The position numbers and the translations under genes are program-made. Below the pieces are notes generated by a model, which saw only the letters and a program-made list of their open reading frames with translations, was not told the DNA's origin and ran no database searches. A stretch of DNA of 32,737 nucleotides from a virus, in IMG/VR virus record IMGVR_UViG_3300027771_000055, positions 1-32,737 of that record. One strand, written 5' to 3'. Of this stretch, positions 1 through 32,737 are shown in pieces; position 1 is the first letter of the stretch, and each line of letters starts with the position of its first letter.

Positions 1-27
1 AAAGCCTGCCTAACAGCGGGCTTTTTT
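1..27 (+). terminator. Intrinsic terminator at left edge
   Basis: A 9-bp stem (1-9 with 16-24, one T-G wobble) closes a 6-nt loop and runs into a T stretch ending at 27. It would end plus-strand transcription from a gene to the left of the window and insulate the giant operon that starts at 112. The A-rich 5' side would also give a short U run on the minus strand, so it could work in both directions. Confidence 0.8.
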
Positions 28-111
28 GTACCTGCAGTAAAACTTTAATAGTAGACTCAAGTAAGCTAAAATGTAACCGTTGCTACAAACTCTCTCCTTC
101 AGGAAAATTAT
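28..111 (+). promoter_or_regulatory. Leader of giant virion operon
   Basis: This 84-nt gap lies between the left terminator and the first giant gene, so it should hold that operon's promoter. I see an AT-rich TAAAAT (68-73) but no convincing -35 box; a phage-specific late promoter is possible. A Shine-Dalgarno AGGA at 101-104 sits 7 nt before the ATG at 112 and supports that start. Confidence 0.35.
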
Positions 112-3100
112 ATGAACGATAACAGCTTTAATAATAACTCTGGCTACTCTAATAGTCCTGATGAAATGTTCAGTATTGGTGCCTCTGCAGACACTTCAGA
201 TAATGCCATGATGGCTAGAAACATGTTCACTACTGATGAAGCTCTAAGTAAGGACGCTAGATTAACTAAAGCCAAAGAGACTAAACTGTATGCTCTAACA
301 AAGTTAAATAACGGTGCTAACTTAGATAATTCCTATACAGAGCTTGAAGATGGTCGTGTAGAAAGCAACAAAAATAAAATATGGAATGACTTATCAGATA
401 ATGAATTTCAAAGTCTGCACGCATACGCACAAGCACAAAAATCATTAAGCCGTAATGGTGATAACACAACAGATGCTGAAGGTAATGCTTTTCTTGGACG
501 TACTAGACGCTTCTATGAATTTGGCAATAAAGTAGATGCCAGTGACGTAGTTAAATTAGGACTAGCTCGTGGTGATGCTCCAGATGCTACTGCAAGATAC
601 TTAGAATACCCTTCTGGTGAGATGGGTGTAAATATTGACAGACTAAACAGTGATGTTTTGTACTCTAATGATGTAGCTACCATGCTAGAAGGTGTTACAC
701 ATGGACGAAGACAAGCACTTTCTAACAGAGTAGTTAAAGATAGATATGCTGACCCATTCACTACAGACTTGCTAGGTGGAGGCTCATCTGAGTACTACAA
801 TAGTAGAGAAGGTGTATTTGGTGCACAAACTGAAGTAGATATGGGTATAGGTGCTAAGTTATTTGAAGAATACATGGCAAAATTACCTGATAAGTACCAA
901 AACTACGCAAGTAGAAGAACTGCCGCAAGTAAGCCACTATCTAAGCCTAACTCATTAGTAAATGCTGCTGCAGGATTTGGTGCAACTTTTGTAAATGAGC
1001 TAATTGTAAACCCATTAGACGCATTAGGTGATGCAACTGGTTTATACGACTTAGGTACTGAAGAAGAAAAAACAGAAAGTACTAATAACTTATTTGGTTA
1101 TGATGACAGAGCTGCAGCTGAATCAATAGAGAAGATTGGTGAACACTGGGATGTTGTCTCAGACAGTAACCAATCAGGCCTTACAAGAGCTAAAGCGGCA
1201 GCTGAAGGTATGTTAGAAGCTTTCACAACACCAGAAATGCTTGGTACCAGTTTAGGTGCATTAATGGCATGGGTTGCCCCTGGTGGAGTACTTGCAAAGA
1301 TTGGTGTAGGTACGAAGTACGCTTTAGGTGTGCAAAAAATAGATGCAGCAGTAAAGGCCGGAGAAATTACCAGAGCTGTAGGAAAAACGCAAAAAGCAAA
1401 AGCATTACTATCAATTGATGGAGCTAAAGCATTTGTCACAGCACAAGCAGGTTTTATTGCGTCATCAGCCGGTAATGTTAATAACCAGTATGAGCAATTT
1501 GTTGAACACAACAATGGTGTAGGTCTTACTGGTGAAGATAAGGCTAAGTGGTTTGCAGGTAGATTTGCAGTACAGATGGTTAATCAAAACCTTGATAAGA
1601 TAGTAGATTTTAACGTAATGAAATCACCTGGTGTGTTTCAAGCGTTAGTTCCTGCCGTTAAAGCCATGACTGAAAAAGAATTTGGTAACGTAGTTAAAAC
1701 TATGGCTAAAGGTGTGGCCAAAACTTCATTATCAGCCGGTTCCGAAGCAGTACAGGAATACACTCAGACAACTATGGAGTTATTCAACTCTAGATTCGGT
1801 TCTGAACAGTTTAAAGACTTAGACACGTTTACTAAGTTTTTATCAGACAGTGGTAACATTCGTGAAGGTGGTATTGCATCACTAGCTGGTGCAGGTGGTT
1901 CAGGACAGTTTGAGTTCGTTGGTGCTTTAGGAAGTGCTGTTAAAGATGTAAAATTTAAAGGTAATGAAGAGTACACTCCAGAGTCAGAAGAAGGCGTTAA
2001 TGAAGTTTCTACAGTAGCTGAAACTCAAAAGTCTTTCGCTTCAGACAATAAACAAAAACACCCTGTTGCTTCATATTATGCAGCACAAGCCAGTAATGAC
2101 ACAGATGCTAAAGCTGAAGCAAAATCATACTCAGATAATGTAAGGGACACCTTACTTGATGGAAGTAGTACTGTATTCCGTTCTGATAAACCTACATCAA
2201 TTGAAGATGTTTCCCGAATGGTTGAAGTAGCTATTTCAGGGAACCCAGAGCAAGATTATACTACGTTAAAAAATGCTATAAAATCTACAATGGAGTCTAG
2301 AGGTGAAACTTTTACTGAAGTAGAAGCTAAACAGCTAGATAATGCACGTAAAAAAGGTGTAATAACTGCTCGTGTTAAAAACATGCTTGAAGTTGCAGAT
2401 GAAGTATCTGCTGGTCTTGGTGGATTCACTACGTACTACGCAGCAGCTAAGGCAGCTGAGAATATTGGAGATGTTAAAGCACAAACAGAAAATATAAGTA
2501 AACTGTCATCTTTCATGCAGTATGAAGGTGAAAAAGCAGCAAGAATTAAGTCTAAACTTGAAGAAGTTGAAGGACTTGTAATGTCTGAAGCACAGGTGCT
2601 AGTAGACAATAAGAAAGCATCAGATATTAATGAAGCTTTACGTATGAAAGGTGTGGAGTACGGAAAGAAAGATGGCAGAGTAACTACTGTTAAAAATGCT
2701 GATAAAGTAGGCGCTAAGACAACTGAAATAAGCCATTACTCAGTAGCACTTAAACTTAGAACACAGGATTCACAGAAACCATTTGCTGGTGATATCTACA
2801 ATTTACTAACAACTATCAACAACGAAGTTGATGAGATGGGTAAAGTATATAGTCAACTGTTCGAAGTCTCACAGGAACAAACTACTACTACACCAGTTGT
2901 TGAAAGTTCTGAAGCTGTTGTAGAGCAAGTTAATAGTGTAACTTTCCCTGATGATGTTCAAGGATGGTTAGACAGTAACACTGAAAATCCTTACGCTAAA
3001 ATGGTAGCTGCACGTACTGCAGATAGTACTATAACTAAAGACCAAGCAAATAAGGCTATAAATAACGTAAGAGGGCGCATAGAAAGAGAAGCAGCTAAAG

Positions 3101-6100
3101 CACCAACTCCTGCACCGGTTAAAGAACCAGAAACTGCTACATCTGCCATTGTTCCTACTACTCCTGACGCTGTAACTGCCGCACGTAATGCTTTAGGTGG
3201 TAAAACTGGTGTATTAGCTGACAAAATGCGTGATGCTGTTGGCAATATATGGAGCAGAATGCAGACAGTAGGTGTTGGTACTAATACTGAAACATTTGAA
3301 GGTATAGTAAAAGAGGAAACAGAGAACCTCGATGAGTTGGCAGTAAAAACACTTAACTCAGTACTAAGCCGTATAAGTAAACTACAAGAACCTACTCCAG
3401 TAGTTGAAGAAGTAGTTGAGCCTACTGCTGTTGAAGGTGAACATACAGATGAATCCCTTGCGGCAATGCTTAGAGAAGCTGATGGTGATTACTCAGATGA
3501 CACCAGTTTCAGTGATGATAGCTTTAGCAACCCTACAGAGTCTAGTCTGGAAGACGAGCTTTCTGCTGCAAACTTTGATAACGAAGCTTTAATGGATGAG
3601 TTTGAAGCATTTACAAATGACAACACAGGTTTTGACGATGAGAATCTAAGTTTTAGTAATGATGATATGGATGACACTTTTATTGACACAGATAAAGTGT
3701 TTGATGGGGTCACATTAGATTTTGAAACGTTCAAGGAATTTAGAAAAAGACCTGAACGCAAAGTGGAAGAAAAACTTGAAGAAGTAGAACGACTACAAAA
3801 TATTAAAGAAGAACTTCAGTCAATAAATGCTGAAATATCAGAGCACAGAGACTACCTTAGAGGTTTACCTGAGTTCAAAAATCAAAAAGAAACACCAGAC
3901 AGTGAGCTTAATCGTCTTATGACTATTAAAAAGCTTATTACTAACGACCTGGAGTCATTTGAAAATAGTACACAAGACCATATCAGTGACAGACTTACTA
4001 TGTTTCGTGATGGCACATTTACTAAAAGTAAACTTACATTGTTTAAGCACTGGGTAGGTAAGAATGTTACTGAGCAGAAATACACGCTAAAAGACATATT
4101 TTCTGGTCACACTGTTACAGGTTTTAATGTGCAGAAAGAAACTAGTGAAAGTGTACTTCCTGAGACAGCTGCTTATGGAGAACGATTAAAGGCTACTGTC
4201 CCTGTTGAAGGCTCAGGGTACTTTAATGGTATAGAACGTAGTATTACAGGATTCTTGCTATACGGTAAAGATGGTGAACTTAACTACAACACAGTTCAAG
4301 CCATGCATGCCTCTGTTAATGACTATGTGCTAAGAAACTCTGAAAACCTTTATGGTGCTACTAGAGACACTGAGGAATACGCTAAAATTTTAGGTGTTAG
4401 TGAAGAGGATATTACACCAGATGACATGATGGCACTTATGCAAGGTGGTGTCACTTTGAGGTTGGCTGCATCAGAGGTAGGTAAAACTATAATAAAGAAC
4501 CTTGGAATCAGGTCTAGTACCATAGCTATACAAAATGCATTAGCTACACATTTAGGTATTGCTGCTATACAAGGCTCAGTTGGGCATGATGGCCATGGTA
4601 TGTATAACGAAGTTCTAACCAGAACAAGAACAGGACAAAAAGCAACAAACATAAATCTTATTAAGGGCGATGACACACTTATGGGTACTCTCGGTACTAT
4701 GAGTGATACTAATAAGTCTATAGAAGAAAGATTGAAGGTTGAGGTAAACACTAAAAAGACTTACAGAAAATCCAAGAAAGCTGAGCCTCGTAAAGTACAG
4801 CTTAGAAACGCTGAGTATCTTAATGCACCTAAAGACCATACAGACGTGGTTAATAGGCTTGAAAATACAGCGTTTAAGTTTAACAGTGGTAAAGACACGT
4901 TATTTGAAATATTTAGTGATGGTAATAACGGTTTAGATAAAGAAGCCTTAATGGATAAGATTATAGGCTCAGAAACTGAAGCAAGAAACAAAGATGATGC
5001 TGACAGCTATGGAGCACAAAGAATAGCGTTAAAACGTAGTCTTGATAACTTCACAGAGTCTGTTGATGATGTAGGTGATGCAGAGATATTTTTTGATTGG
5101 TTCATAGCAAGAAATCACCGTATACATTTAGATAGTAGTGGTATAAACCCTCAAGGAGATAAGCAGATTGCTAGGTGGTTGCTTACTGCCTCAGGAGTGT
5201 CAGTAGATATAAATAAAGACCTTATTGAATCTGTAGTTAATGGTGAACATGAAGGAGACATGTCTCATGAAGTTATGGTTGCTAAGACGTTTGCTTACTC
5301 TATCGTTCAAGCATTCGATGGAGCAGATGACATACCTGGAGTAGATAAAGACACTGAGAGTGTAATACTTGATAAAGCTAAACAACTTCTTGACCGTACA
5401 TACACAGAAGAAGAAATGTTTGGTATGGCCAAGAGTTCTAGATTAGCTCATGTTGGGCATGCAGCACTAGCTATTGCCAACATACGCAAGTTTAAGGACG
5501 ATAAAGGCGTACTTACATCTGATATGGTTATAGAAGTAGACGGATTAACTAATGGTTTTGCTTTTAGAGCAATGCAGTACCCAGTAGGTTCAGCAAAATA
5601 CACCAAGGAGTGGTTAGAAAAAGTAGGTGTAATAGACGCTGAAAATAGTAATGTAGGTACTAAAGATGGTAAACCTTTATCAGAACTAAAAAGTATGAAT
5701 GACGCAAGAACTACCGGTTTAGAAGATGTTTACATATCTACCGGTAAAGTTATGGGTACCAATATTGATGCTGTTAAGTCTGACATAGTAATTAAGTCAA
5801 AAGGTGCTAAATTTGATGAGGAGTCTGAAGCTGAGGTAGAGCAGGCTAAACAAGACATATCATGGATAAACTTGTTCGAAAAACATAAGAAGCTTCCTGA
5901 TTTTTCTGCTGGATTTGATGGTGTTACTAATGAGTCTAAAGATTTACTAAAATTCATAAGAAACCTTATGAAAAACCCTGTAATGATATTTGGTTACGCC
6001 GCTGGTATTAAGAGCATAGTAGCCGGTCTTGTTAATGACCAATTACTAGGTAGAAACTATTTATCTGGTAAAGGTTTGGTTTCCTATTTAACAGCTATAG

Positions 6101-7194
6101 ACCCTGATACAGAAGACTACTATGTACCTGAAGCAGAGTTAAAAAAATTGTTTAAGGTTAAAGGTGAGTCATATCACCAAGCTAGAATAAATCTTATGAA
6201 TGATAGCTTAATGTCTAAGACAGACGGCAGCATTATAGAACTAAGACAGGACTTACAAGCAGCTATTACAGCACTATATGCTGAACCTTTAGAGAATACT
6301 CTTACAGAGTTGTTCAGTGAACAGACAAAGGTAAATGCTGCGCTAATACAAGCTGGTGAGTTCCTATTTAAGTATTTCGATGAAGCTTATCAAAAGCACA
6401 TAGCCAGAAACCCTCATATAACTGAAGAAGGTAAAACTGAGTGGTTAAAGACTTTTGCAACTATTATTCCAGGCATTGCAGGAGCCAGCTCTACAGACCA
6501 GAGAACGAAATTAGCGTTCCTTAAAAATGTTTTAGATAACACAGGTGATGATGTAAGAGTGAAACTACTGGGCAGGGAAGAGCTTAGTGGTAATACAGTA
6601 ACTCGTGGATATGGTGAACCTGGGGTAGGTCCAGCAGTATTGACAATACTATCGTTAGACTCATCTAATTTGGCCATGTCTATTAATGAGTTCTATAAAG
6701 ACAATGACTACGCTGATGTTGTTCCTGTGCATGATGCAATGGTATTCGGAGTAGGTGCTTATGGACTGGCGAAACAGTACAGTAAGGATTTTTATCTTAC
6801 GAATAAGAGATACTCTATAGTTGAAGAGTTTAATAATGCTATAAATGCTATGGAAATCAGACTTGGTGATAATGCAAAAACGTTTAGTATAAAAGGATTT
6901 GATGACGATGTAAGCTTTGCAGCGATGAAGAGTAATTTGCAGACTACAGTGAATACAGTCCGTAAAGGTCGTGAAGAACTGTACGCTAAAAAACTAAATA
7001 TAGGTCAAATGGTACATCTTGAAATGTACACAGCTGACCCTAAACAGGATAAGATAGCAGCCACTGAGTACATAAAAGAACTGTCAGGAAGAATTTCTAA
7101 ACTTATGAAAGACCCTGATTTGAAGAAAGCACTAGGTACAAAATACCGTACTCACAAAAAACATTTAGAAACTATGTTAAAAGGTTGTAAATAA
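112..7194 (+). CDS. N4-type virion RNA polymerase
   Basis: Giant single-subunit DNA-dependent RNA polymerase, probably packaged in the particle and injected to transcribe early genes. The C-terminal half shows the T7-like motifs in order: an INPQG block after R1670 (like T7 FNPQG), motif A with D1810 (DGLTNG), motif B R1950-x3-K1954-x7-Y1962 followed by A-A-G, and motif C H2207-D2208-A. The two catalytic aspartates are 398 residues apart, close to the N4 mini-vRNAP spacing (D559/D951). The first 1000 or so residues contain Gly/Ala-rich hydrophobic stretches (about 280-305, 376-400, 440-460), helical segments, and an acidic linker at about 1098-1205. At 2360 residues it is shorter than N4 gp50 (about 3500). 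The ATG has a good ribosome-binding site. First gene of a three-gene operon; its TAA overlaps the next ATG (TAATG). Catalytic assignment is strong; packaging is inferred from the family. Confidence 0.9.
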   Translation: MNDNSFNNNSGYSNSPDEMFSIGASADTSDNAMMARNMFTTDEALSKDARLTKAKETKLYALTKLNNGANLDNSYTELEDGRVESNKNKIWNDLSDNEFQSLHAYAQAQKSLSRNGDNTTDAEGNAFLGRTRRFYEFGNKVDASDVVKLGLARGDAPDATARYLEYPSGEMGVNIDRLNSDVLYSNDVATMLEGVTHGRRQALSNRVVKDRYADPFTTDLLGGGSSEYYNSREGVFGAQTEVDMGIGAKLFEEYMAKLPDKYQNYASRRTAASKPLSKPNSLVNAAAGFGATFVNELIVNPLDALGDATGLYDLGTEEEKTESTNNLFGYDDRAAAESIEKIGEHWDVVSDSNQSGLTRAKAAAEGMLEAFTTPEMLGTSLGALMAWVAPGGVLAKIGVGTKYALGVQKIDAAVKAGEITRAVGKTQKAKALLSIDGAKAFVTAQAGFIASSAGNVNNQYEQFVEHNNGVGLTGEDKAKWFAGRFAVQMVNQNLDKIVDFNVMKSPGVFQALVPAVKAMTEKEFGNVVKTMAKGVAKTSLSAGSEAVQEYTQTTMELFNSRFGSEQFKDLDTFTKFLSDSGNIREGGIASLAGAGGSGQFEFVGALGSAVKDVKFKGNEEYTPESEEGVNEVSTVAETQKSFASDNKQKHPVASYYAAQASNDTDAKAEAKSYSDNVRDTLLDGSSTVFRSDKPTSIEDVSRMVEVAISGNPEQDYTTLKNAIKSTMESRGETFTEVEAKQLDNARKKGVITARVKNMLEVADEVSAGLGGFTTYYAAAKAAENIGDVKAQTENISKLSSFMQYEGEKAARIKSKLEEVEGLVMSEAQVLVDNKKASDINEALRMKGVEYGKKDGRVTTVKNADKVGAKTTEISHYSVALKLRTQDSQKPFAGDIYNLLTTINNEVDEMGKVYSQLFEVSQEQTTTTPVVESSEAVVEQVNSVTFPDDVQGWLDSNTENPYAKMVAARTADSTITKDQANKAINNVRGRIEREAAKAPTPAPVKEPETATSAIVPTTPDAVTAARNALGGKTGVLADKMRDAVGNIWSRMQTVGVGTNTETFEGIVKEETENLDELAVKTLNSVLSRISKLQEPTPVVEEVVEPTAVEGEHTDESLAAMLREADGDYSDDTSFSDDSFSNPTESSLEDELSAANFDNEALMDEFEAFTNDNTGFDDENLSFSNDDMDDTFIDTDKVFDGVTLDFETFKEFRKRPERKVEEKLEEVERLQNIKEELQSINAEISEHRDYLRGLPEFKNQKETPDSELNRLMTIKKLITNDLESFENSTQDHISDRLTMFRDGTFTKSKLTLFKHWVGKNVTEQKYTLKDIFSGHTVTGFNVQKETSESVLPETAAYGERLKATVPVEGSGYFNGIERSITGFLLYGKDGELNYNTVQAMHASVNDYVLRNSENLYGATRDTEEYAKILGVSEEDITPDDMMALMQGGVTLRLAASEVGKTIIKNLGIRSSTIAIQNALATHLGIAAIQGSVGHDGHGMYNEVLTRTRTGQKATNINLIKGDDTLMGTLGTMSDTNKSIEERLKVEVNTKKTYRKSKKAEPRKVQLRNAEYLNAPKDHTDVVNRLENTAFKFNSGKDTLFEIFSDGNNGLDKEALMDKIIGSETEARNKDDADSYGAQRIALKRSLDNFTESVDDVGDAEIFFDWFIARNHRIHLDSSGINPQGDKQIARWLLTASGVSVDINKDLIESVVNGEHEGDMSHEVMVAKTFAYSIVQAFDGADDIPGVDKDTESVILDKAKQLLDRTYTEEEMFGMAKSSRLAHVGHAALAIANIRKFKDDKGVLTSDMVIEVDGLTNGFAFRAMQYPVGSAKYTKEWLEKVGVIDAENSNVGTKDGKPLSELKSMNDARTTGLEDVYISTGKVMGTNIDAVKSDIVIKSKGAKFDEESEAEVEQAKQDISWINLFEKHKKLPDFSAGFDGVTNESKDLLKFIRNLMKNPVMIFGYAAGIKSIVAGLVNDQLLGRNYLSGKGLVSYLTAIDPDTEDYYVPEAELKKLFKVKGESYHQARINLMNDSLMSKTDGSIIELRQDLQAAITALYAEPLENTLTELFSEQTKVNAALIQAGEFLFKYFDEAYQKHIARNPHITEEGKTEWLKTFATIIPGIAGASSTDQRTKLAFLKNVLDNTGDDVRVKLLGREELSGNTVTRGYGEPGVGPAVLTILSLDSSNLAMSINEFYKDNDYADVVPVHDAMVFGVGAYGLAKQYSKDFYLTNKRYSIVEEFNNAINAMEIRLGDNAKTFSIKGFDDDVSFAAMKSNLQTTVNTVRKGREELYAKKLNIGQMVHLEMYTADPKQDKIAATEYIKELSGRISKLMKDPDLKKALGTKYRTHKKHLETMLKGCK

Positions 7195-10133
7195 TGAAGT
7201 CTTGTAATTTAGTAAGTGCGGTAATCTACTTAGAAAACCTACATAGCCAGCTGTTGACGGAAGGTAATGCAACAGCATCAAATCTTCTTGATAGCGTAGT
7301 TACAGAAATAAAAGAAGCTAGAAGTGACATTGTAAATAATTCTGCACTTGCTGGAGCTGTTCCTGTAAACATATATGATAAGTTTGCTGAAGCATTTAAA
7401 CCTGTAAATGTCGGTACTAATCCAAAGAATAGTCCACCAAAACAGAAGGCAGAACCTACTTATGAAACAGTAGCTGGGTTTACTCTTGGAGAAGTTAAGT
7501 CTGTTGAGATGTCAGAATTACTTGATTTAGTTGGTGAAATATCTGCGTATGCTGATAGTAATAGACCTGATGTTGTAACAAATAGCAGTACTAAAAACTA
7601 CACTGATACCATAACCAGACTACTAAAAGCTTATGTAGGTGATTCTGGTAATCGTGTAAAAGTAAGATTAGTAAGTAATGTTACTGCTACTGAGATTGAC
7701 AACACTACAGGCAAGAAAGTAAGTAGAGAAGCCTTAGGTAAATATAATAATGGTACGGGAATACTTACTTTAGCATTAAACCCTAACAGAGAAAACTTAA
7801 GTAAGGCTTCATTAGCAATAACTACCAGTAAAGTAATACTACACGAGCTTGTGCACGCTATGACAGTTAGTGTATTAAAAGATGATGTAGTGCTTAATAA
7901 CAGGATTGAAAACCTAAGAAAACATGCAGTAGAGATGTATAAAAAAGCTAATGGTAAAGAGCCTAGCTACGCTCCTGGTTCTGATACTTATGGACTTAAA
8001 AACAGTAAAGAGTTTGTAGCCGAAGTAGTTACTGGATACAAATTGCAAAAACTACTGGCTGGTATGTCTCCTACTAGAGCTAAGACTATAATTGAAAGAG
8101 TTAAAGCACTATTCAAAGAAATAATAGCTAAAATTAAGTCAAACATGGGCATAGACCCAGATAGCTACACTCTTCTTGATGAAGCTATAGAAGCTACGGA
8201 CTCCGCCATAAAACGTGGGATTGACCCACTTCTTGGAAGGGAGCAGGAAGTGGTAGATGCTATATTAGATGGCAACAACCTGGATGAACAAAAAGCTACG
8301 TTATCGGCAAGCAGTGGGCAGGAAGTTACAAACACCGTAAATGAGCCTTCTAGGTTATCAGACTCTGAAATCAGTAAAATGGTGCAGGAATCCTTAGATA
8401 CATCCAAAGAGCTGTTAGCCAGAACAGACATAGTTATGGCTGAAGCAAAGGTTGCAAGGGATGAAGCCGCTAAACTTATTGCAGCACCACTAGCAGATAA
8501 TAGCAATAGCATTAGTGATGAAGGTTATAGATTTACCAAAGACGGTGAAGAATTAACTACGAATGAAGGTCAGACTATAGCCATAGATGCCATGAAAGAG
8601 TGGTATAAAGCAGATGATAAGACTAAGCCTCATTTCTTGTTACAAGGTAGAGGTGGAACAGGTAAAACTACTGTTATAAACGTTCTTATGGATGAGTTGA
8701 ATGTTAAGACAAAAGACATAATGTTTGCTACACCTACTCACAAAGCTTTAAAAGTTATTAAAGAAAGTAACAGAGGTAACAAGTACAGAGCAAGTAAGTA
8801 CAAGACATTAGCATCATTACTAGAAGTAAAACCGAAACAGGACAAACGAGGTAACATTGTAACTTTTGAAAAAGAGTGGGATGCAGATGATGTTGTTATG
8901 CCTAAGGTACTTGTTGTTGATGAGGCATCAATGGTTCATAGTATGAACTACGATATGTTAATTGAAGAAGCTGCAATGGCAGGTACGAGAATTGTGTTTA
9001 TGGGTGACCATGCACAATTAGCACCTGTAAAAGACGCAAGAGCAAGAGTGAAATCTGTGGTATTTGGTGAATTAGATAACTCTACAGTTCACCTAAATCA
9101 GCTTATGAGACAGGCTGAAGGTTCACCTATTATATTGTTTACAGATGCTCTTATAAACATAGTTAATGCTGTAGAAACTATGACTGAAGAAGGTGAGTTT
9201 TCTGCTGTGGAAGCAAATCAACGACTTAGAGCAACTACTTTTGATAGTAGTATGTTTACAAGAATTGATGAAGAAACAGGTGAAGGTGTAGCTCTTACTA
9301 CTGAGGCATTCGATGAAATATTCCCGCAGTTTATGCGTGACTATGAAGCTGACCCTGTTAACACTAAATACATCCATTTCAATAACCATGTGCATGATGA
9401 CACCGTAGCTATAACTGCAAGAATAAGAGAAAAATTATTTGGTGATAGAGCTTTATCTGAACCTTATATTAAAGGTGAACCATTAATATTAAACGCTCCT
9501 ACGTCACAGATGTCTAAACCTCCTGGAGATATATCTAGGATGGAGACTTTAGATAATGGTGAAGAGTTCACAGTAATAGACTACGAGATAGACAATAATA
9601 CCCACGTAGATTACTTTATAGGTAGAACTAAAAGAACTACTGTTGGCGCTATACCTATGTATAAGATACGTGCTGAAGACACTATAAACGGTGCTACTGT
9701 TACTTTCTTAAAACCTGTAAATAATGCAGATGTAGAAAGACTTATTGACGAAGAATCTAAAGTAATGCCTAAAGGAAAAGAATTTCATGCAGGAAGAGTT
9801 AGAGCATTTCTAGCAACCGGTCTTGGACTTGGTTATGTAATAAATGGCCACAAATCACAAGGAAGTACATACAATACTGTCTACATGGATATAGGTAATA
9901 TTATAGGACAATATGACGATTATGTTTCTGCTAATGATAAAATAAAATCAGCGTATGTTGGAGGTTCTAGGCCCAGAAAACGTTTAGTGGTTATAGACAA
10001 TCGTACTAATAATAGTACAATAATAAACAGTAAAAAATTACCAATCACAAATAGTGTTTTCGCAAACGTAAATACAGTTGAAGCTACCAAAATGGCTGAA
10101 GATATAACAGATTGTAAAGGAACAGGGGTATAG
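7194..10133 (+). CDS. Zincin-like peptidase / SF1 helicase fusion
   Basis: Two-domain giant protein of 979 residues. The N-terminal part has a zinc-metallopeptidase signature H217-E-L-V-H221 followed by a likely third ligand in E273-F-V-A-E277. The C-terminal part is a RecD/Dda-type superfamily 1 DNA helicase: Walker A GRGGTGKT (485-492, K491), Walker B VLVVDEAS (D576/E577), and a late motif GHKSQGST starting at 885 that is typical of the RecD/TraI C-terminal fold. The mix matches the polyvalent proteins of phages and conjugative elements, which enter the host with the DNA. It starts inside the stop of the polymerase gene (TAATG), so it is probably translationally coupled and made with it. 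Whether it is packaged, and whether the peptidase is active, cannot be seen. The helicase call is firm; the peptidase call rests on motif spacing. Confidence 0.82.
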   Translation: MKSCNLVSAVIYLENLHSQLLTEGNATASNLLDSVVTEIKEARSDIVNNSALAGAVPVNIYDKFAEAFKPVNVGTNPKNSPPKQKAEPTYETVAGFTLGEVKSVEMSELLDLVGEISAYADSNRPDVVTNSSTKNYTDTITRLLKAYVGDSGNRVKVRLVSNVTATEIDNTTGKKVSREALGKYNNGTGILTLALNPNRENLSKASLAITTSKVILHELVHAMTVSVLKDDVVLNNRIENLRKHAVEMYKKANGKEPSYAPGSDTYGLKNSKEFVAEVVTGYKLQKLLAGMSPTRAKTIIERVKALFKEIIAKIKSNMGIDPDSYTLLDEAIEATDSAIKRGIDPLLGREQEVVDAILDGNNLDEQKATLSASSGQEVTNTVNEPSRLSDSEISKMVQESLDTSKELLARTDIVMAEAKVARDEAAKLIAAPLADNSNSISDEGYRFTKDGEELTTNEGQTIAIDAMKEWYKADDKTKPHFLLQGRGGTGKTTVINVLMDELNVKTKDIMFATPTHKALKVIKESNRGNKYRASKYKTLASLLEVKPKQDKRGNIVTFEKEWDADDVVMPKVLVVDEASMVHSMNYDMLIEEAAMAGTRIVFMGDHAQLAPVKDARARVKSVVFGELDNSTVHLNQLMRQAEGSPIILFTDALINIVNAVETMTEEGEFSAVEANQRLRATTFDSSMFTRIDEETGEGVALTTEAFDEIFPQFMRDYEADPVNTKYIHFNNHVHDDTVAITARIREKLFGDRALSEPYIKGEPLILNAPTSQMSKPPGDISRMETLDNGEEFTVIDYEIDNNTHVDYFIGRTKRTTVGAIPMYKIRAEDTINGATVTFLKPVNNADVERLIDEESKVMPKGKEFHAGRVRAFLATGLGLGYVINGHKSQGSTYNTVYMDIGNIIGQYDDYVSANDKIKSAYVGGSRPRKRLVVIDNRTNNSTIINSKKLPITNSVFANVNTVEATKMAEDITDCKGTGV

Positions 10134-10134
10134 A

Positions 10135-13100
10135 ATGGCTTGTAGTATTGTAGGGTTAACTAACGGTTTAGATTCTGAAGATAAAGCAGCCAGTAGAGAG
10201 ACTATTAAAAAAGTACTCAATACAACTGCTGTTGAGAGGTCTGAAGCTACTTCTGGCCCTATACACCTAATTTCTAGGCTGATAACTGAGTCAAATCCAA
10301 AAATTGGTGGTGAGCAAGTACACCTTATTGATGTGTCTAGAGTTTCTGAAGGTAACTTTGTAGTTAAATATCGAGTAGGTGACAGCAAAGAAATTATTGA
10401 GACACCCCTAGGTTCTACCTCTCCATTTACTAATGAAAAGATGCCTGGTCTTCATGTTAATAATGATTCCATGGAGTCGTTGCATTCAGATTTTGAGTAT
10501 TCTCATAATCCTGATGACTTTGAAGCGTTGGCATTGGATATAACCAATAACCCAGAAAAGATACTAGAAGTTGCCCAGGACTTAATAGACGCTGATGAGT
10601 ACCATAATGATGCAAGTTATAACAGTGTACTGTTAACCCAAATCAGTAATATACAGGAAACCTTGATAGAGATGGTTCCTGAAGTAAATATTCATATAAA
10701 TAACCAAGCTGAAGGTAACTACGGTGAAATACATACTGATACAGGTAATGTGTTTATCAGTAAGGGTGTTGGAGGCTCTAAAAGCTTACTTGAGATATAC
10801 GCTCATGAGCTCTATCACGCAGTTACACATTTTGCCCTTAGTAGTAAGTCTACTGAGGTACGCAAGGTAACATCACGTATGGAGAAAGTCAGGGACAATT
10901 TCTTAAGTAATACAGAAGAAAAAGACCTTGTAAGAATGTCAGGAAATACGCTTACAGAAGCAGAAGCTACTGCGTTACTGGAGCATCTAACAGACCCTAA
11001 AGTAGGTCTGCATGAGTTTGTGGCTCTAGCTATGACAAATAAGGCTGTTTCATACCAGTTAGCTACGCTTAACATGACTGACAAGGAAGTGAAGGAAGAC
11101 AGAAACTTTTTAGAGCAGATTATGGATATGGTAGCTGAGCTATTCCATACCATTACTAAAAAAATTACAGGTGAACCTGATACTGATGACCTTAGCAGAA
11201 TGGTGTTCTTTGTAAATAAACTTAATACTGCACACAAAAAACCTCTAAGAGCTAAAAAATTAGTGTCTATACGCAATTTAATATCTATATTTGAACCTTT
11301 TGAGAAGAAGCTTTCAGACTACGCAGATAAGAAAATTGCAGAGAACACAAGTAAAATTGATAGGAATGAAGCTAAAGAAGGTGAGGGTAACTTGAAGTAT
11401 AACCTCAGACTTATGGCACGTTCATTTTTTGATGACCAAGCTAAGAATATACTAGGTTCTGCATCAAGTTTAGCATCACACAAAGGTGGTTTATTATCAT
11501 TCTTGTCACCTGAGGGCACTGTAAGAACCATAATGAGGGATGCATCACAGTCTGACCTTACACAGGACCAAGCAGAAGCTTTAGGATTATTATCTGGCCA
11601 TATAGACCAACGCCGTGAGTTCTTGGCCGTTCAACACTCAAAAGTAGTTGTAGATTATTTTGGTGTAAGACCTACTCTAGAGCAGGAAGAAATGCTTACT
11701 GATATGGTTTTGGACATAGATTTGTCTACTATATACGGTACATACGACATGGACAAACTACTTAGTAGTGACCTTGAAGTATCGGCTATGATAACCAAAA
11801 AGGAAAAGCAACTAGCTGAAAAAGTAGATAAGAAACATTCAAATTTTTATAGTGCTCAAACAGAAATTCTAGCCAACTACTTGGTAAAAGGTCAGGACAA
11901 TATAGCACTTTTACTGAATGCTAATAACATAGCAAAAATGGTTGGTACTAATAGTGAGATAGAATACGTAGATGGTAGCGTAGTTGCACTTATAGACGAA
12001 ATAGCCACGTTAAAGGCGCTTAAACTTAGTAGTAAGAAGAATAAGATAGCACTTAGAAGCCTTATAGAAGAAGAACCTGAAGGTGTCAGTAGTTTAGTAG
12101 CATTTCAGCAGGGGCAGAAATTACGCTCTGAAGAGGAGGTATTTCCTACAGCATCCGATAAACTTAAGATTATAAAAGGCTACTCAGTACAGATAACAGA
12201 CCCTGATGTCAGTATAGTTGCAGCACCAATGTCAAAACTTATGGAGATGAAGTCACAAGGGTATAATCTTGAAAAAGAACTCGGAAAGCATGAATCAGAT
12301 GATAACAAGACACCTATGGGATTGTTTATAAACCACAGATTTATGGATACCAGTTTTCACAGAGTAGGTATACGTCTTACAGAGAAAGCTAGAAGAGGTG
12401 TCACTATTACAGAAAGTTTCATGCACGGTACTGACGACCACAAACCACATAAAGCTGCGTTAGCTATCCTTAAACTTAGGAAACGAAAAGCAGATGTTGT
12501 TAACCAAATGCTTAATGGAACGTATAGTGTTGATGATGTGGCTGATGACAGTCTACTTACACCTACTCTGGATAACCTAGGTAAAGTAGTAGATTTCAGA
12601 TACGGCATGGACAAGGAAGGTAAGATTAAACACCTTGATATGGAAAGAAAAGTTAGTGTTGTTATGGGAAGAACAGCATCATCTTCATACGATAAGATGG
12701 CTAGTGACTCATTTAATCAACAGATGATGGATTTGATTATGGAAGACGCAGATGCTAATAAAAATAAAACTGGTATTATTGGTAAGAATTTTAAAGAGTA
12801 TATAAAAATAGAAAAGCACTCAGATAACAAAAGTATCTCAGCGTTATGGAGAGTATTACCAGAAAACATAAAAGTTAAGCATAAAGATGGGTTTTTTGTA
12901 AGACGTGATTTAATGTACACATATCTTGGGTACAGAGAAATGGGTGTAGACGATATTCTTGGTTTTGGTGTACTAAATAGCAATAGTGACTTTATGAAGC
13001 ACTTTAAGTATGTTTTAAAGTACGCAGAAAAACTGTGGCAGGAAATAGTAAAGATATCAAAAATAGATATTATTATACGTACACCTGGTGTGTTTATAGG

Positions 13101-13944
13101 AAATGTTATAAGTAATTTCATGCTTATGTACGTTAGTGGTTACTCGATGAAGGAAATTATTGAGTTAAAGTACCAAGGTATAAAAGAGTTAAAGTTGTAT
13201 ACTGATGGACTAAAAGAGTCTATTCAGTTGAGAGCTAAACAAGAAGCAGGGTTAATAAAGCCTAAAGAACTTAGACGTTTGAACGTTATAGAAAATAACT
13301 TATTGAACAGTCCTGTAAAGGACCTTGTTGATGAGGGTTTTTATACTACTATCGTAGAGGAAGTTGAGCATGGTGGAGATACTGGTAGTTACTTTAATAG
13401 GCTTGCTAAGAAGAAGCTTAAAAATGTACCTAAGATATTCAGGACTGGTTTAGATATATTATACATTACAGAAAATACTAAACTATTTAAGACTGTTGAA
13501 AAAGGTATACAAGCTTCAGATTTTGCAGCTCGATACGCCCAGTATCACTTGATGGTGGAAAATGGTTCAGATAAAGCTGATGCCATTAAAACTATAAGAG
13601 ACAACTTTATTGACTACAATAAACCTAATAGTAGGCTTGTTGAATGGGGTAATAAGAATGGTTTTGTAATGTTTACTAAGTACTTTACGCGTATTCAGCG
13701 TGTACTAAGAAACTACGGTGTTAGACATCCTGCCAAGATTGCTTTGTCTTTACTTGGTCAAGATTATGTACTTGGTGACATGGATGACATGACTGACCAA
13801 TCTATTTTAACTAAGGATATGGGTAACCTATTTTACAACCCGTTTGACCACCTAATGAGGGTGATAACTCCAACAGCTTTAGAAGCTGTCAAGGCTGTTC
13901 TTGATGGAGATATTAGTAATGAGGGTACAGAACTTAAACTCTAA
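10135..13944 (+). CDS. Polyvalent virion protein with zincin domain
   Basis: Large protein of 1269 residues. The N-terminal third holds a zinc-metallopeptidase motif H224-E-L-Y-H228-A-V-T, with a probable third ligand in H293-E294-F-V-A about 70 residues later. The arrangement closely resembles the same region of the preceding protein, so the domains look related. The C-terminal part (about 970-1230) is helical with a hydrophobic segment near 985-1000. A stretch around 1125-1210, with DNFIDY and later FTKYFTRIQR, resembles the large-polyvalent-protein LPD38-type region of phage internal proteins; I hold this only moderately. It begins 1 nt after the previous stop with AGGGG upstream, and is the last gene before a strong terminator. 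Probable role: internal, ejected virion protein. A structural non-ejected role is the main alternative. Confidence 0.72.
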   Translation: MACSIVGLTNGLDSEDKAASRETIKKVLNTTAVERSEATSGPIHLISRLITESNPKIGGEQVHLIDVSRVSEGNFVVKYRVGDSKEIIETPLGSTSPFTNEKMPGLHVNNDSMESLHSDFEYSHNPDDFEALALDITNNPEKILEVAQDLIDADEYHNDASYNSVLLTQISNIQETLIEMVPEVNIHINNQAEGNYGEIHTDTGNVFISKGVGGSKSLLEIYAHELYHAVTHFALSSKSTEVRKVTSRMEKVRDNFLSNTEEKDLVRMSGNTLTEAEATALLEHLTDPKVGLHEFVALAMTNKAVSYQLATLNMTDKEVKEDRNFLEQIMDMVAELFHTITKKITGEPDTDDLSRMVFFVNKLNTAHKKPLRAKKLVSIRNLISIFEPFEKKLSDYADKKIAENTSKIDRNEAKEGEGNLKYNLRLMARSFFDDQAKNILGSASSLASHKGGLLSFLSPEGTVRTIMRDASQSDLTQDQAEALGLLSGHIDQRREFLAVQHSKVVVDYFGVRPTLEQEEMLTDMVLDIDLSTIYGTYDMDKLLSSDLEVSAMITKKEKQLAEKVDKKHSNFYSAQTEILANYLVKGQDNIALLLNANNIAKMVGTNSEIEYVDGSVVALIDEIATLKALKLSSKKNKIALRSLIEEEPEGVSSLVAFQQGQKLRSEEEVFPTASDKLKIIKGYSVQITDPDVSIVAAPMSKLMEMKSQGYNLEKELGKHESDDNKTPMGLFINHRFMDTSFHRVGIRLTEKARRGVTITESFMHGTDDHKPHKAALAILKLRKRKADVVNQMLNGTYSVDDVADDSLLTPTLDNLGKVVDFRYGMDKEGKIKHLDMERKVSVVMGRTASSSYDKMASDSFNQQMMDLIMEDADANKNKTGIIGKNFKEYIKIEKHSDNKSISALWRVLPENIKVKHKDGFFVRRDLMYTYLGYREMGVDDILGFGVLNSNSDFMKHFKYVLKYAEKLWQEIVKISKIDIIIRTPGVFIGNVISNFMLMYVSGYSMKEIIELKYQGIKELKLYTDGLKESIQLRAKQEAGLIKPKELRRLNVIENNLLNSPVKDLVDEGFYTTIVEEVEHGGDTGSYFNRLAKKKLKNVPKIFRTGLDILYITENTKLFKTVEKGIQASDFAARYAQYHLMVENGSDKADAIKTIRDNFIDYNKPNSRLVEWGNKNGFVMFTKYFTRIQRVLRNYGVRHPAKIALSLLGQDYVLGDMDDMTDQSILTKDMGNLFYNPFDHLMRVITPTALEAVKAVLDGDISNEGTELKL

Positions 13945-13950
13945 GCCTAT

Positions 13951-13985
13951 ACCCTAATAGTACTAACAACACTGTTAGGGTTTTT
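13951..13985 (+). terminator. Strong intrinsic terminator of giant operon
   Basis: An 11-bp stem (13951-13961 with 13971-13981, one T-G wobble) and a 9-nt loop are followed by five Ts, starting 6 nt after the stop of the third giant gene. It separates the rightward operon from the converging leftward genes. The stop codon of the leftward membrane-protein gene lies inside the stem. No T run follows on the minus side, so it mainly acts rightward. Confidence 0.9.
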
Positions 13986-14262
13986 CTATAACACTTTTAG
14001 CGTCCTTCACAAATTGTTTCATACCACTACTTTTACGTAGTGATTTAAAAAATGAAGGAGGAAATGCCAGCAGGTACATAGAGATTATTAACGATGCAAT
14101 CATAGCTACTACCATACCGCCATACGACCCAGCAAAAAGCGATGCCATAGCAGTAAACAATATTGAGTCAAAGATACCATCTTCAACTCTACCTTTCCTA
14201 AACTTATGTACAATCACTATAAGGTTCAGTGCTGACACTATACCTATTATTACAAATTCCAT
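13975..14262 (-). CDS. Small membrane protein
   Basis: A 95-residue protein with three likely hydrophobic segments: residues 2-19 at the extreme N-terminus, about 33-46, and about 48-69. A basic C-terminal tail (SLRKSSGMKQ) would stay in the cytoplasm. Probably an inner-membrane protein of the infected cell. I do not recognise a named family; similar short hydrophobic proteins are frequent in large phages. The ATG is preceded by AAGGAG at good spacing. It is the last gene of the leftward cluster, its 3' end overlapping the convergent terminator, and follows the MazG-like gene by 2 nt. Lysis-related roles are conceivable, but nothing in the sequence shows them. Confidence 0.75.
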   Translation of the reverse strand: MEFVIIGIVSALNLIVIVHKFRKGRVEDGIFDSILFTAMASLFAGSYGGMVVAMIASLIISMYLLAFPPSFFKSLRKSSGMKQFVKDAKSVIEKP

Positions 14263-14264
14263 AA

Positions 14265-14612
14265 TTACTCCTTACAGGTTGAGTAATCCGCTTTATAGAG
14301 AGTTGCAGGGTCTTGGTTTTTATCCTTTTCCCATTTACCTGTAGATTCATCCAATTCACCTATACGACTATTTATCTCTTTAAGAGTTTCAAGCAGTACA
14401 GCTGTAGGGCTATAACCCATTTTATGGATTGCTCCAACTGCGAATACGATGGTATCTGCTAGTGCATCTACTTGTTCATGTTCGTCACCTAAAGCAGTAG
14501 CTTCAGAAAACTCAGCTAACTCCAATCCAATCATATTCAGTTCTTTTTCAGCATTAAATACTGATAAGTTTCTGCTTTTGTTAAATTGAACAATACCGTC
14601 TAAAGGACTCAT
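14265..14612 (-). CDS. MazG-like NTP pyrophosphohydrolase
   Basis: A 115-residue protein of the all-alpha NTP-pyrophosphatase superfamily (MazG / phosphoribosyl-ATP pyrophosphohydrolase-like). The metal-binding pattern is visible: E31-x2-E34 on one helix and E46-x2-D49 with D53 on the next, followed by an Ala-rich helix. The C-terminal DPATLYKADYS segment is one I associate with phage members of this group. Such enzymes split nucleoside triphosphates to monophosphate and pyrophosphate; phage MazG has been linked to nucleotide sanitation and to lowering alarmones. The gene overlaps the upstream stop by ATGA, so it is probably coupled. Family is fairly sure; substrate unknown. Confidence 0.8.
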   Translation of the reverse strand: MSPLDGIVQFNKSRNLSVFNAEKELNMIGLELAEFSEATALGDEHEQVDALADTIVFAVGAIHKMGYSPTAVLLETLKEINSRIGELDESTGKWEKDKNQDPATLYKADYSTCKE

Positions 14613-14839
14613 GATTCATTACCAAGTTTGTACTCTAAAAGAGTTCTAACTAACTTAGCTTCTGTACCATTTATAATTTCACGTACCAGCAAAGATTTAA
14701 TTTGATGGTCTACTAAGTCCTCAATAGAGCGTATTTCATCACTCTCATCAACACCAGCCAGTGTTGCCACTTCTGTAACCTGCTCCTGTAGAGCACCCAT
14801 TTTAGATATCATACTGTCGATACTTGCATTAGGATTCAT
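14609..14839 (-). CDS. Hypothetical helical protein
   Basis: A 76-residue, acidic, predicted all-helical protein with no cysteine and no recognisable motif. Heptad-like hydrophobic spacing (M-x3-M-x2-L, later V-x3-I-x2-L-L-V) suggests coiled-coil or small helical-bundle packing. An AGGAGA ribosome site precedes the ATG. It overlaps the MazG-like gene by 4 nt (ATGA), suggesting that the two are translated together. I do not recognise the family. Confidence 0.7.
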   Translation of the reverse strand: MNPNASIDSMISKMGALQEQVTEVATLAGVDESDEIRSIEDLVDHQIKSLLVREIINGTEAKLVRTLLEYKLGNES

Positions 14840-14848
14840 AGTCTTCTC

Positions 14849-15211
14849 CTATACAGGGTCTGTTAATGAATCTTGGTACAGGCGTTCTTTCAGTAGATAA
14901 CCTTCTCTTGACCAGATTTCATTTCGTGCATTATCAAAGGCAATTTTCTTACCTATTTCAGCATCAAAATTTTCTGCACTAACACAGTTAGACTCACCGG
15001 TAACAGTGGTACCATTTTTAAGAACTAGCACACAGAAAGTTAACGTTTCTAGGCTACTAAAATCAGCATTTACTCCACCAGGTTTACCGGCTGCATCATA
15101 AGCATTAAAAAAATGTCTACTAACAATTAAACTGTCGATTAAGTCTGGTGTAAGACGTGGAGCATTCAAACCCTTAGCCTGTATTTCTTTTTCAATAGCT
15201 TCTTCTGACAT
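14849..15211 (-). CDS. Phage Gp49-family protein
   Basis: About 120 residues matching the phage Gp49-like family (Pfam Phage_gp49_66) from recall. The signature features are an N-terminal EIQAKGLNAPRLTP, a central VLVLKNGTTVTGES, then cysteine and NFDAEIGKKIA, and a C-terminal W-x3-GYLLKERL. Members are widespread in phages and prophages and have no established function. Two starts are possible: ATG at 15217 overlaps the upstream stop, but the ATG at 15211 has AAGGG at 6-nt spacing and is preferred. It lies in the small-gene run next to the Tad2 gene. Confidence 0.82.
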   Translation of the reverse strand: MSEEAIEKEIQAKGLNAPRLTPDLIDSLIVSRHFFNAYDAAGKPGGVNADFSSLETLTFCVLVLKNGTTVTGESNCVSAENFDAEIGKKIAFDNARNEIWSREGYLLKERLYQDSLTDPV

Positions 15212-15213
15212 AT

Positions 15214-15423
15214 TCATCCCTTTTCTTTTACAAGGTGTATTTTGAAATCCAGAGTAGCTACGTGTTCCAACATATCTACCTGGTGCTTTATTGTACTGAA
15301 TACTTCTTCTTGAAACTCACCTACTTCAACAATAACATCTACTGTTTTAGGTTCTTGAGCTTCTTTAATGATACGTGTTAAATAACCTGTACCACCTGTG
15401 CTGTTAGTACCTATGTAAATCAT
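15214..15423 (-). CDS. Hypothetical small protein
   Basis: A 69-residue protein starting MIYIGTNSTGGTG, with a Gly/Thr-rich N-terminus and an alternating beta-like and helical remainder. The start at 15423 is chosen because GTGGAG lies 5 nt upstream; a longer frame exists (15444) but would put that ribosome site inside the coding region and overlap the Tad2 gene. No family recognised. Its stop falls within 4 nt of the Gp49-family start, so it belongs to the same transcript. Confidence 0.65.
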   Translation of the reverse strand: MIYIGTNSTGGTGYLTRIIKEAQEPKTVDVIVEVGEFQEEVFSTIKHQVDMLEHVATLDFKIHLVKEKG

Positions 15424-15425
15424 AA

Positions 15426-15695
15426 CTACTCCACAAGTTTCCAATCGTCGGCTAGTGTATCACTGCCAGATGGAACCCAGGTAGACACATCATTTTGAGC
15501 AGTTTTAAGTGCCCAGTAAGGTCTGTAAGGAACCATATCATCAGGAAATACACCTTTGATAGCTTCAGTCTTAGCAGGATAAACACCTGCAGGTACAATG
15601 TATGCGAACATACCTGAACCATTCCAACCTGAACGACCTATACGTTTACCTTGCATTGCTTGGCGTAAAGCCCAAGCGAAATCAGTCTGTTCCAT
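15426..15695 (-). CDS. tad2: Tad2/DUF2829 anti-Thoeris protein
   Basis: An 89-residue protein of the DUF2829 family, now known as Tad2 (Thoeris anti-defence 2). The family pattern is clear: an N-terminal ALRQAMQGK-R-I-R-x-GWNG, then GMFAYIVPAGVYP, a YRPYWALKTA strand, a W-x-PSGSDTLADDW block and a short tail. Characterised Tad2 proteins are small sponges that bind the cyclic ADP-ribose signal made by the Thoeris TIR protein, stopping abortive infection. Binding residues cannot be judged by eye. It starts inside the stop of the preceding small gene (TAATG), suggesting co-translation. Family call strong; actual anti-Thoeris activity is inferred. Confidence 0.85.
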   Translation of the reverse strand: MEQTDFAWALRQAMQGKRIGRSGWNGSGMFAYIVPAGVYPAKTEAIKGVFPDDMVPYRPYWALKTAQNDVSTWVPSGSDTLADDWKLVE

Positions 15696-15886
15696 TACGC
15701 TTCCTCATAGTTATCTTCAAAGAACTGCTTAGCAATATACCATTGGTCAGCTACGTTCTTAGGGTTATGTGCAACCATACCACCTAATTCAGGGGTATCT
15801 TCTGCGTTAACAGATATTGCACTCATGTCTTCACCAACTACGTATGGGCGCATTGGCTGTACATTTTTCTTACGATAATTTTGCAT
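15695..15886 (-). CDS. Small conserved phage protein
   Basis: A 63-residue protein with an N-terminal YRKKNVQPMRPY and a C-terminal DQWYIAKQFFEDNYE, joined by an acidic, Gly/Pro-containing middle. I recall this layout (RKK-Q-MRPY at the start, DxWYVAKxFFxxNYE at the end) from many short phage proteins of unknown function. The ATG has GAGG 6 nt upstream. It overlaps the tad2 start by one base, so it may work with or help express Tad2; that link is inference. Confidence 0.75.
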   Translation of the reverse strand: MQNYRKKNVQPMRPYVVGEDMSAISVNAEDTPELGGMVAHNPKNVADQWYIAKQFFEDNYEEA

Positions 15887-15900
15887 TTACTACCTCACTT

Positions 15901-16968
15901 TTATTCTAATGGTTGACCATCTTCATCACAAATTCTAAAGTCGTTGCCAACCGGTTTCAAAGGTTTACCTGCTTTTGACAAGATTTCATACTCAACATTC
16001 AACCATCGGCCGATATTGAAATACGCTAACTTAGCATCAGCTAAACGTTCTTCATTAGTACCTTTACGTTTAACATTAAACATTTCACCATTTTCTGCTA
16101 AACATTCATACACAGAATGACCGTTCTTATCTAGGTTGTACCCTACAACTTCAAATTCTGCATCAATTGTCTTTTTGTACTTATAGACATCTGATGAACG
16201 TTCATTGAACTTGTGCATGCCGTCACCGTTGTAAACTACTGTGCCTTCGAACTTCTTAGCCATAGCTTTTTCATAACATGAGTCTACTTCTTCTTGAGAA
16301 TTAACTTCTGTTATTTCTATATGCATTGGTAGTGTTCTAAGTATTTTCACCCTATCTTTATAAGGTTTGTCTATCAACGGTAGTTCAAATACACGGAATG
16401 TGAGTTCTGCTGATAACGCTTTAGTCTTTGATACTGCGCTCTTTATGTCCTGGAGGTGTGCTCCATGAATATAAAGTTCTCCATTCTGACAAGTAGTATT
16501 AGCTGCGGCCATATCGGCCCTGACTCTTTCCTCAAGATGAGGAATAGGTGGATATACATTACCACCCCTACTTGTAAGTAACAGGCTGTTGTCAGGCATC
16601 AGCCAGTAAGTGCCATTAATACCATTCAACTTCAAAGTCGAGAATGCAGGGTATAAAATTTTATTTTCATTACCGGTATACTCTTTAACTTTTCGTGGAA
16701 GTTGTACCGTCATCGGAGCTTCGTTATCCGTTGAATAACCAGCTTTAACTTTCTTGGCCCACTTAGCTTTTGCTTCTATAACAGCCTGCTGTTCAGGAGA
16801 AGTTTCATTAGCTTTACCGATATTTTTACCTTTACAGGCAGTAGACTTTAGCTGCAGTTTTCCATCCAATTGACCGAATTCTACATTGTACACATCGCAC
16901 AACACAGAGATGTCACATATTTGGATTGCTCCAGTTTTAGTACTCTTATACAGTCTATCTAATTTCAT
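15901..16968 (-). CDS. ATP-dependent DNA ligase
   Basis: A 355-residue ATP-dependent DNA ligase, sealing nicks in the replication/recombination set. Nucleotidyltransferase motifs are in order: motif I K113-L-N-G (the lysine that takes AMP), T-S-R-G at 131-134, motif III with E164 (NGELYIHG), motif IV E241-G-T-V-V, and motif V K263-Y-K265-K. A C-terminal OB-like region starts near 266. Motif I is unusual: the consensus K-x-D-G-x-R has Asn at 115 and Asn at 118 here. The start at 16968 is preferred to 17010 because AGGAG sits 5-6 nt upstream. It is downstream of the probable ssDNA-binding gene with an 86-nt gap holding a hairpin. An inactive or altered-specificity ligase is the alternative. Confidence 0.85.
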   Translation of the reverse strand: MKLDRLYKSTKTGAIQICDISVLCDVYNVEFGQLDGKLQLKSTACKGKNIGKANETSPEQQAVIEAKAKWAKKVKAGYSTDNEAPMTVQLPRKVKEYTGNENKILYPAFSTLKLNGINGTYWLMPDNSLLLTSRGGNVYPPIPHLEERVRADMAAANTTCQNGELYIHGAHLQDIKSAVSKTKALSAELTFRVFELPLIDKPYKDRVKILRTLPMHIEITEVNSQEEVDSCYEKAMAKKFEGTVVYNGDGMHKFNERSSDVYKYKKTIDAEFEVVGYNLDKNGHSVYECLAENGEMFNVKRKGTNEERLADAKLAYFNIGRWLNVEYEILSKAGKPLKPVGNDFRICDEDGQPLE

Positions 16969-17024
16969 ACTTTCTCCTAAAAATTGAACTGTGATTATTG
17001 GACACCCCACAGAAAAGGACCCAA

Positions 17025-17040
17025 GGTAGTGAGAACTACC
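17025..17040 (-). other. Hairpin between SSB-like and ligase genes
   Basis: A perfect 6-bp inverted repeat (17025-17030 with 17035-17040) with a 4-nt loop lies in the 86-nt gap between these two genes. On the leftward transcript only a weak, broken U run follows, so it could be an attenuator, an RNA processing site or a stabilising 3' end rather than a full terminator. Confidence 0.5.
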
Positions 17041-17054
17041 CGTCCGAAGTCAGA

Positions 17055-17738
17055 CTACTTGCTGCCGAATGCTTTTTTATTTCCAAAAGCAGGCTTTTTA
17101 GGAGCAGCTGCACTTGCACCACCACCTCCAGCAGTACCTTTAGGACGCTTAGCAGCTATCCAGGCAGTAACTGTTTCTTCGTCCAAGTCATCTTTATAGG
17201 TAACGTTTCCGAAGTACTTTTCTTCTTTAGCATATTGAACACCAGCTTCAGTACCGTTAACGATTTCTTCAGCAGAAGCCATATCTTCAGCACGGAAGAA
17301 GCCTTTAATAACTTTCTTCTCTTGGATGCTGCCGTTATAGATGTTGTATTCCATTTGAACACGTAAAATAACGTCGATATCGGCCAAGTCTTCAAGTACA
17401 CCAACATCTTTAGACGCACCAGCTTTACCGATAGGTAACTCAGCGTCAATTGGTTCACTAACTTCTTCAACATCAGCAATAACCATTAATTGGTTAAACG
17501 CTTTAGAGCCGATTGCATTTGGAGTACCATCGTTGTTAGTAATACGTAAGTTACCGTAAACTGTTTGTTGCTGTTCTTTATGGTTAACAAATAAATCTAC
17601 TGATGTAGAACCATTACGTGAAACACTTGCGAATGGTGCAATAATGTTAACCGGGTAGCAACCTGAAGTAACGATGTACGCTGTAGTTGAACTTTGCTCT
17701 AAATCTTTCTTATCTACACTTTTTTTAAAAAACGACAT
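17055..17738 (-). CDS. Probable ssDNA-binding protein
   Basis: A 227-residue protein with a beta-rich first half (YIVTSGCYPVNIIAPF, VDLFVNHK, VYGNLRITN) compatible with an OB-fold, and a low-complexity Gly/Ala/Lys tail after residue 198 (GGGGASAAAPKKPAFGNKK). It resembles phage proteins of the DUF669 / T7 gp2.5-like type that sit beside Sak4 ATPases and RecB-like nucleases. Phage SSBs usually end in an acidic tail, whereas this tail is basic, so the call relies on context and fold pattern. AAGGAA precedes the ATG. Likely job: coat single-stranded DNA for polymerase and recombinase. Confidence 0.6.
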   Translation of the reverse strand: MSFFKKSVDKKDLEQSSTTAYIVTSGCYPVNIIAPFASVSRNGSTSVDLFVNHKEQQQTVYGNLRITNNDGTPNAIGSKAFNQLMVIADVEEVSEPIDAELPIGKAGASKDVGVLEDLADIDVILRVQMEYNIYNGSIQEKKVIKGFFRAEDMASAEEIVNGTEAGVQYAKEEKYFGNVTYKDDLDEETVTAWIAAKRPKGTAGGGGASAAAPKKPAFGNKKAFGSK

Positions 17739-17759
17739 ATTATTTTCCTTTTAGGATTG

Positions 17760-17778
17760 AGGCATGTCTGCCTATTTT
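17760..17778 (+). other. Hairpin with T run between Sak4 and SSB-like genes
   Basis: In the 67-nt gap a 5-bp stem (17760-17764 with 17769-17773) and 4-nt loop are followed by ATTTTT on the plus strand. As a terminator it would stop rightward, antisense transcription; leftward it only forms a hairpin about 20 nt before the next start. A repeated GTTTACT lies nearby. Function unclear. Confidence 0.4.
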
Positions 17779-17805
17779 TGAATTCAAGGGTTTACTAAAG
17801 TTTAC

Positions 17806-18558
17806 TTATAACGACCATTTCTTAACGTCGCCTTGTTTTTCCACCAAAAAGTTTACATGTTCTTGTAGTGAGAAATATATTTCCCCTTCCTTTAAACGTT
17901 TACTTTTTGATTCATCTACAATGTTCTTAACCCACATTTTGTCAGGTAGTTCATTTGCAGTTGTTCGGGCTTGCTTATCTGTACTTCGCATGTAGACTGC
18001 ACGGTTACTACCTTCAGGTACGATAGTAATAGCTTCATTTGTAGTTGCATAGAATGCGCCTTTAGCAAGGAACTTACCTTGACCAAATGGAAGATATACA
18101 CCGGTTTTATTACCTTCAGATTTTTCTTCAGTAACATGGTTCATTAGGATAACGTTCATACCGTTAAGCTCTAAATCTTCATGTATGAATTTAGTCAGTA
18201 AAGCTAACTCTTTCGTTATTTCCGCACCTTGACTGCCATATACGTTTGCAGTTTGTGAAGCTACATCGATAACATCCATAGTGATTTGTGATACTGAGTC
18301 AAGTACCACATTTACTGGATACTTACCGAAATGTTCAAAGTAGCGTTCAATTTTTTGAGCTATACCTTCAACTTCAGCTTTTTCATTGCCGTAGATAAAA
18401 GTAGTCATATCTACATAGGTGTCAACCAGCATATGTGGAAGTGCGTAACCGAAGCTTTTAGCATCACGAGATACGACAAATGTGTCTTCACCCATAGATT
18501 CTAACAACGATGTTTTACCACCACCCGCAATTGAGTTTACTAGTAGTTTTATAGTCAT
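17806..18558 (-). CDS. Sak4-type RecA-like ATPase
   Basis: A 250-residue RecA-fold ATPase resembling phage Sak4 recombination mediators (AAA_24 family). Walker A is at the very N-terminus (S9-I-A-G-G-G-K15-T16-S), Walker B is VNVVLDS with D87, and the later VILMNHV and FLAKGAFYATT strands fit the family. Sak4 proteins anneal or pair single strands with help from a cognate SSB, which fits the SSB-like gene just downstream. The start overlaps the nuclease stop (TAATG) with AAGGAA upstream, so nuclease and ATPase are coupled. No second domain. Confidence in an ATPase is high; the recombination role is by family and context. Confidence 0.85.
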   Translation of the reverse strand: MTIKLLVNSIAGGGKTSLLESMGEDTFVVSRDAKSFGYALPHMLVDTYVDMTTFIYGNEKAEVEGIAQKIERYFEHFGKYPVNVVLDSVSQITMDVIDVASQTANVYGSQGAEITKELALLTKFIHEDLELNGMNVILMNHVTEEKSEGNKTGVYLPFGQGKFLAKGAFYATTNEAITIVPEGSNRAVYMRSTDKQARTTANELPDKMWVKNIVDESKSKRLKEGEIYFSLQEHVNFLVEKQGDVKKWSL

Positions 18559-19355
18559 TAATCTTCCTTATTTCGCATGTCATGCCAGATTACGTGACGT
18601 AATTCTGGATATTTTTTAGATGCTTCAAGAGTTTCAGCACATAGATTCAACTGGTTTTCAATGAACTCTACATCTTCTTTGACGACTGTTTCTGTTAATA
18701 CAGTGACTTCAGGTGGGTAGGATTTGAGAGGTTTTCCAGTTTTTTCACTAAGACCTCCATCAATATTTCTATTGATATAGACTAAGCGAATTCTTGTTAC
18801 ATTATACCCTAATTTACGTAAAATCCATACGTAAACAAGCAGCTGATAACGGTAAATTGAGGTGATTGCCTTAGGCTTAGTCTTACTATTGTAAGTCTTA
18901 TAATCAACCAACATACAGTCTTCTTTAGTACCTTGAAGTAGGTCAAAAGTACCTGCTCCGTAGATTCCTTTAGCAACTGCTGCAGCTACTTGTCCCTCAA
19001 CTTCTAGGATAGTATTCTGCTCAGGTAATGTATAGGTATTAACAAGCTCTGCAGCCATGTTGTACCAATTTTCCTTCACCGTTTCCCTACAGTAATCATC
19101 GTTTTCTTTCATACTATCAATGTATTCTGCGATGATATATTCGTCTACTTCTTTATCAGAAGCTACTTGCTCAGCGACATAATGCACAATAGTGCCTATA
19201 ACGCTTGAAGTACTGTACTCGAACTTATCTAAGCCAAGTATCTGTTGTCTGTACCATGCCCATGGACGTTCTATAAACGTACCAAATGAACTTGGACTAA
19301 TTCTGACTTCACAGTCATCAGGTACCGTTGCCGGTACATATATTAATGGATTCAT
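18558..19355 (-). CDS. RecB/Cas4-like PD-(D/E)XK exonuclease
   Basis: A 265-residue nuclease with the full RecB-type motif set: RISPSSFGTFIERP near residue 18, G54-x3-H58, E118/E120, GTFD with D138, D151-Y-K153 (the catalytic D-x-K), and Q171-x3-Y175. It would resect DNA ends and feed the Sak4/SSB-like strand-annealing module. Cas4 iron-sulphur cysteines are not evident, so it is closer to a phage RecB-like exonuclease than to true Cas4. It starts within the stop of the polymerase gene (TAATG) and ends in the start of the Sak4 gene, a coupled three-gene chain. Confidence 0.88.
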   Translation of the reverse strand: MNPLIYVPATVPDDCEVRISPSSFGTFIERPWAWYRQQILGLDKFEYSTSSVIGTIVHYVAEQVASDKEVDEYIIAEYIDSMKENDDYCRETVKENWYNMAAELVNTYTLPEQNTILEVEGQVAAAVAKGIYGAGTFDLLQGTKEDCMLVDYKTYNSKTKPKAITSIYRYQLLVYVWILRKLGYNVTRIRLVYINRNIDGGLSEKTGKPLKSYPPEVTVLTETVVKEDVEFIENQLNLCAETLEASKKYPELRHVIWHDMRNKED

Positions 19356-21184
19356 TACTCTTCCTTTATTTGCTTAATAACATCTTCTATTTCTTCAACA
19401 GAAGCGTCATTAACAATCTTATGCAAATCAGCCCAATTACGGCCTAATTCACCCTCAGCTTCATTCTTAACTACTTGGTCTGTGATGTAATCCACACATA
19501 GAAGTTCTACTGCGTTATCATTCAGCCACTTAATAGTCTCAGCGTTATCTTCAACGTAGATATATAAACTATCGTAGATTGTAGAGCACACTTCTATCCT
19601 TCCTCTATAACCGGCTTCTTCAACACGGTAATTAAGTTCATTGATAGTAATCTGAGTTAAAATACTCCAGAACTGACAAGTAGCATTATTCAATGTACGA
19701 ATATCGCCTTCTGGGTCATCAGAGTAGATTCTACAACCTAAACCTAAATGAAGGTAACCATTAGCTATCGTAGTAGGAAGTACATACTCTTCTCGGTACT
19801 TAGTGATACCTGGATATAAATTGTTATGGTAGTTATCAAATATCTCTTTAGTAATAACACCACCTTTATCTGCGTCAGGAAATCCACCATAGGCAAGTTT
19901 AAATGTAGGAGCTTTAGAAGCTGAACGTATCTTACCTATAACAGGATGTTTCTCAACATCAGCTAACCGGTAAAATTCTTTAACATAGGCTACGTTATCT
20001 GTATTAGGTCCCATCACTTCTGCAATCTTTTCAGGAAAGTAACCACAAGCATTCAGTGAATGCCCATCTAACCCTTCTAAAAATATATTAGATTTGTTTA
20101 CGTCACCAGATAAATTAGCTATAACTCTATCTTCTAGTGCACCCAAATCTATCGCGTATATAAGCATGCCTTCAGGAGCTATAAAACACTTCTTTAAAGG
20201 CTTTGCGTAGATAGACTTAGTACTTGGCATATTAAGCAAATTAGGGCTATTAGATGTAGGTCTGAATGACTTAGCACCAAATATTTTTATGTTACCGTGT
20301 AGTACGCCGTCAATCGTGTAAGTATCGAAAGCTTTAAGAAAGTTATTACGAATAATCCCACTAAATGAGTGGTCAATGATACATTGCAAAACTTCATCGT
20401 AAGCTTCGTCAGAATGGTCAGACTGTTTTAACAGTATCTCAATGTACTCTCTTCCCCATGAACCATCACCTGATGTCTCTGAGACAGCCAGAGGCTCAAT
20501 ATTAAGCATGGCAAATAACTCTTGCTTCTGCTTGGCTGACCCTGGGTTAAAAGGGTCTAAACTAGCCTTAGATTTGGCCTTATCATAACGAGGTCTATTC
20601 CATAGCTCTACTTTATGTTCGGCTAACGCAATCATACCAATAGCAACAGTTTCAGATTTTTTTGCAATAGACTTATCAAGAACTTTTGCTATAAAATCAT
20701 CTTCTTTAAAGCTGTTATAAGCTTTCAAATCTTTTACTGGCCAAGTTTCTTTTATGTCTTTTTCACAATCTGCAGATTTAAGGTAGGTATTAACTACCCA
20801 CGTTCTGTGAAGCATGCTCGATTCATCATAATCACGTAAGTAATGGCCGATATCCCTAACTGCTTCAGTACTTTTAGCGATATGTACTTTCTGAGCTACT
20901 ACAGCTCTCTGTTCTTGGTATTTTTGTATAACTGAGTTACGTAACAATAACGCATCAACATTACTCAATACTTCATCAATAGTTGACCGTAAAGCTTCTA
21001 CCGCATCATTATCAATATAAAGACCGGCACACATCAACCTAATAGCATCTTCAATTAGAGGATGTACGAAGTTGTCGTGAAAGAACTCTGGGCCTAAGTC
21101 CAGCTCTGCCGGTTTGGGAAGTGGCAACCTAGTCCACGGCCTTAACCCTTTTGCATTAATACGTTCTTCTAATGTTAAGGTCAT
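19355..21184 (-). CDS. Family A DNA polymerase (polymerase domain)
   Basis: A 609-residue Pol I-type replicative polymerase. Thumb-like FNPGS (212-216) leads to an R308-x2-SNSPNLLNMP block, motif A D346-L-G-A-L-E-D-R, motif B R420-x3-K424-x3-F428-x3-Y432-G, and motif C Y537-D538-S. Motif C has Tyr where His is usual, and motif A has L-G-A-L in place of the common YSQIE. There is no recognisable 3'-5' exonuclease motif in the first 200 residues; a separate DEDDy exonuclease is encoded at 26956-27624 and may supply proofreading. AGGAG sits 7 nt before the ATG. First gene of a TAATG-coupled chain with nuclease and Sak4. Confidence 0.92.
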   Translation of the reverse strand: MTLTLEERINAKGLRPWTRLPLPKPAELDLGPEFFHDNFVHPLIEDAIRLMCAGLYIDNDAVEALRSTIDEVLSNVDALLLRNSVIQKYQEQRAVVAQKVHIAKSTEAVRDIGHYLRDYDESSMLHRTWVVNTYLKSADCEKDIKETWPVKDLKAYNSFKEDDFIAKVLDKSIAKKSETVAIGMIALAEHKVELWNRPRYDKAKSKASLDPFNPGSAKQKQELFAMLNIEPLAVSETSGDGSWGREYIEILLKQSDHSDEAYDEVLQCIIDHSFSGIIRNNFLKAFDTYTIDGVLHGNIKIFGAKSFRPTSNSPNLLNMPSTKSIYAKPLKKCFIAPEGMLIYAIDLGALEDRVIANLSGDVNKSNIFLEGLDGHSLNACGYFPEKIAEVMGPNTDNVAYVKEFYRLADVEKHPVIGKIRSASKAPTFKLAYGGFPDADKGGVITKEIFDNYHNNLYPGITKYREEYVLPTTIANGYLHLGLGCRIYSDDPEGDIRTLNNATCQFWSILTQITINELNYRVEEAGYRGRIEVCSTIYDSLYIYVEDNAETIKWLNDNAVELLCVDYITDQVVKNEAEGELGRNWADLHKIVNDASVEEIEDVIKQIKEE

Positions 21185-21193
21185 TTAGTACTC

Positions 21194-21409
21194 CTAGTTA
21201 ATACATACGGCATTTACAGAATCTTGTTCTTCTTCCACATTCTCTACTTCAAATTCATAGTCACTGAAAGTACCTATAGATGGACTGTAATAAACTACGC
21301 CATAGCTGTTACCTTCATCATCTGACGCAGATACAACCTCAAATTCTGCAGCTTCAGGTCGTTTCTCTAACAACTCACTTAAGTGCTTTACGTAATCTTT
21401 AAGTTTCAT
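21194..21409 (-). CDS. Small acidic conserved phage protein
   Basis: A 71-residue acidic protein starting MKLKDYVKHL, with a central SASDDEGNSYGVVYYSPSIG and an acidic tail. The ASDDEGN-(F/Y)-x-V-x-(F/Y)-xPxxG pattern is common in short T7-like and other phage proteins with no assigned role. The ATG has GGAG at good spacing. It lies 9 nt before the polymerase gene and is probably co-transcribed with it. Confidence 0.75.
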   Translation of the reverse strand: MKLKDYVKHLSELLEKRPEAAEFEVVSASDDEGNSYGVVYYSPSIGTFSDYEFEVENVEEEQDSVNAVCIN

Positions 21410-21412
21410 AAA

Positions 21413-21595
21413 CTACTCCGTTACTTCTTCTGCCTGAACAGAGTCAAATTCTCTATCAAATACCTTTGCATCAGCAGGTGTACCTGATTCTTCAATTGCT
21501 CTATACGCTTTAGCTTGAGCTGCATCTTCATCTTCTGCCGTCACATAAATACTAAAATGTTCTGTTTGGTAACAACCTACTTTAAATGTTTTCAT
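21413..21595 (-). CDS. Small protein, DpnD/PcfM-like pattern
   Basis: A 60-residue protein: MKTFKVGCYQTEHF-type beta strand, IYVTAEDEDAAQAKAYRAI helix, then an acidic end. The layout (strand, VxAxDExEAxxxA helix, short strand) recalls the C-terminal region of DpnD/PcfM-like proteins, a weak resemblance. The start at 21595 is chosen over 21622 because AGGAAA lies 6 nt upstream; it overlaps the previous gene by 14 nt. Function unknown. Confidence 0.65.
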   Translation of the reverse strand: MKTFKVGCYQTEHFSIYVTAEDEDAAQAKAYRAIEESGTPADAKVFDREFDSVQAEEVTE

Positions 21596-21776
21596 CACGT
21601 TTCCTGTTGTTTGTAAATTCATCGCATGTTTCTCTTACTTTATCGTAAGGAACATTCATAAAGTATGACTGTCTGTATGGATTTGCATTTGCAGTATACC
21701 TATAACAGCCATCTTTTTTAGGGCATCTATCTCCCTTGCACATAGTAATATCAGCGATATTAAACTTCCTCCACAA
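21582..21776 (-). CDS. Cysteine-rich conserved phage protein
   Basis: Up to 64 residues with C-x4-C-x4-C (MCKGDRCPKKDGCYRYTA), then PYRQSYF, and a fourth Cys in ETCDEF, a probable metal-binding mini-domain. I recall the MCKG-xxCPxxxxCYRYTAxxxPYRQSYF pattern from many large phages; function unknown. The start is unclear. The open frame begins at TTG 21776, directly after the previous stop, but a strong GGAGG (21769-21773 on the minus strand) comes after that codon. Its ideal spacing points to an ATC at 21758; the first ATG is at 21743. Confidence 0.7.
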   Translation of the reverse strand: MWRKFNIADITMCKGDRCPKKDGCYRYTANANPYRQSYFMNVPYDKVRETCDEFTNNRKRDENI

Positions 21777-22169
21777 CTACTCGTACACTGTAACTACTTT
21801 TTCTGTAGGTGTTACTTTCCTTACAGTATCTTCTATACTGTCATAATCACACCCTTGGTATGAGTAGTAGTTCCATTCAGCTTTGTAGTACTCATCACCT
21901 ACTTTTATAACTCCGTAGCAATACTCACTTTCTCCTTCACCTCCACCTTCAGACTCTACTGCTTCGTAACCACGTTCATTCAGGTAGTCACTAATTACTT
22001 TGCTAGCTAATTTATATTCAATACCCTCTACCAAACTGCTGCCTGAAAACGCATCCTCTACGTAATCTCCATCAAATAAATGGTATAAGATATCTGATGT
22101 GCATGGCTCATTTAATGTTGCCTTTATTTCTTCTACAAGGTCTTTTAGTTTTGAGTTTTCATATGACAT
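21777..22169 (-). CDS. Hypothetical acidic protein
   Basis: A 130-residue acidic protein with no family I recognise. The N-terminal half is helical; residues 74-110 (GGGEGESEYCYGVIKVGDEYYKAEW...) are Gly/Tyr-rich and beta-like. AAGGAAAA lies 9 nt before the ATG, so the 25-nt overlap with the nucleotidyltransferase-like gene looks real. It belongs to the early or middle accessory run. Confidence 0.65.
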   Translation of the reverse strand: MSYENSKLKDLVEEIKATLNEPCTSDILYHLFDGDYVEDAFSGSSLVEGIEYKLASKVISDYLNERGYEAVESEGGGEGESEYCYGVIKVGDEYYKAEWNYYSYQGCDYDSIEDTVRKVTPTEKVVTVYE

Positions 22170-22957
22170 AAATAATTTTCCTTTTGTTTTATTACGTTAA
22201 GTGCGTGTTTAAAATACGTGTAATCAGGTTTAATAAAGTGTTCTAGGTTCAGAACTATAAAATTAGTTGCCCAACCTTTTGTTAGTTGTGTAATTGTTTT
22301 GTGTAACGACAGTTGGTAAGCTCGAAACCAACTAAATCTACCTTTCATTTTAGGATTTACAAGATAGCGTTCTATAGCTATCACAGTAATTTCTTCCCTA
22401 AACATACGTACCTTAGAGGCGAGTTCTAGACTATCAAACGCATCCTTATCTATTAGGACATCTTCTTTGTATTTTAGGCATGTGGTGTATATAGGAGCTT
22501 CTGGTGCTGATACCTGTTCGTGTAACCAATCATGGTCATATACGTATACTACATTATCAGTAAAGAAGTCCTTTTTACTTTTTTTCAGTGACAGGAAATC
22601 TTTATTTCCAAATTCTTTTTCCCAGTAGTCTGTAAGTGCAGAGAATAGTTCACTCTTTATACTGCATCCTTGTGACTTAAGAGACAGTATGTCGGTTTTG
22701 TGCTTATTCCAACAAGGGTTTTTCCATCCTAAATGACTACACTTTATTGTGTATACATCATTAGGTGTGCAGTGCAGTCCATCAGGCGTCTCTATAAGTT
22801 CTAGTATATGTTTAGGTATTAGTTTTATATCTACCCCTTGTTTTACCTTTTCCTGCTCTAGGTAGATTTTATCATCTGTCCACACATCTAAGTCATTAGG
22901 ATTTCTAAATATAATTTGTGTTTTGTTTATAGCAGTACTTCCTACTATAATATGCAT
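22145..22957 (-). CDS. Nucleotidyltransferase-like phage protein
   Basis: A 270-residue protein whose start matches the minimal nucleotidyltransferase pattern: IIVG6-S7-T-A, then about 14 residues, then D22-L-D24-V-W, the acidic metal-binding pair. Downstream come HDWLHEQV, a DxLELASKVRMFREE helix with AIERYLV, and a TKGWATNF segment. I recall this combination from T4-like and other large phages (DUF7275-type). A third catalytic acid cannot be pinned. It could transfer a nucleotide to RNA, protein or a small molecule, or be an inactive sensor. AGAGG precedes the ATG, and it follows the previous gene by 1 nt. Confidence 0.6.
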   Translation of the reverse strand: MHIIVGSTAINKTQIIFRNPNDLDVWTDDKIYLEQEKVKQGVDIKLIPKHILELIETPDGLHCTPNDVYTIKCSHLGWKNPCWNKHKTDILSLKSQGCSIKSELFSALTDYWEKEFGNKDFLSLKKSKKDFFTDNVVYVYDHDWLHEQVSAPEAPIYTTCLKYKEDVLIDKDAFDSLELASKVRMFREEITVIAIERYLVNPKMKGRFSWFRAYQLSLHKTITQLTKGWATNFIVLNLEHFIKPDYTYFKHALNVIKQKENYLCHMKTQN

Positions 22958-22958
22958 A

Positions 22959-23291
22959 TTAACCTCTTATTATTTCAGTCCTTACATACAGTAAATCACA
23001 ATTTTCGCCCTTATCTGATATGTCACCTTCTTCTTCACCAATTTCATAGTACTTAAAGTCTTCATCTTCTAAGCTATCTAAGAAGCTGTAGAACTCTTCA
23101 ACATCAGGGTAGCTCTCATACATTTTTGTATCATGCATCTCAAAGTAAATACTTTCAGCACTATTATCATTTTCTGCACAGTCTAAAAATTCTAATAAAT
23201 TTTCAGGTAAAGATTTCTCTTTAATGTTTTTTATAACTTTACTTGCAGTATCGCCTTCAATAGCTAAATACCATGAACTTCTGTAACCCAT
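22959..23291 (-). CDS. Small acidic conserved phage protein
   Basis: A 110-residue, very acidic protein starting MGYRSSWYLAIEGD, with a middle YPDVEEFYSFLDSL and a FKYYEIGEEEGDI stretch. Many phages carry proteins with an MGYRS start followed by WYDSYPEV-like and YEFIRIGED-like parts; no role is known. AGGAGA precedes the ATG. Strong negative charge could suggest a DNA mimic, but nothing specific supports this. Confidence 0.7.
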   Translation of the reverse strand: MGYRSSWYLAIEGDTASKVIKNIKEKSLPENLLEFLDCAENDNSAESIYFEMHDTKMYESYPDVEEFYSFLDSLEDEDFKYYEIGEEEGDISDKGENCDLLYVRTEIIRG

Positions 23292-23312
23292 AATTATTCT
23301 CCTAGTTTGTTA

Positions 23313-23516
23313 TTAACATGTCACGTTTAGGGTGGTGTCTGGTGCTAGTTGCGTTTGTAATAAATTTCTGTAGTCAGGTACTGTACTTGTAGTAACTTTT
23401 GTAAACACTAATGCTAGATGTTCTTGAATAGCCTTTACCTGTTCAGGATTAAGTTCTTTAGTTCCACTTAATTCGAAATAGCCTTGTAACCAGTAACAAA
23501 ATTGTAGTTCAGTCAT
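23313..23516 (-). CDS. Small conserved phage protein
   Basis: A 67-residue protein with an N-terminal FCYWLQGYFELSG and a helix PEQVKAIQEHLALVF. This FxYWLQGYFE(L/I)SG...xIxxHLxLVF layout is one I have seen in short proteins of many gammaproteobacterial phages; function unknown. It overlaps the upstream stop by 4 nt and is probably translated with it. Confidence 0.75.
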   Translation of the reverse strand: MTELQFCYWLQGYFELSGTKELNPEQVKAIQEHLALVFTKVTTSTVPDYRNLLQTQLAPDTTLNVTC

Positions 23517-23752
23517 AACTTTTCCTTTTCCGTAATTACTAGTTTCTCAAGTGCGTAAGTAATAGCTTTTATTGTATTAATACCCTCTTGACTGTTTATA
23601 AGGCCGTCAGGTTGAATAGCTTCTTTTATTCGTTCAAGTACATCAATTGTGTTAGTTGTTATAGCCTTTTGCAGGCGTGCGTTATCTAACTCTAAATGGT
23701 CTATATAGTCTATATCTTCCTGACGAAGAATATCTTCAATACTTAATTTCAC
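23513..23752 (-). CDS. Hypothetical helical protein
   Basis: About 79 residues, almost all predicted helix (SIEDILRQEDIDYIDHLELD, later VLERIKEAIQ and IKAITYALEKL). No family recognised. The frame opens at GTG 23761, but AAAAGG is only correctly spaced (8 nt) for the GTG at 23752, which I take as the start. It overlaps the next gene by 4 nt. Confidence 0.62.
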   Translation of the reverse strand: MKLSIEDILRQEDIDYIDHLELDNARLQKAITTNTIDVLERIKEAIQPDGLINSQEGINTIKAITYALEKLVITEKEKL

Positions 23753-23764
23753 TCTAATCACCTT

Positions 23765-24019
23765 TTATGTAATTTTCTTACCTACTTTTATTGCATAAAA
23801 CGGCTGAAATTCTGGGTTTATAGTTTGTAAAGCCATAGCAGCTATTTCGTGTATAAATACCATTACATCCATAACAAATTCTGGACACCAGTTTCTTACA
23901 GCTACACGGTTTTCCCCACCTGGGTCACCTACATATACTGGAACTATCCCATGCATGAATCCGTAATTATCAAAATCTTCTAATATTTGTTCTTTAGTTA
24001 ACCTATGAAAAACTGACAT
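23765..24019 (-). CDS. Hypothetical protein
   Basis: An 84-residue protein, MSVFHRLTKEQI-type helix followed by a GIVPVYVGDPGGEN turn and a hydrophobic helix (FVMDVMVFIHEIAAMAL) that may be amphipathic or membrane-associated. No family recognised. The ATG at 24019 has AGGTG 6 nt upstream; a GTG 9 nt earlier falls inside that ribosome site and is rejected. Its leader contains one copy of the 73-nt repeated element. Confidence 0.62.
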   Translation of the reverse strand: MSVFHRLTKEQILEDFDNYGFMHGIVPVYVGDPGGENRVAVRNWCPEFVMDVMVFIHEIAAMALQTINPEFQPFYAIKVGKKIT

Positions 24020-24042
24020 ATATAACACCTATTTGCTGTACT

Positions 24043-24115
24043 CAACTGCTGCGAGCTAATTATCTACGGGGCTAAGGAGTGCATTATCGAGCCTATCGTA
24101 AATGATATGAATCTT
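24043..24115 (-). repeat. 73-nt imperfect repeat, copy B
   Basis: Read on the minus strand, this stretch begins in the stop codon of the gene ending at 24114 and aligns without gaps to 26576-26648 (plus strand) at about 51 of 73 positions. The best conserved core, CCCCGTAGATAATT (24058-24071 here), is followed by a GCTCGC block. It fills the gap before the gene starting at 24019. It is the only copy besides the one at 26576 that I find in the window. Possible roles are a promoter, a protein-binding site or a structured 3' RNA. Confidence 0.7.
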
Positions 24116-24350
24116 ACTCTACGTAATCACTGTCTTCGATTGGTTTATTTACTTCACAGTGAATGCATTTGTACATATTCCTTTGTGTACCTATAACACC
24201 TTTTCTGTTTTTTGACCTTACCATTCCGTGCTTTTGGCCAACATAAACGTATTTATGGTTACCGACTAAGCAGTCCCAATTTATATTCATCAGTACGTCA
24301 AATACTAGAAATAGACTAAGCATTGCCATCATAAAAATTACACTATCCAC
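24114..24350 (-). CDS. Single-pass membrane protein with CxxC
   Basis: A 78-residue protein with one N-terminal hydrophobic helix (SVIFMMAMLSLFLVFDVLM) and a short basic domain ending in Y-K-C-I-H-C, a lone CxxC that could bind metal with a His (NHKY). Probably membrane-anchored, N-terminus in. The start is GTG at 24350 with AAAGG 8 nt upstream, 1 nt after the previous stop. No family recognised. The repeated element starts in its stop codon. Confidence 0.65.
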   Translation of the reverse strand: MDSVIFMMAMLSLFLVFDVLMNINWDCLVGNHKYVYVGQKHGMVRSKNRKGVIGTQRNMYKCIHCEVNKPIEDSDYVE

Positions 24351-24351
24351 G

Positions 24352-24642
24352 TTAAATACCTTTAGGTTTAAGTAACTGCCAAGTTTCTAACCGTGCTTCT
24401 AGAATTTCTTCTGGTGTTACAACTTTCATCATATTTTCTTCTTCCGATTTTTTACGTCCTTTCATATCTAATGCTCTGTAGGTATAGTCATCCATATTAG
24501 TTGTACTTATCCAAGTACGTTTACCTTTTAGGCATGTTGATGTAGAACATCTGTATATAATTTTGTTATATAAGAACATTACTGAAACCAGTAATTTTAC
24601 TTTGGACCCATCTTCACGTTTAAAAATTTTTTCATGGTACAT
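24352..24642 (-). CDS. Conserved phage protein, unknown function
   Basis: A 96-residue basic protein with an MYHEKIFKREDGSKVKLLV start, a CSTSTCLKGKRTW middle and a VTPEEILEARLETWQLLKP helix at the end. I recall the MYHEK-(I/T)F-xREDGS...KGKRTW...YRALxMxxR...VTPEEI arrangement from other phages, function unknown. Lies 3 nt after the preceding gene; only a weak GAG ribosome site is visible, so coupling is likely. Confidence 0.7.
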   Translation of the reverse strand: MYHEKIFKREDGSKVKLLVSVMFLYNKIIYRCSTSTCLKGKRTWISTTNMDDYTYRALDMKGRKKSEEENMMKVVTPEEILEARLETWQLLKPKGI

Positions 24643-24645
24643 AAG

Positions 24646-24894
24646 TTACTCACTGTCTTTACGGTTTTCGTTTGACGTATTTACGTTAAATAGAATTTTC
24701 ATAAAACGACTAGCGGCATCGTTACCTACTTTATGTGCTTCTTCATGAGTAGCAAAGTTGTCTTCACTGCTGAGCATAGCGTCATAACACATCATTGCAA
24801 TATTACAGTGCCAACAGTGCGCATAGCTTCCTAATTCTGTATCTTGCATTGCTTCAGTCAACACCTTCATAGCATTCTCTATTTCTTTACTCAT
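24646..24894 (-). CDS. Conserved phage protein, unknown function
   Basis: An 82-residue, helical protein with a YAHCWHCNIAMMCYDAM core and a HEEAHKVGNDAASRFMKILF helix. The H-x-WHCNIAMMxYDA...HxxAHKxGNxAAxRFM layout recurs in phage proteins I recall, function unknown. Cys and His side chains (AHCWHC, HEEAH) could bind metal. GAGAG precedes the ATG; it is translated with its close neighbours. Confidence 0.7.
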   Translation of the reverse strand: MSKEIENAMKVLTEAMQDTELGSYAHCWHCNIAMMCYDAMLSSEDNFATHEEAHKVGNDAASRFMKILFNVNTSNENRKDSE

Positions 24895-24905
24895 AATCTA
24901 CTCTC

Positions 24906-25454
24906 TTAGTTATTCACTTCTATCTCTCTGTCTACACTCATTTCTACGGAATGTACTTCCAGCAGCTGTTCTTCTGTCATCTGGTAGTCATTTTTCCACA
25001 TCATCTGCACCATAAAGTTGTTATCTTTATTATTTCCGTATGGCAATTGCATGAATGGGTTTATATAAATTCTTTTATTGTGACGTTTTACAAGTTTGTT
25101 GATTTCCAATTCTTTTATCAGTCCTCTAACTTTTCTGTCTGTTACATCAAACATTATTCCGAGTTGTTGAATTGATATTGGGTCACCAGATTTAATCTTC
25201 ACAAAACTTTTTTGGTTCTGATTAGCTAACATGTAACTTATCAATTTCATGTCTGTATTTGATTTAACTACTTCTGATAGTACAGCCATAAGGTCTTTTT
25301 TCTTGCACATATTCATGCCTTCCATTCTCACTAAGCGTTTTGTCCAAACGGACGTTTCTACGTATGTTGAGCTTACCACGTCACCATTAGTGTTACGTTT
25401 AGTTTTCAGACTACGTTTAGCTTTAGTTTTTGTGTATTCTTGTTTGTTTATCAT
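24906..25454 (-). CDS. Winged-helix RepL-like initiator/regulator
   Basis: A 182-residue DNA-binding protein. Residues about 65-140 form a winged helix: a MKLISYMLANQ helix, SIQQLGIMFDVTDRKVRGLIKELE as helix-turn-helix, then the wing KLVKRHNKRIYINPFMQLPYG. The helix-turn-helix plus R-(I/V)-Y-(I/L)-NP-F pattern is typical of RepL-type plasmid replication initiators, and also of some phage regulators. The first 45 residues are basic. It begins just downstream of a 268-nt gap holding a promoter, a perfect palindrome and direct repeats, so it probably binds there, as initiator, as autoregulator or both. DNA binding is likely; the exact role is inferred. Confidence 0.68.
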   Translation of the reverse strand: MINKQEYTKTKAKRSLKTKRNTNGDVVSSTYVETSVWTKRLVRMEGMNMCKKKDLMAVLSEVVKSNTDMKLISYMLANQNQKSFVKIKSGDPISIQQLGIMFDVTDRKVRGLIKELEINKLVKRHNKRIYINPFMQLPYGNNKDNNFMVQMMWKNDYQMTEEQLLEVHSVEMSVDREIEVNN

Positions 25455-25483
25455 TGAGGATTCTCTTCTTACTTACTCTGTGT

Positions 25484-25511
25484 ATTATAACAAATCGGAA
25501 CTGACAGTTCC
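25484..25511 (-). promoter_or_regulatory. Leftward promoter with perfect palindrome
   Basis: On the minus strand a TATAAT box (25484-25489) lies 30 nt before the start of the RepL-like gene. Just upstream, GGAACTGACAGTTCC (25497-25511) is a perfect inverted repeat: 7-bp arms with one central base, or a 6-bp stem with a 3-nt loop. The -35 region is poor. It may be an operator over a sigma70-type promoter, or a hairpin promoter for the virion RNA polymerase. Confidence 0.55.
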
Positions 25512-25550
25512 ACTTTTATTAACACTTGTAAGGTATAAATATACGACCAC

Positions 25551-25579
25551 AGTGTACATTTTCTATAAAAGTGTACATT
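25551..25579. repeat. Iteron-like direct repeats
   Basis: The 10-mer AGTGTACATT occurs at 25551-25560 and 25570-25579, a 19-bp period or close to two helical turns, so bound proteins would sit on the same face. A looser third copy lies near 25628. The TGTACA centre is itself palindromic. Likely binding sites of the neighbouring winged-helix protein. Confidence 0.55.
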
Positions 25580-25708
25580 CTCGTCGTACCTCGAAAATCG
25601 CTACAGACACCAGTATTGCTGGGTTTGGTGTACTTTTCACCGGTTAAAGCTTATTAGTATAAAGATAATATAAGCATTAATATTAAGATAAGAGCCATAT
25701 ATAAAACC

Positions 25709-25734
25709 GAATCTTTGTAGTGCTACATCGATTC
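25709..25734 (-). terminator. Weak terminator of 25723-26172 gene
   Basis: A two-part stem (25709-25713 with 25730-25734, and 25716-25720 with 25723-25727) spans the stop codon of the leftward gene; on the transcript GGUUUUAU follows. It could reduce read-through into the regulatory gap. The U run is short and the stem has an internal loop, so it is probably leaky. Confidence 0.45.
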
Positions 25735-26172
25735 ATCCAGCACTACAGGTATTTTTACATTTTCAATACTGTGTGACACTAATGTAATACTTACTACCCT
25801 ATTTAAATTATGCTCTAAACTTTCTGGCTCACAGTCAAATGCTAAGTTAGTTCTCGCGCTTATTTTGCTACTTTTAAAATCACAGGTATCATAGTTAAAA
25901 TCATACGCTTCTACGCAGTCACCAAATACGTTTTTTATCTCGTCTATGTCTGATTCGAATTTACATGTTAATAGGTATTCTGTATCTTTTATTCCTGCAA
26001 CGTTTTCTCCTTTGTACCCTGTAGTATCTGTTATGTCTAACATGTACACGTTGTTATTAAAGTCTACAGCTACCGCACCGAAGTTTAGGTTACCGTCAAA
26101 GTAACTTCCTTCTAGTATAATTTCTAGCTGCAAATCATTGATAATTTTCTCTGAACTATTTTTATTTCTCAT
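25723..26172 (-). CDS. Hypothetical acidic protein
   Basis: A 149-residue acidic protein, mainly beta-type in pattern (LQLEIILEGSYF, GAVAVDFNNNVYMLDI, RVVSITLVSHSI) with few charged helices. No motif or family recognised. AGGAGA lies 6 nt before the ATG, and it overlaps the upstream gene by 11 nt, so the two are co-translated. The last gene before the regulatory gap; its stop is inside a weak terminator. Confidence 0.65.
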   Translation of the reverse strand: MRNKNSSEKIINDLQLEIILEGSYFDGNLNFGAVAVDFNNNVYMLDITDTTGYKGENVAGIKDTEYLLTCKFESDIDEIKNVFGDCVEAYDFNYDTCDFKSSKISARTNLAFDCEPESLEHNLNRVVSITLVSHSIENVKIPVVLDESM

Positions 26173-26344
26173 AATCTTCTCCTAAGTTGCCTTGTTTTCG
26201 TCTTTGGGCTACGGCCTTACCACAAGCACATTCACTCATACCTGAAGACCGTATGAACATCTTTTCAGCTTCTTTGAGTTCTTCTTGGCTCAGCATGTAC
26301 AGTTGAACTAAGAGTTCCCTGTCTTCATTGTCAAATGCTTTCAT
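26162..26344 (-). CDS. Hypothetical small helical protein
   Basis: A 60-residue protein: a charged helix (ELLVQLYMLSQEELKEAEKMF) followed by C-A-C and a basic AQRRKQG stretch. No family recognised. AAGGAAA sits upstream of the ATG. It is the first leftward gene after the divergent gap at 26345-26407, opposite the plus-strand mini-gene, so its transcript may begin in that gap. Confidence 0.6.
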   Translation of the reverse strand: MKAFDNEDRELLVQLYMLSQEELKEAEKMFIRSSGMSECACGKAVAQRRKQGNLGEDYEK

Positions 26345-26407
26345 ACTATTTCCTTATTCATGTTCTGTTAGTTATAATGCCTATTACAGTTCCTGAGAGG
26401 CTATATT
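26345..26407 (+). promoter_or_regulatory. Divergent promoter gap
   Basis: A 63-nt gap between divergent genes. A perfect TATAAT at 26373-26378 lies 30 nt before the plus-strand ATG at 26408; the -35 position shows only TTCCTT or a shifted TTTCCT, so activity is uncertain. GAGAGG at 26395-26400 is the ribosome site for the mini-gene. Nothing clear is seen for the leftward side. Confidence 0.5.
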
Positions 26408-26572
26408 ATGGCTTTCTTTAAAGCAGACCATACATTCTCTGAGATTAGAGAGTTAGAGGCTAAAAGTGCTCCTAAGCTCCGTTACGTAATTGAAAATGGT
26501 AAAGGTAGATGGATAAGACCTGAAGACCACGACAGATTGCCATATGATTATGACGAAGATATCCCATGCTGA
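26408..26572 (+). CDS. Plus-strand mini-gene, 54 aa
   Basis: A short plus-strand gene inside an otherwise entirely leftward cluster. The 54-residue product has a charged helix (SEIRELEAKSAP), a KLRYVIENGKGRWIRP strand-turn region, and an acidic DRLPYDYDEDIPC end. I believe I have seen similar ENGKGRW-(I/V)...LPYD-(F/Y)DED ends in phage proteins, but the function is unknown. Support: a ribosome site, a TATAAT upstream, a plausible amino-acid mix and a clean stop, whereas the opposite-strand frame is poor in composition. Copy A of the 73-nt element starts 3 nt after its stop. Confidence 0.65.
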   Translation: MAFFKADHTFSEIRELEAKSAPKLRYVIENGKGRWIRPEDHDRLPYDYDEDIPC

Positions 26573-26575
26573 CCC

Positions 26576-26648
26576 AAGATTCAAATCAGTAGGTATAGAG
26601 TTGAGGATGCAGGCTAGCTCCCCGTAGATAATTGGCTCGCCACAGCTG
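26576..26648 (+). repeat. 73-nt imperfect repeat, copy A
   Basis: Pairs with 24043-24115 in opposite orientation at about 51 of 73 positions with no gap. The core CCCCGTAGATAATT is at 26620-26633, and AAGATTCA at the start and CTCGC near the end are also shared. It begins 3 nt after the stop of the plus-strand mini-gene, between two converging genes. ACCCA (26572-26576) could pair with TGGGT (26647-26651) around the whole element, but this is not matched in copy B. Confidence 0.7.
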
Positions 26649-26654
26649 GGTTTA

Positions 26655-26963
26655 TTATTTATACTTTTCAATAATGGCTAAACATATAGCCATTTGAGGG
26701 TCAGAATGGTCTTCACCTCTACAATGTGACCACATACCTACGTACTCATTTTTACCATTACGAGATAGTTTTATATCATGTTTAAGCATTAAGTCCCAAC
26801 ATAGCGCTTTGTCTGTTAGTGGGTTAAACTTGTGCCAAGTTAGTGTAGGAGGACCAACTTCAGAGTACTCAGTAACTATGTACGAGCTGCCAAGTTTAGG
26901 ATGCAAACTCCACTCTAAATCACCTATTTCAGCTATCTTTTTACATATTTCTAAATTAGTCAC
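26655..26963 (-). CDS. NinX/ABA-sandwich-like phage protein
   Basis: A 102-residue protein with FNPLTDKALCWDLMLKHDIKLS in the middle and DPQMAICLAIIEKYK at the end. The FNP-L-D...W-(D/E)LMxxHDIxL and C-terminal AICLAI pattern is typical of short phage proteins related to NinX (DUF2591) or the phage ABA-sandwich domain; function unknown. It starts at GTG with GGAG 7 nt upstream, inside the last codons of the exonuclease gene (8-nt overlap). It converges with the plus-strand mini-gene. Confidence 0.7.
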   Translation of the reverse strand: MTNLEICKKIAEIGDLEWSLHPKLGSSYIVTEYSEVGPPTLTWHKFNPLTDKALCWDLMLKHDIKLSRNGKNEYVGMWSHCRGEDHSDPQMAICLAIIEKYK

Positions 26964-27624
26964 TATTAAGCTCCTCTAGAATTAGTTCGTACAAATAGAA
27001 TGTAGCTCCGCCATCTATTGCACAGTAAAGTAGGAAATCTTTATCCTTTAAATCTCTTGGTTCGTAGTCATTCATTAATGACCACTTACCAGGGTAGTAC
27101 CCACCCATTATCACTTTAAGACCGGTCTTAGCTTTCCAAATGTTTACATGGTTAATTAGACATTTAGACAGTAATGCTGTATCCACGAAGTTCTTAGGCA
27201 ACCTTTTTATTCGTTCATACATAATCTTCAAATCGAATAATGAGTTATGTACCAGTAGCTTACCTTCATAGTCAGCTACTAGTTTCCACATGTGGAGTTC
27301 CATCGCAGCATCCGTACATATTACTACATGGGCCTTATCCCTACTCTCACCAAAGATGAAGTGGGTAGTTTTTACTATTGACGGAAAACTTAACCCACTA
27401 GATTCTGCTACAACTCTGGCTTGCTTATAAAGCTCATCACGAGTGTCAGCTTCTTTTAAGTAATCAGATGCTTCTTTACGCAATTTGCCTTCGTACACAG
27501 AACGAACTTCAGTATCAAAAGATAGTATTTTTAACCTTTCAAGAAGTTTAGGTATGTGTTTTCTTATTTTGTACTCTGATGCATATACTGTGTAGTCCAC
27601 ATGTATAATATCGTCTTGTAGCAT
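26956..27624 (-). CDS. Stand-alone 3'-5' exonuclease (DEDDy)
   Basis: A 222-residue exonuclease of the DnaQ/Pol I proofreading type. Exo I is LSFD37-T-E39, Exo II is VHN127-x2-FD131, D148-T lies between, and Exo III is Y200-C-A-I-D204-x3-T. These are the DEDDy residues that bind two metals and remove mispaired 3' ends. In most Pol I-type phage polymerases this domain is N-terminal in the same chain; here the polymerase at 19355-21184 lacks it, so this is probably its detached proofreading subunit. Alternatives are a stand-alone RNase T/D-like nuclease. AGGG lies upstream of the ATG. Confidence 0.85.
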   Translation of the reverse strand: MLQDDIIHVDYTVYASEYKIRKHIPKLLERLKILSFDTEVRSVYEGKLRKEASDYLKEADTRDELYKQARVVAESSGLSFPSIVKTTHFIFGESRDKAHVVICTDAAMELHMWKLVADYEGKLLVHNSLFDLKIMYERIKRLPKNFVDTALLSKCLINHVNIWKAKTGLKVIMGGYYPGKWSLMNDYEPRDLKDKDFLLYCAIDGGATFYLYELILEELNSD

Positions 27625-27634
27625 AGTAGTTACC

Positions 27635-28108
27635 CTAAAAGTTATCTTGGTAGTGGCTTAAAAATTCTAGTATTGCGTTTTGGGCCAATTCTTCATCCTT
27701 AAATTCACCTAAAGACTTCTTTTTACCTTTCTCGCCTGGTATTGGTACTTCAACATTCCACATAAGTGTATTCACGTCGAATGCCATATGGCGGTACTTA
27801 TTACGTGCCTTGGAAACCACAGCAGTTTTAACTTTACGTGTTCTAGGTGCAGCTTTTTTCTGTGCAGCTTTACCGCTTGATGATGTAAACTTGTTAAGTT
27901 TTCCTGCACCAACGCTGTTACGTTCTTTTAGCATGCAGTTTTGGCATACAGCTTCTCTACTACCTTCCAGTGCACGTTGTATTTGTCGTTTTACATTATG
28001 CGTGTATAGCTCATTTTCTTTATTACACCTTGGACACTTATATACTCCTTTACGTAACGCACGTCCGTAAGAAACATATACAGTTCCTAAATCTTTAATT
28101 AGTATCAC
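27635..28108 (-). CDS. Zinc-ribbon protein with AP2-like domain
   Basis: A 157-residue basic protein. An N-terminal zinc ribbon uses C25-x2-C28 and C55-x2-C58, followed by a Lys/Arg/Ala-rich linker (about 74-103). The C-terminal 55 residues (YRHMAFDVNTLMWNVEV, then KKKSLGEFKDEELAQNAILEF) recall the AP2-type DNA-binding domain found in phage homing endonucleases, but no HNH motif is present. Probably a DNA-binding accessory or regulatory protein. The start is a GTG with AAGGA about 9 nt upstream. Confidence 0.62.
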   Translation of the reverse strand: MILIKDLGTVYVSYGRALRKGVYKCPRCNKENELYTHNVKRQIQRALEGSREAVCQNCMLKERNSVGAGKLNKFTSSSGKAAQKKAAPRTRKVKTAVVSKARNKYRHMAFDVNTLMWNVEVPIPGEKGKKKSLGEFKDEELAQNAILEFLSHYQDNF

Positions 28109-28113
28109 AGTAG

Positions 28114-28359
28114 TTATTCCTTATGTGAAGCCCACAGTTTTTTAGTTATGTACCTAGCCGTGTATGGCCAAGCATAATTACGCCATAGTTGCTCATACAT
28201 CAACTGCTCATCAAAGTCATAAGCACAATCTGAGCACATGTATGCACCTTTAGCGCCTATGAACTGTTCGTTACAGTTTCTACAATGACCTATGTAGTCA
28301 CCTTTCCACCAACCGTGTTTAGGAGGTCTTATATCTTGTTTTGCAAGTAGGTCAAACAT
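28114..28359 (-). CDS. Small zinc-ribbon phage protein
   Basis: An 81-residue protein with a clear zinc-binding pair: GHC-R-N-C near residue 26 and MC-S-D-C near 42, separated by a GAKGAY turn. The GDYIGHCRxCxxxFIGxKxAxxCxDCAY pattern is common in phages, function unknown. The C-terminus is aromatic (WRNYAWPYTARY). Ribosome site weak (GAG); it lies 3 nt after the upstream stop. Confidence 0.75.
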   Translation of the reverse strand: MFDLLAKQDIRPPKHGWWKGDYIGHCRNCNEQFIGAKGAYMCSDCAYDFDEQLMYEQLWRNYAWPYTARYITKKLWASHKE

Positions 28360-28362
28360 AAA

Positions 28363-28785
28363 TTACTCACTGTCTAAAAGACCGTCCAAATCATTGTCAA
28401 AGAATTTACCGCTGATATTAAGATTAAGGTACTCATCATCAAATATAGCGTTCTCACTGAAAAGAATACCTGCTTCGATATATGTAGCAGCCTTCTTCGT
28501 AGAACACTGGTAGAGAATTTCTTTGTAATTAATTTCATGACCTTCAGTTTCTTTTGATGAGCCTACGTAGTTTATGAAAGGTTGGTCTTTCTGTTCAACA
28601 CGTTTGTAATTCTTACGTATGGCCAATTGTTTCTTGGTAGGTTTTAATCTACGCATTGTACGTACACATTTCTTACCTACGTATTTTTTACCCGAAGTGT
28701 AGTAGATACAGTAAACTATATCAGTACACTCAGGCAGTAGGTCGTCATGTGAATTCACCGGCTTATCTTTGTAAATCCACGTCAT
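28363..28785 (-). CDS. SegE-like GIY-YIG endonuclease domain protein
   Basis: A 140-residue protein matching the SegE-like GIY-YIG nuclease pattern: IVYCIYYTSGKKYVGKK contains a diverged GIY (residues about 24-40) with YVG as the second half, followed by a basic linker, FINYVGSSKE, a KEILYQCSTKKAATYIEAGILF helix with the family's glutamate, and a final EYLNLNISGKF (N-terminal to an acidic tail). Such proteins in large phages are putative homing or DNA-processing endonucleases. The first GIY is degenerate (CIY), so activity is unsure. AAGG precedes the ATG. Confidence 0.68.
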   Translation of the reverse strand: MTWIYKDKPVNSHDDLLPECTDIVYCIYYTSGKKYVGKKCVRTMRRLKPTKKQLAIRKNYKRVEQKDQPFINYVGSSKETEGHEINYKEILYQCSTKKAATYIEAGILFSENAIFDDEYLNLNISGKFFDNDLDGLLDSE

Positions 28786-28787
28786 AA

Positions 28788-29192
28788 TTAACCTTCTTTT
28801 ATTACTCTGTGGAATGGTTTATCTACAGTTTTGAATAGTTCATCAGAAGTTACACCAAGTAGTTCCATAGAGTCACCCCAACCTTGGTTAGGGTCATCAT
28901 CACTACGTTCTGTGGGCATATTTTCCGTGATAGGCTCAATAGATAGTACTAAAGCAATACCATTTGCTTTATTATTATCAAACATCAATTTACATACATT
29001 AGACCATTCCATATTCCACTTAAATGAGTCTCCTTTATCGTCGAACACTCTACCGTATGAATCATAGTTACCGAACATTTCTTCAATAACTTTGCCTTCT
29101 TTAAGTAAAAATAGATGGCAAGCAGAACCATCAAAAGATGACGATAACGCTGGCTTACCTGTTCGTTTACAGTTAAAACTAAAACATCCCAT
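28788..29192 (-). CDS. Conserved phage protein (MGCFSF family)
   Basis: A 134-residue protein beginning MGCFSFNCKRTGKPALSSSFDGSACHLFLLKEGKVIE, then a GNYDSYGRVF box and a WNMEWSNVCKLMF helix. Proteins with this MGCFSF-x-C-GKP-S-SFxGxxCHLFLLKxGKVIE...GNYDSYGRVF layout occur in diverse large phages, function unknown. Cysteines at 3, 8 and 25 could bind metal. AGGAG precedes the ATG at 9-nt spacing. Confidence 0.72.
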   Translation of the reverse strand: MGCFSFNCKRTGKPALSSSFDGSACHLFLLKEGKVIEEMFGNYDSYGRVFDDKGDSFKWNMEWSNVCKLMFDNNKANGIALVLSIEPITENMPTERSDDDPNQGWGDSMELLGVTSDELFKTVDKPFHRVIKEG

Positions 29193-29202
29193 AATTTTTC
29201 TC

Positions 29203-31407
29203 CTAAATTCTTCGTAAGGCAGGAGTAATTAACTTACTATGCAATCTCTCTAAATCCATAGAATCACTAATGTACTCATTAATTTCTAAAGCTAACTTCT
29301 CTACATACTCTGCATCAGCACCTAAATCGATAGCGTAAGCTAAGGCACGGTAGATTTTATTAGAACGTTCACCAGGTTCACATTCAAACGCAAAAGCAAA
29401 TGTTGTTCTGGCATCAGCAAGTTTAGACTCTTTCTCTTTAGTCGGAAGTGAACTTGGCGCTTTAGGACGGTCTTTAATACTTACAGATGCTCTTGCAAGC
29501 AATGTTTTAGCATTTAGTGCTTTACCATTTAACTGTTTAAGTATTGTACGGTCTTTATACGTCAGCAATATTTGACTCTGAGGAATAGGGTCAACTATCA
29601 ATCCAAGCTCTTCTGCAATTTCTTGAATAAAAGCTTTCCATGTAATTGGGTCCACATCAACAACTGCATCAAGTTCAATAATAACTCTAAACTTAAATTC
29701 ATTATTAGGATTACTAGTTCTGGCAATAAAGTGGTTATACTCTTCCAGTAAAGCATGAGCTTCTGTATCAGTAATCACCGATTTATCTACATCAAGTACA
29801 GCAAACTTAGTACCACCGAATAGGTGTTCTTTAGAGTGTATTCCATCATTAAACTGGAACGGAGAATACACAGCATTTTCACTCAGTAGATTCTCTAAGT
29901 CTTTAAAGTCAGTTTCATAGAAATCATAACCTTTATGAGAATTCCTATTCATGTAGTCCTTTAGCGCTTGTCCCTCATACGTTAAATCTTCGAAAACCTT
30001 AAAGCTTACACCTACAACATCAGTTTTTACCATTTTCTTATACACTATGCCGTTATCTAGCATGGTGTACATCCCATTACTGTCATAACTGTTTGCTGAG
30101 TTGCAGAGTTCTTCAATTTTACCTTTTGAAGCACCTGTTCCTGTAACATAAGATAACTTACGCAGCTCATGAAGCGTTAAGGTAAACTCACCATCTTCAG
30201 CCTGCATCTTGCACATATCAGATAGTAGTTCATACGGTTCTTTAACCAATTCATACTCAAAACTACTTAGGTCAGAAGATAACAACTCTATTGTGTTAAT
30301 AGCGTATGAATAATGTTCCTCAGAAATGTATTCTGCGTTACTTAGTACAGCGTAATTACCTGCAAGCTTTAACGCTAACCATTGCTTATGCCTACGACTT
30401 AACTTAGATATAGGAAATTTATTAGGCATGTCATCTGATACCAGAGCGTTATGCTCCAAATAAACATCAAACAGCTTCATAGCATTGTCGCTAACTTTAA
30501 GAGGAATATTAGTAGTTTCACCCACTAGGTCACCTGTTAAAGTGTTAAGCTCTTCCTGTGCTTTACAGACACGTTCACGTTCAGCTTCACGTAATGCATA
30601 CAGTTCGTCAACAGATTTAATATCCAACTTTTCAGGAGAATCTGGAGTAAACGAAAATAAACTACGTCGTGCCAGCTGTGTATTAAAGGCTAAACGAAAT
30701 TTAGATTTAATCTGGTTATCAAATAGTAAGGCTTCATGAGAGCCAAATAATAATGCATTAACAGGTAAACCTTTAACTTCACTGGTTTGGTTTTCATGAG
30801 ATTTTACAATCTTAGCTGGTATATTACCTAAATCATAAGCTACTGATATAGTTTTAATAATATCTGCCATAGAGCCATTGTTTTGTAACTCACTACCAAT
30901 TTCTGATGACATAATACTTCCTGCCCCTGTAGGGTTTTCAGCAATATCGGCAAAATGGTGTATAAGTCCCTCAACAGTACCTAGACCAGTTTGAAGTGGC
31001 TTAGGTGCTTTGTAGTACTTCGGCCAATTAGATACTTCATCTCCTTCCAGGCGTGCAGTACTTTCCGCCTTCTCACGAGCAAATTCTTTACGTTGGTCTT
31101 CAATTTGAGAGTACCCAAAACTTAAAGACTTACGAACTGCATTTAATGATTTATCCTTACTTACACCTGAACCTGCCAAAGCAAATACTATGGCGTTAGT
31201 TGGTACAATTGTTCCATCATGCAGCTGAATTGGTTTACGTAGGTGAGAGCTAAATGTAATTAACTCAGACAACGTAATAGCCAATTTAAGCTTAAAAGGT
31301 ATGCTACCTTGAATAGTGTCCATACCTTTACGTACAATGCTAGGGTAAGCGTCTAACTTCTCAGTCCTAGCCTTGATGTAATCACCAAGCATTGTTTTAG
31401 TATCCAT
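29203..31407 (-). CDS. Helicase-primase-like replication protein
   Basis: A 734-residue protein with two recognisable parts. The N-terminal half resembles the DUF3987-type phage helicase/ATPase: IVFALAGSGVSKDKSL (73-88) is a degenerate P-loop, AGSG followed by spaced lysines (K84, K86), with ALLFGSHEALL later near 218. The C-terminal part looks like an archaeo-eukaryotic-primase palm: FAVLD539-V-D541-K, then ARTS at 562-565 and F-R574-V-I-I-E-L-D580. Together this suggests a primase-helicase for fork loading, comparable to N4-type replication genes. The order (ATPase first, primase last) is the reverse of T7 gp4. It starts in the stop of the VWA-like gene (TAATG). The replication role is moderately sure; both domain calls are by motif only. 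Confidence 0.6.
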   Translation of the reverse strand: MDTKTMLGDYIKARTEKLDAYPSIVRKGMDTIQGSIPFKLKLAITLSELITFSSHLRKPIQLHDGTIVPTNAIVFALAGSGVSKDKSLNAVRKSLSFGYSQIEDQRKEFAREKAESTARLEGDEVSNWPKYYKAPKPLQTGLGTVEGLIHHFADIAENPTGAGSIMSSEIGSELQNNGSMADIIKTISVAYDLGNIPAKIVKSHENQTSEVKGLPVNALLFGSHEALLFDNQIKSKFRLAFNTQLARRSLFSFTPDSPEKLDIKSVDELYALREAERERVCKAQEELNTLTGDLVGETTNIPLKVSDNAMKLFDVYLEHNALVSDDMPNKFPISKLSRRHKQWLALKLAGNYAVLSNAEYISEEHYSYAINTIELLSSDLSSFEYELVKEPYELLSDMCKMQAEDGEFTLTLHELRKLSYVTGTGASKGKIEELCNSANSYDSNGMYTMLDNGIVYKKMVKTDVVGVSFKVFEDLTYEGQALKDYMNRNSHKGYDFYETDFKDLENLLSENAVYSPFQFNDGIHSKEHLFGGTKFAVLDVDKSVITDTEAHALLEEYNHFIARTSNPNNEFKFRVIIELDAVVDVDPITWKAFIQEIAEELGLIVDPIPQSQILLTYKDRTILKQLNGKALNAKTLLARASVSIKDRPKAPSSLPTKEKESKLADARTTFAFAFECEPGERSNKIYRALAYAIDLGADAEYVEKLALEINEYISDSMDLERLHSKLITPALRRI

Positions 31408-32237
31408 TATGCACCCACTTCTTTCATTATTTCTTCAAACAGTTCAATTTCGTCAAATGCATAGCCAATATTCATTGTTTTAGGAAGTTGTAAAGGCTGA
31501 CCATAACCACTAGCGATGTTACCACCGTACAAATCTTCAATGATTGCAAACCAAAATTTTCTCAACAAACGTTCATTAATGACTGAAGACATTACATCAA
31601 CAGATTTAAAATCTTTATGTGAAAATATTGGAAGTACAGATAAGAAATTACGGCTTTTACCATCAACTCTAGCAACATTCCTATCAGGAAATACTGCATT
31701 CACCTTAATGAAGATATGCTTACGCTCTAACTCCTCAATAGTGGCCAGTAGTTTAGCAACGTTGTTACGAACTACATCATTAGATATGTCCCACGGGTAG
31801 CTAACACTTATGTAAATTTCGTAGAAGAAATCTATGTACTGACGAGATGGTGTAATAACGCAATCAGCTTCACCTGCAGCATACTTACCTATATCAACAC
31901 CAATCTGGGTGCCGTCGGTTGCATATCTAAAGTTTTCATAAACTTCATCGGTAATAAGACCACGTTTCAGTAGATTCTTTCTAACCAAATTACGAATACT
32001 CGTTTGCTTACTTTCAGGGAAATCAGATTCACGCCTAATTAACTTTTTTAAAGCTTCGGCGTAGCTCATGCCACATTTGTCATCTTCTTTCTGCTTTAAC
32101 TTAGACACAGTAAAAATAAACTGGTCCAAGTTATCAAACAGCAAATTATCATTACTGCTAAACTCATTACCCCACTCTGGAGGTAATATATTAGGCAGTG
32201 GTACAGATGTATCGAATTTTTTTGATATATAACTCAT
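31407..32237 (-). CDS. VWA-like phage protein
   Basis: A 276-residue protein. The middle, from about residue 110 (GTQIGVDIGKYAAGEADCVI, then FYEIYISVSYPWDISNDVVRNNVAKLLATIEELERKHIFIKVNAVF), has the alternating strand-helix pattern of a von Willebrand A-like fold and resembles DUF7192-type proteins of N4-like phages. A clear MIDAS D-x-S-x-S is not visible, so metal binding may be lost. N4-like phages pair such a protein with a MoxR-type ATPase; that partner may lie beyond the window. AAGGAAA precedes the ATG. Coupled by TAATG to the helicase-primase gene. Confidence 0.6.
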   Translation of the reverse strand: MSYISKKFDTSVPLPNILPPEWGNEFSSNDNLLFDNLDQFIFTVSKLKQKEDDKCGMSYAEALKKLIRRESDFPESKQTSIRNLVRKNLLKRGLITDEVYENFRYATDGTQIGVDIGKYAAGEADCVITPSRQYIDFFYEIYISVSYPWDISNDVVRNNVAKLLATIEELERKHIFIKVNAVFPDRNVARVDGKSRNFLSVLPIFSHKDFKSVDVMSSVINERLLRKFWFAIIEDLYGGNIASGYGQPLQLPKTMNIGYAFDEIELFEEIMKEVGA

Positions 32238-32253
32238 AATCTTTCCTTATTTA

Positions 32254-32737
32254 TTAAAATGGGCTACTATTATCCCATCCTCTATTTTGTGATGGTGCTT
32301 CCGGTACAGACCTACTAGTATCACCACCAGGAGGTATAGGACTAGTACCAGTATTATCTGGTGGGTATGTAACTTCAGACGTTGAAGTACCTGCATTTTT
32401 ATCTGAAGATACAATCACGTATTCCCACACATCTTTCAACGTGGCACATTCTTCAATATTATTAACTTTCGGTATAATTAGTTTACGGCTGTTGTAAGAT
32501 TCTAAAGCTAAACTATCTTTTTCTAGCAGCTTACACGTAAAGCCATCCAGTAAATCTAGTTCTTTACGCTTTTGGAATCTAATTGAATCTCTCATTGAAA
32601 TATACGTCGTAGAGTTCTGCTCTTTCAGGCATGTACGAATTAAATCCATATGCGAATATGTGTGAGCATCTACAATACTTTGTTCTAGTATGTCATCTTT
32701 TTCAACAGATATTATATCAAATCTGTCGAGTGTAGCG
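32254..32737 (-). CDS. Partial gene, 5' end outside window
   Basis: The frame is open from the right edge to the stop at 32254, with no stop upstream of the Met at 32649, so this is the C-terminal 160 or so residues of a larger protein. The visible part is charged and helical, then ends in a disordered Pro/Gly/Ser/Thr tail (about the last 45 residues, including NTGTSPIPPGGDTS). No motif is visible. In N4-like phages an AAA+ (MoxR-like) ATPase often precedes the VWA-like gene, so this could be its end; that is only context. Confidence 0.55.
   Translation of the reverse strand, partial: ATLDRFDIISVEKDDILEQSIVDAHTYSHMDLIRTCLKEQNSTTYISMRDSIRFQKRKELDLLDGFTCKLLEKDSLALESYNSRKLIIPKVNNIEECATLKDVWEYVIVSSDKNAGTSTSEVTYPPDNTGTSPIPPGGDTSRSVPEAPSQNRGWDNSSPF

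Follow-up and report, generated by a model that had tools for sequence, protein, structure and literature searches.

In the window, a viral DNA stretch of 32,737 nucleotides, three ORFs follow one another on the plus strand: gene 1 at 112..7194, gene 2 at 7194..10133 and gene 3 at 10135..13944, encoding proteins of 2360, 979 and 1269 residues, respectively. The end of gene 1 and the start of gene 2 share 1 nt (TAATG), and a 1-nt gap separates genes 2 and 3; positions, sizes and spacing are exactly those given in the initial annotation. A purine-rich stretch is present 5' of all three starts (AGGA, AAAAGG and AGGGG). Behind gene 3 we noticed by eye a hairpin formed by CCCTAATAGT and ACTGTTAGGG with a 10-bp stem and a 9-nt loop, followed by T5 (13952..13985, plus strand), which is a likely terminator. 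A terminator shared by the three genes, as had been proposed, is therefore plausible on inspection, but the terminator scan lent it no support: the hairpin was not listed because its 9-nt loop would be missed at the loop limit of 8. Another hairpin with a T-run, also recognized by eye, lies at about 1-27 ahead of gene 1. The neighboring genes on the minus strand look like an N4-like replication module comprising a ligase, an SSB, a Sak4-like ATPase, a nuclease, a DNA polymerase and a primase. A megablast search of the locus against phages gave zero matches.

The motifs A (EVDGLTNG, 5533..5556), B (RNLMKNPVMIFGY, 5959..5997) and C (VPVHDA, 6721..6738) of single-subunit polymerases are all found on the plus strand in gene 1, and the three motifs are likewise present in nearly all relatives. 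Motif A follows the ExDGxxxG pattern named in PMC10654107. Searching the PDB sequences with a profile of the polymerase domain did not retrieve N4 at the sequence level, so a comparison of folds was needed. An AlphaFold2 model of residues 1330-2295 (4099..6996, plus strand), built from 17 sequences, reached a pLDDT of 78.5. Its best fold match in the PDB is the N4 mini-vRNAP 3c3l (E 9e-19, TMq 0.64); N4 vRNAP structures occupy ranks 1-10 and are followed by mitochondrial and T7 polymerases. Protein 1 is identified as the N-terminal domain and polymerase of an N4-type virion RNA polymerase (vRNAP).

Protein 3 aligns with its residues 217-1237 to positions 2343-3388 of the 3406 positions of phrog_2206 (virion RNA polymerase, E 6e-131), and its family profile aligns to residues 2455-3388 of N4 gp50 (E about 1e-46). 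A motif search located HELYH at residues 224-228 (10804..10818, plus strand), and an HExxH motif is also present in the C1 subdomain of the N4 vRNAP (PMC12633501). By sequence similarity, protein 3 is assigned as the C-terminal domain of an N4-type vRNAP (C1 with HExxH, and C2) made as a separate protein.

Protein 2 combines an HExxH domain, with HELVH at residues 217-221 (7842..7856, plus strand, motif search), and a helicase region at residues 455-940 (8556..10013, plus strand), which was delimited by profiles and a structure match. The helicase matches comprise phrog_325 (E 3e-69), Pfam AAA_30 (E 3e-22) and the T4 Dda structure 3upu (E 2e-11). The profile match spans the helicase core, and both Walker A (GRGGTGKT, 8646..8669, plus strand, within the helicase region) and DEAS motifs are present, which assigns the region to the Dda-like SF1 type. 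Matches of protein 2 in PADLOC turned out to be generic helicase matches and were dismissed. The HExxH domain strongly matches the middle protein of locus L014 (94.5%) and weakly the C1 subdomain of N4 and PG11 (4.8%); BLAST against the HExxH region of L034, a relative discussed below, gave E 0.004. A structure model of protein 2 had a mean pLDDT of 42 and was unusable. The helicase core of protein 2 is like that of T4 Dda/RecD2-type SF1 helicases, from which the protein differs by its added HExxH domain, its cysteine-free interior and its place in a vRNAP operon. These domain identities agree with the earlier description of an N4-like vRNAP, a helicase with a peptidase motif and a protein with a peptidase motif in one operon. 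Proteases directed against host defence or serving to free the proteins, which had also been suggested, found no support in the analysis.

Taken together, the operon encodes a single N4-type vRNAP that is divided after the polymerase and ahead of the C-terminal domain, and the helicase protein occupies the site of division. In the N4 vRNAP a flexible linker (residues 2102-2123) joins polymerase and C-terminal domain (PMC12633501). The window proteins share with N4 gp50 (Schitoviridae) the order of N-terminal domain, single-subunit polymerase, C1 with HExxH and C2, as well as motifs A, B and C, the fold and a chain interior free of cysteines. They differ from it by the added helicase protein, by one cysteine per junction end and by being made as three chains with separate starts and stops rather than as a single polypeptide (about 3,500 residues); we therefore class the window vRNAP as a split variant and not as an ordinary N4-type vRNAP. 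The same domain order is found in the fused giant L034, a chain of at least 4,632 aa with zero cysteines, onto which protein 1 maps at 1815-2523, the HExxH region of protein 2 at 2738-2887, its helicase at 2893-3419 and protein 3 at 3548-4630. L036 likewise contains the helicase inside a single cysteine-free vRNAP chain. Because protein 3 turns out to be the C-terminal domain of the vRNAP itself, and all three proteins align in order along L034, the earlier view of a shortened polymerase followed by independent polyvalent proteins is not upheld. The gene-order comparison among relatives that had been recommended recovers the three-gene order in L005, L009 and L010, but shows it fused in L034. 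The AD45 phages and many contigs have a two-gene split form, and this recurrence of the split order in other contigs and phages rules out an assembly artefact as its cause. The vRNAP of Alteromonas phage AD45-P1 (Efbeekayvirus) consists of two ORFs cut at the same place, with C2493 of 2495 residues and C4 at the two ends; unlike the window it has no middle helicase protein, and it is annotated as a potential frameshift. In PMC10654107 the two ORFs were guessed to result from a gene-calling mistake or read-through and were then joined.

The distribution of cysteines in the three chains follows the cuts. The only cysteine among the 2360 residues of protein 1 is the second-last residue, Cys2359 (TGT, 7186..7188), the two cysteines of protein 2 are Cys4 (7203..7205) and Cys974 (10113..10115), and the only one in protein 3 is Cys3 (10141..10143), all codons being on the plus strand. 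The other window proteins counted contain 66 cysteines in 4,631 residues (1.4%). This confinement of all cysteines to junction ends was not mentioned in the initial annotation.

We gathered relatives from IMG/VR and obtained a split set of 24 loci with 54 chains and 88,872 residues. Apparent exceptions that traced back to over-long starts (L006/L030, L089, L131, L134 and crAss002 gp33) were either read again beginning at an internal Met or excluded. Exactly one cysteine is located within 8 residues of the end at 60/60 junction ends, which are not independent of each other since they probably all trace back to a single ancient split, and at none of the 41 complete non-junction ends. Beyond the junction ends, a single cysteine was found in the whole set, in L114. 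Cysteines are absent from the fused relatives (about 3,000 to 6,000 residues) with few exceptions, and these look like over-long starts (L089 and L131) or a doubtful ORF (L057); the vRNAPs of N4, PG11 and PT15-A5 are cysteine-free. Several papers connect the lack of cysteines in N4-type vRNAPs with their transit across the tail or the oxidising periplasm (PMC3715699, PMC2784036, PMC3915230). One cysteine per end is also seen in three different types of middle protein: protein 2, a 408-aa HExxH protein in L014 and a protein of about 640 aa in L114. Apart from the cysteines, chain ends vary freely.

In a maximum-likelihood tree the split forms group together in a single clade (SH-aLRT 100), and the only fused member, L068, falls within it. 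The alignment of L068 shows a deletion that took out the junction together with both cysteines; as they went in one deletion, the loss of the cysteines is not separate evidence. Middle proteins are located at three separate places of the tree (the window group, L014 and L114), with both cysteines in each. Both TGT and TGC are used at the junctions, the spacing from codon to codon ranges from 10 to 41 nt and the gap from -11 to +26 nt, and it is therefore the residue that is conserved and not a nucleotide signal. A junction signal at the nucleotide level was ruled out, given that codons, spacing and frames vary and that one of the crAss001 chains has its gene on the other strand. A split intein or trans-splicing was also rejected, as no more than 5 residues follow the upstream cysteine and no more than 5 precede the downstream one, so that intein halves would not fit. 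The three-ORF vRNAP of pSb-1 was considered as a further case and dismissed: its break lies inside a domain and no junction cysteine is present in the two pieces read fully, which is consistent with frameshifts.

A parallel case is found in crass-type phages, whose virion RNA polymerase belongs to another class than the N4-type enzyme. Here too a giant virion polymerase is divided into two or three chains with a terminal cysteine at each junction end; the phages belong to another order, and some of the chains, unlike those of the N4-type split, contain internal cysteines. In crAss001 the polymerase chains show C2339 of 2341 residues (gp47), C5 and C2404 of 2412 (gp50) and C5 (gp49), gp47 being encoded on the strand opposite to gp50 and gp49. 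In phi14:2 they show C1797 of 1797 (gp67), C3 and C2179 of 2180 with no other cysteine (gp66) and C3 (gp65). DAC15, cr111 and L133-L135 follow the same rule. Where chains are fused, cysteines are kept only at the remaining junction, as in p-crAss gp45/gp44, FpV4 gp32/gp33, crAss002 gp32/gp33 (read from Met33), cr118 gp14/gp15, cr55 gp70/gp71, cr109 gp53/gp52 and cr52 gp34/gp35. In total, 42/42 junction ends have a cysteine in 14 genomes, four of which are close relatives. The cysteine-free body is relaxed, with one to about ten internal cysteines in some chains including catalytic ones. The crass-type rule represents an independent parallel to the N4-type split. Mass spectrometry has identified crAss001 gp47, gp50 and gp49 as virion cargo, and disulfides were seen in the tail of the crAss001 virion (PMC10172136), which makes an oxidised virion realistic. 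The same work appears to have included reduced as well as non-reduced samples.

We consider it likely that the operon specifies one vRNAP made as three chains, which would be joined by disulfides in the virion and separated by reduction in the host. Its products would most likely be an injected set. Tight coupling of the genes should yield similar amounts of the three chains. As in fused vRNAPs, their interiors would be kept free of cysteines to allow them to traverse a narrow tail and an oxidising periplasm. In the mature virion, head-to-tail disulfides C2359-C4 and C974-C3 would restore a continuous train of about 4,600 residues to be ejected as a unit. As the chains would be made and packaged in a reducing cytoplasm, the bonds would have to form later; a search for a thioredoxin in the 32.7-kb window fragment found none. 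Upon ejection the reducing host cytoplasm would cut the disulfides. The N4 polymerase is inhibited by its C-terminal domain and both form a tight complex (PMC12633501); reduction would accordingly free the polymerase from this domain, and it would also release the helicase, which could open the template for a polymerase preferring single-stranded DNA. In broader terms, we lean towards regarding the terminal cysteines as a general coupling device in convergent use in two phage orders with unrelated polymerases. The train would be assembled outside the reducing cytoplasm and taken apart on arrival, the redox state itself triggering release and activation, and cysteine-tipped middle modules (peptidase, peptidase-helicase) could be plugged into it.

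One thiol per end would fit other functions as well, namely docking to the portal or an ejection protein, joint metal binding or dimers of like with like, and a lone terminal cysteine is sometimes seen in other cargo such as p-crAss gp47, FpV4 gp30 and T7 gp14, where it is residue 2. However, the cysteines flank every junction and are absent from the 41 complete outer ends, the middle protein has one at both ends, and fusion removes the pair. In addition, the co-ejected N4 proteins gp51 and gp52 are cysteine-free, as are the gp51/gp52-like neighbors looked at in split loci; T7 gp15 and gp16 have none either. We regard such other functions as unlikely.

Dda-like helicases are usually replication proteins, and no further replicative helicase gene was recognized among the fragment proteins scanned. 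Protein 1 could be injected alone, with proteins 2 and 3 acting as an ordinary intracellular helicase and peptidase that merely share its operon. This is very unlikely, as the C-terminal domain of the vRNAP is protein 3 itself, L034 and L036 carry the helicase within one cysteine-free vRNAP chain, and protein 2 has cysteines at its ends only, unlike the other window proteins with their 66 cysteines. It is hardly credible that the split itself is an artefact of sequencing frameshifts or is bypassed by read-through or frameshifting into one chain. Such an explanation was suggested for AD45-P1 and pSb-1 (PMC10654107), and pSb-1 does resemble a case of frameshifts, but in more than 20 independent contigs the cut falls at nearly the same point and the pieces open with new ATG codons. 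Overlaps and gaps from -11 to +26 nt, different frames, matched terminal cysteines and the purine-rich stretches ahead of the window starts also speak against it.

In the open-licence literature we found no report of terminal or junction cysteines in vRNAPs or crass cargo, an absence that is not proof, and the cysteine rule appears to be undescribed so far. It suggests a novel mode of linking ejected proteins, in which a virion polymerase can be reassembled through disulfides and switched by the cytoplasm of the host. The cysteine-free N4 vRNAP, a known curiosity, thereby becomes a rule with meaningful exceptions, and this rule offers a cheap and concrete test of the ordered threading of giant proteins through a tail channel of about 35 angstroms. 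The lineage has been overlooked: candidate vRNAPs below 2,500 residues were discarded in PMC10654107, a cut-off that would exclude the 2,360-residue polymerase of the window. If the coupling holds true in crAss-like phages, the device would be at work in viruses that rank among the most abundant in the human gut.

The rule of one cysteine at each chain end facing another chain was examined in crAss-like phages, which belong to another order and carry another polymerase class (loci L042, L132-L142 and L144-L147). In the virion RNA polymerase chains of 14 genomes of this type a terminal cysteine was found on all such junction ends (42/42). Fused chains carry no such cysteine at the position of the junction that has disappeared.

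Lone terminal cysteines were seen in other virion proteins, which are cargo or internal proteins: p-crAss gp47 (L137:35141-37714) has a single one at residue 856 of 857, FpV4 gp30 (L139:9854-11650) at residue 5 and T7 gp14 (L143:1729-2319) at residue 2.

Among the N4-type virion RNA polymerases (vRNAPs), two fused giants of at least 5,952 residues (L036:2-17860) and at least 4,632 residues (L034:1325-15220) both contain a helicase core and no cysteine at all; they exceed every vRNAP size named in the literature surveyed. The fused vRNAP at L068:3980-13405 is likewise free of cysteine and is placed inside the split clade by the tree, an apparent re-fusion through a deletion spanning the junction.

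The two vRNAP ORFs of AD45-P1 (L002:10624-22348) are labelled as a potential frameshift in the public record NC_021532 and no protein is given, so that a genuine split pair is absent from protein databases. At L028:3068-9497 the N-terminal domain and the polymerase lie in different frames; the break is without cysteine and looks like a sequencing indel and not an additional split. An in-frame TGA at L076:1105-1107, within the polymerase domain shortly upstream of motif C, may be an error of sequencing, a recoded stop or the sign of a gene that is broken.

In the window, separate genes seem to encode the polymerase and the exonuclease: a family A DNA polymerase of 609 aa (19355-21184, minus strand) and a protein of 222 aa (26956-27624, minus strand) matching the exonuclease part of a polymerase profile.

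The proteins encoded at the split cut between polymerase and C-terminal domain in loci L114 (7517-9442, ~640 aa) and L014 (8292-9518, 408 aa) both carry an HExxH motif and are cysteine-tipped. Different proteins thus share one position, which resembles an insertion point for exchangeable modules. In crAss-like phages the 4,946 aa polymerase chain cr118_1 gp14 (L144:11382-26222) includes a Dda-like helicase domain resembling protein 2, the HExxH and helicase protein of the window (tblastn E 3e-14); the joining of a helicase to a virion polymerase is therefore found in both orders.
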